Shown here: positions 1 to 64,000 of the stretch, piece after piece | How the letters are laid out: each line of letters begins with the position of its first letter | How positions within the stretch are numbered: the first letter of the stretch is position 1 | NCBI RefSeq assembly: GCF_000381265.1 | Contig: NZ_KB906254.1 | Span: 186,001 to 250,000 of the forward strand | DNA length: 64,000 bases | Origin: Curvibacter lanceolatus ATCC 14669 | GTDB taxonomy: Bacteria; Pseudomonadota; Gammaproteobacteria; Burkholderiales; Burkholderiaceae_C | Direction: 5' to 3' | The notes under the pieces: model-generated | The model's input: the letters and a program-made list of their open reading frames with translations, nothing else | Told to the model about the DNA's origin: nothing | Databases searched by the model: none | Translations under genes and position numbers: made by a program

Positions 1-1419
1 TACCAGTTCTACCCGGCAGTGATGTGGAGCCATGCGCGTTTCACGTACACCGAGGTGGCAGCCATTCTGGCCAATACCAAAGGCCCTGAGGCTGCGCGCC
101 GCAAGGCACTTGTGCCCCACCTGCTGGACCTGCACGATGTCTACCGGGCCCTGTTGGGCGCTCGCCGTACCCGCGGCGCGGTGGATTTCGACACCACCGA
201 AACCCAGATCGTGTGCGATGACAGTGGTCGCATCGAGAAGATCGTGCCGCGCACCCGCAACGATGCGCATCGGCTGATCGAGGAAGCGATGCTGGCGGCC
301 AATGTCTGCAGTGCTGACTTCATCGGCCAGGGCAAGCACCCCGGGCTGTTCCGTGTCCACGAGGGCCCCACGCCCGAGAAGCGTGAACTGCTGGCCAATT
401 ACCTCAAGGCCATGGGCGTCGGCTTGTCGGTCAGTGATGAGCCCCTGCCGGGCGAGTTCCAGGCGATTGCAGAAGCCACCAAGGACCGACCTGATTCCCA
501 GCAGATCCACACCATGCTGCTGCGCTCCATGCAGCAGGCCATCTACACGCCGATCAACAGCGGCCACTTCGGTTTGGCCTTTGAGGCGTACACCCATTTC
601 ACCAGCCCGATCCGTCGTTATCCGGATCTGCTGGTGCATCGCGTGATCAAGGCCATCCTGGGCAAGTCGCGCTACCAGTTGCCAGCCTTGCCCACGCCTG
701 GCGAAGCCCACACCAAGCTGGCGCGCCGCCTCGCGTCGCGGGTGAAAGAGCCTTCTGTCAAGCCGCGCAAGGCCACGGCCGAGACCCAGGCCTGGGAAGC
801 GGCCGGCCTGCATTGCAGCGCCAATGAACGCCGTGCGGATGAGGCCAGCCGTGATGTGGAAGCCTGGCTCAAGTGCAAATACATGCGCGAGCACCTGGGT
901 GAGGAGTTTGGTGGCGTGGTCTCGGCTGCCACCAGCTTTGGCATCTTCGTGACCTTGGACGCCATGTATGTCGAGGGCCTGGTGCACATCACCGAACTGG
1001 GGGGCGAGTACTTCAAGTTCGACGAGGCGCGCCAGGAGTTGCGTGGCGAGCGCACGGGCATCCGCTACGCCATCGGCAGTCGTGTGCGGGTGCAGGTCAG
1101 CCGCGTGGACCTGGATGGCCGCAAGATCGACTTCCGCCTGGTTCATGAGGGGGAGGCTCTGACGGGCAGGCCGCAACGAGACAAGGCCGGTGTGGCGTCT
1201 ACGTCAGGAAGTTCGCGCAGTGCGAGCAAAAAGGCCCGCAGCGCTTCCAGGCAGGACGAGAAGCTGGAAGCCCCGGCACGCACGTCGTCCCGGTCCGGTT
1301 CGAGCGCTGATCTGATTCCCCGCTCGCCCATCCAGGCCTTGAAGGCCTCGGTGAAGAAGGCGGCCGCAGCGGCCAAGAAGAAGAGTGCAAAGGGCGGCCG
1401 TGGCAAATCCCACCGTTGA
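1..1419 (+). CDS. rnr: Ribonuclease R, 3' part (5' end outside window)
   Basis: Processive 3'-5' exoribonuclease of the RNB family, acting on structured RNA. The reading frame is open from base 1, so the N-terminal cold-shock domains and the catalytic aspartates of the RNB core lie upstream of the window. Visible are the end of the RNB domain (HFTSPIRRYPDLLVHR, about residues 195-210 of this piece), the ERRADEA segment that follows it in RNase R, an S1 RNA-binding domain (GLVHITEL; KIDFRLV near its end), and a basic Lys/Ser/Arg-rich tail of about 75 residues, as is usual for RNase R. It ends in TGA at 1417-1419. Identification is firm; only the start is missing. Confidence 0.95.
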   Translation, partial: YQFYPAVMWSHARFTYTEVAAILANTKGPEAARRKALVPHLLDLHDVYRALLGARRTRGAVDFDTTETQIVCDDSGRIEKIVPRTRNDAHRLIEEAMLAANVCSADFIGQGKHPGLFRVHEGPTPEKRELLANYLKAMGVGLSVSDEPLPGEFQAIAEATKDRPDSQQIHTMLLRSMQQAIYTPINSGHFGLAFEAYTHFTSPIRRYPDLLVHRVIKAILGKSRYQLPALPTPGEAHTKLARRLASRVKEPSVKPRKATAETQAWEAAGLHCSANERRADEASRDVEAWLKCKYMREHLGEEFGGVVSAATSFGIFVTLDAMYVEGLVHITELGGEYFKFDEARQELRGERTGIRYAIGSRVRVQVSRVDLDGRKIDFRLVHEGEALTGRPQRDKAGVASTSGSSRSASKKARSASRQDEKLEAPARTSSRSGSSADLIPRSPIQALKASVKKAAAAAKKKSAKGGRGKSHR

Positions 1420-1473
1420 CCTCGTTGCCGACCCTGCCGTGGCCCCGGGCCACGGCCTATACAGGAGCTTTTT

Positions 1474-2250
1474 TTGACTTCATCCACAACATCGGGCGCT
1501 TCGGCGCTTCGTGTCGCGATCGTCACTGGGGCGGGCTCGGGCATCGGGCGCGCCGTGGCGCTGTCCTTGCTGGGTGCCGGCTACGCCGTTGCCCTGGCGG
1601 GGCGGCGTGTTGAACTGTTGCAGCAGGTGGCAGACGGTTCGGGGGCTGCCGAGCGGGCCCTGGTGGTGCCTTGCGATGTGGGCGACGAGCAGGCAGTGGC
1701 CGCGCTTTTTTCGGCCACGGTGAAAGCCTGGGGTCGGGTTGACCTGCTGTTCAACAATGCCGGCATCAATGCCCCGGGCGTGCTCTTGGAGGACTTGACC
1801 TTGGCAGATTGGCGTCGCGTGGTGGACACCAATCTGACGGGCATGTTCCTGTGCGTGCGCGAAGCGTTCCGCGTCATGAAGGCGCAGCAGCCCCAGGGTG
1901 GGCGCATCATCAACAATGGCTCGATCTCGGCGCACACGCCGCGCCCCAATTCGGTGGCCTACACCAGCACCAAACATGCGGTGATGGGGTTGACCAAGAC
2001 GGCCTCCCTCGATGGCCGCAAGTACGACATCGCCGTCGGTCAGATCGATGTGGGCAATGCCGCCACCGATTTGGCTGCGCGCATGGCCAAGGGTGTGCCG
2101 CAGGCCAATGGCGAGCTGGCGATTGAGCCCTTGATGGATGTGAACATCGTGGCCCAGTCGGTGCTTTACATGGCCAGCTTGCCGCTGGAGGCCAATGTCA
2201 TGTTCCACACCGTGATGGCGACCAAGATGCCTTTCGCGGGACGGGGCTGA
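1474..2250 (+). CDS. Short-chain dehydrogenase/reductase (classical SDR)
   Basis: NAD(P)-dependent oxidoreductase of the classical SDR family, 258 aa. The cofactor motif TGAGSGIG is at residues 18-25, NNAG at 94-97, and the catalytic set is Ser150, Tyr163 and Lys167 (YTSTK). The start is TTG at 1474, preceded by AGGAG at 1463-1467 with a 6-base gap; no better ATG lies in frame before the nucleotide-binding motif. The arginine pair at 44-45 after the second beta strand suggests NADP preference (inference). The substrate cannot be told. It lies 54 bases after rnr on the same strand and converges with the next gene, leaving only 16 bases between. Confidence 0.85.
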
Positions 2251-2266
2251 GGCCCGACTTGTCGAG

Positions 2267-3775
2267 TCACTGCCGGCGCAAGGCGCTGGCCAGCGTGCCG
2301 GCGGTGAAGGCCTGATGGGCAGGCCATTGGTCTGCCACCGAGCCGTGCACGAAGACGCCCTCGCGGGCGGCGTCGAAGGCCTGCATCCCGGGCCGTGCCC
2401 AGAGGGCTCCGATCAGGCCGGCCAGCACGTCGCCAGTGCCTGCTGTGGCCAGGTGGGCGTTGCCAGTGGGGTTGATGTGGGGTGTCTGATCGGTCTGGGA
2501 GATCACGGTGCCCGACCCCTTTAGTACCACGACGGCGTCGGTTCGGGCGGCCAGGGCCTGAGCGGCGGCCAGGCGGTCGCTCTGGACGGCGGCTGCCGTG
2601 GTGTCCAGAAGCCGTGCTGCCTCAAGGGGGTGGGGTGTCAGTACGGTGTCCCAACCGCGTTGCCGACGCGTTGCCAGCTGCGACATCCAGTCCGGATGTC
2701 GCGCCAGGGCGTTCAAGGCATCGGCATCCAGCAGCAGGCAAGGTGCCTCTGCCAGGGCTTTGGGAACCCAGCGCTCAATCGCGTCGCCACCGCCGCAGCC
2801 ACAGACCAGAACACCGTTCTTCAGGCTCAAGGCTTCCGGGGTGCGCAGCATCAATTCGGGCTGAGCCATGTCGACGGACAGGCGTGCTTCGTCCGTGTCC
2901 AGCAGGCCGACCAGAACGCGCCCTGCTCCGGCGTGCAGAGCGGCCCGGCCCGCCAGCAGGGCGGCGCCGGTCATGCCCAGTCCGCGCTGGTTCAGACCTT
3001 CTCCGCCCAGCACCTGCACATCGCCGTAGCTGCCTTTATGACTGCCAAATGCCTGGATGCGAGGTGTCGGGGGCGGGCTGAGCCAGGCATCGGCTGGTGT
3101 CGCTTGCAGCGGCACACCCAATGTATCCAGCCAAACCGTGCCGGCATGGTCGCGACCCTGGGCTGTGAAGAGCCCTGGTTTCAGTGTCAGCAGGCTCAGG
3201 GTGTGATCAGCGCGGACTGCGCCAGCGGTCAGTGCGGGCGTGCCTTGGTCGGCGCTCAGGCCCGAAGGGATGTCGGCAGCAAGCACCTGGGCCCTGCTGC
3301 AGTTGATGCGCTCAATCCAATCGGTCAGTCGGGTGTCGGCCAATGGGGGGGCAGGGCGCTCTGCCTGCTGCGTCAGTCCAATGCCGAGCAGGGCGTCGAT
3401 GCACAGGTCGTCCTGCCCCAGTTCTGGTGGCTGATCCTGGCAGATCACGCCAGCCCGAAGGGCGGCCTGGCGGCTGGTCAGGGTGTCGGCGCTGCAGCGA
3501 CCGGGCTGGCCCAGCCAGGTCACCACGGGCTTGAATCCCTGCAATTGGAGGTGATATGCGGCCTCCCAGCCATCGCCGCCGTTGTTGCCGCTGCCGCAGG
3601 CCACCCAGATGGTTTGGGCATGAGGGGCCAATGCCTGGGCCAATCGGGCCAGTGCTTGGCCAGCGCGCTGCATCAGGGTGTGTGCGGGAAGTTGCTGCAA
3701 CCATGCGGCTTCCAGCGCGCGCGTGCTGGTCAGCATGTGCAGAGGGTGGGCTCGGTCGGGGTGGATGCGGTCCAT
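2267..3775 (-). CDS. nnr: Bifunctional NAD(P)HX epimerase / ADP-dependent NAD(P)HX dehydratase
   Basis: Repairs hydrated NAD(P)H: the N-terminal YjeF_N domain epimerises R-NAD(P)HX and the C-terminal ribokinase-like domain dehydrates the S form using ADP. At 502 aa the length fits the fused form. GSGNNGGDG (about residues 61-69) is the YjeF_N nucleotide loop. HKGSYGDVQVLGG (about 245-257), VLTPHPLEAARL and the C-terminal GTGDVLAGLIGAL mark the dehydratase. The start at 3775 keeps the usual MxRIxP lead; a second Met at residue 14 is possible. It lies 51 bases downstream of the D-amino-acid dehydrogenase on the same strand, so co-transcription is possible. Confidence 0.92.
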   Translation of the reverse strand: MDRIHPDRAHPLHMLTSTRALEAAWLQQLPAHTLMQRAGQALARLAQALAPHAQTIWVACGSGNNGGDGWEAAYHLQLQGFKPVVTWLGQPGRCSADTLTSRQAALRAGVICQDQPPELGQDDLCIDALLGIGLTQQAERPAPPLADTRLTDWIERINCSRAQVLAADIPSGLSADQGTPALTAGAVRADHTLSLLTLKPGLFTAQGRDHAGTVWLDTLGVPLQATPADAWLSPPPTPRIQAFGSHKGSYGDVQVLGGEGLNQRGLGMTGAALLAGRAALHAGAGRVLVGLLDTDEARLSVDMAQPELMLRTPEALSLKNGVLVCGCGGGDAIERWVPKALAEAPCLLLDADALNALARHPDWMSQLATRRQRGWDTVLTPHPLEAARLLDTTAAAVQSDRLAAAQALAARTDAVVVLKGSGTVISQTDQTPHINPTGNAHLATAGTGDVLAGLIGALWARPGMQAFDAAREGVFVHGSVADQWPAHQAFTAGTLASALRRQ

Positions 3776-3826
3776 GAGGCGTTTGCCCGTGTTACGTAAG
3801 TCACCGATAGTGCGCCATCAATCCCA

Positions 3827-5080
3827 TCAGCGGTGAAGGCGCGCGATAGAGCAGGCGGTCAGATCCAGCTCGGGGGCATGGCCGGCCACCGCGTCGGCCA
3901 GGAGCCTGGCGCTGCCGCAGCTCAGGGCCCAACCATTGTCGCCGTGCCCAAGGTTCAGCCAGATGCCGGGGATGCCGCTGGCGCCCAGCACTGGAAGGCA
4001 GTCGGGCATCATGGGCCGGCTGCCTTTCCACTCCTGCACGCCTGCGGTCATCGAGGCGGCGCCAGGGAACCAGTCCTGCAACACTTTATAGAGAGTGCGC
4101 AGCCCGGAGACTCGCTTGTCATCCTGGCGGTGGCCCAGTTCGGCCCCGCCGGCCACCCTCACGCGCTGACCCAGTCGGGCGATGCTGACCCGATGGCGCT
4201 CGTCGCTGACGACGCTGCGGGGGGCATTCAGCGGCTCGCGCACGTTGGCACTGACTGAGTAGCCGTGAATGCCCACCAGCGGAATCTTCAGGCCCAGCGG
4301 CTTGATCAGGGTGGAGGCATCGGCTCCGGTGCACAGCACGATGGCATCGAAAGTGCGTGGCGTGGACTCATTGCGGGTGCTCAGCGCAGGGCGGGACCCC
4401 AGGCTGAGGTGGCTGACGGGGCTGTTGAATTCAAACTTCACCCCCAGTCGCATGGCCTCGCTCTTGATCATCAGTGCAAACTGACGAGCGTTGCCCACTT
4501 CATCCTGGGGCAGGTGGATTGCGGCTTCGATGGCGCTGTCGGGGTTGAGTGCGGGCTCCAGCTTGCGGGCTTCGTCAGCGTTGAGTTCACGAAAGGCCAG
4601 ACCTGCCTCGCGCAAGTTGTTCAATCGGGCTTGCAGACCTTTGTGTTCCTGGGCGTTGCGCAGCAGCAGCAGGTGCCCGGTGCTGGCGTCGAACTCAAGC
4701 GCATGCCGCTGGCGCAGTTGATGGAGGCGGCTCGTGCTGTAAGTGATCAGTTGTTGCAGGTGCAGGCGGCTCTCCGTGCAGCGGCTGCCTCGGCTGGAAC
4801 GCATCCATTGTCCGATCCAGCTCAGTTCGTGCCAGCCCAGTCGGGGTCCCAGGCGCATGGCAGCGTGGGCGTCGCCCCACTGGCGCAGCCACTTGCGCGG
4901 CATGCCGGGGGCGGCCCAAAGCAGCAATTGGGCGGGCGAAATGAGTCCAGCACTCGCGAAGCTGCATTCCTCGGCAACTGCGCCGTGGCGCTCGAAAACG
5001 GTGACCTGGTGGCGGTCGGTGGCCAGTTCGTAGGCAGTCGTGACGCCGACGATGCCGGCGCCAATGATGGCAATGTTCAT
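3827..5080 (-). CDS. dadA: D-amino-acid dehydrogenase, FAD-dependent (DadA type)
   Basis: Membrane-associated flavoprotein that oxidises D-amino acids to 2-oxo acids and passes electrons to the respiratory chain. 417 aa from the ATG at 5080. The protein opens [12 protein letters not shown], with the GxGxxG dinucleotide motif at residues 7-12 and a family-typical [17 protein letters not shown] stretch that binds FAD. Near the C-terminus [17 protein letters not shown] and [11 protein letters not shown] are also DadA-like. The open frame runs 97 codons further upstream to 5371, but that part crosses the rpsB promoter and start, so it is not used. No alanine racemase or Lrp-type regulator is adjacent, so the role in D-alanine catabolism is inferred from the family. 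Confidence 0.85.
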
Positions 5081-5194
5081 GCGCTGTGTTTGGGGCACCC
5101 GGCGAATTCTGTGTCGACCTGGGGTGCCAGTCTTTCGTAGGGGCTGGGTGCTGTCGCGATGCGAGCCTGGCAGTCGGTGCGTAGGCCATCGGTC

Positions 5195-5221
5195 GGGACA
5201 GGCGGTTGGCCATGCTATAAT
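5195..5221 (+). promoter_or_regulatory. Promoter of the rpsB-tsf operon (extended -10)
   Basis: A perfect TATAAT stands at 5216-5221, preceded by TGC (5213-5215), which makes an extended -10 element. A weak -35 match (GGGACA, 5195-5200) sits 15 bp upstream. A start of transcription near 5228 would leave a leader of about 130 nt before rpsB. Confidence 0.75.
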
Positions 5222-5357
5222 TTTGGGGTTTTTGCTGGTGTCACGGCAAGACAAATCGCAAACCAGACCCATCAAGGTGTTGGTTTTTTCAAGGGTTTTT
5301 CCTGTAGAAAAAGCCAAAGTCGGGCTGGATTTTAGACCCAACCTTCGGAGAATTTTC
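5222..5357 (+). other. rpsB 5' leader region
   Basis: Untranslated region between the promoter and rpsB. It is richer in A/T than its surroundings. It contains a possible stem made of TTTTTC (about 5296-5301) and GAAAAA (about 5307-5312). In enterobacteria S2 represses its own operon through the rpsB leader; whether this leader does so is not shown by the sequence. Confidence 0.35.
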
Positions 5358-6110
5358 ATGTCCGTTACCATGCGCGAAATGCTGGAAGCCGGTGTCCACT
5401 TCGGTCACCAAACCCGCTTCTGGAACCCCAAGATGGCCCCCTTCATCTTCGGCCATCGCAACAAGATCCACATCATCAACCTGGAAAAGTCGCTGCCGAT
5501 GTTCCAGGAAGCTTCCAAGTTCGTGAAGCAACTGGCTGCTAATCGCGGCACCATCCTGTTTGTGGGCACCAAGCGTCAAGCGCGCGACATCGTGGCTGCT
5601 GAAGCCGAGCGCGCTGGCGTGCCTTTCGTGAACCAGCGTTGGCTGGGCGGCACGCTGACCAACTTCAAGACCGTGAAGACCTCGATCAAGCGTCTGAAGG
5701 ACCTGAAGGCCCAGCAAGAAGCTGGCCTGGGCAGCCTGTCCAAGAAGGAACAGCTGACCTTCAGCCGTGAAATCGACAAGCTCGAAAAAGACATCGGCGG
5801 TATCCAGGACGTGACGGCTCTGCCGGACGCCATCTTTGTGATCGACGTCGGCTTCCACAAGATTGCCATCGCTGAAGCCAAGAAGCTGGGCATTCCCCTG
5901 ATCGGCGTGGTGGACTCTAACCACTCGCCCGAAGGCATCGACTACGTGATCCCCGGCAACGACGACTCGGCCAAGGCTGTGGCGCTGTATGCCCGTGGCA
6001 TCGCTGACGCCATCATCGCTGGCCGCGCTGAAGCCGGCAACGAAGTGGTCAAGGCTGTGGCTGCTGAAGGCGGCGACGAATTCGTGGAAGTCGAAGAATC
6101 GGCTGCCTGA
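5358..6110 (+). CDS. rpsB: 30S ribosomal protein S2
   Basis: Protein of the small-subunit head/platform junction, needed for S1 binding. 250 aa, close to the usual length. The N-terminus [17 protein letters not shown] is the conserved S2 signature, and [22 protein letters not shown] and [20 protein letters not shown] follow as expected. The ATG at 5358 is preceded by GGAG at 5347-5350. Codon use is strongly biased (many GCT and AAG codons), as for a highly expressed gene. It is the first gene of the rpsB-tsf pair, with a terminator-like hairpin between the two. Confidence 0.98.
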
Positions 6111-6148
6111 GTTTGCCCCGCGCGAATTCCGAAGGATCGCGAGAAAAG

Positions 6149-6174
6149 TGGGGCTTAGTTGCCCCCTTTTTTTT
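6149..6174 (+). terminator. Terminator or attenuator between rpsB and tsf
   Basis: A GC stem (GGGGC at 6150-6154 with GCCCC at 6161-6165, 6-base loop) is followed by a run of eight T (6167-6174). The short stem suggests partial termination, which would let S2 be made in excess of EF-Ts mRNA (inference). Confidence 0.6.
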
Positions 6175-6221
6175 AGCCCATCAACAACGTTTTGACTTGA
6201 ACTGAATACGGAGTAACAAAA

Positions 6222-7145
6222 ATGGCTGCAATTACCGCAAGCATGGTCGCTGAACTGCGTGGCAAGACCGACGCCCCCATGATGGAGTGCAAGAAGGCAC
6301 TGACCGAAGCCGGTGGTGACCTGGTCAAGGCAGAAGAGCTGCTGCGTGTGAAGCTGGGCACCAAGGCCGGCAAGGCTGCCTCGCGCGTGACCGCCGAAGG
6401 CGTGGTTGCCAGCTTCATCGAAGGCAACACCGGTGCCTTGATCGAAGTGAACTGCGAAACCGACTTCGTGACCAAGAACGACAGCTTCCTGGCCCTGGCC
6501 AAGGCTGCCGCTGAGCTGGTTGCCAAGCACAACCCCGCTGACATCGAAGCCCTGGGTGCCCTGGCCTACGAGCAAGACACCTTTGGCCCGACCCTGGAAG
6601 ACGTGCGCAAGGGCCTGATCGGCAAGATCGGCGAAAACATGTCTTTCCGTCGTTTCAAGCGTTTTGACAACGGCGCCAAGCTGGCTGCTTACCTGCACGG
6701 CACCCGCATCGGTGTGGTGGTCGAGTTCAATGGCGACGAAGCTGCCGCCAAGGACGTCGCCATGCACGTGGCCGCCATGAAGCCCGTGGCCCTGACCAGC
6801 GCCGACGTGCCGAGCGATCTGATCGAAAAAGAGCGCGCTGTGGCCGCTGGCAAGGCTGCTGAAGATGCCGCCAAGGCTCAGGCCGAAGGCAAGCCGGTGC
6901 AATCGCCGGAAATCGTGGCCAAGCGCATTGAAGGCGGCGTGCAGAAGTTCCTGAAGGAAGTGTCCCTGTTCAACCAGGCCTTCGTGAAGAACGACAAGCA
7001 GACCGTCGAGCAGATGCTCAAGGCTGCCAGCACCGAGGTGAAGGGCTTCACGCTGTTCATCGTCGGCGAAGGCATCGAGAAGAAGGTTGACGACTTCGCA
7101 GCCGAAGTGGCTGCTCAAGTCGCTGCTGCCAAGGCTGCAGCCTGA
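6222..7145 (+). CDS. tsf: Translation elongation factor Ts
   Basis: Nucleotide exchange factor for EF-Tu. 307 aa. The N-terminal UBA-like domain ([20 protein letters not shown], residues 8-27) is followed by the TDFVTKN core motif, at about residues 85-91, that contacts EF-Tu. The ATG at 6222 has a purine-rich GGAG (6211-6214). Codon bias matches rpsB. It sits in the standard place between rpsB and pyrH. Confidence 0.98.
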
Positions 7146-7203
7146 TTCCGTCAACTTGCAACAACCCCCAACGTCACCCCATCGCCCTTAGGAGAACCCT
7201 TTC

Positions 7204-7926
7204 ATGACCAACGCCAAACCAGCCAACAAGCGGATCCTGCTGAAGCTGTCAGGCGAGGCCCTGATGGGGGACGATGCCTTCGGTATCAACCGCGCCACCA
7301 TCGTCCGGATGGTGGAAGAGGTGGCCGAGGTCACCCGCCTGGGTGTCGAGGTGGCGGTGGTGATCGGGGGCGGCAACATCTTCCGGGGTGTTGCTGGGGG
7401 TTCGGTGGGCATGGATCGCGCCACGGCCGACTACATGGGCATGCTGGCCACGGTGATGAATGCACTGGCCTTGGCGGACACCATGGAAAAAGCGGGCCTG
7501 ACGGCCCGTGTCATGTCGGCAATTGCCATCGAGCAGGTGGTGGAGCCCTATGTGCGTCCCAAGGCCTTGCAGTATCTGGAAGAAGGCAAGGTGGTGATCT
7601 TTGCCGCTGGCACGGGCAACCCTTTCTTCACCACGGACACTGCTGCAGCCTTGCGGGGTGCCGAGATCGGCGCCGAGCTGGTGCTCAAGGCCACTAAGGT
7701 GGATGGTGTGTATTCGGCTGATCCCAAGAAGGATCCCAATGCAACCCGTTACTCGAAAATTTCGTTCGATGATGCGATGGCGCAGAACCTGGGCATCATG
7801 GATGCCACGGCGTTTGCCCTGTGCCGCGACCAGAAGTTGCCTGTGAAGGTGTTTTCCATCTTCAAGCCCGGCGCGCTCAAGCGCGTCGTGATGGGTGAGG
7901 ACGAGGGGACTCTGGTTTACGCCTGA
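7204..7926 (+). CDS. pyrH: Uridylate kinase
   Basis: Phosphorylates UMP to UDP with ATP; hexameric amino-acid-kinase-fold enzyme, feedback-controlled by UTP and GTP. 240 aa. KLSGEALMG (about residues 14-22), GGGNIFRG (about 58-65) and [15 protein letters not shown] (about 138-152) are the standard phosphate- and nucleotide-binding loops. The start ATG at 7204 follows AGGAG (7190-7194). It lies 58 bases after tsf, in an arrangement conserved across proteobacteria. Confidence 0.98.
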
Positions 7927-7990
7927 GCCTTGATCCAACAGCCCGAAGAACTCCGGCAGCCGTTGCCGGGGCTCGTCCCAGGAGATTGAC

Positions 7991-8551
7991 ATGAGCATTG
8001 CCGACATCAAGAAGACGACCGAAACCAAGATGGACCAGTCCATCGCGGCCTTCAAGAACAACCTGACCAAGATCCGCACGGGTCGCGCCAACCCGGCTTT
8101 GCTGGATGCTGTGCAGGTGGATTACTACGGATCGCCGGTGCCGATCAGCCAGGTGGCCAATGTGTCGCTGCTGGATTCGCGCACCATCAGCGTCCAGCCT
8201 TGGGAAAAGGGCATGGGCGCCAAGATCGAGAAAGCGATTCGCGACAGCGATCTGGGCTTGAATCCTTCCAGCATGGGCGAGCTGATCCGTGTGCCGATGC
8301 CTCCGATGAGTGAAGAGCGTCGCAAGGAGCTGACCAAGGTGGTTCGCAACGAAGGCGAGGCTGCCAAGGTGGCCATTCGCAACCTGCGCCGTGATGCCAA
8401 CGAATCGGTGAAGAAGCTGGTCAAGGACAAGCTGGCCTCCGAAGACGATCAAAAGCGTGCCGAGGCCGACACCCAGAAGGTGACTGACAAGCACATCGCC
8501 GAGATCGACAAGCTGGTGGCTTCCAAGGAACAGGACATCATGGCGGTTTGA
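7991..8551 (+). CDS. frr: Ribosome recycling factor
   Basis: With EF-G, splits post-termination ribosomes. 186 aa, the usual length. The conserved [13 protein letters not shown] stretch (about residues 27-39) and the C-terminal helical segment with RNLRRDAN are clear. AGGAG at 7980-7984 precedes the ATG at 7991. The gap after pyrH holds a CCGGCA/TGCCGG hairpin with no T-run. Confidence 0.98.
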
Positions 8552-8671
8552 TGGCTGCCGGTTGTCGTGCTATCCGGGCCTGAAGGCCATTTCAGGGGCG
8601 GCTCTCCAGCAGGGCTGCCCCATTCGTTTTCTGGGGTATCGTGCCCTGTCTTTGAAGTTACCTAGCTGTCC

Positions 8672-9415
8672 ATGACCCAGACTCCCGCGCAACAGGCTGT
8701 TCCTCATCACGTCGCCATCGTCATGGATGGCAATGGCCGTTGGGCCACGCGCCGATTCCTTCCCCGGGTGGCCGGCCACAAGCAAGGCGTGGATTCCCTG
8801 CGTCGCTGCGTCAAGGCTTGCGCGGCCCGCGGCGTGAAGGTGCTGACGGTATTTGCATTTTCTTCCGAAAACTGGAATCGGCCTGCCGATGAGGTTTCCG
8901 GTTTGATGGACCTGCTGGCGATGGCTCTGGGCCGTGAAGTGCCTCAACTGAAGGCTGATGGCGTGCGTCTGCATTTTGTCGGCGAGCGTCGAGGCCTGTC
9001 CGAGAAAGTGGCTGCCGGGCTGGCCCAGGCCGAGGCTGCCACGGCGCAGAACGAGCGGCTGATCCTCAACGTCTGTTTCAACTATGGTGGCCGCTGGGAT
9101 ATCGCGCAGGCCGCTGCGGCCTTGGCAGCCCGGGGTGAGCCGATCACCGAGCTGGCGCTGGACCGGGCCATGGCGCTTGCGCACGTGCCAGACCCTGATT
9201 TGATGATCCGCACCGGGGGTGAGCAACGCATCAGCAACTTCCTGCTGTGGCAGTGTGCCTACTCCGAGCTTTTCTTCAGCGATCGCCTCTGGCCTGATTT
9301 TGATGAGGCGGCCCTGGACGAGGCATTTGCCGCTTATGCCTCCCGCGAGCGGCGCTTTGGCAAGACGTCCGAGCAGATGGCTCAGGCCGCCACTTCTGCA
9401 TCCCCCAAGGTCTGA
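8672..9415 (+). CDS. uppS: Undecaprenyl pyrophosphate synthase
   Basis: Cis-prenyltransferase that extends farnesyl-PP to the C55 lipid carrier for peptidoglycan and O-antigen. 247 aa. IVMDGNGRWA (residues 16-25, catalytic Asp19) and the C-terminal RTGGEQRISNFLLWQ with SELFF are the family signatures. The 120-base gap after frr carries no further gene. It is followed 14 bases later by cdsA, so the two are very probably co-transcribed. Confidence 0.97.
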   Translation: MTQTPAQQAVPHHVAIVMDGNGRWATRRFLPRVAGHKQGVDSLRRCVKACAARGVKVLTVFAFSSENWNRPADEVSGLMDLLAMALGREVPQLKADGVRLHFVGERRGLSEKVAAGLAQAEAATAQNERLILNVCFNYGGRWDIAQAAAALAARGEPITELALDRAMALAHVPDPDLMIRTGGEQRISNFLLWQCAYSELFFSDRLWPDFDEAALDEAFAAYASRERRFGKTSEQMAQAATSASPKV

Positions 9416-9429
9416 GAAAGGCTACTCCC

Positions 9430-10278
9430 ATGCTCAAGCAGCGTGTCATCACTGCACTGATCCTGCTGGCTGTTCTGCTGCCTGCCTTGTTCTACTCGGA
9501 GCCGCAGCCTTTTTGTGCGCTGATGCTGTTGTTCATTGCTGCGGGTGGTTGGGAGTGGGGGCGTCTGAATGGGCTGTCCCAGCCCCTTTCCTGGGCCACG
9601 GCGGGGGCTTGCTTGATGGTGTGCGCACTGGCCTGGTGGGCGGGTGCGCTGGAGGTGTCGCTGCGCAGCCTTTGGGTGGTGGCTGGTCCGGCCTGGGTGC
9701 TGGGCAGTGCTGCCTTGCTGCGGGGGGGCGTGGCGGGGTGGCCCCGTGTGCCCCTGCTGCTGCGATGGCTGGCTGGCCTGCTGGCCTTGGTCACAGCCTG
9801 GCTGGCGGTCGCCCAGGCCAAGGTCATCGGGGTCAACTTTCTGCTTTCGGTCCTGGTGTTGGTCTGGGTGGCCGACATCTTTGCCTATTTTGCCGGGCGT
9901 GCTTTTGGCTTGCGTTTCACACGCAACAAGCTCGCTCCGAGCATCAGCCCGGGCAAAAGCTGGGAGGGCGTCTGGGGTGGTCTGGCTGGGGTCGTGGTCC
10001 TGGCTTGGGTCTGGCCCATGGCCGATGCGTCGCTGGGGGCGGCCGTTCCGAGCTTTTACAGCCGCTTGATGGGGCCGGGCTGGCCTTTTGCCATGCTGGC
10101 CGTGCTGTTCATGGGGGCGATGAGCGTGGTGGGTGATCTGGTGGAGTCACTCATCAAGCGCAGCGTGGGCGCCAAGGACAGCAGTGGTTTGTTGCCAGGC
10201 CATGGCGGGGTGCTTGACCGCGTCGACGCCCTGTTGCCTACTTTGCCGCTCGCCATGATGCTGAGCACTCTGATTTGA
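9430..10278 (+). CDS. cdsA: Phosphatidate cytidylyltransferase (CDP-diacylglycerol synthase)
   Basis: Integral membrane enzyme making CDP-diacylglycerol from phosphatidate and CTP. 282 aa with about eight hydrophobic segments. The C-terminal signature (GDLVESLIKR...KDSSGLLPGHGGVLDRVD) is complete. Ends in TGA at 10276-10278, 4 bases before the next gene. Confidence 0.96.
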   Translation: MLKQRVITALILLAVLLPALFYSEPQPFCALMLLFIAAGGWEWGRLNGLSQPLSWATAGACLMVCALAWWAGALEVSLRSLWVVAGPAWVLGSAALLRGGVAGWPRVPLLLRWLAGLLALVTAWLAVAQAKVIGVNFLLSVLVLVWVADIFAYFAGRAFGLRFTRNKLAPSISPGKSWEGVWGGLAGVVVLAWVWPMADASLGAAVPSFYSRLMGPGWPFAMLAVLFMGAMSVVGDLVESLIKRSVGAKDSSGLLPGHGGVLDRVDALLPTLPLAMMLSTLI

Positions 10279-10282
10279 AGAC

Positions 10283-11461
10283 ATGACACAACGCATCACC
10301 ATTCTGGGATCGACCGGTTCGATCGGTCAAAGCACATTGGACGTGATGGCGCGCCACCCCGAGCGCTATGAGGTGTTCGCCCTCACGGCTGCGACGCAGG
10401 TCGAACTGATGCTCAAGCAATGCGCCAGCTTCCGGCCTCGGTTCGCCGTGATGGCCAGCGAAGCCCATGGTCGACAGTTGGCCGAGCGGGTGCAGGCCGA
10501 GGGCCTGGCGGTGGAGGTCTTGTGGGGCGCTCAGGCCATCGAGGCCGTGTCGGCCCATCCCGAGGTGGATGCCGTGATGGCCGCCATCGTGGGCGCCGCA
10601 GGCCTCGCGCCCTGCCTGGCGGCTGCCCGCGCCGGCAAGCGCCTCATGTTGGCCAACAAGGAGGCCCTGGTGGTGGGTGCCGAGGTCTTTTTGCAGGCCG
10701 TGCGCGAGGGTGGGGCGGTGCTGCTGCCGATCGACAGCGAACACTCGGCCATCTTCCAATCCTTGCCGGATGACGCCTCCACCTGGGATCGCAGAGTGCG
10801 CAAGATCATCTTGACGGCTTCCGGCGGCCCCTTCCGGACACGTGATCCCCAGACCCTGCGTGAGGTGACGCCCGAGCAGGCCTGCGCCCATCCCAACTGG
10901 TCGATGGGACGCAAGATTTCGGTCGACTCCGCCACCATGATGAACAAGGCCCTCGAGGTGATCGAGGCCCGCTACCTGTTCGGTTTGGCGCCCCGCCGCA
11001 TCGAAGTGGTGATCCATCCGCAGAGCATCGTGCATTCGATGGTCCAGTACCACGATACCTCGGTGGTGGCCCAGCTCGGCGTGCCTGATATGCGCGCCCC
11101 GATCGCATACGGATTGGCCTGGCCCGAGCGCATCGACAGTGGCGCCGCCCATCTCGACTTCACGTCCCTGCCGGCCATGACTTTCGAGCCGCCTGATCCA
11201 GCCCGTTTCCCTGGCCTGCAGCTGGCCTGGGACGCCTTGGAGGGCCCCGCTGGGACCGCGGCTGTGCTCAATGCAGCCAACGAGGTGGCGGTTCAGGCTT
11301 TTCTGGACCGGCGCATCCGGTTTGACCAGATCCACCACCTGAACCTCGAAACCCTGGCGGCCGTGTTGCCCCAGCAGCCGGCCACACTTGATGAACTGCT
11401 GTTGCTCGATGCCCGCGCGCGTGAAGTCGCTGAGCGGGCGGCGCAGCGCCTGCAGGCGTGA
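10283..11461 (+). CDS. dxr: 1-deoxy-D-xylulose 5-phosphate reductoisomerase
   Basis: Second step of the MEP isoprenoid pathway: converts DXP to MEP with NADPH and a divalent metal. 392 aa. NADPH loop GSTGSIGQSTLDV at residues 8-20; metal and substrate residues lie in PIDSEHSAIFQ and NWSMGRKISVDSATMMNKALE; the latter also carries the conserved GRKIS loop. It precedes rseP by 16 bases. Confidence 0.98.
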   Translation: MTQRITILGSTGSIGQSTLDVMARHPERYEVFALTAATQVELMLKQCASFRPRFAVMASEAHGRQLAERVQAEGLAVEVLWGAQAIEAVSAHPEVDAVMAAIVGAAGLAPCLAAARAGKRLMLANKEALVVGAEVFLQAVREGGAVLLPIDSEHSAIFQSLPDDASTWDRRVRKIILTASGGPFRTRDPQTLREVTPEQACAHPNWSMGRKISVDSATMMNKALEVIEARYLFGLAPRRIEVVIHPQSIVHSMVQYHDTSVVAQLGVPDMRAPIAYGLAWPERIDSGAAHLDFTSLPAMTFEPPDPARFPGLQLAWDALEGPAGTAAVLNAANEVAVQAFLDRRIRFDQIHHLNLETLAAVLPQQPATLDELLLLDARAREVAERAAQRLQA

Positions 11462-11477
11462 AGGCCAAGGAGTCCTG

Positions 11478-12845
11478 ATGTTGATGACCGTGTTGGCTTT
11501 TCTTCTGGCCCTGGGTGTGCTGATTGCGGTGCACGAGTACGGCCACTACCGTGTCGCCGTGGCCTGCGGCATCAAGGTGCTCCGCTTTTCGATCGGGTTT
11601 GGCAAAGTCCTTTGGCGATGGCAGCCCAAGGGTTCGCCGACTGAATTTGTGCTGAGCGCTTTCCCCTTGGGGGGCTATGTGCGAATGTTGGACGAGCGTG
11701 AGGCACCCGTGGACGCGGCAGAGCGGCACCTGGCATTCAACGCCCAGCCCTTGTTCAAGCGTGCCGCGGTGGTGGCGGCGGGCCCGGTGGCCAACCTGCT
11801 GCTTGCCGTCTTTTTGTACACGGTGGTGAATTGGACGGGTGTCGAGGAGCCTGCCGCGATCCTGGCCAGCCCTGTGCATGGGTCGATTGCGGCCCAGGCT
11901 GGCTTGCAAGGCGGCGAGACCGTTCGACGTGCGGCGCTGGTTGGAGAGGATCTGGAAGCGGTGACCTCCTTCGAGGACCTGCGCTGGCTGCTGACGCAGG
12001 CGGCCCTCAATGGCCGTGATGTGCAGCTCGAAGTGGCGTTGGGCGAGCATGCCGGCACCCGTGACTACCTGCTGCCTCTGTCTCAGGTTCAGGTCAAGGA
12101 GGCGGATGCCCAGCTCTTCCGTCGCATCGGCCTGATGGGGCCTTGGACCCGCCCTGAGGTGGGTGATGTGATGCCGGGCAGCCCTGCGGAACGGGGTGGT
12201 TTGCGTCGGGGTGATCTGGTTCACCAGATTGGCAACACCCCCATCGTCGATGGGCAGCAGTTGCGGGAATTGATCCGATCCTCTGTGGTGCAGGGTGTGC
12301 CCATGGCCCAGACCTGGCGCGTGGAGCAGGGCGGGGTGATGCGCACCCTGGAGATGAAGCCCGAGATGCAATCGGACGGTCGCGATGGTCGGGTGGCCCG
12401 CGTGGGCGCCATGATCGGTGCGCCGCCTGAATTCGTGACCGTGCGCATGGGGCCGCTTGACGGGCTTTGGCGCGGTGCCGTCAAGACTTGGGAGGTGTCA
12501 TCACTGACCTTGCGCATGATGGGGCGCATGGTGATCGGCGAGGCCTCGATCCGCAACATCAGTGGCCCGCTCACCATCGCAGACTACGCCGGCAAGTCGG
12601 CCAGCCTGGGCTTGAGCCAGTACCTTGTGTTTTTGGCATTGATCAGTGTGAGCCTGGGCGTGCTGAACCTGCTTCCCCTGCCGGTCTTGGACGGTGGGCA
12701 CCTGATGTATTATCTTTGGGAGGCAGTGACCGGCAAGGCCGTGTCCGATGCCTGGATGGAGCGGCTGCAGCGGGGGGGGATCGCCCTGCTGATGGCCATG
12801 ATGTCCGTCGCGTTCTTCAACGACGTCACCCGGCTCTTTGGTTAA
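11478..12845 (+). CDS. rseP: Site-2 zinc metalloprotease RseP
   Basis: Intramembrane protease that cleaves anti-sigma factor RseA (sigma-E response) and signal-peptide remnants. 455 aa from the ATG at 11478, which has AAGGAG at 11467-11472; the frame runs open 90 bases further upstream, inside dxr, and that part is not used. The zinc motif HEYGH is at residues 19-23 in the first membrane helix, two PDZ regions fill the middle, and the third metal ligand lies in LPLPVLDGGH near the C-terminus. It precedes bamA, as in most beta- and gammaproteobacteria. Confidence 0.97.
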   Translation: MLMTVLAFLLALGVLIAVHEYGHYRVAVACGIKVLRFSIGFGKVLWRWQPKGSPTEFVLSAFPLGGYVRMLDEREAPVDAAERHLAFNAQPLFKRAAVVAAGPVANLLLAVFLYTVVNWTGVEEPAAILASPVHGSIAAQAGLQGGETVRRAALVGEDLEAVTSFEDLRWLLTQAALNGRDVQLEVALGEHAGTRDYLLPLSQVQVKEADAQLFRRIGLMGPWTRPEVGDVMPGSPAERGGLRRGDLVHQIGNTPIVDGQQLRELIRSSVVQGVPMAQTWRVEQGGVMRTLEMKPEMQSDGRDGRVARVGAMIGAPPEFVTVRMGPLDGLWRGAVKTWEVSSLTLRMMGRMVIGEASIRNISGPLTIADYAGKSASLGLSQYLVFLALISVSLGVLNLLPLPVLDGGHLMYYLWEAVTGKAVSDAWMERLQRGGIALLMAMMSVAFFNDVTRLFG

Positions 12846-12854
12846 CCTTGTGGT

Positions 12855-12873
12855 CGCAGCGCTTGGCGCTGCG
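12855..12873 (+). other. Hairpin between rseP and bamA
   Basis: Perfect 8-bp inverted repeat CGCAGCGC / GCGCTGCG with a 3-base loop, without a T-run. It may stabilise or process the mRNA rather than terminate it. Confidence 0.45.
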
Positions 12874-12887
12874 GCACGCGCTCATTC

Positions 12888-15182
12888 ATGAACAAACATC
12901 TCTCCCGTTTTTGCCTGCGCACTGTGGCTGCAGTGACGACCCTCCTGGTAGCCTCGCACGCCTGGGCCGTCGATCCCTTCACGGTGCGCGATATCCGCGT
13001 CGAAGGCCTCCAGCGGGTTGAGCCCGGAACCATCTTTGCGTCACTGCCCTTCCGGGTGGGTGAGACCTACAACGATGACAAGGGCTCGGCAGCCATCCGT
13101 GCGCTGTTCGCGCTGGGCCTTTTCAAGGACGTGCGACTCGAAGCCAATGGCGATGTGCTGGTCGTGGTCGTTGAAGAGCGGCCCACGGTGGCCGAGGTCG
13201 ACTTTGTCGGCACCAAGGAGTTCGACAAGGACACCCTGAAAAAGGCCATGCGCGATGTGGGTCTGGCCGAGGGGCGCCCCTTTGACAAGGCGCTGGCCGA
13301 TCGGGCCGAGCAAGAGCTCAAGCGCCAGTACATCAGCCGCAGTCTGTACGGTGCTGAAGTGGTGACCACCGTCACGCCGATTGAGCGCAACCGTGTCAAT
13401 CTGACCTTCTCGGTGGTGGAAGGCGAGCCCGCCAAGATCAAGGACATCCAGGTGGTGGGTAACAAGGCCTTCAGCGAATCCACCCTGCGCGGTCTCTTCG
13501 ACCTGGACACCGGGGGGTGGCTGAGCTGGTACACCAAGTCGGATCGCTATGCCCGGGCCAAGCTCAATGCCGATCTGGAAACCCTGCGCTCGTACTACCT
13601 GGCCAGGGGCTATCTCGAGTTCCGCATCGACTCGACCCAGGTGGCCATTTCGCCCGACAAGAAAGACATCTCCATCACCATCAATGTGACCGAGGGCGAG
13701 CGCTTTGTGGTGTCTGGCGTCAAGTTGGAAGGCGATTTCCTGGGCAAGGAAGACGAATTCAAGTCCTTGGTCTCGATCAAGGTGGGCGAGCCCTACAACG
13801 CCGATGATGTGGCTCACACCAGCAAGGCGTTTTCCGATTACTTCGGTAATTTTGGTTTCGCCTTCGCGCGGGTTGAAGTGCGGCCTGAAATCGATCGCAG
13901 CACCAACCGTGTGTCCTTTGTCCTGGCTGCAGAGCCCGCGCGCCGGGCTTACGTCCGTCGCATCCATGTGACGGGCAATGGCCGCACGCGTGACGAGGTG
14001 GTGCGTCGCGAGTTCCGGCAGTTTGAGGCCTCCTGGTACGACGGGGACCGCATCAAGCTGTCGCGTGACCGGGTGGACCGCCTGGGCTTCTTCAAAGACG
14101 TCAACATCGAAACCCAAGAGGTGCCCGGCTCTCCTGACCAGGTCGATCTGGTCATCAGTGTGACCGAGAAGCCAGCGGGCAGCATTCAGTTGGGCGCTGG
14201 TTTTTCGAGCGCAGAGCGGGTGTCGCTGTCTTTCAGCATCCGCAATGAAAACGTGTTCGGCTCGGGCAACTACCTGGGCTTCGAGATCAACACCAGCAAG
14301 TACAACCGCGTCATCTCGGTGAATGCGACCGACCCATATTTCACGGTCGATGGCATTTCTCGCACCATCGATCTCTACCACCGCGCACTGCGCCCCTATG
14401 CAGACCAGGGCGGCAACTACCGCTTGTTGACCACCGGGGCGGGTTTGCGCTTCGGTATCCCGTTCAGTGAGACGGATCGCGTGTTTGTCGGCATGAATGC
14501 CGAGCAGACCACGATTCAAGCCGGTACCAACATTCCGGCGGCCTATCTGACCTACGCGGAAACCTATGGCTACACCAGCTGGGCTGCACCTCTGACGTTG
14601 GGCTGGTCGCGAGACGATCGGGACAGCGCCCTGGCGCCCAACAGCGGTCGCTACCAGCGCTTCAATTCCGAGCTGGGCATGATCGGTGACGCGCGATACA
14701 CCCGCAACAACTACCAATACCAGCAGTACGTGCCCATCACCAAGAAGTTCACCTTTGCATTCAATGGTGAGATCGGTCTGGGCAAGGGGCTGGGCGGGCG
14801 GCCCTTCCCGGTGTTCAAGAACTTCTATGGCGGTGGTCTGGGCTCGGTCCGGGGCTTTGACCAGGGTACCCTGGGCCCGCACGACGTCACAGGCGCCATC
14901 GTGGGTGGCGCGAAGAAGGTGGTTCTCAATGCAGAAATCACCGCACCGTTCCCGGGTGCCGGCAATGACCGGACCCTCCGAGTGTTTGGCTTCACCGATG
15001 TTGGTAACATTTTTGGTGAAAATGAAAAGATCACCTCCAGCCAGCTCCGCACCTCGGTGGGTGTGGGTCTGAGCTGGGTATCTCCCATGGGGCCTCTGCG
15101 TTTTGCCATTGCCAACCCGGTACGCAAGTTCCCTGGCGATAGAATCCAGAGATTGCAATTCCAGATCGGAACGTCTTTCTAA
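12888..15182 (+). CDS. bamA: Outer-membrane protein assembly factor BamA
   Basis: Omp85 core of the BAM machine that folds beta-barrel proteins into the outer membrane. 764 aa. A signal peptide ends at SHAWA (residue 27). Five POTRA domains follow to about residue 420, then a 16-strand barrel containing the lid-loop motif VRGF (in LGSVRGFDQGTLGP). It ends in Phe (QFQIGTSF), as expected for an outer-membrane barrel. The stop overlaps the next start by one base (TAATG). Confidence 0.98.
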   Translation: MNKHLSRFCLRTVAAVTTLLVASHAWAVDPFTVRDIRVEGLQRVEPGTIFASLPFRVGETYNDDKGSAAIRALFALGLFKDVRLEANGDVLVVVVEERPTVAEVDFVGTKEFDKDTLKKAMRDVGLAEGRPFDKALADRAEQELKRQYISRSLYGAEVVTTVTPIERNRVNLTFSVVEGEPAKIKDIQVVGNKAFSESTLRGLFDLDTGGWLSWYTKSDRYARAKLNADLETLRSYYLARGYLEFRIDSTQVAISPDKKDISITINVTEGERFVVSGVKLEGDFLGKEDEFKSLVSIKVGEPYNADDVAHTSKAFSDYFGNFGFAFARVEVRPEIDRSTNRVSFVLAAEPARRAYVRRIHVTGNGRTRDEVVRREFRQFEASWYDGDRIKLSRDRVDRLGFFKDVNIETQEVPGSPDQVDLVISVTEKPAGSIQLGAGFSSAERVSLSFSIRNENVFGSGNYLGFEINTSKYNRVISVNATDPYFTVDGISRTIDLYHRALRPYADQGGNYRLLTTGAGLRFGIPFSETDRVFVGMNAEQTTIQAGTNIPAAYLTYAETYGYTSWAAPLTLGWSRDDRDSALAPNSGRYQRFNSELGMIGDARYTRNNYQYQQYVPITKKFTFAFNGEIGLGKGLGGRPFPVFKNFYGGGLGSVRGFDQGTLGPHDVTGAIVGGAKKVVLNAEITAPFPGAGNDRTLRVFGFTDVGNIFGENEKITSSQLRTSVGVGLSWVSPMGPLRFAIANPVRKFPGDRIQRLQFQIGTSF

Positions 15183-15721
15183 TGAAATCCATTTCTCGTC
15201 AATGGGCCCTGGCCGCAGTGCTGGGTGCCTCCGCGTTCGCTGCTGCTCCGGTCATGGCCGAAGACTTCCGTGCCGGTTTCGTCAATACCGACCGCATCTT
15301 CCGCGAAGCAAACATGGCCAAGTCGGCGCAGGCCAAGCTCGAAGCTGAATTTGCCAAGCGTGAAAAAGAATTGGTCGATCAGCGCAATACGCTGAAAACT
15401 GCCTCCGACAAATTCGAGCGCGAGGCGCCCACCCTGTCTGAGACGCAGCGCACGACCCGTCAGAAGCAACTGGTCGATCAAGACCGTGACTTCCAACGCA
15501 AGAGCCGTGAGTTCCAGGAAGACCTGAACACCCGCAAGAACGAAGAGCTGCAGCAGGTCATCGATCGCGCCAACAAGGTGGTCAAGCAAGTTGCCGAGAC
15601 TGAAAAGTACGACGTCATCCTGCAAGAAGCCATCTACATCAACCCCAAGCACGACATCACTGACAAGGTGATCAAGGCTTTGAATGCTGCCAGCGCAGCC
15701 TCGGGCAGCACGGGCAAGTGA
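15182..15721 (+). CDS. skp: Periplasmic chaperone Skp (OmpH family)
   Basis: Trimeric periplasmic holdase that delivers unfolded outer-membrane proteins to BAM. 179 aa. Signal peptide to about residue 26 (AAPVMA), then a long charged helical region (residues 45-140) forming the coiled-coil tentacles, rich in Lys/Glu/Gln. Its start shares one base with the bamA stop, so translational coupling is likely. Its stop overlaps the GTG of lpxD. Confidence 0.94.
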
Positions 15722-16719
15722 GCCGGGTGACAGGCATGGTCCTGCATCTGGGGCAGATTGTTGAGGCACTCGGCGGCGAACTCATCGGAGACCCGTCGCT
15801 GGGCATGGCCCGCATCTCCCCACTGGAGTCGGCTGCGGCCGACGCCATCAGTTTTCTGAGCCATCCCAAATACCAGCAGCAGTTGTCTCTGACAAAGGCT
15901 GGCTGCGTGATCGTGGCGCCCGCTTTCCGTGCGGCGGCCAGTGAGCGGGGGGCCTGCATCGTCACCGATCAGCCCTATCTGTACTTCGCCCGGCTGACCC
16001 GCTTCTGGAAGCAGGCCACGCGCCCCGCAGGCACCACCCGTGTCCATCCCAGTGCCGTGATCGATCCCGAGGCAGAGGTGCACCCCAGCGCCCGCATTGG
16101 CGCCCTGTGCGTGATCGAGCGAGGGGCTCGCATCGGTGCGGACACCTTGCTCTACTCCCGCGTCACGGTGGGAGAGGGGTGTTCGGTCGGCGAGCGCTGC
16201 ATTCTTCACCCGGGCGTGGTCATCGGTGCCGATGGCTTCGGCTTTGCGCCGGTGGATGGGGTCTGGGAAAAGATCGAGCAACTGGGGGCGGTGCGCATCG
16301 GCAACGATGTCGAGATCGGCGCCAACACCTGCATTGACCGCGGCGCGCTGGACGACACGGTGTTGGCGGACGGCGTGAAGCTGGACAACCTGATCCAGAT
16401 CGGCCACAACGTCCGCATCGGGGCGCATTCGGCGCTGGCGGGTTGCGTGGGCGTGGCGGGCAGTGCCACCATCGGGGCGCATTGCACGGTGGGGGGGGGT
16501 GCCGTGGTGCTGGGGCACCTCACGCTGGCAGACCATGTTCACATTTCGGCGGCCTCGGTGGTGACCCGTTCCTTGCTCAAGCCGGGCCAGTACACTGGCG
16601 TGTTCCCTCTGGACGACAACCGCCAGTGGGAGAAAAATGCGGCCACCCTCAAGCAACTTCACGGCCTTCGCGAGCGCATCAAGGCGCTTGAGGCTTTAAA
16701 ACAAGAATCAAATTCGTAA
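15718..16719 (+). CDS. lpxD: UDP-3-O-(3-hydroxyacyl)glucosamine N-acyltransferase
   Basis: Third step of lipid A synthesis: adds the N-linked 3-hydroxyacyl chain from ACP. 333 aa. An N-terminal uridine-binding domain ([23 protein letters not shown]) is followed by many hexapeptide repeats forming a left-handed beta-helix ([20 protein letters not shown] and on), with a catalytic-type His in QIGHNVRIG. The GTG at 15718 overlaps the skp stop (GTGA); an ATG at residue 7 (15736) is the alternative start. Confidence 0.96.
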
Positions 16720-16727
16720 AGTACCCC

Positions 16728-17168
16728 ATGTTGGACATTCATCAAATCCTCAAGCAACTGCCCCACCGTTACCCCATCTTGCTGGTGGATCGGGTGCTGT
16801 CGGTTGAAAAGGGCAAGACCATCAAGGCCTTGAAGAACGTGTCGATCAACGAGCCGTATTTCATGGGTCACTTCCCGCACCGTCCGGTGATGCCGGGCGT
16901 GCTGATGCTTGAAGCCATGGCCCAGGCCGCCGCCTTGCTGGCGTTTGACACCCTGGGCGTCACGCCCGATGACAAGACGGTGTACTACTTCGCTGGCATT
17001 GATGGTGCACGTTTCAAGCGCCCCGTCGAGCCGGGTGATCAACTGATCATGGATGTGTCGCTGGAGCGCATGAAGGCCGGTATCTTCAAGTTCAAGGGCG
17101 TCACCCGCGTGGGTGAAGAAGTGGCCTGCGAAGCCGAACTCATGTGCACGATGCGCACCATTGCCTGA
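16728..17168 (+). CDS. fabZ: 3-hydroxyacyl-[ACP] dehydratase FabZ
   Basis: Dehydrates beta-hydroxyacyl-ACP in fatty acid synthesis; competes with LpxA/LpxD for 3-hydroxyacyl-ACP, which explains its place in the lipid A operon. 146 aa hot-dog fold. Catalytic His48 and Glu62 sit in [20 protein letters not shown] (47-66), and [12 protein letters not shown] (11-22) is the standard lead. Confidence 0.97.
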
Positions 17169-17187
17169 TCAAGCCCCGGAGCACGCC

Positions 17188-17982
17188 ATGGCCCAAATCC
17201 ATCCCACCGCCATCGTAGACCCCGCAGCCGAGTTGGACAGCTCGGTCACGGTGGGGCCTTACACCATCATCGGGCCGGACGTGATCATTGGTGCGGGCAC
17301 CACGATCGGTGCGCATTGCGTGATCGAGGGCAACACCACGATCGGTTGCGACAACCGCATCTTCCAGTTCAACTCGCTGGGGGCGATCCCTCAGGACAAG
17401 AAATACGACAACGAGCCCTGCGAGTTGTTCATTGGCGACCGCAACACCATTCGCGAGTTCTGCACCTTCAACATCGGCTCGCCCGGTGGGGGCGGGGTGA
17501 CACGCGTGGGCAATGACAACTGGATCATGGCCTATGTCCACCTGGCCCACGATTGCCTGGTGGGCAACAACACCATTTTTGCCAACAACTCGCAGCTGGC
17601 GGGGCATGTCGAGGTGGGCGATTGGGCCATTTTGGGTGGGTTCACGGTGGCCCACCAGTTTGTGCGCATTGGCGCGCATTGCATGACAGCCATGTGCTCG
17701 CTGCTGTTTGCCGACCTGCCTCCGTTTGTCATGGCCCAGGGGCAGCCGGCCCAGGCCCGTTCGATGAATTTTGAAGGCCTGCGTCGACGAGGCTTTTCGG
17801 CGGAGCGCATTGCCGCCGTGCGCACCATTCACAAATTGCTGTACCGGAGCAATCTGGCACTGGATGTGGCCTGCACCGAAATATCGCGCCTCACCGAAAG
17901 CCACCCCGAAGCGGCGGCCGACGTGCAGATGATGCTCGAATTCCTTGAGCAGACGCCGCCCAACCGCGGCATCGTGCGCTGA
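17188..17982 (+). CDS. lpxA: UDP-N-acetylglucosamine acyltransferase
   Basis: First step of lipid A synthesis: O-acylates UDP-GlcNAc. 264 aa from the ATG at 17188 ([12 protein letters not shown]), the usual family start; the frame stays open 75 bases upstream into fabZ. Hexapeptide-repeat helix followed by a C-terminal helical part. The catalytic His lies in the AYVHLAHDC segment, and [13 protein letters not shown] is typical. Follows fabZ by 19 bases. Confidence 0.97.
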
Positions 17983-17995
17983 CCCCGAAGTGACC

Positions 17996-19144
17996 ATGGA
18001 TCCGCGTTTCGCCATGGTGACCGGCGAGGCGTCCGGTGACTTGTTGGCTGCCTTGCTGCTCGATGGCCTGAAGGCCCGTTGGCCGGCGTTGACGGCGCAG
18101 GGCATCGGTGGGCCCGCGATGGCTCAGCGAGGCTTTGAGGCTTGGTGGCCGCAGGCGCGTCTGGCCGTTCGCGGCTATGTGGAGGTGCTGCCTCATCTGC
18201 GTGAGCTGCTGGCCATGCGCCGGGCCTTGGGTGACCGCCTGCTGGCCGATCGGCCCGATGTGTTTGTGGGGGTGGATGCCCCTGACTTCAATTTCGACCT
18301 GGAAATCCGCCTGCGCGAAGCCGGGATCCCCACGGTGCATTTTGTCAGTCCGTCTTTCTGGGCCTGGCGGGCCAAGAAGGTGGAGAAGCTGCGCCGCGCG
18401 GCTGACCACGTGCTGTGCATCTTCCCTTTCGAGCCCGAACTTCTGGCGGCGCATGGCGTGGCGGCCACCTATGTCGGCCATCCGATCGCCAACATGATTC
18501 CGCTGGAGCCTGATCGTGCGGCTGCTCGGCGCCAATTGGGCCTGCCGCAGGATCGCCGCATCGTGGCCTTGCTGCCGGGCAGTCGGCGCTCCGAGGTGCG
18601 CTACCTCGCCGATCGCTTCATGGCTGCAGCTGGCTTGTTGCGGGCGCGTTACCCAGGCCTTCACTTTGTTCTGCCCACCTTGCCCGCGCTGCGCGCCGAG
18701 GTGGAGGCGGCGGCCCGTCGCGCTGGTCTGACCACGGAGGCCGGCGGAGTACTGACCGTGCTGGAGGGGCAATCGCACGCTGCGCTGGCAGCTTGCGATG
18801 TGACGCTGATTGCCAGTGGCACAGCGACGCTGGAAGCCGCCTTGTTCAAGCGCCCGATGGTGATTGCCTACAACATGCCTTGGTTGAGTTGGCAGATCAT
18901 GAAGGGCAAAAAGCTGCAGCCCTGGGTGGGTCTGCCCAATATCCTGGCCCGCGACTTTGTGGTGCCCGAGTTGCTGCAGGAGGCGGCAACGCCTCCGGCG
19001 CTCGCGGCCGCGGTGGGCGATTGGCTGGACAACCCGGCCAAGGTCGTCGATCTGCAGGCCCATTTCCTTCAACTGCACCAAACCCTTCAACGCGACACCG
19101 CTCGCCTGGCCACCGATGCGATCGAGAAGCTTCTTGCACGCTGA
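17996..19144 (+). CDS. lpxB: Lipid A disaccharide synthase
   Basis: GT19 glycosyltransferase joining UDP-2,3-diacylglucosamine and lipid X. 382 aa from the ATG at 17996. [13 protein letters not shown] at the N-terminus, [22 protein letters not shown] and the donor-site [13 protein letters not shown] are family motifs. It lies 13 bases after lpxA; its 3' end overlaps the likely start of rnhB. Confidence 0.97.
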
Positions 19145-19760
19145 ACAATCCACGCTGCTCTGGGATCCCCCCGGCTTGCAGGCGGGTGTCGATGAGGCGG
19201 GGCGTGGCCCGTTGGCGGGCCCTGTGGTGGCTGCGGCGGTCATCCTGGACGAATTGCGGCCCATCCAGGGCCTGGCTGATTCCAAGAAGCTCACGGCGGC
19301 GCGGCGCGAAAAGCTGTTTGACGAGATCCGGGCCAAGGCCTTGTGCTGTTCGATTGCAGAGGCTTCGGTGGAGGAGATCGACCGGCTCAACATCCTGCAG
19401 GCGACCCTGCTGGCCATGCGCCGAGCGGTGGAGGGTTTGCGGCTCAAGCCGGTCAAGGTGATGGTGGATGGCAATCAACTGCCCCGGCTCGATGTGCTGG
19501 CCGAGGCCGTGGTCAAGGGAGATTCCTTGATCCCAGCCATTTCGGCGGCCTCCATCCTGGCCAAGGTGCACCGTGACCGCTGGTGTCAGCAATACCACCA
19601 GCAGTTTCCGGCTTACGGCTTTGACTCGCACAAGGGCTATGGCACTGCAGCGCACCTGGCGGCGCTGCGTGAGCAGGGCCCCTGCCCGCAGCACAGGCAC
19701 TCATTCGCCCCGGTGCGCGAGGCGCAGGCCCTGGCGGGTGCGCGACAATGCAGCCTGTGA
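19116..19760 (+). CDS. rnhB: Ribonuclease HII
   Basis: Cleaves RNA in RNA-DNA hybrids and removes single ribonucleotides from DNA. About 214 aa. The [13 protein letters not shown] motif (about 25-37) carries the first acidic pair, with the other acidic residues in VMVDGNQL and the [12 protein letters not shown] region. The start is uncertain: ATG at 19116 overlaps lpxB by 29 bases; TTG at 19134, closer to an AGAAG sequence, would remove six residues. Confidence 0.93.
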
Positions 19761-20542
19761 CTCAGAACGCCAATTTCACCCCCATCACTTCACGTGACAA
19801 TCCGCAACTCAAGGAGTTGCGCCGCCTCACCCAGGACAGCACCGCCTACCGCAAGCAAGGGCGGGTCTGGCTGGAGGGCGATCACCTGGCCCGTGCGGCC
19901 TTGCAGCGTGGCCTGCGTCCGGCGCTGGGCGTTTATGCTGAATCGTTCTGGGATCGTGATGGTGCGGCCTGGGCCGCCCACGCCCAGCGCAATCTGGTGC
20001 TGCCCGATAGCTTGTTCAAAGACCTCAGCGGCCTGGAGTCTCCTGCGCCGATGGCCTTTGTGATGGAGTTGCCGGCGCAGTCTGCCGTCCATGCGACCGT
20101 GTCCACCGTGGTGCTGGACCGGGTGCAGGATGCTGGCAACGTCGGCTCCATCCTGCGCAGCGCGGCGGCCTTCGGTTTCAAACAGGTGCTGGCCCTCAAA
20201 GGAACGGCGGCCTTGTGGTCGCCCAAAGTCCTGCGTGCGGGCATGGGAGCGCACTTCGCCTTGGATCTGATCGAGGGCCTGTCCATCGAGCAAGTGGTCG
20301 AGCTCAAGGTGCCCTTGATTGTCACCAGCTCTCACCAGGGGGCCTTGATCCAGCACCAGCCATTGCCCTGGCCATGCGCCTGGGCCATGGGGCACGAGGG
20401 GCAGGGCGTGTGCGAGGCGCTGATGGCGCGTGCCGAACTGGCGGTGCGCATCGGCCAGCCAGGTGGCGAGGAGTCCTTGAACGTGGCGGCTGCAGCAGCC
20501 ATCTGCCTGCACGCCAGCGCCTTGTCGGCCGTGAAAAGCTGA
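19748..20542 (+). CDS. TrmH/SpoU-family RNA 2'-O-methyltransferase
   Basis: SAM-dependent rRNA or tRNA ribose methyltransferase with the SPOUT knot fold. 264 aa. The N-terminal part resembles the SpoU substrate-binding domain ([13 protein letters not shown]...WLEGDHL). Motif 1 is [21 protein letters not shown], motif 2 is MGHEGQGV and motif 3 is [19 protein letters not shown]. The exact target nucleotide (RlmB-like or other) cannot be told. Overlaps rnhB by 13 bases, so it is probably the last gene of the long lpx operon. Confidence 0.9.
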
Positions 20543-20648
20543 CCGGCGGCCAGCTTCGCCGGCTGGTTTGAGATGCGGTACTGAAAAAATACCTACCTCA
20601 AAAAGGGCCTGGGTTGTCAACTTCGCGTCAGTTGCGCCGCCGATCAGC

Positions 20649-20654
20649 TATAAT
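20649..20654 (+). promoter_or_regulatory. -10 element upstream of carAB
   Basis: A perfect TATAAT lies 122 bases before the carA start. No good -35 is visible at 16-18 bp. The 234-base gap 20543-20776 also holds a GC hairpin just after the preceding gene (CCGGCG 20543-20548 with CGCCGG 20557-20562). Confidence 0.55.
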
Positions 20655-20776
20655 GAGAGGCTTTCACGCAACACCCCACGCCTAGCGCATTCCAGCCATT
20701 CCCTCCAAAAGCACATCCACAGAGGCAACTCGTCGGAATCCGCTTGGGCGTACCCGTAACCAACCCGGAGAACCCA

Positions 20777-21941
20777 GTGCTTTTGTCTCAACAGGGAAAC
20801 TTCCCGCCCGCCATCCTGGCGCTCGCAGACGGCACGGTCTTTATTGGCAACTCGATCGGAGCCCCCGGCTCCACGGTCGGCGAAGTGGTGTTCAACACCG
20901 CCATCACCGGCTACCAGGAAATCCTCACCGACCCCAGCTATTGCCAGCAGATCGTGACGCTCACGTATCCGCACATCGGCAACTATGGCGTCAATGAGGA
21001 AGACGTCGAAGCTGAGAAAGTCCACGCCGCTGGCCTGATCATCAAAGACCTGCCTTTGCTGGCATCCAATTTCCGCATGTCCATGACGCTGTCGGCCTAT
21101 CTGCAGCGTGAAGGCACGGTGGCAATCGCCAACATCGACACCCGCAAGCTGACGCGTCTGCTGCGCAGCAAGGGGGCTCAGAATGGTGCGATCGTGGGTC
21201 TGGCAGCCGGTCAGGAAGTGACCCAGGCGCTGATCGATCAAGCGGTAGCTGCGGCTCAAGGGGCGCCGAGCATGGCGGGCCTGGATCTGGCTCGGGTGGT
21301 CACGGTTGCGGCAGCCTACGACTGGACCCAGACCGAGTGGAAGCTGGGCAGCGGCTACGGCGTGCAAGCCGAGCCGAAGTTCCATGTCGTGGCTTATGAC
21401 TTCGGCGTCAAGAAGAACATCCTGCGCATGTTGGCCGAACGCGGCTGCAAGGTCACGGTGGTGCCGGCACAGACGCCTGCGGCCGAAGTCCTCAAGCACC
21501 AGCCTGATGGCATCTTTCTCTCCAACGGCCCTGGCGACCCGGAGCCTTGCGACTACGCGATTGCTGCAGCCCGTGAGTTGATCGAAACCGGTATTCCGAC
21601 CTTCGGCATCTGCCTGGGGCATCAGATCATGGCCCTGGCCTCGGGTGCCAAGACCTTCAAGATGAAGTTCGGCCACCACGGTGCCAACCACCCGGTGAAA
21701 GACCTGGACACCGGCCGCGTCAGCATCACCAGCCAGAACCACGGTTTTGCCGTCGACGAAAAGACATTGCCGGCCAACCTGCGCGCTACGCACATCAGCC
21801 TGTTCGACAACACGCTGCAAGGTTTGACCCGCACCGACAAGCCGGCCTTCTGCTTCCAGGGTCACCCCGAAGCGTCGCCCGGTCCGCACGACATCTCGTA
21901 CCTCTTTGACCGCTTCACGGCACTGATGGAGCAACACAAAA

Positions 21942-21949
<8 letters not shown>
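20777..21949 (+). CDS. carA: Carbamoyl-phosphate synthase, small (glutaminase) subunit
   Basis: Releases ammonia from glutamine for carbamoyl phosphate synthesis (arginine and pyrimidines). 390 aa. The GTG at 20777 is chosen because GGAG stands at 20767-20770 and the protein then starts [19 protein letters not shown], as in relatives; the open frame runs 33 bases further. The class I glutaminase Cys is in [10 protein letters not shown] and its His/Glu pair in QGHPEAS. Its last 8 bases overlap carB. Confidence 0.97.
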
Positions 21950-25190
<3,241 letters not shown>

Positions 25191-25230
25191 GTCGCCGGCT
25201 TTAATCGCGGCATAATCCACCGCTGAAATG

Positions 25231-25266
25231 AAACCGCCGCGCGGCAACGTGCGGCGGTTTGCTTTT
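25231..25266 (+). terminator. Terminator after carAB
   Basis: Perfect 10-bp inverted repeat AAACCGCCGC (25231-25240) / GCGGCGGTTT (25251-25260), followed by GCTTTT. Confidence 0.75.
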
Positions 25267-25329
25267 GTGCCCTGCCAGCCTGCCGTGTCAGTGAGGCAGA
25301 CTTCGAAGAAAAAATGACGGAGTAACCCT

Positions 25330-25806
25330 ATGGCTACCATCCCCATCACCAAGCGTGGCGCTGAAAAGCTCAAGGAAGAGCTGCACCGCCTCAAGACTGT
25401 CGACCGTCCCTGGGTCATCAACGCCATCGCCGAGGCGCGTGCCCAAGGTGACTTGAGCGAAAACGCCGAGTACGAAGCTGCCAAAGACCGTCAGGGCTTC
25501 ATCGAAGGCCGGATTCAGGAAATCGAAGGCAAGCTGTCGGCTGCCCAGATCATCGATCCGTCGGCCCTGGATGCCGGCGGCCGTGTGGTGTTCGGCTCCA
25601 CGGTGGAGCTCGAAGACGAGGCCACCGGCGACGCCGTGAAGTACCAGATCGTCGGTGAGGACGAGGCCGATCTCAAGCAGGGCCTGATCAACGTCTCCAG
25701 CCCGATCGCGCGCGCCCTGATCGGCAAGGAAGAGGGCGATGTGGCCGAGGTGCAGGCACCAGGCGGCATCAAGCGCTACGAAGTGGTGGCGGTGCACTAC
25801 CTGTGA
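25330..25806 (+). CDS. greA: Transcription elongation factor GreA
   Basis: Rescues backtracked RNA polymerase by stimulating transcript cleavage. 158 aa. N-terminal coiled coil whose tip carries the acidic residues ([18 protein letters not shown], about 39-56), then the FKBP-like C-terminal domain ([18 protein letters not shown]). GGAG at 25319-25322 precedes the ATG. Lies next to carB, as in many proteobacteria. Confidence 0.97.
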
Positions 25807-26267
25807 CGAGCACCTGGCCTCAGCGACTCCGGGCACGTCTGCCGCTTCTGGTGGCGGGCCTGTGGTGGGGCAGCCTGAGTGCGGTCGGCTTCATGGTCGT
25901 GCCCTTGCTGTTTGCAAAATTGGGCACCCCTGCGGTGGCCGGCGGCATGGCGGCGCACCTGTTCTCTGCCCAGACCTGGGTGGGAACGCTCAGCGGTCTG
26001 CTGCTGCTGATGCTGTTGCGCCCGTCGGATGATGGGGGCGCTGAGGCGCCGGCGTGGCCGACGGCCTTGCTGGGCCTGGTGTTGGCCGCCATGCTGTGTG
26101 CCTTGATCTCCGAGTTCGGCGTGGCACCCCGCATCGTGGCCCGAGACAATCTCAAGCTGTGGCACTCAATGGGCAGTGGCCTGTACCTGCTGCAGTGGGT
26201 GCTGGTTGGGGTGCTGTTCTGGCGCCTCAGCGGGGGGCCGGGCGAGGCACGTGGGCAAACCACCTGA
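25803..26267 (+). CDS. DUF4149-type membrane protein
   Basis: 154 aa with four predicted membrane helices (about residues 13-35, 55-68, 80-103 and 125-143). It matches the small membrane proteins commonly found after greA in Burkholderiales (DUF4149 family), whose function is unknown. The GTG at 25803 overlaps the greA stop (GTGA), so it is probably translated with greA. The [13 protein letters not shown] segment is the most family-like part. Confidence 0.75.
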
Positions 26268-26281
26268 ATGGGTGGTTTGCC
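26254..26281. terminator. Hairpin between convergent genes
   Basis: Perfect 11-bp stem GGCAAACCACC (26254-26264) / GGTGGTTTGCC (26271-26281) with a 6-base loop that contains part of the stop codon of the upstream gene. No T-run; likely serves both strands. Confidence 0.5.
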
Positions 26282-26309
26282 GAGCACGCACCGCGAGCAC
26301 GCACTGCGT

Positions 26310-27071
26310 TCACTCGTGCCAGTGATCGGCCACCCAGGTGGCGGGCTGGATGTGGCGAAAGCGTCGGTTGCGCCGGCCCGCCAAGGCGTCAGGCGGGTTG
26401 CATTCGCCGTGAAAGATCACCACGCGTGCCCCGGGGGGAACAAAGGGCGCCTTCCAGTAATTGCTGGGCCACGCGGGAATGCAGTGGTATTTGAAGCTGG
26501 GGCACCAATCGGCCGGCCAGTAGGCCAGCTTGCCCTGGCGATGCAGAAAGTCGGACAGATAGGCCTGTTCGTTGCGGAATTGCTGGCGGATCTGGTCGAA
26601 ATGGCCTCTGAAGTACGCCAACACGTCCGGGTGCGCGCCCAGCTCGAAGCGGTAGACCGAGGAGTTTCCGGTGATGCGCCACGGGCGCTTGTAGTCGTGG
26701 ATGATCAGGAACTCGCCAGGCTGGGTGAAAAACGCATCCAGCGAGCCCGTGACGACCACGTCCACATCGAGGAAGAGGGCGGTGCCCCGCAGGCCATGCA
26801 GGTCGGCGCTGAAGGTGGCCAACTTGGTCCAGCCGCGCTCCGGAATGCCGGCAGGCAGGTCAAGCGCAGGGATGGGCAGGCACTGGACCTCAGGTCGAAT
26901 GCCGGCCGCGTTGTCGGTCAGGCAGACAAATTTGAAGGGGCCGCTCAGATGGCGGCGCACCATGGCGTAAAGCCTGTTGACGTATTCGGGGCCGTATTTC
27001 GTGCCCCATTTCATGCAGATGACGTGGCGGTCACCTTTTGGGGTGACCACCGTGTCGGATACCGGGCTCAT
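26310..27071 (-). CDS. Putative glycosyltransferase, DxD type
   Basis: 253 aa. The LFLDVDVVV segment (about residues 98-106) holds a DxD motif in a Rossmann-like context, and HVICMKWGTKYG at the N-terminus with RGWTKLATF are typical of GT8-like bacterial transferases that handle nucleotide sugars. No membrane helix or signal peptide. No sugar or acceptor can be assigned. It ends 4 bases upstream of the yhbY stop region on the same strand, so it is immediately downstream gene-to-gene of nothing else: yhbY (27549-27076) is transcribed first and this gene follows, a probable operon. Confidence is moderate for the fold and low for function. Confidence 0.65.
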   Translation of the reverse strand: MSPVSDTVVTPKGDRHVICMKWGTKYGPEYVNRLYAMVRRHLSGPFKFVCLTDNAAGIRPEVQCLPIPALDLPAGIPERGWTKLATFSADLHGLRGTALFLDVDVVVTGSLDAFFTQPGEFLIIHDYKRPWRITGNSSVYRFELGAHPDVLAYFRGHFDQIRQQFRNEQAYLSDFLHRQGKLAYWPADWCPSFKYHCIPAWPSNYWKAPFVPPGARVVIFHGECNPPDALAGRRNRRFRHIQPATWVADHWHE

Positions 27072-27075
27072 GCGC

Positions 27076-27549
27076 TCAGTCGGACTGGCGTTTCTTGACC
27101 GACGTCTGCTTGGGCTTGGCGCGCTTGACGATGCCCCCCGCTGTCAGACGCTGGTTGCCGAGCACGCGAAGCGTCTTGACCTCAGGCTTGTGGCCGGCGC
27201 GCTTGCTGTATTTCAGCACCTTGACGTCGCGTGGGCCGGGCATGCGGTCCTCGTCTTCGGGGCGTTGCTTTTCGGCTTGCGGGCGCCACAGCACCAGCAG
27301 CTTGCCGATGTGTTGCACCGGTGCAGCACCGAGGTCAGTGGCCAGGGTCTGGTAGATCTGTTCGCGGTTGGCTCGGTCGTCCGAGAACACCCGGACCTTG
27401 ATCAGGCCATGGGCATTCAGGGCGGCGTCCACTTCTTTTTGGACGGCAGGGGTGAGACCATCGCTCCCGATGAGCACGACGGGATCGAGGTGGTGGGCGT
27501 TGGCCCGTTGTTCCCGGCGCTCGGCGGGTGTAAGTTGAATTTGGGGCAT
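27076..27549 (-). CDS. yhbY: YhbY/CRS1 RNA-binding protein
   Basis: Small KH-like RNA-binding protein associated with pre-50S particles. 157 aa from the ATG at 27549 ([28 protein letters not shown]). The CRM core ([28 protein letters not shown]) is followed by a basic tail of about 60 residues ([18 protein letters not shown]), longer than the bare E. coli form of about 97 aa. Divergent from rlmE, a frequent pairing. A GATAAT sequence on this strand (27561-27556) ends only 6 bases before the ATG and no Shine-Dalgarno is visible, so a leaderless message is possible. Confidence 0.9.
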
Positions 27550-27619
27550 GGCCGTATTATCGGGCTTGGCCGCCCCTAGAACCAGGGTGACCTGGCGGCC
27601 ATGCCGCCGGCAAGGAAAC

Positions 27620-28288
27620 ATGAAGATCAAAACGAAGAGCAAAAAGGTCAACAAGGCATGGTTGAACGACCACGTCAACGACCCCTATGTGAAGCAGGCC
27701 GCACGTGACGGCTACCGGGCCCGCGCGGCCTACAAGCTCAAGGAAATCGATGAAACACTGGGCTTGATCAAGCCCGGACACCTGGTGGTGGACCTCGGCT
27801 CCACCCCGGGGGCCTGGAGCCAGTACGTGCGGCGCAAGCTGTCACCGGCCGGGGCCGCGGTGGGCGAGCTCAATGGCGCCATCATTGCGCTCGATCTGCT
27901 GCCCATGGAGCCGATCGAAGGGGTGATCTTCATCCAGGGCGACTTCCGCGAGGCCGAGGTGCTGGCTCAGCTCGAATCTGTGGTGCAGGGCCGGCCCATT
28001 GATGTGGTGGTGTCCGACATGGCGCCCAACCTGTCGGGGGTCGAGAACGTCGACGCCGCCCGCATTGCCCACTTGGTCGAGCTGGCGATTGATTTCGCGC
28101 AGAATCACCTCAAGCCTGAAGGCGCCCTGGTCACCAAGGTGTTCCACGGCAGTGGCTACACGCAGCTGGTGCAGTTGTTCAAGGACACCTTCAAGGTGGT
28201 CAAGCCGCTCAAACCCAAGTCCTCGCGCGACAAATCGTCCGAGACCTTCCTGATCGGCATGGGGCTCAAGAAACCGGTCAAAGCGTGA
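27620..28288 (+). CDS. rlmE: 23S rRNA (U2552-2'-O)-methyltransferase
   Basis: RrmJ/FtsJ heat-shock methyltransferase acting on the 50S A-loop. 222 aa from the ATG at 27620 (AAGGAA at 27612-27617). [12 protein letters not shown] is the SAM-binding motif, and the K-D-K-E set is represented by RAAYKL, SDMAPN, VTKVFHG and SSETF. In E. coli this gene is co-transcribed with ftsH; here ftsH has its own promoter in the 145-base gap. Confidence 0.96.
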
Positions 28289-28372
28289 GTCAGATCAAGA
28301 AAATCAGGTCTTCTTGCGTCAAAACCCTTGTTTGCCCTATGGCTGCAATCGAGAAATCAGATCCCCTGCGGA

Positions 28373-28400
28373 CTTGAAAGGCCTAAAATGGGCCCCACGT
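28373..28400 (+). promoter_or_regulatory. Sigma-32 (RpoH) type promoter of ftsH
   Basis: CTTGAAA at 28373-28379 and CCCCACGT at 28393-28400, spaced by 13 bp, match the heat-shock consensus CTTGAAA / CCCCATnT with one mismatch. It ends 33 bases before the ftsH start. The rest of the 28289-28433 gap shows nothing else. Confidence 0.7.
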
Positions 28401-28433
28401 TTCCCTCGTTGACTTACGCTTCTGGAGCCCCGC

Positions 28434-30359
28434 TTGAATAATCAGTGGTTTTCGAAAATTGCCGTCTGGCTCGTGATTGCCATGGTGCTGTTCACTGTTT
28501 TCAAGCAGTTCGACTCGCGTGGTGGTTCGGGTGCGGGCTACGTCGGGTACTCCGATTTCCTCGAAGAAGTGCGTGGCAACCGCATCAAGAGCGCCACCAT
28601 CCAGGAAGGCCAGGGCGGTACCGAGATCGTGGCCGTCACCACCGATGACCGCAAATTGCGCACCACCGCCACCTACCTCGACCGTGGGCTGGTGGGTGAC
28701 CTCATCAACAACAACGTCAAGTTCGATGTCAAGCCGCGCGAAGAAGGCTCCTTGCTCATGACCTTGCTGGTCAGCTGGGGCCCGATGCTGCTGCTGATCG
28801 GCGTGTGGGTGTACTTCATGCGCCAGATGCAGGGCGGCGGCAAGGGCGGCGCTTTCAGCTTCGGCAAGAGCAAGGCGCGCATGCTCGACGAGAACAACAA
28901 CCAGGTCACCTTCGCCGATGTGGCTGGTTGCGACGAAGCCAAGGAAGAAGTCAAGGAAGTCGTCGACTTCCTGAAAGACCCGCAGAAGTTCCAGAAGCTG
29001 GGCGGTCGCATCCCGCGCGGTCTGCTGCTGGTGGGCCCTCCGGGTACCGGCAAGACCTTGCTGGCCAAGTCGATTGCCGGCGAGGCCAAGGTGCCTTTCT
29101 TCAGCATTTCGGGTTCTGACTTCGTGGAAATGTTCGTCGGCGTGGGTGCGGCCCGCGTGCGCGACATGTTCGAGAACGCCAAGAAGAATGCCCCCTGCAT
29201 CATCTTCATCGATGAAATCGACGCCGTCGGCCGCCAGCGTGGCGCCGGCCTGGGCGGTGGCAACGACGAGCGCGAACAGACCCTGAACCAGATGCTGGTC
29301 GAGATGGATGGCTTTGAGACCAACCTCGGCGTGATCGTGGTCGCGGCCACCAACCGCCCGGACATCCTGGACGCCGCCTTGCTGCGCCCGGGGCGTTTCG
29401 ACCGTCAGGTCTACGTCACCCTGCCCGACATCCGTGGCCGTGAACAGATCCTCAACGTGCACATGCGCAAGGTGCCCATCGGCCAGGACGTGAACCCGGG
29501 CATCATCGCCCGTGGCACCCCCGGCATGAGCGGTGCCGACCTGGCCAACCTGTGCAACGAAGCCGCCCTGATGGCTGCCCGCCGCAATGCCCGCACCGTC
29601 GAGATGCAGGACTTTGAAAAGGCCAAGGACAAGATCCTCATGGGCCCCGAGCGCAAGAGCATGGTCATGCCCGAGGAAGAGCGCCGCAACACGGCTTACC
29701 ACGAGTCGGGCCACGCCCTGATCGGCAAGCTGCTGCCCAAGTGCGATCCGGTGCACAAGGTCACCATCATCCCGCGTGGCCGTGCCCTCGGTGTGACCAT
29801 GAGCCTGCCGGCGCAAGATCGCTACAGCTACGACCGTGACTACATGCTGAACCAGATCAGCATGCTGTTCGGTGGCCGCATTGCGGAAGAGGTGTTCATG
29901 AACCAGATGACCACCGGCGCTTCGAACGACTTCGAGCGTGCCACGCAGATCGCCCGCGACATGGTGATGCGCTACGGCATGACCGAATCGCTGGGCCCCA
30001 TGGTCTATGCCGAGAACGAAGGCGAAGTGTTCCTGGGCCGCTCGGTGACCAAGACCACCAACATGAGCGAGCAGACCATGCAGAAGGTCGACTCCGAGGT
30101 GCGTCGCATCATCGACCAGCAGTACGCCCTGGCGCGCAGCCTGATCGAAGAGCACAGCGACAAGATGCACGCCATGGCCAAGGCCTTGCTCGAGTGGGAA
30201 ACCATCGACGGTGAGCAACTCGATGACATCATGGCCGGCAAGGCCCCCCGTCCTCCCAAGGACTGGACGCCCCGCACCCCTTCGGGTGGTGACGGCGGTG
30301 GCGGTGGCACCCCCGCTGTGAACACCGAGGCGGCCCCGGCTGCCCCCACTGCGGCCTGA
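28434..30359 (+). CDS. ftsH: ATP-dependent zinc metalloprotease FtsH
   Basis: Membrane AAA+ protease that degrades LpxC, sigma-32 and damaged membrane proteins. 641 aa. Two membrane helices (about 8-23 and 108-128) flank a periplasmic domain. Walker A GPPGTGKT is at 201-208, Walker B IIFIDE at 256-261, the second region of homology around 307-322, and the zinc motif HESGH at 423-427. The start is TTG at 28434, with GGAG at 28424-28427; this gives the usual MNNQWFSK. The Gly/Pro/Ala-rich tail is not conserved. Its LpxC target links it to the lipid A genes of this window. Confidence 0.98.
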
Positions 30360-30403
30360 ATCTCGGGCGCTGACTTTCCTTGACGCCCTGAGCGTTTCTT
30401 CCC

Positions 30404-30427
30404 AACGGGGCCTTGACCGGCCCCGTT
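30404..30427 (+). terminator. Hairpin between ftsH and folP
   Basis: Perfect 9-bp stem AACGGGGCC / GGCCCCGTT with a 6-base loop, followed only by a T-poor stretch (GCCTATTTC). Probably a weak terminator. Confidence 0.5.
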
Positions 30428-30452
30428 GCCTATTTCGGATCGGCTTTTCTGG

Positions 30453-31307
30453 ATGTTTTGGCAGACTTCGCGTTTTCGGATCGACCTGAGTCGTCCCCAG
30501 GTGATGGGCATCGTCAACGTTACCCCTGACTCCTTCTCCGACGGCGGGCATCACGCCACCGCGGTTCAGGCCTTGCGCCACGCCGAGCAACTGCTGGCCC
30601 AAGGGGCTGACCTGTTGGACATCGGTGGCGAGTCCACGCGCCCAGGCAGCCCCGCGGTGTTGCTGGAGGATGAGTTGGCCCGTGTGCTGCCGGTGGTGCG
30701 CGAGGCCGTGCACCTGGGGGTGCCGGTTTCGGTGGATACCTACAAGCCCGAAGTGATGCAGGCCGTGCTGGACCTGGGGGCCGATGTCATCAACGACATC
30801 TGGTCCTTGCGCCAGCCCGGTGCGCGTGAGGTCGTGGCCCGCCATCCCAGCTGTGGCGTCTGCCTGATGCACATGCACCGCGACCCCCAGACCATGCAGG
30901 TGCAACCCCTGGAAGGCGATGTGATCCCCGCGGTGAACGCTTTTTTGCGGCAGGAGCTGGATCGCCTGCTCGCCCTGGGCGTGGCCCCAGAACGGGTGGT
31001 GCTCGATGCCGGGGTCGGCTTTGGCAAGACCGTGGAGCAGAATTTTGCCTTGCTGGCGCGGCAAAGCGAGCTGGCCTTGCTGGGTCTGCCCTGGCTGGCC
31101 GGCTGGTCGCGCAAGTCGTCGCTGGGGGCTGTGACGCAATTGCCGGTGGAGCAGCGCCTGGTGCCCAGCACCACCGCGGCCGTGCTGGCCGTGGACCGGG
31201 GCGCCCGGGTGGTGCGGGTGCACGATGTGCAGGAGACCCGGGCTGCCTTGCAGGTGTGGCAAGCGGTGCGCGACGCCGAAAAACCCCGCATTCAACAAAA
31301 GGCCTGA
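30453..31307 (+). CDS. folP: Dihydropteroate synthase
   Basis: Joins p-aminobenzoate with the pterin pyrophosphate; the sulfonamide target. 284 aa from the ATG at 30453. [14 protein letters not shown] (about 19-32) and [11 protein letters not shown] (about 57-67) are the pterin- and pABA-binding signatures; the lysine loop is [16 protein letters not shown] at 30426 in the same frame is rejected because it lies inside the preceding hairpin. Confidence 0.96.
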
Positions 31308-31335
31308 AATTCATCAGGCGAGACAAGGGATTGAC

Positions 31336-32670
31336 ATGACACGACAGTATTTCGGCACCGATGGCATCCGGGGCACGGTGGGGCAGGCCCCCATCACCCC
31401 TGATTTTGTGCTGCGCCTGGCCCATGCCGTGGGCCGGGTGTTGCGCCAGACCGAGAGCCGCCCGACCGTGCTGATCGGCAAGGACACCCGCATCTCGGGC
31501 TACATGCTTGAAAGCGCACTCGAGTCGGGCTTCAATTCGGCTGGCGTCGACGTGGTGTTGCTGGGCCCCTTGCCCACGCCCGGCGTGGCGTACCTGACCC
31601 GCGCCCAGCGCGCCAGCCTGGGCGTGGTCATCAGCGCCAGCCACAACCCCTTTCAGGACAACGGCATCAAGTTCTTCAGTGCCCAGGGCGCCAAGCTGCC
31701 CGATGCCTGGGAGCTGGACGTGGAAGCCGCCTTGCAAGAGGCCCCCGTCTGGGTGGACTCGGCCTCGCTGGGCAAGACCCGGCGCCTGGAGGATGCGGCC
31801 GGCCGTTACATCGAGTTCTGCAAAAGCACGTTTCCCAACGAACTCACGCTCAAGGGCCTGCGCATCGTGGTGGATGCCGCCCATGGCGCGGCCTATCACA
31901 TTGCCCCCAAGGTGTTCCACGAGTTGGGCGCCGAGGTGATTGCGCTGGGGTGCACACCCGATGGTCTGAACATCAACCATGAAGTGGGTGCCACCCACCC
32001 GGACGCCCTGGTGCGATCTGTTCGGGCCAACCAGGCCGACCTGGGCGTGGCCCTGGATGGGGATGCCGACCGCCTGCAGATGGTGGACGCGACCGGCCGC
32101 CTCTACAACGGCGATGAGCTGCTGTACCTGTTCGCCATGGACCGGCTTGAACGCGGCCTGCCGGTGCCGGGTGTGGTCGGGACCTTGATGACCAACATGG
32201 CGGTCGAGTTGGCGCTGCGCGAGCGTGGCGTTGATTTTGTGCGCGCCAAGGTGGGCGACCGCTATGTGCTTGAACAGCTGGAACAAAAAGGCTGGACGCT
32301 GGGCGGCGAAGGCTCTGGGCACCTGCTGGCCCTGGACCGCCACACCACGGGCGATGGCCTGATCAGCGCCTTGCAGGTGCTGCAGGCTTGTGTGCGCGGC
32401 GGCCGAACTCTGGCGCAGTGGTTGGCACCCGTCACCTTGTTCCCTCAGACCCTGGTCAACGTCCGCCTGCGGCCCGATCAGACCTGGCAGGACAACGAGC
32501 TGCTCAAGCAGGCCATCGCCCAGGCTGAGGCCACCTTGGCCGGGCAAGGGCGGGTGCTGATCCGCCCCAGTGGCACAGAACCGCTGTTGCGCGTGATGGT
32601 GGAGGCCCGTGATGCCGGCCTGGCCAGTTCCTTGGCCCATCAGATGGCCGACGCGGCGCGGGCTGGCTGA
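31336..32670 (+). CDS. glmM: Phosphoglucosamine mutase
   Basis: Converts glucosamine-6-P to glucosamine-1-P for UDP-GlcNAc, feeding peptidoglycan and lipid A. 444 aa from the ATG at 31336 ([13 protein letters not shown]). The phosphoserine is Ser102 in ISASHNPF; the metal loop is DGDADR, and [14 protein letters not shown] binds phosphate. Follows folP closely, a widespread pairing. A 14-bp palindrome (AGGGGCCGGCCCCT, 32675-32688) separates it from the convergent next gene. Confidence 0.98.
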
Positions 32671-32709
32671 GTCAAGGGGCCGGCCCCTCTTCCCCATCCT
32701 GGCCTGTGT

Positions 32710-35655
32710 TCAGGCGGCGGTGGCCGCCAGCGTCTGGTGGTGTCGCCTGACAAATGTTTCGAAGTCGTCGGCCGGCAAGGGGCGGCTGAAGTAGAAGCCC
32801 TGGATTTCCTCGCACCCTTCCTCGCGCAGAAAGTCCATCTGCCAGGCGCTTTCCACCCCTTCTGCCAGGGTCAGCATGTCCAGGGCCCGGGCCATGCTGA
32901 TGATGGCGCGCACGATGGCCCGGTCTTCGGGGTTGTTCTGCAAGTCGTTGATGAATGATCGGTCGATCTTCAGCTTGCTGACCTGGAAGCGCCTGAGCTG
33001 GCTGAGCGATGAATAGCCTGTGCCGAAGTCATCGATCAGCAGCCGGATGCCTTGGGCATGCAGCCGGTCCATGATCTGGCTGGCCCCCGTAGGGTCGTCG
33101 AGTGCCACGCCCTCGGTCAGCTCCAGCCCCACCAGATGGGGGGCGACCCCAGCCTCTTCGACCACCCGCCTGACCAGATCTGGCAATTGGGCCTGGCGGA
33201 ACTGGACCGCTGACACGTTCACGGCCATCGTCAGGGGTGGCAAGCCCTGATCCATCCATTGCCGTAATTGGCCCAGTGCCGTGCGCAAGACCCATTCCCC
33301 CAAGCCCAGAATCAACCCTGTGTCTTCCGCTATCGGAATGAATTCGGCGGGCGAGACGCTGCCCAGTTCAGGGTGATTCCAGCGCATCAAGGCCTCTACG
33401 CCGACCACCGCACCGCTCTTCAAGTCGAGTTGGGCTTGGTAATGAACGCTCAACTGTCCGCGCTCCTGAGCCCGGCGCAAGGCGTTCTCCAGCATCAGGA
33501 CCCGATTGGCATCGGCCTGGATCGCATCGGTGAACAGGCAGTATTGATTTCGCCCGCTGCGCTTGGCTCGGTACATGGCGGCATCGGCGCGTTGCTGCAG
33601 GGCCTGGAAGTCGGTGCCATGTTGAGGGAACAGGGCCACGCCGATCGACAAGGTCACGTTGAGCTCATGCCCCCCCGCGATGAAAGCCTCGGTCGCCAGG
33701 TTCAGCACCGCCTGAGCGAGTTGCTGGGCCTCGGTGGCCTGGGCCTGACCAATCAGCAGCACGAACTCATCGCCACCCAGGCGGGCCACGGTATCGGGCT
33801 CAGGGATCAGGCCGCGCAGGCGGTGGGCAAATTCAAGCAGCAGTTGGTCTCCGATACCGTGGCCCAGAGAGTCGTTCACGTTCTTGAAGTGATCAATGTC
33901 CAGGAAGAAAACGGCAAAGCCCTGCCCGGTGCGCCGGGCGGTGTTCAAGGCCGCCTGGCTTCGCTCCTGCAGCAGAGTTCGATTTGGCAATCCGGTGAGG
34001 GGATCGAAATACGCCAGGCTTCGGATGCGTTCCTCAGACTGCTTTTGCTGAGTGATGTCGCGAAAGGCCGCAATATAGTGGCTGGTCTGCCCTTGGGGTG
34101 CCACCAGACTGCTCACAGACAGCCACTGCAGATAGCGGCTGCGGTCTTTGCGCTGGTTCCAGGCCTCACCTTCCCAATGGCCTTGCTGGTGAATGGCGGT
34201 GCGCACCAGGTGAACGAAGCTGTCGTCCTCGCGGTGGGCGGCCAGCAACTTGGCCGGTCGGCCCAATACCTCGTTGCGCGCGAATCCGGTCAGCCTGCAG
34301 AAGGCCTGATTGACCATCATGATGCGTTCCGTCGCATCGGTCACGACGAAGGCATCGCTGCTGAGCTCAAACACCTTGGCCGTCAGGCGCAGCATCTCCT
34401 GGTCAATCTGCCGGCGCGTGACGTCACGTACCATCGCCACGAACCTCGGCGTGGCCCCCGTCGACACGGACAATCTCGCCACGGAGAGTTCGAATTCATG
34501 GGGGATGTCCGCGTGGTACAGCACGAATGGATGACCGCCCGACCATCCCAGGCGATGGGCTTCCTCCAGTGCGCGCATCACCTCCTGGCTGGCTTCCGCA
34601 TTCAAGGTCTCTTGCAGATGGCGGCCCACCACCAGTTTGGCGTGAAGAATACTGCCACCCTGGACAGGCACCTGGGCACTGAGACAGAGGCCTTCCAGGT
34701 CGAACTCGAACATCGGGTCCGGCACGGCCTGAAGCGTGGCCTGCAGATGCTGTTGTGCCGCTTCGATCTCGGCCGTGCGGGCGGCCACCTGGGTCTCCAG
34801 CCAGCGCTCCTGCAGCCTCTGGCGGGCCAGCAAATACACCAGGTAGCTCAGCAGCATGGACACGAGGGTGGCGCCCAGCCCGTGGATGAGCTGATTCAGG
34901 GGCGAGGTCCAGCCTTCGGACGGGCCGACACTGAGATGCCACTGCGCATTGGGCAAGGTAATCACCCGCTCGACAGGCTGATCGAGCAAGCCCTGGCCCC
35001 CTTCTGAGATCACCTGCCTGGCACCGGTGTCTGGCACGGTTCGCCACAGCTGGTACACAAAGCCGCGTTCACTCAGGCGGGGCAATTGGGCCAGGTTCAA
35101 CACCGGGTCGAGTCGGATGGTCACATTGGTGAAGCCCCAGAAGCTGTCATGCCCCAGCTCATCCGGCAGGAAGACTGGCAGGCGACCCACCACACCTACG
35201 CCCCCCTGGACCAGGTTCAAGGGCCCGGCCATGCTGAGCTGGTTGGCCTGCCTGGCTCGTTGGGCTTCCGGCCGTTGCAGCGGATCCTCCAGCGGGTTGA
35301 AGCCAATGGCACGTTCATTGCCCGCAACCGGGACCACCTGGCTGATCCGTCCCCCTGGCCCCAATCCCAGCATGGTGACGCCGGGATGGAACTGGAGCAG
35401 CATCGCCCCTGCCGCTTCGAATTGGGTCACATTGCCGTGGCTTTGCTGTACCAGCGCGGCCAATGCGTAGTTGGCTGCCAGCGCCTGCTCCAGGGCGTGT
35501 TGCAAGGCCTGGGCATGGTCATTGGCCAAGTCGGACACCCGTGCGACCGCTTCGCTTCTCTGGTGGCTCTGCAAGACCTCGACCAGGGTCAGGGAGGCGG
35601 CCATGGAAACCAGGAAGGCCAGCAGGGCTGCAGTCCAGGGTTTCACGGAGGGCAT
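32710..35655 (-). CDS. Membrane sensor with CHASE, PAS, GGDEF and EAL domains
   Basis: Cyclic-di-GMP turnover protein, 981 aa from the ATG at 35655. Membrane helices at about 8-25 and 257-277 enclose a CHASE-type periplasmic sensor. Two PAS regions (about 302-415 and 424-538) precede the GGDEF domain (about 547-710; GGDEF at 627-631) and the EAL domain (about 722-970; EAL at 754-756, DDFGTG 875-880, KLKID 894-898). Both active sites look intact. The inhibitory RxxD site before GGDEF is changed to PxxD (618-621), so product feedback is probably lost. The frame is open 49 codons further upstream, without support. Net activity cannot be predicted. Confidence 0.9.
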   Translation of the reverse strand: MPSVKPWTAALLAFLVSMAASLTLVEVLQSHQRSEAVARVSDLANDHAQALQHALEQALAANYALAALVQQSHGNVTQFEAAGAMLLQFHPGVTMLGLGPGGRISQVVPVAGNERAIGFNPLEDPLQRPEAQRARQANQLSMAGPLNLVQGGVGVVGRLPVFLPDELGHDSFWGFTNVTIRLDPVLNLAQLPRLSERGFVYQLWRTVPDTGARQVISEGGQGLLDQPVERVITLPNAQWHLSVGPSEGWTSPLNQLIHGLGATLVSMLLSYLVYLLARQRLQERWLETQVAARTAEIEAAQQHLQATLQAVPDPMFEFDLEGLCLSAQVPVQGGSILHAKLVVGRHLQETLNAEASQEVMRALEEAHRLGWSGGHPFVLYHADIPHEFELSVARLSVSTGATPRFVAMVRDVTRRQIDQEMLRLTAKVFELSSDAFVVTDATERIMMVNQAFCRLTGFARNEVLGRPAKLLAAHREDDSFVHLVRTAIHQQGHWEGEAWNQRKDRSRYLQWLSVSSLVAPQGQTSHYIAAFRDITQQKQSEERIRSLAYFDPLTGLPNRTLLQERSQAALNTARRTGQGFAVFFLDIDHFKNVNDSLGHGIGDQLLLEFAHRLRGLIPEPDTVARLGGDEFVLLIGQAQATEAQQLAQAVLNLATEAFIAGGHELNVTLSIGVALFPQHGTDFQALQQRADAAMYRAKRSGRNQYCLFTDAIQADANRVLMLENALRRAQERGQLSVHYQAQLDLKSGAVVGVEALMRWNHPELGSVSPAEFIPIAEDTGLILGLGEWVLRTALGQLRQWMDQGLPPLTMAVNVSAVQFRQAQLPDLVRRVVEEAGVAPHLVGLELTEGVALDDPTGASQIMDRLHAQGIRLLIDDFGTGYSSLSQLRRFQVSKLKIDRSFINDLQNNPEDRAIVRAIISMARALDMLTLAEGVESAWQMDFLREEGCEEIQGFYFSRPLPADDFETFVRRHHQTLAATAA

Positions 35656-35972
35656 GGCAGTGAAGTTGTGTCGGTGATCTGGGTCGATTATGCCGTTCGC
35701 CCTGAGCAGCTGACCGCTGAGCCTTGTGCCCCCTGGCTGCATGGATGCACGGCGCCAGACGGATGTCACGGTTTTGCCATCCCCATGACATGACCCGGTC
35801 ACGCCGGCTGAAGAGACTCCTTCACAGAGCAGCTGGCTGCCCGATCCCTGGTGTGACCCGGATCGGCGCCGAGCTTGCAGCGGTGGGGCGGGCCAGCTTG
35901 GCGGCCCCTTTCAGCATTCGGCGTGCGGCTGACCAGATGCAGCCCCGCCTGTCAGTCGCCCAGGAGCCCACG
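35656..35972. other. Intergenic region between the divergent sensor and acyltransferase genes
   Basis: 317 bases. I see AGGAG (35962-35966) before the acyltransferase ATG and a Pho-box-like repeat at 35763-35780. No clear -10 or other gene is seen. Confidence 0.5.
35763..35780 (+). promoter_or_regulatory. Possible Pho box (weak)
   Basis: ATGTCAC GGTT TTGCCAT has the 7-4-7 layout of a PhoB site, with 11-bp phasing and two departures from CTGTCAT. No -10 follows at the proper 10-bp distance (TGACCC), so it may be chance. Confidence 0.25.
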
Positions 35973-36821
35973 ATGAAAGAGTTGCCCAACCCGACCTTCC
36001 CGCTGTCGCCGATTGCCTTGCCTCGGGGGTCGCTTCATCGAGGCGACCACTCAGCTGAGCGCCCGCACAGCGCTGCGGATGCGGCAACTGGGCGCGGGGG
36101 TATTCAGGTTTCGTGGGCGCGACACCTTGACGAAGTGCGCGAAGCCCAGCGCCTGAGGTTCGATATCTTCGCCGGTGAGATGGGGGCCCGCCTGGCCACC
36201 TCGGTGCCGGGGCACGATGTGGACCTGTTCGATGACTACTGCGAGCACCTGCTGGTGCGCGAGCAGCACAGCGGCAAGGTGATCGGCACCTACCGCGTGC
36301 TGACCCCGGTGCAGGCCAAGCGCATCGGCAGCACCTACAGCGACATGGAGTTCGACCTGACCCGCCTGCGCATGCTGCGCTCGCGCATGGTCGAGCTGGG
36401 CCGAAGCTGCGTGCACGCCGAGCACCGCCAGGGTGGGGTGATCATGGCCTTGTGGGGCGCCTTGGCCGAGTTCATGGTGCGCAACCAACTCGACACCATG
36501 ATCGGCTGCGCCAGCATCCCGATGCTGCACAACGGCGTGGTCAGCGGCGACGCGGCAGCCAGCATCTGGCGCCAGCTGCGCGAGACGCACCTGGCCCCCA
36601 TCGAGTACCACGTGCTGCCCCGCCTGGCCCTGCCGGTCGAACAGCTCGATGACAGCCTGCAGATCGAGCCGCCGGCGCTGATCAAGGGCTACCTGCGCCT
36701 GGGCGCCAAGGTGCTGGGTGCGCCGGCCTGGGACCCCGACTTCAACACGGCCGATCTGCCCATGCTCATGCGCATCGCCGATCTGCCCTCCCGCTACCGC
36801 AAGCACTTCCTGGGTGTCTGA
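35973..36821 (+). CDS. GNAT-type N-acyltransferase, OlsB-like (Acetyltransf_5)
   Basis: 282 aa from the ATG at 35973, which has AGGAG 6 bases upstream; the frame is open 83 codons further but lacks support. The core (EAQRLRFDIFAGEMGA, about 50-65; DDYCEHLLVRE; GTYRVL; ELGRSCVHAEHR) is the pattern of acyl-ACP-dependent N-acyltransferases such as OlsB, which makes lyso-ornithine lipid. No OlsA partner is adjacent; instead the gene overlaps (TGATG) an LpxH-like phosphoesterase. Ornithine lipids replace phospholipids under phosphate limitation in several proteobacteria, which fits the neighbouring ppk/pst genes. The acceptor amine is not proven. Confidence 0.75.
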   Translation: MKELPNPTFPLSPIALPRGSLHRGDHSAERPHSAADAATGRGGIQVSWARHLDEVREAQRLRFDIFAGEMGARLATSVPGHDVDLFDDYCEHLLVREQHSGKVIGTYRVLTPVQAKRIGSTYSDMEFDLTRLRMLRSRMVELGRSCVHAEHRQGGVIMALWGALAEFMVRNQLDTMIGCASIPMLHNGVVSGDAAASIWRQLRETHLAPIEYHVLPRLALPVEQLDDSLQIEPPALIKGYLRLGAKVLGAPAWDPDFNTADLPMLMRIADLPSRYRKHFLGV

Positions 36822-37684
36822 TGAGAACCAGCTTCGAGGCGCTGAACCAGTGGGCCACCCAGGGCCCGCCCGTGGAGGCCGAGGCCGACCCGGGGGGGGA
36901 AGAGGGCCGCAACCGGGTGCGCGCCGTGTTCATCTCCGACCTGCATCTGGGCACCCCGGGCTGCCAGGCCGAGGCCCTGCTCGACTTCCTCAAGCACCAC
37001 CCGAGCGACACCCTGTACCTGGTGGGTGACATCATCGATGGCTGGCAGTTGCGGCGCCGCTGGTTCTGGCCCCAGGCCCACAATGATGTGGTGCAGAAAC
37101 TGCTGCGGCGCGCTCGCAAGGGCTGTCAGATCATCTTCATTCCCGGCAACCACGACGAGTTTGCCCGTGGCTTTGTGGGGCATTCCTTCGGTGGCATCGA
37201 GGTGGTTGAGCAGGCCATCCATACCACGCTGGACGGGCGGCGCCTCTGGGTCATCCATGGCGATCATTTCGATGGCGTGATCCAGTGTGCCAAGTGGCTC
37301 GCCTACCTGGGCGACAACCTCTATGAGTTGCTGCTGCGCCTGAACCGGCACCTCAACAACCTGCGGGGCCGCCTGGGCCTGCCTTACTGGTCGCTGTCGG
37401 CCTACCTCAAAGGCAAGGTCAAGAAGGCGCTGAACTACGTGATGGACTTTGAGGTGGCGGTGGCCACCGAGGCACGCCGCCGCGGGCTGGATGGCGTCGT
37501 GTGCGGGCATATCCATCGGGCCGAAATGCGCACCATCCAGGGCACGCTGTATTGCAACGATGGCGACTGGGTTGAAAGCCATACCGCGCTGGTTGAGCAC
37601 TTTGACGGACGACTGGAGTTGGTGCACTGGAACCCCAGCCTGGGCCAGCCACACGGTACGGCGATCAAGGCGCTCAGCGCTTGA
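36821..37684 (+). CDS. Calcineurin-like phosphoesterase, UDP-2,3-diacylglucosamine diphosphatase type (LpxH-like)
   Basis: 287 aa. Two-metal phosphoesterase motifs are complete and in order: SDLHLG (about 39-44), GDIIDG (about 68-73), GNHDE (about 109-113), HGDHFD (about 146-151) and GHIHRAEM (about 227-234). This is the COG2908 pattern of LpxH, which cleaves UDP-diacylglucosamine to lipid X. It is longer than typical LpxH (about 240 aa), so a related lipid or nucleotide pyrophosphate may be the substrate. Start and the preceding stop share a base (TGATG), so it is translationally coupled to the acyltransferase. Confidence 0.75.
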   Translation: MRTSFEALNQWATQGPPVEAEADPGGEEGRNRVRAVFISDLHLGTPGCQAEALLDFLKHHPSDTLYLVGDIIDGWQLRRRWFWPQAHNDVVQKLLRRARKGCQIIFIPGNHDEFARGFVGHSFGGIEVVEQAIHTTLDGRRLWVIHGDHFDGVIQCAKWLAYLGDNLYELLLRLNRHLNNLRGRLGLPYWSLSAYLKGKVKKALNYVMDFEVAVATEARRRGLDGVVCGHIHRAEMRTIQGTLYCNDGDWVESHTALVEHFDGRLELVHWNPSLGQPHGTAIKALSA

Positions 37685-37730
37685 GTTCATCAACCATTGA
37701 TAAAGTGGAACCCATCGGTCGAAAATGGAC

Positions 37731-37748
37731 TTGTCATGCATTTGTCAT
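37731..37748 (+). promoter_or_regulatory. Pho box upstream of ppk
   Basis: TTGTCAT GCAT TTGTCAT: two identical 7-mers with 11-bp phasing, matching the PhoB consensus CTGTCAT-N4-CTGTCAT in 6 of 7 positions each. The second half can serve as -35 (TTGTCA, 37742-37747), with TATGAA at 37766-37771 as a candidate -10 18 bp on. The remaining 188-base gap shows nothing else. Confidence 0.8.
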
Positions 37749-37872
37749 CAAAAGGCTGGCTTCGGTATGAATAATGTTGGCGACCTGTTCCTGCCCTGCC
37801 GGGTCGGCGGGTTGCCTTCCGGCTGAGTGCCGCCCCCCGGCGCCTGCCGGCATGCCTGTCTGAGGTTTTTGC

Positions 37873-39984
37873 TTGTCCATCTCCGCTACGTCACTCCCGT
37901 CCGAACCTGCCGTGCCTGATTCGGCGCAGCCCTTCCCATTGCTGGATCGCGATCACAGCATCCTGGCCTTCAATGACCGTGTCATGGACTGGGCCCGCCG
38001 CAGCGATGTTCCGCTGCTGGAGCGGCTTCGTTTTCTGTGCATCGTCTCCTCCAACCTCGACGAATTCTTCGAGGTGCGTGTGGCCCCGCACCTGATTGCC
38101 CTGCAATTGCGTGACCCCCGTGGCACCTACAGCAGCAACTCGTTCGAAGCCTTGGCCGTGCGCGCCCATGATCTGGTCGAGCGGCAGTACAAGCTCTACA
38201 ACGACCAGTTGATCCCCGCCCTGGCGCGTCTGGGCATCCGCATCGTCTCGCATGGCGACCGCAATGCCGAGCAGCGTCGCTGGGTGCGCGACTATTTCGA
38301 GCGCGAGGTGCGTCCCCTGCTGGTGCCGGTCGGGCTGGACCCGGCCCACCCCTTTCCCCAGGTGGCCAACAAGTCGCTCAATTTCATCGTGCGCCTGCGC
38401 GGTCAGGATGCCTTTGGTCGCGAGAACGAGGTGGCCATCGTCAAGGTGCCCCGGGTGTTGCCCCGCGTCATCCGCATGCCGGCCCGGGTGTCGGGCAAGG
38501 GGGTCAGCTTCGTCAGTCTGTCCAGCGTCATCCGGGCGCATCTGCACGACCTGTTCGCCGGGCGCGAAGTCACCGAGTTTTCGCAGTTCCGGGTCACACG
38601 CCACTCCGATCTGGCCTTTGATGAGGAAGATGTGCGCGACCTGCGTGCCGCGCTGCGCCAGGGCCTGGAGCACCGCAACTACGGCCAGGCCGTGCGCCTG
38701 GAGGTTTCGGCGGGCTGCTCCAAGTTCCTGTCCGACTTTCTGCTGTCCCAGTTCAGCCTGCCCGTCGGCGCGCTGTACCGTGTGCATGGCCCGGTCAATC
38801 TGGTGCGCCTGACCCAGCTGATCGATCTGATGAACGAGCCTTCGCTGCTCTTTCCGGCCTGGAAGGCCGCACTGCCGCGGCAGTTGCAGCAAGGCACCTC
38901 GATCTTCGAGCAGGTGGCGCAGCGCGATGTGCTGATCCACCAGCCCTTTGAGAGCTTTGATGGCGTGCTGGGCTTTCTGCGCGAGGCCGTCAATGACCCG
39001 CAGGTGCTGGCCATCAAGCAGACCATCTACCGCACCGGGTCGGATTCGGAGCTGATGGAGCTGTTGCGCGAAGGCGTGCGCCGCGGCAAGGAAGTCACGG
39101 CCGTGGTCGAGCTCAAGGCCCGCTTCGACGAAGAGGCCAACATCAACTGGGCCGAGGCACTGGAGTCCATCGGTGCCCAGGTGGTGTATGGCGTGGTCGG
39201 CCTGAAGACCCACGCCAAGATGCTCTTGGTGACCCGCCGCGAAGGCCGTGTGCTGCGCCGCTATGGGCACCTCTCCACCGGCAATTACAACCCGCGCACC
39301 GCGCGCCTCTACACCGACCTGAGCTGCCTCACGGCCAACCCGGATCTGACCGCTGAAATGGACCTGGTGTTCTCTCACCTGGCCAGCCAGAACCGGCTGC
39401 CTCGTCTCAAGCACCTGTGGGTGGCCCCATTCCACCTGCACGCCAAGACCCTGGAGGCCATCCGCCAGGTGGGCCTGGCGGCCGAGCGGGGCGAGGGCGG
39501 GCGCATCGTGGCCAAGATGAATGCACTGACCGATGAGCCCCTGATCCGTGCCCTGATCGAGGCCGGCCAGCGCGGTGCCCGCATCGACCTGATCATCCGC
39601 GGGGCCTGCATGTTGCCTGCCGGGGTGCCGGGGCAGACCGACAACATCCGGGTGCGCTCCATCATCGGGCGCTTTCTGGAGCACTCACGCGTCTTCTATT
39701 ACCGCATGGGCGATCAAGAGCAGCTCTACCTGTCCAGTGCCGACTGGATGAACCGCAATATGCTGCGCCGGGTGGAGGTGTCCTGGCCCGTCAACGACCC
39801 CGAACTGCGCCAGCGCATCATTGATGAATGCTTGGTGGGCTACCTGTGCGACGACCGTGATGCCTGGAACTTGGGTGCCGACGGCGTCTACCAGCGGGTG
39901 GAGCCTGCGGGCGAGGTGGCCCACGGCGTTCAGCAAGCCTTGATGGACCGCTACGGCGGCGATTCCAAACCCAAGAAAACCTGA
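37873..39984 (+). CDS. ppk: Polyphosphate kinase 1
   Basis: Reversibly polymerises ATP gamma-phosphate into polyphosphate. 703 aa. The four-domain layout is visible; the autophosphorylated His is His447 (GLKTHAKMLLV) and the second active-site His is His466 (YGHLSTGNYNP), 19 residues apart as in E. coli PPK. The start is TTG at 37873, with TGAGG at 37861-37865. Preceded by a Pho box, so probably PhoB-controlled. Followed by sixA after 17 bases. Confidence 0.97.
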   Translation: MSISATSLPSEPAVPDSAQPFPLLDRDHSILAFNDRVMDWARRSDVPLLERLRFLCIVSSNLDEFFEVRVAPHLIALQLRDPRGTYSSNSFEALAVRAHDLVERQYKLYNDQLIPALARLGIRIVSHGDRNAEQRRWVRDYFEREVRPLLVPVGLDPAHPFPQVANKSLNFIVRLRGQDAFGRENEVAIVKVPRVLPRVIRMPARVSGKGVSFVSLSSVIRAHLHDLFAGREVTEFSQFRVTRHSDLAFDEEDVRDLRAALRQGLEHRNYGQAVRLEVSAGCSKFLSDFLLSQFSLPVGALYRVHGPVNLVRLTQLIDLMNEPSLLFPAWKAALPRQLQQGTSIFEQVAQRDVLIHQPFESFDGVLGFLREAVNDPQVLAIKQTIYRTGSDSELMELLREGVRRGKEVTAVVELKARFDEEANINWAEALESIGAQVVYGVVGLKTHAKMLLVTRREGRVLRRYGHLSTGNYNPRTARLYTDLSCLTANPDLTAEMDLVFSHLASQNRLPRLKHLWVAPFHLHAKTLEAIRQVGLAAERGEGGRIVAKMNALTDEPLIRALIEAGQRGARIDLIIRGACMLPAGVPGQTDNIRVRSIIGRFLEHSRVFYYRMGDQEQLYLSSADWMNRNMLRRVEVSWPVNDPELRQRIIDECLVGYLCDDRDAWNLGADGVYQRVEPAGEVAHGVQQALMDRYGGDSKPKKT

Positions 39985-40001
39985 CCTGGAGTTTTGCCCC
40001 C

Positions 40002-40463
40002 ATGGACCTGATCTTGTGGCGACATGCCGAAGCTGAAGACGATGCCGGTGCCATGGAAGACCTGGCCCGCAACCTGACCCCTAAGGGGGAAAAGCAGGCC
40101 ATGCGCATGGCGGCCTGGCTGGATCGGCAGTTGCCGGAGGGCTTGAGGGTGCTGTGCAGCCCAGCCCGGCGCACTGAGCAGACGGCCCTGGCCTTGGGCC
40201 GCAAGTACAAATTGCGTGCCGAGTTGCTGCCTGGGGGGCAGGTGTCGGATCTGCTCGAGTTGGCGCAGTGGCCGCGTCAGCGGGGGGCTGTGCTGGTGAT
40301 CGGCCACCAGCCCATGCTGGGCCAGACGGTGGCCCACCTGCTGGGCTTGCCTGAGGGGGAGTGCTCTGTGCGCAAGGGGGCGGTCTGGTGGCTGCGCCAC
40401 CGCGAACGGCAGGGCGAATCTCAGACCGTGGTGGTCACCGTCCAGGTTCCTGAATTGCTGTGA
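40002..40463 (+). CDS. sixA: Phosphohistidine phosphatase, SixA family
   Basis: Histidine-phosphatase-fold enzyme that dephosphorylates phosphohistidine proteins. 153 aa. The RH motif is LWRHAEA (His8), with Arg in CSPARRTEQTA and the second His in VIGHQPML. It lies 17 bases after ppk on the same strand and is probably co-transcribed, a common Burkholderiales arrangement whose functional link is not settled. Confidence 0.88.
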   Translation: MDLILWRHAEAEDDAGAMEDLARNLTPKGEKQAMRMAAWLDRQLPEGLRVLCSPARRTEQTALALGRKYKLRAELLPGGQVSDLLELAQWPRQRGAVLVIGHQPMLGQTVAHLLGLPEGECSVRKGAVWWLRHRERQGESQTVVVTVQVPELL

Positions 40464-40469
40464 CCTTCA

Positions 40470-40492
40470 GGCCTCCTGCTCGGCAGGGGGCC
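40470..40492. terminator. Hairpin between convergent genes
   Basis: 10-bp stem (GGCCTCCTGC 40470-40479, GCAGGGGGCC 40483-40492) with one G-T pair and a 3-base loop; no T-run. Confidence 0.45.
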
Positions 40493-40499
40493 GTTCGCA

Positions 40500-41189
40500 T
40501 CAGGCTTTGCCGGCCTTCTTGGGGGCTGTCACCGGCGGCTTTTCGGCGGCGGGACGGCCTGTCTTGATCGAGGGGATGGCCTTCAGGGCTTTCAGAAACG
40601 CTTCCTGACCCAGGCCCGCCAGCAGACGCACCCCAGCGCGCAGAATCTCGCTCTTCTTGGGGCTGTGGGCCAGCAGGTGGGCACGTTGCTTGAGCTCGGC
40701 CAGCACGTCGTACTCATCCTTGGGGATGGTGAAGCTGTCGCGCACCAGTTTGGCTTTTTTGGCCTTCACTTCGGGCTCGGCTGCTTTCTTGGGCTTGCTT
40801 TCCTTGACCTTTTTGGTGGCTTCGACCTTGGGCTTGGCGGGAGCGGGCGCAGTGGCCGCCACCGGGGCGGCTTTGGGCTTGGCGGCGGGCTTGCTCACGG
40901 CCTTCTTGGGGGCGGGGCTGGCCTTGGCGGCTTTGGCATCCTTGGCGGGGGCCTTCACGGTCTTCGCCTTGGCGGGAGCCGCAGCCTTCACCGGTGGGGT
41001 CGCCTTGACCGGTGCTGTTGTCTTCACGGGCGCAGCGGCCACGGGCTTGGCAGCGGGCTTGACGGCCGGCTTTTCGGCGGCCTTCACCACTGGGGCGCTG
41101 GCTGGGGTGGCAGCCGGCGCTGGCGTCGTGGCCACGGGGGCGGCCGCAGGGGGTGTCGGGGTGTCTTTTTTGTCGGTGGTGCTGGTCAT
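40500..41189 (-). CDS. Histone-H1-like DNA-binding protein (Ala/Lys/Pro-rich)
   Basis: 229 aa from the ATG at 41189, preceded by AAGGAG at the right distance. Residues 1-145 are a low-complexity tail of Ala, Lys, Pro and Val with repeated KxAxPVK-type units, like bacterial H1 homologues. The C-terminal 80 residues are different: ordered sequence (VRDSFTIPKDEYDVLAELKQRA...KKSEILRAGVRLL) that reads like a ribbon-helix-helix DNA-binding fold. A nucleoid or regulatory role is likely; the target is unknown. Confidence 0.75.
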   Translation of the reverse strand: MTSTTDKKDTPTPPAAAPVATTPAPAATPASAPVVKAAEKPAVKPAAKPVAAAPVKTTAPVKATPPVKAAAPAKAKTVKAPAKDAKAAKASPAPKKAVSKPAAKPKAAPVAATAPAPAKPKVEATKKVKESKPKKAAEPEVKAKKAKLVRDSFTIPKDEYDVLAELKQRAHLLAHSPKKSEILRAGVRLLAGLGQEAFLKALKAIPSIKTGRPAAEKPPVTAPKKAGKA

Positions 41190-41208
41190 CAAAACTCCTT
41201 GAGTTAAT

Positions 41209-41229
41209 CGGTATAAACAGTATATACGG
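41209..41229 (-). promoter_or_regulatory. -10 and imperfect dyad before the H1-like gene
   Basis: The minus strand carries TATACT (41224-41219), a good -10, with only a weak -35 at 17 bp. It lies in an imperfect inverted repeat CGGTATA-N7-TATACGG (41209-41229), a possible operator. Confidence 0.4.
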
Positions 41230-41287
41230 TTTAATTCAGTGTTTGTATGGTCACTCCCGTGCCAGCCAGGGGCGTAAGTCTGTGATG

Positions 41288-41322
41288 AAAAAAGCCCCCG
41301 GTTGCCGCAAGGGGCCGGGGGC
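41288..41322 (-). terminator. Terminator of ppx
   Basis: On the minus strand GCCCCCGG ... CCGGGGGC (8-bp perfect stem, 41322-41315 with 41301-41294) is followed by six T (41293-41288). Confidence 0.85.
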
Positions 41323-41350
41323 TGGCAGGCTGGAGTGCAGGGCAGGGCGC

Positions 41351-42829
41351 TCAGGACACCAACAGATCCAGCGACCAGGGTGTCTTTTGCCAGGCGATGG
41401 CTTCCTCGCGCAGCAGGTGGGCGGATTGCGGATATTGCTGGCACCAGGCCTGGCTCAGGTGCAGGGTGTAGGCCATGCCATCACAGGCCAGCGCCAGCGG
41501 GGCCAGGTCGGGGTTGCGGCGGGCGTGACACAGCGCCACAGCGAGGCGCAGGCAAAGCAGCTGCGCCACGAAGGCGGCATCGCTGAAGTCGGCCTCGAGC
41601 TTGCGCAGCTTGCCGCGGTGGCCCAGGATCAGCAGGCTGAGCCGGTGCAGTTCGGGCAGGGCAAAGCCGGGTGCGTCGGTGTTGTCCAGGATGTAGGCGC
41701 CGTGCCGGTGGTAGTCGCTGTGCGAGATCTGGATGCCGATCTCGTGCAGGCTCGCCGCCCAGGCCAGCTTGCGTTCGGCGCGTTCGTCCAGCGGGCTTTC
41801 GACCTGGCGGTACAGCGTCAGGGCGGCATCGCGCACACGCTCTGCCTGGGCCTGGTCGACCTGGAAGCGTTCGCACAGCGAGACCACGGTGGTGGCACGC
41901 AGGTCGGTGTGGGGTTGTTCACGGTCGAGCAGGTCGTACAGAACACCCTGGCGCAGGGCGCCTTGAGCCACGTGCATTTCATCGATGCCCAGCAGATCGA
42001 AGATGGCGGTCAGAACGCTGACCCCGCCGCCGATGACGGCGCGGCGGTCGTCTTTCAGGCCTTCCATGCGCACCCGTTCGGCGCTCTGGGCGCGCAGCAG
42101 GCGCTCCTTGAGCCAATGCAGGGCGCTGCGGCTGATCACGCCACTCGGTTCACCGGCCGCGGCCAGGACGTCGGCCACCGCGCCCACGGTGCCGGACGAG
42201 CCGTAGGCAATGTCCCAGCTGTCGCGGCGGTAGCTGTCCAGGGCTTCGTCGAGCACAGCCTTGGCGGCGATCTCGGCGGTCATGAAGGCCTGCTGCGTGA
42301 ACAGGCCTTGCGGAAAGTACTTCATCGACCAGGCGACGCTGCCCACGCGGTACGAGGCCATCACCTGAGCGTTGTACTGCTGGCCCAGGATCATCTCGGT
42401 GGAGCGTCCGCCGATGTCGATCACCAGCCGGCGCTCATCCGATTGGGGCAGCAGGCGGGCCACGCCCTGATAAATCAGGCGAGCCTCTTCGGGGCCGGAG
42501 ATCACGTCGATCGGAAAGCCCAGGATCTCGGTGGCCCGGACCAGAAAGTCGTCGCGGTTGCGGGCTTCGCGCAGGGTCTGGGTGGCCACGGCACGCACCT
42601 GGGTGCGCGGGAACCCGGCCAGGCGCTCGGCAAACCGGGCCAGGCAATCCCAGCCGCGTTGCATGGCGTCAGCGCGCAGACGACGCTCCTCGTCCAGGCC
42701 GCTGCCCTGGCGCACAGTCTCCTTCAGGTATTCGCTGCGCTGGATCTGACCGTGTTGCAGGCGGCCGATTTCAAGTCTGAAGCTGTTCGACCCCAGGTCG
42801 ACAGCGGCAATGAGTGTTCCGTTTTGCAT
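41351..42829 (-). CDS. ppx: Exopolyphosphatase / pppGpp phosphohydrolase
   Basis: Removes terminal phosphates from polyphosphate and may convert pppGpp to ppGpp. 492 aa from the ATG at 42829 (MQNGTLIAAVDLGSNSFRLEIG). ASKHA phosphate loops (DLGSNSFRL, 11-19, and DIGGRSTEM near 150) are intact, and the C-terminal half has the HD-like pattern (ASLHEIGIQISHSDYHRHGAYI). A reverse Pho box lies 240 bases upstream, so it is likely induced with pst. Confidence 0.95.
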   Translation of the reverse strand: MQNGTLIAAVDLGSNSFRLEIGRLQHGQIQRSEYLKETVRQGSGLDEERRLRADAMQRGWDCLARFAERLAGFPRTQVRAVATQTLREARNRDDFLVRATEILGFPIDVISGPEEARLIYQGVARLLPQSDERRLVIDIGGRSTEMILGQQYNAQVMASYRVGSVAWSMKYFPQGLFTQQAFMTAEIAAKAVLDEALDSYRRDSWDIAYGSSGTVGAVADVLAAAGEPSGVISRSALHWLKERLLRAQSAERVRMEGLKDDRRAVIGGGVSVLTAIFDLLGIDEMHVAQGALRQGVLYDLLDREQPHTDLRATTVVSLCERFQVDQAQAERVRDAALTLYRQVESPLDERAERKLAWAASLHEIGIQISHSDYHRHGAYILDNTDAPGFALPELHRLSLLILGHRGKLRKLEADFSDAAFVAQLLCLRLAVALCHARRNPDLAPLALACDGMAYTLHLSQAWCQQYPQSAHLLREEAIAWQKTPWSLDLLVS

Positions 42830-43052
42830 TTGATGGCAGCGCTTGGGTCCGGTCACTCTGCGGCGGCAGGTGAGTTCGTCGCCGCTTGCGTACTGGGCTG
42901 TGAAGGGGTGGGGTTCGGGATCCGGAGTCTGTTGAGACAAGTTCGCTGGTCGCCAGACTCCGGCCTGCGTGGTGGCCGAACCTGACAGCAGCGATTGTGG
43001 CTGCGACCGACAGGACACTGACCGACTACCCCGTATTTTTCACGCGTTTCGC

Positions 43053-43086
43053 AGTCTAGAAGCGGTTTATGACAGTTGGGTGACCG
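43053..43086 (-). promoter_or_regulatory. Pho box and -10 for ppx
   Basis: Read on the minus strand, CGGTCAC CCAA CTGTCAT (43086-43069) is a PhoB site with 11-bp phasing. Ten bases on stands TAGACT (43058-43053) as -10. Confidence 0.75.
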
Positions 43087-43136
43087 AATTTGAGTCGATT
43101 GTGACAAAAAACCTGTGTTTCCAGTGTTTTGGGGGG

Positions 43137-43170
43137 CTGTCACGCAACTGTCATCAAGGCCAACTAGAGT
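43137..43170 (+). promoter_or_regulatory. Pho box and -10 for pstSCAB-phoU-phoBR
   Basis: CTGTCAC GCAA CTGTCAT (43137-43154) matches the PhoB consensus in 13 of 14 positions. TAGAGT (43165-43170) follows after 10 bp, the layout of E. coli PhoB promoters. The start codon of pstS is 36 bases further. Confidence 0.88.
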
Positions 43171-43205
43171 CCATTCAACTCTCCAACCCACCAAGGTGAA
43201 TTGAT

Positions 43206-44246
43206 ATGACCTGGACGATTCGTATGGCCGTTGCCGGCGCTGTGGCCGCTTTGCTCTCTCCCGCCAGCTGGGCTCAACAGGAAGCCACCGGCGCAGGTGC
43301 CAGCTTCCCGGCCCCCCTCTACTCGAAGTGGGCTGCTGATTACAACAAGGCCACCGGCGTCAAGATCAACTACCAATCGGTGGGTTCGGGTGCCGGCATC
43401 CGCCAGATCGAAGCCAAGACCGTGGACTTTGGTGCTTCCGATGCCCCGCTGACCGATGACGACCTGAAGGCCAAGGGCCTGGTCCAGTTCCCCACCGTGA
43501 TTGGTGGCGTGGTGCCGGTGATCAACGTCAAGGGCCTGACCCCGGGCCAATTGAAGTTGACTGGTGCTGTGCTGGCTGACATCTACCTGGGCAAGATCAC
43601 CCACTGGAATGACGCCGCCATCAAGTCGCTGAACGCCGGGCTGACCCTGCCGGACTCGCCAATCGCCGTGGTGCGTCGCGCCGATGGCTCGGGCACCAGC
43701 TTCATCTTCACCAACTACCTGAGCAAGGTCAGCCCCGAATGGAAGAGCAAGGTCGGTGAAGGCACTGCCGTGAACTGGCCCACCGGCGCCGGTGGCAAGG
43801 GCAATGAAGGCGTGGCCGCCTTCCTCGGTCGTCTGCCTGACTCCATCGGCTACCTGGAGTACGCCTACGTCAAGCAGAACAAGCTCAACTACGTGCAACT
43901 GCAGAATGCGGCCGGTTCCTACGTGGCCCCGGACGATCTGACCTTCAAGGCCGCCGCTGCCGGCGCCACCTGGAGCAAGAGCTTCTACCAGATCCTGACC
44001 AACCAGCCTGGCAAGGATTCCTGGCCCATCACGGGCGCCACCTTCATCCTGATGCACAAGAAGCAGGACAAGCCGGCCCAGGCCACCACCGCCCTGAAGT
44101 TCTTTGACTGGGCCTACAAGAGCGGTGACAAGACCGCCGTCGACCTGGATTACGTGCCCATGCCCGACAGCGTCAAGGAAGTGATCCTGAAATCCTGGGG
44201 TGAGATCCGCGAAGCTGCTGGCGACAAGCCGGTTGCCTTCAAGTGA
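43206..44246 (+). CDS. pstS: Phosphate ABC transporter, periplasmic binding protein
   Basis: High-affinity phosphate receptor. 346 aa. Signal peptide to SWA (residue 23). TGAGASFPAPLYSKW, GSGAGIRQ and DFGASDAPL are the phosphate-binding loops, with RADGSGTSF binding the oxyanion. AAGGTGA (43192-43198) precedes the ATG. First gene of the pst-pho operon. Confidence 0.98.
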   Translation: MTWTIRMAVAGAVAALLSPASWAQQEATGAGASFPAPLYSKWAADYNKATGVKINYQSVGSGAGIRQIEAKTVDFGASDAPLTDDDLKAKGLVQFPTVIGGVVPVINVKGLTPGQLKLTGAVLADIYLGKITHWNDAAIKSLNAGLTLPDSPIAVVRRADGSGTSFIFTNYLSKVSPEWKSKVGEGTAVNWPTGAGGKGNEGVAAFLGRLPDSIGYLEYAYVKQNKLNYVQLQNAAGSYVAPDDLTFKAAAAGATWSKSFYQILTNQPGKDSWPITGATFILMHKKQDKPAQATTALKFFDWAYKSGDKTAVDLDYVPMPDSVKEVILKSWGEIREAAGDKPVAFK

Positions 44247-44293
44247 TTCCAGGCCTCTGACGTCTACTTCAGACCTGCTTTCGGGACTTTGTT

Positions 44294-45319
44294 GTGTCCA
44301 CTACACTGCCGGTCAACCATGCCCCGCCCACCTCGGTGGGGCGTGCACAACCTATGACCACACCTCCTTCTCAACGCCCGCTGTTGTCGGGTGCGATGGC
44401 TGACCGCCTTTTTGGCTGGCTGGCCAAGGCCGCTGCCATCCTGACCCTGGGCCTTCTTTTCGGCATCTTGCTGTCGCTGGTTGTCGGCGCCTGGCCGTCG
44501 ATTGAAAAATACGGCCTGAGCTTTCTGGTGCGCAGCGTCTGGGATCCGGTCCAGTCCGATTTCGGCGGCCTGGTGATGATCTACGGCACGCTGGCCACCT
44601 CGCTGATCGCACTGGCCATCGCCGTGCCGGTCAGCTTCGGCATTGCCCTGTTCCTGACCGAACTCTCCCCGGCCTGGCTCAAGCGCCCCCTGGGCACCGC
44701 CATCGAGTTGCTGGCTGCCGTGCCCTCCATCGTGTATGGCATGTGGGGCCTGATGGTGTTCGGCCCCATCCTGGCGCGCTTCGTCCAGCAACCCCTGCAG
44801 GCCTTGCTGAAGGGCGTGCCGGTGCTGGGCTCCTTCGTCTCCGGCCCTCCGGTGGGCATCGGTATTTTGTCGGCCGGCATCATCCTGGCCATCATGATCA
44901 TCCCCTTCATCGCTTCGGTGATGCGCGACGTGTTCGAAGTGACCCCGCCGCTGCTCAAGGAATCGGCCTACGGTCTGGGTTCCACCACCTGGGAAGTGGT
45001 CTGGAAGGTTGTGCTGCCCTACACCAAGACCGGTGTTCTGGGTGGCGTGATGCTGGGTCTGGGCCGGGCGCTGGGCGAGACCATGGCGGTCACCTTCGTG
45101 ATCGGCAACATGAACCAGCTCAATTCGCTGAGCGTGTTCGAGGCGGCCAACAGCATCACCTCCGCGCTGGCCAACGAGTTTGCCGAAGCCGGTGAAGGCC
45201 TGCACCAGGCCTCGCTGATCTACCTGGGCCTGGTCTTGTTCTTCATCACCTTCGTGGTGCTGTCGCTGTCCAAAGTGCTGCTCATGCGCCTCAAGAAGAA
45301 CGAAGGAGCCCGCTCATGA
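44294..45319 (+). CDS. pstC: Phosphate ABC transporter permease PstC
   Basis: Inner-membrane channel subunit. 341 aa as called from GTG at 44294, with six membrane helices and the cytoplasmic EAA loop ([22 protein letters not shown]). An ATG at 44354 would give 321 aa, nearer to E. coli PstC, and may be the true start; neither has a strong ribosome site. Overlaps pstA by 4 bases (ATGA). Confidence 0.95.
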
Positions 45320-46203
45320 ACACCGCCGCTTCTTCCATCCTGGCCGAGCGCGCGGCGCTCGCCGCAGTGCGCCAGTCGCGCTATGCCAGCCGCAAGCGCG
45401 TCAACACCATCGCGCTGGCCCTGTCGCTGGCGGCCATGGCCTTTGGCGTGTTCTGGCTGATCTGGATCCTGTGGGAAACCGTCCGCCTGGGCTTTGGCGG
45501 CCTGAGTGTGGCGCTGTTCACCCAGTCCACACCGCCACCGAACGAGGTGGGTGGCATTGCCAATGCCATTTTCGGCTCGCTGGTCATGGTGGCCTTGTCC
45601 ACCTTCATCGGCACGCCCATCGGCATCATGGCCGGCGTCTACCTGGCTGAGTACGACACCAAGAGCTGGCTGGCTTCGACCACGCGCTTCGTCAATGACA
45701 TCCTGTTGTCCGCGCCCAGCATCGTGATCGGGCTGTTCGTCTACGCCATCGTGGTGGCCCGCTTCAAGAGCTTCTCGGGCTGGGCCGGCATCGTGGCCCT
45801 GGCACTGATCGTGATCCCGGTGGTCATCCGCACCACCGAGAACATGCTCACCCTGGTGCCTTCGGCGCTGCGCGAGGCCGCCTACGCCCTGGGCACGCCC
45901 AAGTGGAAGGTGATCATCATGATCACGCTGCGTGCCGCCAAGTCGGGGGTGATCACCGGGGTTCTGCTGGCTGTGGCCCGCATCTCGGGCGAGACCGCGC
46001 CCTTGCTGTTCACCGCGCTGAACAACCAATTCTGGAACTCGGACCTGTCCAAACCCATGGCCAGCCTGCCGGTGACCATCTTCAAATTTGCGATGAGCCC
46101 GTACGAAAACTGGCAACAACTGGCCTGGGCAGGTGTGTTCCTGATCACCCTGGCCGTGCTGGGGCTCAACATCCTGGCGCGTGTGCTGACCCGTCAGAAG
46201 TAA
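45316..46203 (+). CDS. pstA: Phosphate ABC transporter permease PstA
   Basis: Partner permease of PstC. 295 aa with six membrane helices and the EAA loop [21 protein letters not shown]. Start overlaps the pstC stop. The N-terminal Arg/Ala-rich stretch of about 30 residues before the first helix is longer than minimal. Confidence 0.96.
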
Positions 46204-46218
46204 AGGCAAGGATTTTTC

Positions 46219-46998
46219 ATGACCACATTCACCGTGCCCGATCAGCAAGCCAAGATTGCAGTGCGCAACCTGAACTTCTACTACGGCAAATTCCATGCCC
46301 TCAAAGGCATCAACTTGAACATCCCCGAGAAGAAGGTCACCGCCTTCATCGGCCCCTCGGGTTGTGGCAAATCGACCCTGCTGCGCACCTTCAACCGCAT
46401 GTACGAGCTCTATCCCGAGCAACGTGCCGAAGGCGAAATCGTGCTGGATGGCGAGAACCTGCTCACCTCCAAGCAGGACGTGGCCCTGATCCGGGCCAAG
46501 GTCGGCATGGTTTTTCAGAAGCCCACCCCCTTTCCGATGTCGATCTATGACAACATCGCTTTCGGTGTGAAGCTGTTCGAGAACCTCAGCGCCACCGACA
46601 TGGACGATCGCGTCGAATGGGCCCTGCGCAAGGCCGCCCTCTGGACCGAGGTGAAGGACAAGCTCAACCAGAGCGGTTCCGGCCTGTCGGGCGGTCAGCA
46701 GCAACGTCTGTGCATCGCCCGTGGCATCGCCATCAAGCCCGAGGTGCTGCTGCTTGACGAGCCCTGCTCGGCGCTCGACCCGATCTCCACGGCCAAGGTG
46801 GAAGAGCTGATCGCCGAGCTGAAAGACGACTACACCGTGGTCATCGTGACCCACAACATGCAGCAGGCGGCACGCTGCAGCGACTACACCGCCTACATGT
46901 ACCTGGGCGATCTGGTCGAGTTCGGCGAGACAGAACAAATGTTCTTCAAGCCCACCCGCAAGGAAACAGAAGACTACATCACAGGCCGTTTCGGTTGA
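46219..46998 (+). CDS. pstB: Phosphate ABC transporter ATPase PstB
   Basis: Drives phosphate import and signals with PhoU/PhoR. 259 aa. Walker [10 protein letters not shown] at 45-53, signature LSGGQ in [12 protein letters not shown], Walker B with catalytic Glu in [13 protein letters not shown], and the H-loop in VTHNMQQA. Fifteen bases after pstA. Confidence 0.98.
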
Positions 46999-47008
46999 GG
47001 AGCGCAGC

Positions 47009-47710
47009 ATGCCGGACAAACATCTTTCCACCCAGTTCGACAGTGACCTCAACGGCGTTTCGTCGCGGGTCATGGAGCTGGGCGGCCTGGTTGAATCCCA
47101 GATCCACCAAGCCATCTACTCGCTGTCGAACTTCAGCACCGAGGCCGCGGCCCAGGTGATCGACATCGAACAACGCGTCAACGCCATGGAGATCGAGATC
47201 GACCGCGATCTGGCCTCCATCATCGCGCGACGCCAGCCCACGGCACGCGACCTGCGCCTGCTGCTGGCCATCTCCAAGACCACCGCCAACCTGGAGCGCG
47301 TGGGCGACGAGGCCAGCAAGATCGCCCGCATGGTCAAGTCGATCATCGAAAGCGGTTCGGCCCGCCAGCTGCCCTCCACCGATCTGCGTGTGGCGGCTGA
47401 CCTGGCTGCCGGCCTGCTGCGCAAGGCGCTCGACGCCTTTGCCCGGCTTGACACCAGCACGGCGGTGGCCATCCTCAAGGAGGATGACCTGATCGACCGC
47501 GAGTTCGACGGTTTTGTGCGCAAGCTCATCACCTACATGATGGAAGACCCGCGCACCATCTCGCCCAGCCTGGACCTGCTGTTCCTGGCCAAGGCGATCG
47601 AGCGCATCGGTGACCATGCCAAGAACATTGCCGAGTTCATCATCTATGTTGTCAAGGGCACGGATGTGCGCCACGCGTCCATTGACGACGTGGAGTCCGC
47701 CCTCCGGTGA
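47009..47710 (+). CDS. phoU: Phosphate signalling protein PhoU
   Basis: Links PstSCAB status to PhoR and represses the Pho response when phosphate is plentiful. 233 aa, two PhoU repeats of helical bundles with the metal-binding E/DxxxD patterns (RVGDEASKIA, RIGDHAKNIAE). GAGGAG overlaps the pstB stop. Confidence 0.97.
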   Translation: MPDKHLSTQFDSDLNGVSSRVMELGGLVESQIHQAIYSLSNFSTEAAAQVIDIEQRVNAMEIEIDRDLASIIARRQPTARDLRLLLAISKTTANLERVGDEASKIARMVKSIIESGSARQLPSTDLRVAADLAAGLLRKALDAFARLDTSTAVAILKEDDLIDREFDGFVRKLITYMMEDPRTISPSLDLLFLAKAIERIGDHAKNIAEFIIYVVKGTDVRHASIDDVESALR

Positions 47711-47716
47711 TCTGCC

Positions 47717-48460
47717 ATGAAGAAGCTGCCCCATATCCTGATCGTTGAAGACGAGCCGGCGATTGCCGAGCTGATCGCGGTCAACCTGCGCCACAACGGC
47801 TTCCAGCCGGTGTGGGCTGAAGACGGCATCTCGGCCCAGCGCGAGCTGGACGCCGTGCTGCCCGATGTGATCCTGCTCGACTGGATGCTGCCTGGCCAGA
47901 GTGGCGTGGCGCTGGCGCGCAAATGGCGTGCCGATGCCCGCACCAAGGGCGTGCCCATCCTGATGCTGACTGCGCGTGGCGATGAGACCGACAAGGTGGC
48001 CGGCCTCGACGCCGGTGCCGATGACTACATCACCAAGCCCTTCTCGACCCAGGAACTGCTGGCACGCATCCGTGCCGTGCTGCGCCGCCGGGCCCCGGAG
48101 CAGGTGTCTGACACGGTCACCATCGGTGAGCTGGTGCTCGACGCGGCCACCTACCGGGTCACGTTCGCGGGCCAGCCACTCAAGGTCGGCCCCACCGAGT
48201 TCAAGCTGCTGCACTACCTCATGAAGCATTCCGAGCGCGTGCACAGCCGCTCGCAACTGCTGGACAAGGTGTGGGGCGACCACGTGTTCATCGAAGAGCG
48301 CACGGTCGACGTGCACGTCAAACGCCTGCGCGAGGCCTTGGGCGGCGCCGGCACCATGGTCGAGACCGTGCGCGGCGCGGGCTACCGACTCACCGGACAG
48401 CCCCAGGTGGCGGTGTCCGTCCCTGTCACTGTGTCCACTTCTGCGGCGGCTTCTGCTTGA
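47717..48460 (+). CDS. phoB: Phosphate response regulator PhoB
   Basis: OmpR-type regulator that binds the Pho boxes listed here. 247 aa. Receiver domain with acidic pair 11-12, phospho-acceptor Asp55, Thr86 and Lys107; winged-helix domain from about 130 (VGPTEFKLLHYLMKHSERV, EERTVDVHVKRLREAL). It carries a C-terminal extension of about 20 mostly Val/Ser/Ala residues. Six bases after phoU; being inside the operon gives autoinduction. Confidence 0.97.
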   Translation: MKKLPHILIVEDEPAIAELIAVNLRHNGFQPVWAEDGISAQRELDAVLPDVILLDWMLPGQSGVALARKWRADARTKGVPILMLTARGDETDKVAGLDAGADDYITKPFSTQELLARIRAVLRRRAPEQVSDTVTIGELVLDAATYRVTFAGQPLKVGPTEFKLLHYLMKHSERVHSRSQLLDKVWGDHVFIEERTVDVHVKRLREALGGAGTMVETVRGAGYRLTGQPQVAVSVPVTVSTSAAASA

Positions 48461-48486
48461 CGGCCTGAGCGGCCCGGGCCCTTTTC

Positions 48487-49872
48487 ATGACATTCCGGTT
48501 TTTGACTTTTGCCGGGGCCCAATTCTTGGCGGTCCTGGCAGGGTGGTCGCTGGGCGACGCCCTGGGGGGGCTGGTGGCCTTGCTGCTGGGCACCTGGCTG
48601 TGGTTTTTGTTGGATCTGTGGCGCGGCCTGCGGGTGCGCCGCTGGTTGCGCAAGGGGCAGCTGGCCGATGCGCCGGCGATGGGCGGCTTGTGGGGTGAGG
48701 TCGCCGACCGGGCCCGGCGCATGCTGCGCCAGCTGGTCAAAAAGGCCGAAGACAGCGAGGCCCGCTTGCAGGAGTTCCTGCTCGCCATCCAGGCCTCGCC
48801 CAATGGCGTGGTGCTGCTCGACCCCGAGGGTCACATCGAATGGTGCAACCAGACGGCGGCCCAGCATTTCGGCTTCGACCCCGATCGGGATCTGATGCAG
48901 TCCATCGGCAACCTGTTGCGTGAGCCGGTGTTTGCGGCCTACTACGCCTCGCGCGACTACAGCCACGACATCGTGATGAATGGCCGTGGCAGCACCTTGT
49001 CGCGCCCGGTGCGCCTGTCGGTGCACCTGCATGGTTATGGCGAGGGCCGTCGCCTGCTGCTGTCGCGCGACATCACCGCCCTGGACCAGGCCGATGCCAT
49101 GCGGCGCGACTTCGTGGCCAATGTGTCGCATGAGATCCGCACCCCGCTGACGGTGCTGTCGGGCTTCATCGAAACTCTGCAGACCCTGAACCTCGAAGAC
49201 CACGAGCGCCAGCACTACCTGAACCTGATGTCCCAGCAGGCCAGCCGCATGCAGACCGTGGTCAGCGATCTGCTCACGCTGTCACGTCTGGAAGGCAGCC
49301 CCGCCCCGGGCCTGACCGAATGGGTGGGCGTGCAGGGGCTGCTCATGCATTGCGAGCAGGAATCCCAGGCCCTGTCGGGCGTGATCGGCAGCCACAGCGG
49401 GCGCCGCCACCAGATCCATTTCGACATCGAGGCGGCCCGCGGCGTCGACCTGGCCGGCTCGCACAACGAGCTGCAAAGCGCCTTGTCCAACCTGGTCAGC
49501 AACGCCGTGCGCTACACGCCAGGCGGCGGGAGCATCCAGGTCAGCTGGCACACGCTGCCAGACGGTCGTGCCGAGTTCGATGTGCGGGATTCGGGCCCGG
49601 GCATTGCCCCCGAGCACATTCCGCGCCTCACCGAGCGTTTTTACCGCGTCGACCGCAGCCGCTCGCGTGAAACCGGTGGCACGGGTCTCGGCCTGGCCAT
49701 CGTCAAACACGTGGTGCAGCGCCATGGGGCCCAGCTCAACATCGAAAGCACGCTGGGCGTGGGGTCGCGGTTTTCCATCGTGTTCCCGGCCAGCCGCTTG
49801 CGTCAGGCCGCACCGTCCCTCACGGGGCCGGCACCATCGGCCGGTGCACAGCGCGCCAAAGAAGCGGCATGA
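48487..49872 (+). CDS. phoR: Phosphate sensor histidine kinase PhoR
   Basis: Autophosphorylates and passes phosphate to PhoB. 461 aa: N-terminal hydrophobic segment (about 5-45), PAS domain (about 95-200), HisKA with phospho-His215 (NVSHEIRTPLT), then HATPase with Asn335/Asn339, DSGPGI 368-373 and GTGLGL 399-404. No large periplasmic domain, as is usual for PhoR. The last 53 bases overlap the 3' end of the convergent MATE gene. Confidence 0.97.
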   Translation: MTFRFLTFAGAQFLAVLAGWSLGDALGGLVALLLGTWLWFLLDLWRGLRVRRWLRKGQLADAPAMGGLWGEVADRARRMLRQLVKKAEDSEARLQEFLLAIQASPNGVVLLDPEGHIEWCNQTAAQHFGFDPDRDLMQSIGNLLREPVFAAYYASRDYSHDIVMNGRGSTLSRPVRLSVHLHGYGEGRRLLLSRDITALDQADAMRRDFVANVSHEIRTPLTVLSGFIETLQTLNLEDHERQHYLNLMSQQASRMQTVVSDLLTLSRLEGSPAPGLTEWVGVQGLLMHCEQESQALSGVIGSHSGRRHQIHFDIEAARGVDLAGSHNELQSALSNLVSNAVRYTPGGGSIQVSWHTLPDGRAEFDVRDSGPGIAPEHIPRLTERFYRVDRSRSRETGGTGLGLAIVKHVVQRHGAQLNIESTLGVGSRFSIVFPASRLRQAAPSLTGPAPSAGAQRAKEAA

Positions 49873-51169
49873 AGATGGCCGCCACCGCGGCCAATGCCAC
49901 GGTGCTGCCGGCCCAGAAGGCATCGGGCCGGGCCCAGGGCGCCCACCCGGCCAGGCCGCGGTAGGCCAGCCAATAGCCGCCGCCCAGTCCGGCGCCCCAC
50001 AACAGGGTGCTGTACACCACCAAGGTCACCACCGTCACGCGGTAGCAGCGCAGCACAAACACGCACACAGTCTGGGCCGCATCGAACAGGTGGTACAGCG
50101 CCACCCACACCAGCAAGGGCGCGGCTTGGTTAGCCACCTCGGCTTGCTGGGTGTAGAGCCGGGGCAGGCCGGCATGACCCAGCCACACCGTGGCTGAGCA
50201 CAGCGTGGCCAGCCCCAGGGCCAGCAGCAAGCCGGTTCGGATCGCCTGCCGGGCGTGGGCCGGCTGGCGTGCCCCCAGCCAGTAGCTGGCGCGGGCACTG
50301 GTGGCGATCGCGATCGACAGCGGCACCATGTACAGCACGGCCATCAGGTTGGCCGCAATCTGGTGACTGGCCGCCGCGGTGGTGCCCAGGCGGGCAATGA
50401 ACAGCGCCATCAGGGTGAAGGAGGTCACTTCGACCAGGATGGACAGGCCCGCCGGCAGGCCCAGGCGCAGAAACTGCCCCAACTGCTGCCAATCCGGTGG
50501 CTCGGGCCTCTTCCACAGGCGGTAAGGGTGGTACACCGTTTGCCGGCTCAGCATCAGCACGGCCAGGGCGGCCATTGCGCCGTTCACGGCCAGGGTGGCC
50601 CAGGCGCAGCCGGTGGCTCCCTCGGCCGCAACACCCGCGCCGCCCCAGGCCCACCACATCGACAACGGCACCTTCAGCGCCAGCCCCGCCAACTGCAGCC
50701 AGGTGACCAGGCGGGGCAGGTGCAGCGCCTGGTTCAGCGTGCTGTAGACGCGAAACAGCAGGGCCGGCGGCAGGGCCAGGGCCAGCACCTGCAGGTAGTG
50801 GCCCACATCGGCGCGTAATTCATCGGGCACCCCGGTCCAGCGCAGCAAGGCCTCGGGCTGCACCAGCACGCCAATGCCCAGCACCGAAGCCACCGCGCAC
50901 AGGTACAGCGACTGGCGCACTGAACGCCCCACCTCCAGCGGGCGTCCTGCGCCTTCCAATTCGGCCCAGACCGGCAGCAGGGCCTGCAGCACGCCCATCA
51001 GGCCCACATAGACGCTGATGTACACGGCCGACCCCACTGCCAGCGCGGCCAGGGCTTCGGGGGAATGGCGACCCGCCACCAGGGTGTCGGTGACGCCGAA
51101 GGCCATCACCGCCAACTGGCCGGCCAGCACCGTGCCCGCGTGGCGGGCAATGAGGCGCAACTCGCTCAA
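49820..51169 (-). CDS. MATE-family multidrug/cation antiporter
   Basis: 449 aa, twelve predicted membrane helices in two halves. The N-terminus (LIARHAGTVLAGQLAVMAFGVTDTLVAGRHSPEALAALAVGS) is the classical MATE opening, close to the NorM branch. Extrudes organic cations with Na+ or H+; the substrate is not predictable. Starts 2 bases after the glycosyltransferase stop and overlaps phoR tail to tail. Confidence 0.88.
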   Translation of the reverse strand: MSELRLIARHAGTVLAGQLAVMAFGVTDTLVAGRHSPEALAALAVGSAVYISVYVGLMGVLQALLPVWAELEGAGRPLEVGRSVRQSLYLCAVASVLGIGVLVQPEALLRWTGVPDELRADVGHYLQVLALALPPALLFRVYSTLNQALHLPRLVTWLQLAGLALKVPLSMWWAWGGAGVAAEGATGCAWATLAVNGAMAALAVLMLSRQTVYHPYRLWKRPEPPDWQQLGQFLRLGLPAGLSILVEVTSFTLMALFIARLGTTAAASHQIAANLMAVLYMVPLSIAIATSARASYWLGARQPAHARQAIRTGLLLALGLATLCSATVWLGHAGLPRLYTQQAEVANQAAPLLVWVALYHLFDAAQTVCVFVLRCYRVTVVTLVVYSTLLWGAGLGGGYWLAYRGLAGWAPWARPDAFWAGSTVALAAVAAIFMPLLWRAVHRPMVPAP

Positions 51170-51171
51170 GT

Positions 51172-52875
51172 TCAGCTCCCGGCCCGACGGTAGACCAGCA
51201 CCGATTCGCGCTGCTCACCCTGGCGCCACACATTGGTCTCGTAGATCCAGTTCGGGCCGTCGTGGGTTTCCAGCCAGCCCACCAGCTGGTTGCGGTCCAC
51301 CAGCAGCCAGTCACAGCGGGGGGCCGACCCGGTGGGCACCAGGCGCAGGTCGCCATGCACCTGGAAGGCCGCCGTCTGGTCGGGGCTCAGGCCGTAGACC
51401 TCGGCGCAGGTGGCCGTGCCCATCAGGGCCCGGGCCGAATGCACCATGCTGGCATAGCTCAGCGCGTAGTCGAGCAGCGGCAGCCACAGCGTCATCAGCA
51501 GAATCCAGCCCAGGGCCGCACCGCCAGCGGGCAGCACCAGGCTTTTCCAGATCGCGGCGCGGTGGCGACCGGCCCGCCACTTCACCAGCCACATCCAGGC
51601 GCCGGTGGCGGCCACCGCGCACAGCAGGGGGAGCCACGACAGCTCCGGCCGGAAGCCTGGGGCCAGGCGCGCCACGTTGGCGGCCGGTTGGGCCGGAAAG
51701 CCGGTCTGCATGGCCAGCCACACCACCCAGATCACCAGCGCAGCGCTGGTGAAGAACAGCAGCGTGAACCAGTCGATCAGCGCCCCCATGCTGCGGCTCA
51801 GGGTGGGCAGGGCGAAGGCGGCCAGGGTGGCCAGTGCGGGCAGGCCCAGCAACAGCGCACGGTCGGCCGGCTGCGTGCTGAAGGTGATCGCCACCGACAC
51901 GGCCACGAAGCAGATGGGCAGCCCCAGGTGCAGGGGCCACCGCCCGTTGCGCAGATGATGGCGCCAGCGCCACAGCGACCACAGCGCCAGTGGCCAGGCC
52001 GGCCAGGCAAACCACAGCAGCAGGCGGGCCAGGCTGCGCGTCTCGCCAAAGCTGGGCCACACCAGGCGCCAGTGCGCCAGATCGAGCTGGTAGACCAGCG
52101 CGCCCACCGCGGCCGTCACGCCCGCGGCGGCCAGCGAGGCCTCGCGGGGCCAGCCTGGGCGTTGTCGGCCTTCGGTGTCGGCGTCGCTCTGCAGCCGGGT
52201 CAGGACGGCGCTGGCCGCGCCCAGCACCAGCGCCACCGTGGGCGCGCCGCTCAGGGCCAGGCCGCCCAGGCCCAGCACCAGGGCGGTCAGGGGTGTCCAG
52301 CGTCGGTAGGGGCTGGCGGCCACCGCATAGAAGGTGAGTGTGGTGCAGGTGAGTTGGGCCAGGTAAGAGGTGACCTCGTGGCTGGGCCGGGCCAGGCCCA
52401 GGCAGGCCATCAGCGCCAGCAGGCCGCCATCTGCCAGGGCGCGGGCGTAATCATTGGGTTGGGCCTCGCCGCCGAAGGCAAAGGCCACGGGTTGGGCCCG
52501 CGGGCTGCGGGCCAGGTAGTACACCCCGTACCAGGTGGCCACCAGGGTCAGGGCCAGCATGGCCATGAAGGGCAATCGGGTCACCAGCTCGGGGGCCCAG
52601 CTGCTTGGCGCCAGTTGCAGCATCCAGGCCCCGATCCAGTAAGCCAGCAGGCCATCGTTCTCGGGCGCCAGCCCGGCCAGGGTGGGTTGCATCCAGCGGG
52701 TGTGGCCGGCGGCCATTTCCAGCATGTAGCCCAGCTCGGCGATGTCGGCACCCTTCCAGGGCGCACGGCCCCAGAAGCCGGCCAGCACATAGGCGGCACA
52801 CAGGCCGATCAGGGCCCAGCGGGGCAGGCGACGGACAGCGCTTTGGGCAACGATGGCGGGTGAGGTCGAGTTCAA
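51172..52875 (-). CDS. Membrane glycosyltransferase, ArnT/GT39-like
   Basis: About 567 aa with a dozen hydrophobic segments and a soluble C-terminal part. The first external loop has PWKGADIAELGYMLEMA, in the place of the acidic pair of PMT/ArnT transferases that use polyprenyl-phosphate sugars. The start is uncertain: TTG at 52875 is used because the TTG at 52941 directly abuts the T-run of the rpmE2 terminator; neither has a clear ribosome site. Acceptor unknown. It is followed by the MATE gene after 2 bases, so both are probably one unit. Confidence 0.65.
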   Translation of the reverse strand: MNSTSPAIVAQSAVRRLPRWALIGLCAAYVLAGFWGRAPWKGADIAELGYMLEMAAGHTRWMQPTLAGLAPENDGLLAYWIGAWMLQLAPSSWAPELVTRLPFMAMLALTLVATWYGVYYLARSPRAQPVAFAFGGEAQPNDYARALADGGLLALMACLGLARPSHEVTSYLAQLTCTTLTFYAVAASPYRRWTPLTALVLGLGGLALSGAPTVALVLGAASAVLTRLQSDADTEGRQRPGWPREASLAAAGVTAAVGALVYQLDLAHWRLVWPSFGETRSLARLLLWFAWPAWPLALWSLWRWRHHLRNGRWPLHLGLPICFVAVSVAITFSTQPADRALLLGLPALATLAAFALPTLSRSMGALIDWFTLLFFTSAALVIWVVWLAMQTGFPAQPAANVARLAPGFRPELSWLPLLCAVAATGAWMWLVKWRAGRHRAAIWKSLVLPAGGAALGWILLMTLWLPLLDYALSYASMVHSARALMGTATCAEVYGLSPDQTAAFQVHGDLRLVPTGSAPRCDWLLVDRNQLVGWLETHDGPNWIYETNVWRQGEQRESVLVYRRAGS

Positions 52876-52942
52876 GGTGCGGGTCTGGGTGAGGCGGGGC
52901 CACCGGGCCGTCCGGTGCGCGGGCAAAAACGCAGCGGGCAAG

Positions 52943-52976
52943 AAAAAAGGCAGCTCGGGGACCGGGCTGCCTTTTT
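52943..52976 (-). terminator. Terminator after rpmE2
   Basis: GGCAGC (52949-52954) and GCTGCC (52966-52971) form a stem flanked by A6 on one side and T5 on the other, so it can act on both strands. Confidence 0.8.
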
Positions 52977-53022
52977 AGCAGAAGTCGAAGCGGCGAAAGC
53001 GGCACAAGCCGCCGCCAATGAC

Positions 53023-53289
53023 TTACTTGCTGGCGGTGGCCAGCTTGCCGAAACGGTTGCGGAAGCGTTCGACGCGACCACCCATGTTGTCCACCGACTT
53101 TTGGGTGCCGGTGTAGAAGGGGTGGGATTCGCTGGAGGTGTCCAGCTTGAACAGGGGCAGTTCGCGACCGTCTTCGGTCTTGCCCATTTCCTTGGTGTTC
53201 ACGCAGGAACGGGTCACAAACTTGAAACCGTTGGAGAGGTCCACAAACAGGACTTCGCGGTAGTTCGGGTGAATGCCTTCTTTGGCCAT
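53023..53289 (-). CDS. rpmE2: 50S ribosomal protein L31 type B
   Basis: Large-subunit protein. 88 aa from the ATG at 53289 ([19 protein letters not shown]). The zinc-binding CxxC pairs of the A-type L31 are absent (only one Cys), which identifies the zinc-independent form. [21 protein letters not shown] is the family C-terminal signature. In many bacteria this form is made on zinc starvation; no Zur site is evident here. Confidence 0.95.
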
Positions 53290-53317
53290 GGTCTTACCTT
53301 TTAGGAAGTTGCGAGAG

Positions 53318-53339
53318 CCACTGCACAAACCACTGCACA
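53318..53339 (-). repeat. Tandem 10-bp repeat in the rpmE2 leader
   Basis: CCACTGCACA occurs twice with a 12-bp period (53318-53327 and 53330-53339), between the promoter and the start of rpmE2. Confidence 0.6.
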
Positions 53340-53362
53340 GCACTTTTCGCCAAAAGCCCTCG

Positions 53363-53392
53363 ATTATCCCATTTTTCTGACAGGCGGCTCAA
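53363..53392 (-). promoter_or_regulatory. Sigma-70 promoter of rpmE2
   Basis: On the minus strand TTGAGC (53392-53387), an 18-bp spacer and GATAAT (53368-53363). It would give a leader of about 65 nt. Confidence 0.6.
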
Positions 53393-53415
53393 GGCATTTC
53401 TGCCCCCAGCCCGAT

Positions 53416-54717
53416 TTATATCGGTTCCACCCCGCACCAGTTCACCAGGTAATGGGCCAATGTCAGGGTGACCCGGCGCATGCTGGCCAGTGAAACGGCC
53501 TCGTCGATGCCATGGATGTCGCGCGCCAGCGGGCCGTAGTTGGTGACCGGGATGTCGGTCATCAGGCTGAAGTGGCGCCCGTCGGTGGTGGCGGTGCAGG
53601 CCAGGCGCTCGGCGTCGCGGCCGTTCACCGCCCGGTGGGCCTGGGCCAGGGCCTGCATGGCCGGGTGCTCCAGGTCGTACACGCAGCCTGGCGAGCGGTG
53701 GCCCCGGGTGCTGATCTCGACCTGCAGGGCCGGGTTCAGCGCCTGGGCCTTGGCGCGCAGGCGCTGGCTGATCTGAGCCACCGCGGCATCGGGCTCGGTG
53801 CCCGGGTAGTAGCTGCAGCGCAGGCCCAGGGTGCAGGTGCAGGGCACGGAAGAGTTCCATTCACCCCCCTCGATGCGCCCCAGGTTGAAGTTGATCGGGT
53901 GGGCCACGTCGCGGAAGGCCGGGTGGCGGTTCTCGGGTGCGTTCCACTCGGCTTCCAGCAGCTTCAGGTCGGCCATCAGTTCGTGGGCCGCCTCGATCGG
54001 GTTCAGGCCCTGGCCCATGTAGGCCACATGGGCGGGGCGGCCCGTCAGGGTGACGAACAGCCAGCTCACACCGACCTGGGCCGCCATCAGGGTTTCGGCA
54101 AAAGGCTCGGGGATGATCACCGCGTCGAAGTCGCTCAGGCGGGCCCGGGCCAGGGTGTTCTGCAGGGCATGCACCGTGGCCAGGGTGCCGTTGCCGGTGT
54201 TTTCTTCGTCCAGCACGGCATTGAAGCCGACCACCCCGGCCGGTTGCAGGCCGAGCCGGCGCAAGGCCTTGAACGCCATCAGGGCGCACACGATGCCGCC
54301 CTTCATGTCGCCCGCGCCCCGGCCGAACAGCCAGTCGTCCTTCACATGGGGCTCAAAGGGCGGTGCGCTCCAGAGCTGTTCGGGCCCGGTGGGCACCACG
54401 TCGAGGTGCCCGTTGAACAGCACCGAGCGTCCGCCCCCCTGTCTGGGCAGGTGGCGGGCCAGCAGGTTGTGCCGCCCGCCATCCGGGTCGCAGGGGCAAG
54501 AGAACATCGGTGAGCTGCGGATGCGATCGCTGTCGAGCACGATGCGTTCGCAGTCCAGGCCCAGCGCTTGCAGCCGGGCTTCCAGAAAATCGGCTGCCGG
54601 CTGCTCAGCCCCCGAGGGGCTGCGCGCGGCCACGAAGGCACTCAGGGTGTCGATCATCTCGGCATCCAGCTGGGCCACGGCCTGTTGCAAGCGGGCTGCG
54701 TCGGGGGTGGGGTGCAT
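53416..54717 (-). CDS. M20 metallodeacylase, ArgE/DapE type
   Basis: Zinc amidohydrolase that removes acyl groups from N-acyl amino acids; acetylornithine deacetylase-like. 433 aa from the ATG at 54717, chosen over 54723 because AAGGA then has a 5-base spacing. Metal residues: His104 and Asp106 in NGHLDVVP, Asp137 in GAGDMKGG, Glu171-Glu172 in LDEENTGNG, and a His in the IHGIDEAV near the C-terminus. Classical ArgE is about 380 aa, and no other arginine gene is near, so a different N-acyl substrate is plausible. Divergent from the amidase. Confidence 0.82.
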   Translation of the reverse strand: MHPTPDAARLQQAVAQLDAEMIDTLSAFVAARSPSGAEQPAADFLEARLQALGLDCERIVLDSDRIRSSPMFSCPCDPDGGRHNLLARHLPRQGGGRSVLFNGHLDVVPTGPEQLWSAPPFEPHVKDDWLFGRGAGDMKGGIVCALMAFKALRRLGLQPAGVVGFNAVLDEENTGNGTLATVHALQNTLARARLSDFDAVIIPEPFAETLMAAQVGVSWLFVTLTGRPAHVAYMGQGLNPIEAAHELMADLKLLEAEWNAPENRHPAFRDVAHPINFNLGRIEGGEWNSSVPCTCTLGLRCSYYPGTEPDAAVAQISQRLRAKAQALNPALQVEISTRGHRSPGCVYDLEHPAMQALAQAHRAVNGRDAERLACTATTDGRHFSLMTDIPVTNYGPLARDIHGIDEAVSLASMRRVTLTLAHYLVNWCGVEPI

Positions 54718-54848
54718 GGTCATTCCTTGGGCTGATGAAGGGGGAAACAGATGAATAGGGTTCGGCCCTGCGGGGCCCAGGCGGGCTGGCAAGCGGCCTG
54801 GGGGGTATGCTGCAGCGCATGTTCAACCCCGTGCAGGACCCGTCTGAC

Positions 54849-56252
54849 ATGAACGAACTCTGGCGTCTTTCGGCCACCGAGCTGGCCGCCCTGATCCGAA
54901 CCCGGCGCGTCAGTGCCACCGAGGTGGCCCAGGCCGCGCTGGCGCGGCTGGAGGCGGTCAACCCGGCCCTCAACGCGGTGGTCGAGCACCGGCCCGAGCA
55001 GGTGCTGGCCCAGGCGGCGGGCGTGGATGCGGCGCTGGCCCGTGGCGAGGCCCTGGGCCCGCTGGCCGGCGTGCCGGTGACCACCAAGGTCAATGTCGAT
55101 CAGCAAGGCTTTGCCACCACCAACGGCCTGCGCGCCCAGCAAGACTGGGTGGCGCAACACAACAGCCCGGTGGTCGACAACCTGGTGCGGGGCGGTGCGG
55201 TGCTGCTGGGGCGCACCAACACGCCGGCCTTCAGCTACCGCTGGTTCACCAGCAACCTGCTGCATGGCCGCACCCTCAACCCGCGCGACCCCCGCCTCAC
55301 GCCCGGGGGCTCCTCGGGCGGCGCCGGGGCGGCCGTGGCGGCCGGCATCGGCGCCCTGGCCCATGGCACCGACATCGCCGGCTCGGTGCGCTACCCGGCC
55401 TATGCCTGTGGCGTGCACGGGCTGCGGCCCTCGCTGGGGCGCATTCCGGCCTACAACGCCAGCTCGCCCGAGCGGGGCATCGGCCCGCAGCTGATGGCCG
55501 CTTCGGGCCCGCTGGCCCGCAGCGTGGCCGACCTGCGCCTGGCCCTGCAGGTGATGTCGGCCGCCGATGCGCGCGACCCCTGGTGGGTGCCGGCGCCGCT
55601 GCAAGGCCCCGAGGTGCCGAAGCGGGTGGCCCTGTGCCTGCGCCCCGACGGCCTGGCCACCTGCCCCGAGGGCGTGGCTGCCTTGCTTGACGCGGCGCGC
55701 CGCCTGCGTGATGCGGGCTGGCAGGTGGAGGAGATCGATCAATTGCCGCCCCTGCGCGAGGCCGTCGAGCTGCAAAAGCGCCTCTGGATCGGCGACGGCT
55801 ACGCCGCGCAATGGGCCGCTGCCCAGCGCGAGGGCGACCCCGGGGCACTGGCCGCACTGGCAGGCCAGCGTGCGCTGGCCGAGCGCCTGGACGCCAACAG
55901 CCTGCCGGCCACGCTCACCCGCCGCGCCACCCTGGTGCGCGAGTGGCAGCTGTTCTTCGAGCGTTACCCGGTGCTGCTGCTGCCCGTCAGTGCCGAACTG
56001 CCCTTTGAGAACGACCTGGACCTGCAGGGCGAGGCCGCCTACGCCCGGGTCTGGGAGGCCCAGATGACCCAGATCGGTCTGCCCCTGATGGGCCTGCCCG
56101 GCCTCACGGTGACCACCGGCCTGGTGGGCCGCACCCCGGTGGGCGTGCAGCTCACGGCGGCCCGCTTCCGCGAAGACCTGTGCCTGGCTGCGGGCGAGGC
56201 CATCGAGGCCGGCGGCGTGCCGGCCATGCCGGTCGATCCGGTATCGGCCTGA
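54849..56252 (+). CDS. Amidase signature enzyme
   Basis: 467 aa from the ATG at 54849; in-frame ATGs at 54807 and 54819 are alternatives. The Ser-cisSer-Lys triad is complete: Lys80 (PVTTKVN), Ser155 (GGSSGGAGA) and Ser179 (GTDIAGSVRYPA). Hydrolyses carboxamides to acids and ammonia; substrate unknown. No GatB or GatC gene is near, so it is not a GatCAB subunit in this context. Converges with the next gene, leaving 23 bases. Confidence 0.88.
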   Translation: MNELWRLSATELAALIRTRRVSATEVAQAALARLEAVNPALNAVVEHRPEQVLAQAAGVDAALARGEALGPLAGVPVTTKVNVDQQGFATTNGLRAQQDWVAQHNSPVVDNLVRGGAVLLGRTNTPAFSYRWFTSNLLHGRTLNPRDPRLTPGGSSGGAGAAVAAGIGALAHGTDIAGSVRYPAYACGVHGLRPSLGRIPAYNASSPERGIGPQLMAASGPLARSVADLRLALQVMSAADARDPWWVPAPLQGPEVPKRVALCLRPDGLATCPEGVAALLDAARRLRDAGWQVEEIDQLPPLREAVELQKRLWIGDGYAAQWAAAQREGDPGALAALAGQRALAERLDANSLPATLTRRATLVREWQLFFERYPVLLLPVSAELPFENDLDLQGEAAYARVWEAQMTQIGLPLMGLPGLTVTTGLVGRTPVGVQLTAARFREDLCLAAGEAIEAGGVPAMPVDPVSA

Positions 56253-56275
56253 GCCCTGGCCGGGCACGGCGCTGT

Positions 56276-57580
56276 TCATGCGGCAGCGCTCAGCACCGCG
56301 TCCAGCCGCTCGACCAGTTCGTCGGCGTTGGCCCGCGAAAACACCAGGGGTGGGCGGATCTTCAGGCAGTTGGCCTGAGGGCCCGAGGCACTGAGCAGCA
56401 CCCCGGCGCGGCGCATGCCGTTCACCACCCGGGCGGCCAGCGGCCCATCGGCCTGCCGGCTGGCGCGGTCATTCACCAGCTCCACGCTCACAAACAGGCC
56501 GGCCCCCCGCACATCGCCCACCGCCTCATGGCGGCCGGCCAGTGACTGCAGGCCCTCGCGCAGGTACTGGCCCACGGCCAGGGCGTTGGCCTGCAGCGAC
56601 TCCTGCTCGATCACGTCGAGCACGGCGCTGGCCACCGCCATCGACACCGGGTTGCCCCCAAAGGTGTTGAAGTAGCGGCACTCGCGCCCGAAGGCGGCCA
56701 GCACCTCGGGCCGCACCGCCAGGCCGGCGACAGGGTGGCCGTTGCCCATGGGCTTGCCCAGGGTCACGATGTCGGGCACCAGGCCGTGGCGCTCAAAGCC
56801 CCAGAAGGCCTCACCGGTGCGGCCGAAGCCGGGCTGCACCTCGTCGGCGATGAACAGGCCGCCGGCTTCGCGCATGGCTTGCACGGCCGGCTGCAGAAAG
56901 CCCGCCGGGTCGGTGCACAGGCCGTCGCTGGAGAACACCGTGTCCACCAGCAGGGCCGCGGGCTGCAGGCCCTGGGCCTGCAAATCGGTGATGGCCGCAC
57001 GCACATCGCGGGCCAGGCGCTGGCCCAGTTCGGCCGCGGGCTCGCGGTAGCTGTCGGGCGCGGCCACGGTGCGCACCGCAGCGCCCAGCTTCATGCCGGC
57101 GCCCAGCGAAGGCGAGGCCTCGGCCAGCACCGTGGTCACGCCGTGGTAGGCCCAGCGGGTGATGACCACGCCCTGCGCCCCGGTGTGGGCGCGTGCGATG
57201 CGCAGCGCCAGGTCGTTGGCTTCGCTGCCGGTGCAGGTGAACATGGCCTGGCCCAGCTCGCGGGGCAGGTGGCCCAGCAGGCGCTCGGCGTAGTCGAGCA
57301 CGCCCTGGTGCAGGTAGCGGGTGTGGGTGTTGAGCTGGGCGGCCTGTTGGGTCAGGGCCTGCACCACGCGAGGGTGGGCGTGGCCCACGCTGGCCACGTT
57401 GTTGTAGGCGTCGAGGTAGCGCCGGCCCTGGGCGTCGTACAGCGACACGCCTTCGCCGCGCACCAGGTGCAGCGGCTCTTCGTAGAAAAGGCGGTAGGCG
57501 GGGCCCAGCAGGCGGGCGCGGCGTTCGAGCAGGGCGGTGGTGTCGGGTGGGCTGGAGGGCGAGTTGAAGGGAGTGTGCAT
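56276..57580 (-). CDS. Class III PLP enzyme, AGXT2L-type (amino-alcohol-phosphate phospho-lyase)
   Basis: 434 aa. PLP Lys276 lies in GKPMGNGHPVAG and Asp246 in FIADEVQPGFGRTGEAFW. GKPMGNGHP and the early NNVASVGHAHP...NTHTRYLH are the marks of the AGXT2L group, whose human members ETNPPL and PHYKPL are not transaminases but release phosphate and ammonia from phosphoethanolamine or 5-phosphohydroxylysine, giving an aldehyde. The gene lies 11 bases after a hydroxylysine-kinase-like gene, supporting that chemistry. A generic omega-aminotransferase remains possible. Confidence 0.8.
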   Translation of the reverse strand: MHTPFNSPSSPPDTTALLERRARLLGPAYRLFYEEPLHLVRGEGVSLYDAQGRRYLDAYNNVASVGHAHPRVVQALTQQAAQLNTHTRYLHQGVLDYAERLLGHLPRELGQAMFTCTGSEANDLALRIARAHTGAQGVVITRWAYHGVTTVLAEASPSLGAGMKLGAAVRTVAAPDSYREPAAELGQRLARDVRAAITDLQAQGLQPAALLVDTVFSSDGLCTDPAGFLQPAVQAMREAGGLFIADEVQPGFGRTGEAFWGFERHGLVPDIVTLGKPMGNGHPVAGLAVRPEVLAAFGRECRYFNTFGGNPVSMAVASAVLDVIEQESLQANALAVGQYLREGLQSLAGRHEAVGDVRGAGLFVSVELVNDRASRQADGPLAARVVNGMRRAGVLLSASGPQANCLKIRPPLVFSRANADELVERLDAVLSAAA

Positions 57581-57591
57581 GGTGAAGGCTT

Positions 57592-58704
57592 TCAGCGGCA
57601 GGCTTGCAGAAGTGCGGCTTCAGCCTGGGCCGGGGTGGCGGAGTCCAGGGCCTGAAGTCGGGCCCAGGAGATGGCGTTGTTGCGCAGCAGGTAAGGCGCG
57701 TTGTCGGGCTGGCGCGCCGCCCGCCAGCCGCTGATGGCCACCACCATCACCAGGCGGGCCCGCACCAGATCGGTCAGCAGTTGCAGCTCCAGGGCCTGCA
57801 GCGGCCATTCGGCGTGGTAGGCCGCCGCAAAGCCCGCGATGGCGGCCAGCGCCCCGGCGGCGCCCCCCTCGCCGCGCTCGTCGAGCTGGTAGGAGGCGGC
57901 CACGGCCAGCTCGTTCACGCGCGGGGCCATCACCAGGTCGCCAAAGTCGAGGATGCCGCTGACCTGATCGCTGTGTTGCGCATCGACCAGCAGGTTGTAC
58001 AGGTTGAAGTCGTTGTGGATGGCCTGGCGCGGCAGGGCGCCCAGCCGAGGCAGCACGCGCTCGACAAAGCCATCGAGGGCCCGGTGGGCCAGGGCCTGGC
58101 GTGCCGGGTCGCTCACATGCACCAGCAGGCCGCGCACCAGGTCGGCCCGCTGGATGTCCCAGGGCAGGGCCTGCTCGCCGGCGGGGTGGCTGAAGTCGGC
58201 CAGGGCATGGTCCAGGCGGGCCAGCAGGCGGGCCACGTTCAGGCGTTGCGCCTCGGAGCGCGGGGCCTGCGGCATGGGCAGGCCCTCCAGGTAGCTGAAC
58301 AGGCGCACCACGCGCGGCCCGCCCTCGGGCCAGGGCAGGCTGAGGCTGGGCTGGCCGCTCTGGGTGGGCAGCAGGCGCTGCACCGGCAGCTCGGGGGCCT
58401 GGCGGGCCAGGTGCAGCAGCACCTGGGTCTGGAAGTCGGCCACCAGCGCGCTTTCCTGCGGGTGCGAGATCTTCAGCATGCAGGCCGGCCCCTGCGCGGG
58501 GCGCACCAGAAAGTTGGCGTCGCGCTCGCCGCTGAGGGCCTGCAATTCAAACCCGTGCAGGCCATAGTGCTGGCTCAGCAGGCCACGGGCCTCGTCCAGC
58601 GAGACCGGGGCGGGGGGCGCACTCAGCAAGGCGGCGCCGGGCAGCAGGGCCGCGCTGTCGTGCGCCGGCCGTTCCAGGGTGGAGGGCGGTGTGAGCGTGT
58701 TCAT
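57592..58704 (-). CDS. APH-fold kinase, hydroxylysine-kinase-like
   Basis: 370 aa from the ATG at 58704, one base after the stop of the preceding gene; a TTG at 58722 is less likely. ERDANF (60-65), Lys78 in MLKIS, the catalytic HNDFNLYN (230-237) and the metal loop DFGD (253-256) are in the order of aminoglycoside-phosphotransferase-fold kinases. ERDxNF, VRLFSYLEGLPM and the ELAVAASYQL tail resemble the HYKK (AGPHD1) branch, which uses GTP on 5-hydroxylysine. Substrate inferred only from this likeness and the next gene. Confidence 0.75.
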   Translation of the reverse strand: MNTLTPPSTLERPAHDSAALLPGAALLSAPPAPVSLDEARGLLSQHYGLHGFELQALSGERDANFLVRPAQGPACMLKISHPQESALVADFQTQVLLHLARQAPELPVQRLLPTQSGQPSLSLPWPEGGPRVVRLFSYLEGLPMPQAPRSEAQRLNVARLLARLDHALADFSHPAGEQALPWDIQRADLVRGLLVHVSDPARQALAHRALDGFVERVLPRLGALPRQAIHNDFNLYNLLVDAQHSDQVSGILDFGDLVMAPRVNELAVAASYQLDERGEGGAAGALAAIAGFAAAYHAEWPLQALELQLLTDLVRARLVMVVAISGWRAARQPDNAPYLLRNNAISWARLQALDSATPAQAEAALLQACR

Positions 58705-58705
58705 G

Positions 58706-59734
58706 TCACGCCACCGATTCAAAGCCGCGCAGCGCGCTCACCAGATTGGGCCCCAGGTCATCGCCCAGGTAGCCGCCCTCCTGCACCAGCACGGTGGGCA
58801 GGCCCAGGCGGGCGATCTCGGCCGTGATGCGGGCAAAGCCCGGGGTGCTGACGGCCAGCATGCGGTAGGGGTCGTGCTCGTGGGCGTCCAGCCCCAGGGC
58901 CAGCACCAGGGCGCCGGGGGCGTAGGCCCGCACGTGGGTCAGGGCCTGGTGCAGGGTCTGCAGGTAGCCCTCATCGCCCGTGCCGCGGGGCAGCGGCAGG
59001 TTGATGTTGTAGCCCAGGCCCTCGCCCTCGCCGTGCTCGTGGGCGTGGCCCGTGAAATAGGGCGTGCACACATGGGGGTCGGCATGCAGCGAGAGGGTCA
59101 GCACATCCTTGCGGCGCCAGAAGATGCCCTGGGTGCCGTTGCCATGGTGCACATCGATGTCCAGCACGGCCACCCGGGCATGGCGCTGGCGCAGGTGCTG
59201 GGCTGCAATGGCGCTGTTGTTGAGGTAGCAGAAGCCATTGGCCCGGTCGGTGTAGGCGTGGTGGCCTGGGGGGCGGCACAGCGCGTACACGGCGCGCTCA
59301 CCGGCCAGCACCAGTTCGGCCGCGTGGGTGGCGCTGTGGGCGGCGGCGGTGGCGGCCTGCCAGGTGTGGCGGCCGATGCTGCAGGCGTTGTCGCCCATGT
59401 GGTAGCCGGCCTGGCCCACCAGGTGCTCGGGGTAGGTGAAGGGCTGGCCGGGGAAAGGGTAGACGTTGGGCATCACCTCGTCGGAGGCGTTTTCGAGCTG
59501 CTGCCAGCGCTCCCAGGCGGTCTCCAGAAAGTGCAGGTACTGCGGTGTGTGGATGGCAGCGCGCGGGCCGGGGCCATGGTCGTCCGGGGCCAGCACCGTG
59601 TGGCCTGCGCCCTGGGCCGCAGTCAGCAGCCGGGTGGCACGTTCGGGTTGCTCGTTGCTGCGCTTGAGGCGGCCGCGCACGATGAACTGTTGCGGGTCGT
59701 GGCCCTGGTGCTGGTCGGAGTGGACGATCTTCAT
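58706..59734 (-). CDS. Histone-deacetylase-family hydrolase, acetylpolyamine amidohydrolase type
   Basis: 342 aa. Zinc ligands Asp194, His196 (DIDVHHGNGTQ) and Asp283 (GLDAHEHDP), general base pair His158-His159 (RPPGHHA) and Tyr322 (EGGYL) are all present; the numbering runs almost parallel to the Mycoplana acetylpolyamine amidohydrolase as I recall it. Removes acetyl groups from acetylated amines. A close paralogue lies 1.7 kb upstream. Thirteen bases after the GntR gene and directly coupled to the kinase. Confidence 0.88.
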   Translation of the reverse strand: MKIVHSDQHQGHDPQQFIVRGRLKRSNEQPERATRLLTAAQGAGHTVLAPDDHGPGPRAAIHTPQYLHFLETAWERWQQLENASDEVMPNVYPFPGQPFTYPEHLVGQAGYHMGDNACSIGRHTWQAATAAAHSATHAAELVLAGERAVYALCRPPGHHAYTDRANGFCYLNNSAIAAQHLRQRHARVAVLDIDVHHGNGTQGIFWRRKDVLTLSLHADPHVCTPYFTGHAHEHGEGEGLGYNINLPLPRGTGDEGYLQTLHQALTHVRAYAPGALVLALGLDAHEHDPYRMLAVSTPGFARITAEIARLGLPTVLVQEGGYLGDDLGPNLVSALRGFESVA

Positions 59735-59747
59735 GGCGGTTGGGGGG

Positions 59748-60494
59748 TCAGGGTAGGTTGGGTGGCGCGGCGGTTTGTGCTTGTTGGGCGCGCAGGAACA
59801 GGGCTTGCACGTGCTCCTGCCCTTCGATCAGGTGGTGGCGCAGGGCCTGCTCGGCGGCCGCGGCATCGCGCCGGCGCATGGCCTCGATCACCGGGCGGTG
59901 CGATTCGGCGATCAGGTTGGGGTCGCGGTAGCTGCCCTCGGTGAGGGCCAGGATCATGCGGATCTCGGTCTGCATGTTGCTGAACAGCCGGTGCAGGTAG
60001 GCGTTGCCCGAGATCTCGCAGATGCAGGCGTGGATGCCCAGGTCCAGGGCCACGCGCTCAGCCTGGCCCAGGTGCGGGGCCTGGGCCACCATGTGGTCGA
60101 CGCGGGCCTGCAGCTGCGCCAGTTGCTCGTCGCTGGCCTGGCGGCAGGCCAGGCCGGTGGCCATGACCTCCAGCCCGATGCGCACCTGGAACAGGTCGTT
60201 GATCTGCTGCAGGTCCAGGGTGCGCACCGTGAAGCCATAGCGCGGCCGCGCCACCAGCAGGCCCTGGCTTTCCAGGCGGCGGGCGGCCTCGCGCACCGGG
60301 GCCCGGCTGACGCCCATCTGGCGCGCCAGTTCGGCCTCGACGATGCGCGCCCCGGGGGGCAGGCGGCCTTCGACGATGGCCTGCTGCAGCTGGGCTTCGA
60401 CCACGGCCACCAGATCGGGCAGATCGATGGACGAAAAGCCGGGGGCAGCCGAGGCGGCACGGGGTTCGGGTTGTGGGGCGGCGATGGGGTTCAT
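59748..60494 (-). CDS. GntR-family regulator, FCD (FadR) subfamily
   Basis: 248 aa from the ATG at 60494; an ATG at 60527 gives 11 more residues but would cover a possible operator. Winged helix at about 27-95 (LQQAIVEGRLPPGARIVEAELARQMGVSRAPVREAARRLESQGLL), then an all-helical FCD effector domain with acid/His positions for a metal (DLGIHACICEISGNAYL; ESHRPVIEAM). Such regulators sense small carboxylates or amino acids and usually repress adjacent catabolic genes. Confidence 0.88.
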   Translation of the reverse strand: MNPIAAPQPEPRAASAAPGFSSIDLPDLVAVVEAQLQQAIVEGRLPPGARIVEAELARQMGVSRAPVREAARRLESQGLLVARPRYGFTVRTLDLQQINDLFQVRIGLEVMATGLACRQASDEQLAQLQARVDHMVAQAPHLGQAERVALDLGIHACICEISGNAYLHRLFSNMQTEIRMILALTEGSYRDPNLIAESHRPVIEAMRRRDAAAAEQALRHHLIEGQEHVQALFLRAQQAQTAAPPNLP

Positions 60495-60526
60495 GGTGTG
60501 GCGCGGCTTTGTCTCGATGGGGCCCA

Positions 60527-60537
60527 TGTCGGGGACA
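60527..60537. promoter_or_regulatory. Possible GntR operator dyad
   Basis: Perfect inverted repeat TGTC-GGG-GACA, inside a longer ATGT-N8-ACAT (60526-60541), 33 bases before the GntR start. Confidence 0.35.
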
Positions 60538-60542
60538 ACATG

Positions 60543-60578
60543 GGGGCCGATAGGGGGGCCGATATCGGGGCCGTTACT
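60543..60578. repeat. Three tandem 12-bp repeats
   Basis: GGGGCCGATAGG, GGGGCCGATATC and GGGGCCGTTACT (60543-60554, 60555-60566, 60567-60578). The last unit contains the stop codon of the EamA gene. Confidence 0.6.
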
Positions 60579-61455
60579 TTAAGCGCCTCGGCAGTGCCAG
60601 ATACACGCCAGCTGCGCCGATCAGGGCCATGCCCCCCAGGGCCAGGGCATCGGGTGGCCGCTGGAACCAGAAGGTGCTGATCAGCACCGCCAGCAGCAGC
60701 TGCAGGTAATTCATCGGGGCCAGCACCGAGGCCGACACGCGGCGGAAGGCGGCCAACAGCAGCAGCTGGGCCGCCCCGCTGACGAAGCCTCCGGCCACCA
60801 GAACGCCCAGTTCGACCCCGCCCGGCCAGGCCACCGGGGTGCTGAACAGGGCCGGCAGGTTGGTCACCACCAGGCACATGGCGGCCATGTAGGCGTATTG
60901 AACGGGGGCCGGCACCAGGCCCGACAGGCGCCGCGTGAGCACCTGGAACAGGGCATAGCACACGGCGGCCAGCGCCATCAGCAGCGTGCCGGTGAGGGGC
61001 AGGGCACCGCCCGGGCGCACGATCAGCAGCATGCCGGCAAAGCCCACCAGCACGGCCACCCATTGCACGCGGCCGACCTGCTCGCCCAGCACCCAGGGCG
61101 ACAGGGCCACCATGATCAGCGGGGCGGTGAAGTAGATCGCGGTGGCCTCGGCCAGCGGCATGCTGGCCAGGGCCGTCATGAAGCTGGTGGCCACGATGGC
61201 CAGCATGAGGCTGCGCAGGAACAGCAGTTTTTGATGGGGCTGGCGCCACACCCGCCAGTCGCCATGCCGCCACAGCAGCACCGCGGCCATGCTGCCCACG
61301 GCCACGTAGCGGGTCAGGTTCATCAGCGTGGCCGGGTAGTGGTTCAGCATCTGCTTGGCAAAGGCGTCATAGCAGGCAAAGGCCAGCAGGGCCGCCAGAA
61401 ACAGCAGCATGCCCTGGCGTTGTTGGCTGGCCACGGGGGCAGTGGCCTCAGCCAT
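60574..61455 (-). CDS. EamA/DMT-family transporter
   Basis: 293 aa with ten predicted membrane helices in two EamA repeats (about 15-140 and 155-290). Members export amino acids, amines or other metabolites. FLRSLMLAIVATSFMTALASMPLAEATAIYFTAPL is the typical first-repeat core. Its ATG overlaps the preceding deacetylase gene by 8 bases, suggesting coupled expression and related substrates. Confidence 0.85.
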   Translation of the reverse strand: MAEATAPVASQQRQGMLLFLAALLAFACYDAFAKQMLNHYPATLMNLTRYVAVGSMAAVLLWRHGDWRVWRQPHQKLLFLRSLMLAIVATSFMTALASMPLAEATAIYFTAPLIMVALSPWVLGEQVGRVQWVAVLVGFAGMLLIVRPGGALPLTGTLLMALAAVCYALFQVLTRRLSGLVPAPVQYAYMAAMCLVVTNLPALFSTPVAWPGGVELGVLVAGGFVSGAAQLLLLAAFRRVSASVLAPMNYLQLLLAVLISTFWFQRPPDALALGGMALIGAAGVYLALPRRLK

Positions 61456-62500
61456 GCAGGCCTTCCAGGAAGGCGCTCAGGCCGGGGCCGATGGCCTCGA
61501 CCATGTAGCCACCTTCTTGCACCACCACGGTGGGCAGGCCCAGGCGGCGCACCCGTCGGCCCACGTCGCGGTAGGCCTCAAAGTCGAGCCGCAGCACGCT
61601 GATCGGGTCGTCTTTGTAGGTGTCGAAGCCCAGGGCCAGCACCAGGGCGCGGGGGGCGAAGTCCAGCAGCGCGGCCTGGGCCGCGTCCAGGGCCCGCGCG
61701 AACTCGGCGTTGCCACTGCCGTGCGGCAGCGGCAGGTTGAGGTTGCTGCCGGTGCCGGGCCCGATGCCGCGCTCTTCGGCGTAGCCGGTGTAGAACGGAA
61801 AGTACTGGCCCGGGTCGGCGTGGGTGGAGACGGTCATCACCTCGGCGCGGTCGTAGAAGATGTTCTGCGTGCCGTCGCCGTGGTGCGCGTCCACGTCGAG
61901 CACGGCCACGCGGCCGAAGTGGCCCAGCAGGCGGGCGGCCGCGCAGGCGTTGTTGTTGACAAAGCAAAAGCCGCTGGCGCGGTCGCTGTGCGCGTGGTGG
62001 CCCGAGGGGCGGCACAGGGCGTAGGCGGCGGGGGCGCCGGCGATCACCGCGTCGGCGGCGGCCACCGCGCTGTGCGCCGAGCGCAGGATGGAGCGCCAAC
62101 TGGGCGCGCCGATGGGGCAGGACAGATCGCCCAGGTAGTAGCCGGTCTGCGCCACCAGCGAGGGCGAGGGGCAGGGCCCGCGGCGCAGGCCGCCGCCCGG
62201 GCTGGGGTAGGGGCCCAGGTTGGGCAGCACTTCAATGCCGGGCTCGACGCCGGGGCGGCGCAAGGCCTGCCAGCGGTCCCAGGCGGTTTCCAGGTAGTCC
62301 AGGTAGTGCGGGGCGTGCACGGCGGCCAGGGGCTCGCGCCCCAGCTCGGCAGGCTCGTGCACCGGCACCCCGCAGGCCTGCAGCGCGGCCTGCAGGGCGC
62401 TGGCACGGCTGGGCAGGTCGGCCGCGGGCATCAATCGGCCCAGGCGCATGAACTGCTGCGGCGTGTGCAGCATCTGGTCGGGCGAGAAGAAGGCTTGCAT
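61448..62500 (-). CDS. Second histone-deacetylase-family hydrolase, acetylpolyamine amidohydrolase type
   Basis: 350 aa from the ATG at 62500, with GGAG 6 bases before it; the frame runs open far upstream inside the next gene, which is a GC artefact. Zinc ligands Asp204, His206 (DVDAHHGDGTQ) and Asp293 (GFDTYKDDP), His168-His169 (RPSGHHA) and Tyr332 (EGGYM) are intact. Clearly a paralogue of the 58706-59734 protein, sharing HLV/LVAQ-GY and YLDYLETAWDRW regions, but different in the 80-115 loop. This points to two related acetylated substrates. Confidence 0.88.
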   Translation of the reverse strand: MQAFFSPDQMLHTPQQFMRLGRLMPAADLPSRASALQAALQACGVPVHEPAELGREPLAAVHAPHYLDYLETAWDRWQALRRPGVEPGIEVLPNLGPYPSPGGGLRRGPCPSPSLVAQTGYYLGDLSCPIGAPSWRSILRSAHSAVAAADAVIAGAPAAYALCRPSGHHAHSDRASGFCFVNNNACAAARLLGHFGRVAVLDVDAHHGDGTQNIFYDRAEVMTVSTHADPGQYFPFYTGYAEERGIGPGTGSNLNLPLPHGSGNAEFARALDAAQAALLDFAPRALVLALGFDTYKDDPISVLRLDFEAYRDVGRRVRRLGLPTVVVQEGGYMVEAIGPGLSAFLEGLHG

Positions 62501-62544
62501 GGGGCACTCCGGGGGCTGGGGGCGTTTCTGGCGGCGCTGGAAGT

Positions 62545-63912
62545 TCAGGTAGGCAGGCTGGCTTCGAACAGGTCGAAGGCCTGGTCCAGCCGGTCGAACA
62601 GGGTGTCGAGCTCGGCCGCGCTGATGATCAGCGGCGGGCACAGGGCCACGGTGTCGCCCATGGCGCGCACGATCAGGCCCTGTTCCTGGGCCAGCTGGGC
62701 CAGGCGTGGGCCGGCCTTGAGGGCGGGGGCAAAGGGCTGGCGGCTGGCCTTGTCGGCCACCAGCTCCAGGGCACCGATCAGGCCCACGCCACGGGCTTCG
62801 CCCACGCAGCGGCGCTGGCCGAACTGGCGCAGCCGGGCCTGGAAGCCGGGCGCGAGCGCGCGCACGTGCGCCAGGATGTCGTCGTCCTCGTACACCTTGA
62901 GGGTTTCGAGCGCGATGGCCGAGGCCACCGGGTGGCCCGAGTAGGTGTAGCCGTGGCCGAAGGTGCCGATGCGCCCGCTGTTGGCGGCCAGGGCGGTGTG
63001 GATGGCGGGCGACACCATCACGGCGGAGATCGGCACATAGCCCGAGGACAAGGCCTTGGCGCAGGTCAGGATGTCGGGCTGCAGGCCGAAGGTGGTCGAG
63101 CCGAACATGTTGCCGGTGCGGCCAAAGCCGCAGATCACCTCGTCGGCCACCAGCAGCACCTGGTACTTGCGCAGCACGGCCTGCACTTTCTCGAAGTAGG
63201 TTTCGGGCGGCACGATCACGCCGCCCGCGCCCATCACCGGCTCGGCAAAGAAGGCGGCCACGGTGTCGGGGCCTTCCTGCAGGATGCGCTGCTCCAGCGC
63301 ATCGGCCAGGCGGGTGGCAAAGTCGGCCTCGCTTTCGCCCGGCAGGCCGTAGCGGTAGTGGTGCGGGCACTCGACATGGCTGATGCGGTCTATCGGCAGG
63401 TCGAAGTCCTGGTGGTTGGCAGGCAGGCCGCTGAGGCTGGCCGCCGCCACCGTCACGCCGTGGTAGGCGCGCTGGCGCGCCAGGATCTTCTTCTTGCCGG
63501 GCTTGCCGATGGCGTTGTGGTAGTACCAGATCATCTTCACCGCGCTGTCGTTGGCCTCAGAGCCCGAGTTGGCAAAGAACACCCGGGCCATGGGCACCGG
63601 TGCCAGGGCCAGCAGCTTTTCGGCCAGTTGCGCCACCGCCGGGTTGGAGCGGTGGTTGAAGGTGTGGTAGTAGGGCAGGGTCTGCAGGGCCTGGGTGCCT
63701 GCCGCGATCAGGCGCGGGTGGCTGAAGCCCAGCGAGCTGCACCACAGGCCCGACATGCCCTCGATGTAGCGGCGGCCCTGCTCGTCTTCGACATGGATGC
63801 CGTCGCCGCGCGTGATCACCAGCGGGCCGACGTCGGCGTGGGTGGCCAGGTTGGTGAAGGGGTGCAGGTGGGCCGCGATGTCCTTGGCGGCCAGCTCGCT
63901 GGGGGTATTCAT
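62545..63912 (-). CDS. Class III omega-aminotransferase, SpuC-like
   Basis: 455 aa. PLP Lys286 in CAKALSSGYVPISAV, Asp257 in VADEVICGFGRTG, phosphate loop NSGSEANDSAVKM and EGMSGLWCSSLGFSHP at the N-terminus are those of diamine:pyruvate (SpuC) and omega-amino-acid:pyruvate transaminases. Probably removes a terminal amino group from a diamine freed by the adjacent deacetylase. Different from the AGXT2L-type enzyme in this cluster. It precedes that deacetylase by 44 bases. Confidence 0.88.
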   Translation of the reverse strand: MNTPSELAAKDIAAHLHPFTNLATHADVGPLVITRGDGIHVEDEQGRRYIEGMSGLWCSSLGFSHPRLIAAGTQALQTLPYYHTFNHRSNPAVAQLAEKLLALAPVPMARVFFANSGSEANDSAVKMIWYYHNAIGKPGKKKILARQRAYHGVTVAAASLSGLPANHQDFDLPIDRISHVECPHHYRYGLPGESEADFATRLADALEQRILQEGPDTVAAFFAEPVMGAGGVIVPPETYFEKVQAVLRKYQVLLVADEVICGFGRTGNMFGSTTFGLQPDILTCAKALSSGYVPISAVMVSPAIHTALAANSGRIGTFGHGYTYSGHPVASAIALETLKVYEDDDILAHVRALAPGFQARLRQFGQRRCVGEARGVGLIGALELVADKASRQPFAPALKAGPRLAQLAQEQGLIVRAMGDTVALCPPLIISAAELDTLFDRLDQAFDLFEASLPT

Positions 63913-63949
63913 GGTGGGGCTTTCTTGGGGGCTGGAAGGTGGGGGCGGT

Positions 63950-64000
63950 TCAGTAGCCGCGTTGCAGGTCGACCGCCACCTCGGCGGCCCGGCCGGCGTC
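63950..64000 (-). CDS. 3' end of an unidentified gene (runs off the window)
   Basis: Open minus-strand frame from the window edge to TGA at 63952-63950, encoding ...AAEVAVDLQRGY. The VDxxRGY ending is seen in some 2-hydroxyacid dehydrogenases, but 16 residues are too few to identify it. It lies 37 bases before the aminotransferase, so probably the same operon. Confidence 0.4.
   Translation of the reverse strand, partial: DAGRAAEVAVDLQRGY

Follow-up and report, generated by a model that had tools for sequence, protein, structure and literature searches.

Do three tightly packed genes for a deacetylase, a kinase and a PLP enzyme, located in a 64,000-nucleotide stretch of Curvibacter lanceolatus DNA (the window), make up a catabolic route of their own? 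According to the original prediction, their products could jointly convert an N-acetyl amino alcohol to an aldehyde. The tandem of these three enzyme types is confirmed by the coordinates, the Pfam matches (Aminotran_3 with 259 bits for the lyase, APH with 85 bits for the kinase and Hist_deacetyl with 245 bits for the deacetylase HDA1) and the catalytic motifs: all three genes are on the minus strand, with gaps of 11 bases between lyase and kinase and of 1 base between kinase and HDA1 (an alternative TTG start at 58722 would make the kinase overlap HDA1). A route made of three genes does not stand as written, because the triad is the end of a run of 13 genes. The genomic features of the region are the following.

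53416..54720, minus strand, M20/ArgE-DapE type deacylase (PRK06837, 425 bits over 376; frame 53416-54792)
54807..56252, plus (opposite) strand, amidase (PRK07487, 755 bits over 428)
56276..57580, minus strand, lyase: class III PLP enzyme, predicted phospho-lyase of the ETNPPL/5g4i type (PDB matches, signature columns, tree)
57592..58704 (ATG start), minus strand, APH-fold kinase paired with the lyase (APH, PRK06148, motifs, fold model)
58706..59734, minus strand, HDA1: acetylpolyamine amidohydrolase (APAH)-type deacetylase (3men and 9gkz matches, motifs)
59748..60527, minus strand, GntR/FCD regulator (FCD and GntR domains)
60574..61455, minus strand, EamA/DMT family transporter (domain match)
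61448..62500, minus strand, HDA2: second APAH-type deacetylase (3men, 306 bits)
62545..63912, minus strand, AT2: class III aminotransferase of the PRK06105 subfamily (729 bits, cut-off 517)
63950..64000 in the window, continuing to window coordinate 64906 on the same contig, minus strand, GhrA-like 2-hydroxyacid dehydrogenase
past the GhrA-like gene: OppDF, OppC, OppB, SBP_bac_5 binding protein, class II aldolase (to 70914) and the palindrome ACTGTCGACAGT
70990-70999 in window coordinates (256991-257000 in the contig listing), palindrome core CTGTCGACAG, upstream of the aldolase-II gene run

The gene run and its putative regulator

The 13 genes lie on one strand, in the order aldolase-II, Opp-type importer, GhrA-like dehydrogenase, aminotransferase, second deacetylase, EamA, GntR, HDA1, kinase and lyase, with intergenic gaps of -8 to 77 bases (the end of OppDF being taken as the end of its match, since the longest OppDF frame overlaps OppC), and would form a single transcript. 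Besides the triad, the in-window part of the run includes the genes for GntR, EamA, the second APAH-type deacetylase and the class III aminotransferase, which the original prediction overlooked, and six more genes at or past the window edge belong to it. No aldehyde dehydrogenase was found within the 13-gene run. The M20 deacylase, the start of which is not settled, is likely accessory and occurs near the lyase in many, not all, relatives; the opposite-strand amidase is possibly accessory.

The deacetylase-GntR-importer part of the run is found without the kinase and lyase in other orders and classes, where the GntR homologue adjoins HDA1 and the importer. Loci of this type have a common upstream palindrome, A(C/T)TGTCGACAGT, to which the GntR protein would bind; in 17 of 23 records its exact core lies upstream, with a single copy at each locus. 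In the genome, the 10-mer CTGTCGACAG occurs five times (the reversed control, twice). Inspection of the raw open frames around the other four sites revealed no link to the pathway, and accordingly we do not claim a wider regulon. Together, the palindrome and the regulator offer a handle towards the inducer.

Identity of the three enzymes

The best PDB matches of the PLP enzyme are 5g4i (388 bits) and 6tor, human ETNPPL (361 bits), and the next one reaches only 183 bits. The motif GKPMGNGHP starts at residue 275, and the query has 16 of 16 signature columns, compared with 16 for 5g4i and 13 for human ETNPPL; these columns are conserved in phospho-lyases but not in transaminases and were defined from 87 rows including the query, with four remote rows excluded. 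In the phylogenetic tree, 91 rows (the query and both references among them) split from 8 transaminase rows with SH-aLRT support of 99. This is a quick tree with long outgroup branches, in which the 8 outgroup rows represent 7 different proteins of the query's own genome; of the 131 lyase records, 31 were dropped as more than 88% identical to another, and 12 of the remaining 100 on account of short flanks. The sequence comparisons thus support the assignment of the PLP enzyme as a phospho-lyase, not a transaminase, as originally predicted, and place it apart from ordinary transaminases. The reading in which it is an ordinary transaminase within a standard acetyl-polyamine route could appeal to the class III fold and to plasmid records that annotate the protein as an aminotransferase; with PDB matches, tree and signature residues all contradicting it, we reject this identity and regard such a route as highly improbable. 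The enzyme resembles ETNPPL/AGXT2L1, PHYKPL and the bacterial 5g4i phospho-lyases in sequence family, GKPMGNGHP motif, signature columns and kinase partner, and differs from them in being encoded in a run with deacetylases and an importer; the sequence comparison covered 5g4i and human ETNPPL.

The kinase has the APH fold with HxDxxxxN and DFG that is expected of a HYKK-type enzyme, here as HNDFNLYN from residue 236 and DFGD from residue 259 (numbered from the TTG start). It matches PRK06148 with 285 bits over profile positions 9-340 of 1015, versus 34 bits for homoserine kinase. Kinase and lyase correspond to opposite ends of this single fused-family model, both with scores below the whole-model cut-offs of the fused families. 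Sequence comparison therefore supports kinase domains fused to phospho-lyases as the best relatives of the kinase. In the fold search with the structural model (pLDDT 89.6), homoserine kinase 2ppq came first, with aminopropanol kinase 6ef6 just behind, followed by 6sui. A grouping with homoserine kinases, which had been named as a possible refutation, is thus disfavoured by sequence and compatible with the fold search. Bacterial kinase/lyase pairs as such are already known, as curated fused families: PRK06148 and PRK06149 have the same pairing, which here is split into separate genes and in Acidovorax (L016) forms a single open frame.

HDA1 matches 3men with 325 bits and 9gkz with 289 bits and contains RPPGHH (154-159), DIDVHHG (from 192) and EGGY (319-322), in support of the proposed APAH-like identity; RPPGHH and EGGY are described for APAHs (cluster 4) in PMC11532494. 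Among 38 records of HDA1 from Burkholderiales, PPGHH is present in all and EGGY in 37. Overall sequence, RPPGHH, EGGY and the metal-site motif of HDA1 resemble those of the bacterial cluster 4 enzymes (PA0321, PA1409 and M. ramosa APAH). The gatekeeper differs: HDA1 has Tyr where the characterised bacterial enzymes have Ile, the motif being PYR in the query and PY[KRQ] rather than PIS in 38/38 records, so that HDA1 does not conform to the PIS gatekeeper of APAHs. This motif is not universal among APAHs, given that 3men carries PQS. The HDA2 records show EGGY in 24 of 25 and PPGHH in none (an RPSGHH-like motif occurs instead), with the gatekeeper PIS in 19, PVS in one and unread in five; some of the loci in Variovorax, Rhodoferax and Cupriavidus yielded no HDA2 match. 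The linkage to the kinase/lyase pair and an Opp-type importer likewise sets these deacetylases apart from PA0321, PA1409 and M. ramosa APAH. All characterised relatives of HDA1 and of the binding protein are remote. The locus offers a biological setting for a group of HDAC-like bacterial deacetylases.

Conservation of the triad

The predicted gene order is conserved beyond the query. Among 131 lyase locus records, some of which overlap in genomes (e.g., L071/L170), 36 contain the triad on one strand, where HDA1 (at an APAH threshold of 250 bits) precedes the kinase by no more than 600 bases and the kinase in turn directly precedes the lyase; the HDA1-kinase spacing is within 70 bases in 33 of these. 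In 60 more records the kinase is directly upstream in the absence of such an HDA1 (96/131 altogether), 32 have no kinase match directly upstream and three are cut off; in 8 of those 32 (L053, L056, L059, L063-L066 and L068), a kinase domain lies 1.7-1.9 kb upstream, as in the fused family. Of 135 records, four (L043, L044, L079 and L080) had too short a lyase match to be included, and L081-L105 were also excluded from the locus count for their short flanks. Weak HDAC-like matches of 125-138 bits beside four lyases (L130, L133, L134 and L141) are below the APAH threshold and were not counted. In a survey of 299 genomes of the family, 22 encode the lyase, and the triad is present in 12 and absent from 10 of these; the order of the 13 genes is identical in 4/4 family genomes with enough upstream DNA. 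APAH, importer, kinase and lyase genes also occur together, differently arranged, in Alcaligenes (L069), Achromobacter (L048/L049) and Chelatococcus (L109), as well as in the genome G495, which belongs to another class of the phylum.

In the tree, the 19 retained triad records and the query form one clade (SH-aLRT 93), the other 17 having been dropped as near copies. HDA-linked lyases (one of which, L120, was labelled so by hand, its HDA1 being located just outside that stretch, in L190) require five changes on the best tree. A single origin remains acceptable under the AU test (p 0.199), so repeated independent assembly is not established, and we do not claim it. No APAH-type gene is within reach of 65 of the 89 labelled lyases, and 18 other neighbourhoods of the binding protein (17 of them outside the family) did not yield the kinase and lyase, with G495 as one further case that has both; the two halves of the operon, therefore, could serve different compounds.

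Proposed pathway and candidate substrates

The enzyme families, the gene order, its conservation and the common palindrome are observed, and on this basis the triad is probably the catalytic end of an operon that is controlled by GntR and serves the use of an N-acylated vicinal amino alcohol with a second amine. For the order of steps, the acyl group and the substrate, as well as for the direction of the add-on, we infer the following scheme. The Opp/Dpp-type importer would take up an acylated (probably acetylated) conjugate, for example of a diamine or diamino acid that bears a hydroxyl group; the amine would be freed by HDA1 and HDA2, perhaps assisted by the M20 enzyme or the amidase; the kinase would phosphorylate the hydroxyl adjoining a primary amine; and the lyase would eliminate ammonia and phosphate to yield an aldehyde that may be oxidised elsewhere, with the aminotransferase taking off the other nitrogen. 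The kinase/lyase pair seems to be an addition to a broader module for the uptake of acyl amines and would have joined an older deacetylase-GntR-importer module in Burkholderiales, which suggests that such pairs are reused as a module. Plausible but tentative is the narrower proposal of a dedicated catabolism of N-acylated hydroxylated diamines or diamino acids, such as those like 2-hydroxyputrescine or 5-hydroxylysine: an APAH of altered specificity (gatekeeper Tyr) would feed the kinase and phospho-lyase, and the pair would have been added to an uptake module for acyl amines that is widespread and under GntR control. The matches listed in the open-licence literature include no description of a kinase/phospho-lyase pair linked to a deacetylase, nor of such use of the pair, which is not proof of absence. 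For acylated amino alcohols that carry a further amine, the scheme is a concrete pathway open to testing. The sequence does not settle which acyl group or substrate is involved, and the original prediction is not supported as regards any particular substrate.

If the substrate is 5-hydroxylysine in N-acylated or peptide form, removal of the acyl group, phosphorylation at position 5 and elimination would lead to 2-aminoadipate semialdehyde, which L-piperideine-6-carboxylate (P6C) dehydrogenase would oxidise before a transamination. The peptide-type importer suits this reading, and the P6C dehydrogenase of this genome scores 809 bits against a curated cut-off of 730, exceeded in one of 14 control genomes. 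Assuming that the 270 surveyed genomes are the first 270 of the 299-genome family list, which is suggested rather than stated, a P6C dehydrogenase match is present in 9/11 triad genomes versus 80/259 others (p 0.001, uncorrected for kinship) and in 3/9 lyase genomes without the triad. However, counted by genus the difference is 4/5 versus 47/136 (p 0.057), two triad genomes (G255 and G177) have no match at the threshold used, the enzyme also has a role in ordinary lysine breakdown, and its gene, with an IclR regulator next to it, is located a long way from the operon; on balance, this substrate has weak support and appears unlikely. N-acetyl-2-hydroxyputrescine, from which the lyase would produce 4-aminobutanal and then GABA, is a derivative of 2-hydroxyputrescine, a marker polyamine of Betaproteobacteria. 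It would account for two APAH-type deacetylases and for the PDB neighbours of AT2 (5ghf, 6tb1/6g4b, then GABA and polyamine transaminases), and the Alcaligenes cluster encodes a PuuC-like aldehyde dehydrogenase whose 636 bits fall short of the cut-off of 850. The importer, however, is of the Opp rather than the Pot type, HDA1 lacks the PIS gatekeeper, and the genome has no aminobutyraldehyde dehydrogenase over the cut-off (best 506 of 615), which makes this substrate rather improbable.

The locus could also combine two functions under one regulator, with an APAH-importer module for acetyl-lysine peptides or acetyl polyamines and the kinase/lyase as a hitch-hiker. The module does exist without the pair in other orders and classes, and the pair occurs in many other contexts, but the close packing of HDA1 and kinase in the triad records and the recurrent co-location in differently arranged loci render this view doubtful. 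We give equally little credence to simple degradation of ethanolamine or 1-amino-2-propanol by the kinase and lyase, with the deacetylase acting on an N-acyl form or an unrelated compound: the solved human relative is an ethanolamine-phosphate enzyme and an aminopropanol kinase is the second fold match, yet two APAH enzymes, a peptide-type importer, an aminotransferase and a 2-hydroxyacid dehydrogenase would all be unneeded. Also in favour of this degradation, cassettes of SDR, kinase and lyase with a divergent GntR, found in Vogesella and other genomes of the order, resemble the RMM microcompartment gene set. The class III enzyme of the RMM/Aut locus is a phospho-lyase. In PMC4207490 and PMC6620236 this enzyme is proposed to be a transaminase, and the RMM set comprises a phosphotransferase, SDR, aminotransferase and GntR (PMC4207490). 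The locus described here resembles the RMM/Aut aminopropanol genes in the APH-fold amino-alcohol kinase (6ef6), the aminotransferase-like enzyme and GntR, but has deacetylases and a peptide-type importer in place of shell proteins and SDR, neither of which was found among the locus genes scanned with Pfam. EutB- and EutC-like neighbours of two lyases score below the cut-offs (EutB, 222 in L122 and 215 in L135 of 413; EutC, 234 of 472 in L122), so that a link to hydroxyectoine is a lead only; the Chelatococcus cluster directly adjoins eutB-eutC-doeA-doeB-ehu genes.

Organization of the triad and of the thirteen-gene run

The original prediction of three closely packed genes in tandem holds: all lie on the minus strand, with intergenic gaps of 11 bases (lyase/kinase) and 1 base (kinase/deacetylase), and their Pfam domains agree. 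The window covers bases 186001-250000 of contig C2 in a genome of 6.83 Mb. The triad and a second deacetylase are located as follows.

56276-57580, minus strand: class III PLP-dependent phospho-lyase (lyase), Pfam Aminotran_3
57592-58704, minus strand: kinase, Pfam APH
58706-59734, minus strand: deacetylase HDA1, Pfam Hist_deacetyl
61448-62500, minus strand: HDA2, second deacetylase of the acetylpolyamine amidohydrolase (APAH) type

Upstream of HDA1, the same strand carries GntR, EamA, HDA2 and a class III aminotransferase (AT2). The series continues with a GhrA-like dehydrogenase, whose gene straddles the upper edge of the window, and beyond it with OppDF, OppC, OppB, an SBP_bac_5 binding protein (SBP) and a class II aldolase. 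Together the 13 genes span window coordinates 70914 to 56276, and neighbouring genes are separated by -8 to 77 bases when OppDF is delimited by the end of its match. The order from aldolase to lyase is the same in all four family genomes whose retrieved sequence reaches far enough upstream (L168-L171), with a wider GntR-HDA1 space in L170 and L171, and the Comamonadaceae plasmid CP099606 has the same order from the SBP onward plus an additional Zn-dependent hydrolase. HDA2 was not found in some Variovorax, Rhodoferax and Cupriavidus loci. This catabolic run of known enzyme kinds is real and conserved and is probably undescribed; no description of an APAH joined to the kinase/lyase pair was found in the literature searched.

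Enzyme families

The PLP enzyme had been predicted to be of the phospho-lyase type, which is what we find. Among solved structures it scores highest against 5g4i, an entry titled phospholyase (388 bits), followed by 6tor, the human ethanolamine-phosphate phospho-lyase (361 bits); the third-ranked relative is a decarboxylase (183 bits). In a tree of 99 rows, built by a quick method and with long outgroup branches, the query, 5g4i and the human reference group together (SH-aLRT 99), apart from eight class III aminotransferase rows that represent seven different proteins of the window's own genome (AT2 entered twice). The phospho-lyase residue is present in 16 of the 16 signature columns (16 in 5g4i, 13 in human ETNPPL); each of these columns reaches 95% conservation or more across 87 phospho-lyase rows, including the query and leaving out four remote rows, and is common to at most one transaminase row. 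The 11 other matches to the lyase in its own genome are each at most 37% identical to it, and the closest named lyase is from Curvibacter gracilis (96% identity).

Vertebrate kinase/phospho-lyase pairs were reportedly described by Veiga-da-Cunha in 2012, and a fused kinase/phospho-lyase is already a curated bacterial family (PRK06148, 1015 residues). The kinase aligns to profile positions 9-340 of this model (285 bits) and the lyase to positions 582-1011 (521 bits). Each covers one half of the fused model and, as would be expected, stays under the cut-off of 1128 set for the whole. Profile scores thus place the kinase with those fused to lyases rather than with homoserine kinases, whose models reach at most 34 bits. 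By fold, the AlphaFold2 model (10 sequences, mean pLDDT 89.6) is closest to the homoserine kinase 2ppq (E 2e-13), followed by the microcompartment aminopropanol kinase 6ef6 (E 7e-12) and the amicoumacin kinase 6sui (E 1e-11). Profile match, motifs (HNDFNLYN and DFGD) and predicted fold together mark the protein as a small-molecule kinase, with several candidate classes. A single open reading frame in Acidovorax benzenivorans (L016:8669-11302) spans kinase and lyase with no stop between them.

The likeness of HDA1 to acetylpolyamine amidohydrolases, also predicted, is confirmed by its best matches (3men, 9gkz, 6phr and 3q9b) and by the RPPGHH and EGGY motifs. Bacterial polyamine deacetylases combine these motifs with a PIS gatekeeper, where human HDAC10 has Glu (passages of PMC11532494), whereas in HDA1 PIS is replaced by PYR. 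All 38 Burkholderiales HDA1 records share PY[KRQ], which puts Tyr at the gatekeeper residue; module copies outside the family have Leu (9 of 11) or Gln (2 of 11) there, and L190 also has Leu. Among 25 HDA2 records, 19 have PIS (Ile kept) and one PVS, the motif pattern being unread in five, and none has PPGHH. Because the APAH 3men itself has PQS, the gatekeeper change may be taken as a lead on specificity rather than proof. Disruption of either of two APAH genes of P. aeruginosa slows growth on acetylputrescine and acetylcadaverine (part of PMC4784309).

Distribution and genomic context

The proposed gene order recurs elsewhere. The lyase (E 1e-90 or better) is present in 22 of 299 family genomes, its own counted, with HDA1 and the kinase beside it in 12 and absent there in 10; in the phylum-wide sample, it was found in 39 of 398 genomes at E 1e-120. 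The 131 lyase locus records, which overlap in genomes, comprise 36 with the triad, 60 with a kinase without adjacent HDA1, 32 with no kinase directly upstream (in 8 of these a kinase domain lies farther up, at 1.7-1.9 kb) and 3 that are cut off. Importer, APAH, kinase and lyase are rearranged in Alcaligenes (L069, together with a TPP enzyme, a PuuC-like aldehyde dehydrogenase and an SDR) and arranged in another way in Achromobacter (L048/L049). Chelatococcus plasmid pCO-6 (L109:683-25212) has the order importer-APAH-GntR-Zn hydrolase-kinase-lyase-DMT-cupin, and a genome from another class of the phylum (G495) has aldolase-SBP-OppBCD-GhrA-kinase-lyase with divergent GntR-HDA1. HDA-linked lyases require five changes on the best tree, and their single origin is not rejected by the AU test (p 0.199). 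The pCO-6 cluster directly adjoins an ectoine/hydroxyectoine catabolic cluster.

The class III enzyme of RMM loci, which encode an aminopropanol microcompartment, may act as a phospho-lyase. These loci include phosphotransferase, SDR, aminotransferase and GntR genes (passages of PMC4207490), and a transaminase route for aminopropanol has been proposed (part of PMC6620236). Seven records (L040, L154-L157, L159, L160) contain an SDR-kinase-lyase cassette with divergent GntR and no APAH match, which in these genes resembles the RMM gene set. In genomes of the window's own family, L122 and L147 carry a further kinase-lyase pair, with threonine-dehydratase-like, ornithine-cyclodeaminase-like and GhrA-like genes close by; EutB/EutC models were under cut-off in L122.

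Across 378 genomes sampled from the phylum, 25 encode relatives of the SBP (E 1e-100), at 29 places in all. Among 18 further SBP neighbourhoods (17 of these neighbourhoods outside the family), taken from 16 genomes, HDA1 adjoins a GntR homologue in 9 and an aldolase is present in 6, and neither kinase nor lyase was found within the stretch examined. An APAH-GntR-(aldolase)-Opp importer module without kinase and lyase is seen in other genomes of the phylum (L172-L176, L181, L183, L185, L186); no description of its function was found in the literature searched. From its spread, we infer that the APAH-GntR-importer module is the older part.

Of 23 records (two of which, L120 and L190, come from one genome), 17 carry a palindrome with the core TGTCGACA, typically A(C/T)TGTCGACAGT. 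It precedes the aldolase or SBP match by 42-151 bases, and its exact core occurs once per positive locus. GntR/HDA1 modules from further orders and classes of the phylum share it. It is absent from L177-L180 and L182, where no GntR/HDA1 match turned up, and from L109, which has a different GntR. In the window's own genome, ACTGTCGACAGT lies beyond the upper edge of the window (L106:8991-9000, that is G000:C2:256991-257000), 75 bases before the aldolase gene and upstream of the 13-gene run. The palindrome is probably the GntR operator. Genome-wide, the 10-mer occurs 5 times vs 2 for the reversed control, and therefore no wider regulon is claimed.

The plasmid collection contains lyase relatives (E 1e-80) in 432 places on 381 records, including Sinorhizobium (117), Rhizobium (50), Klebsiella (42) and Rahnella (11).

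Proposed pathway and candidate substrates

Only enzyme families, gene order, conservation and the palindrome are demonstrated here, and the pathway steps are a proposal. An acylated amine would be imported and deacylated by HDA1/HDA2, after which the kinase would phosphorylate a hydroxyl adjoining a primary amine. The lyase would then eliminate ammonia and phosphate to yield an aldehyde, which is the chemistry of the family (part of PMC8154272); the aldehyde would be oxidized elsewhere, and AT2 would handle the second nitrogen.

Three kinds of substrate are candidates. For 5-hydroxylysine, an L-piperideine-6-carboxylate (P6C) dehydrogenase scores over the curated cut-off in the own genome (G000:C1:715405-716826) and is matched in 9 of 11 triad genomes vs 80 of 259 others (p 0.001, kinship ignored, and assuming that the 270 genomes searched are the first 270 of the family list); counted by genus, however, the difference shrinks to 4 of 5 vs 47 of 136 (p 0.057), and two triad genomes are exceptions with no match. 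The presence of two APAHs and the neighbours of AT2 among solved structures speak for 2-hydroxyputrescine, but no aminobutyraldehyde dehydrogenase exceeds the cut-off in the own genome. Ethanolamine or aminopropanol would follow family precedents, namely 6tor and 6ef6. The P6C dehydrogenase gene of the own genome adjoins an IclR regulator.
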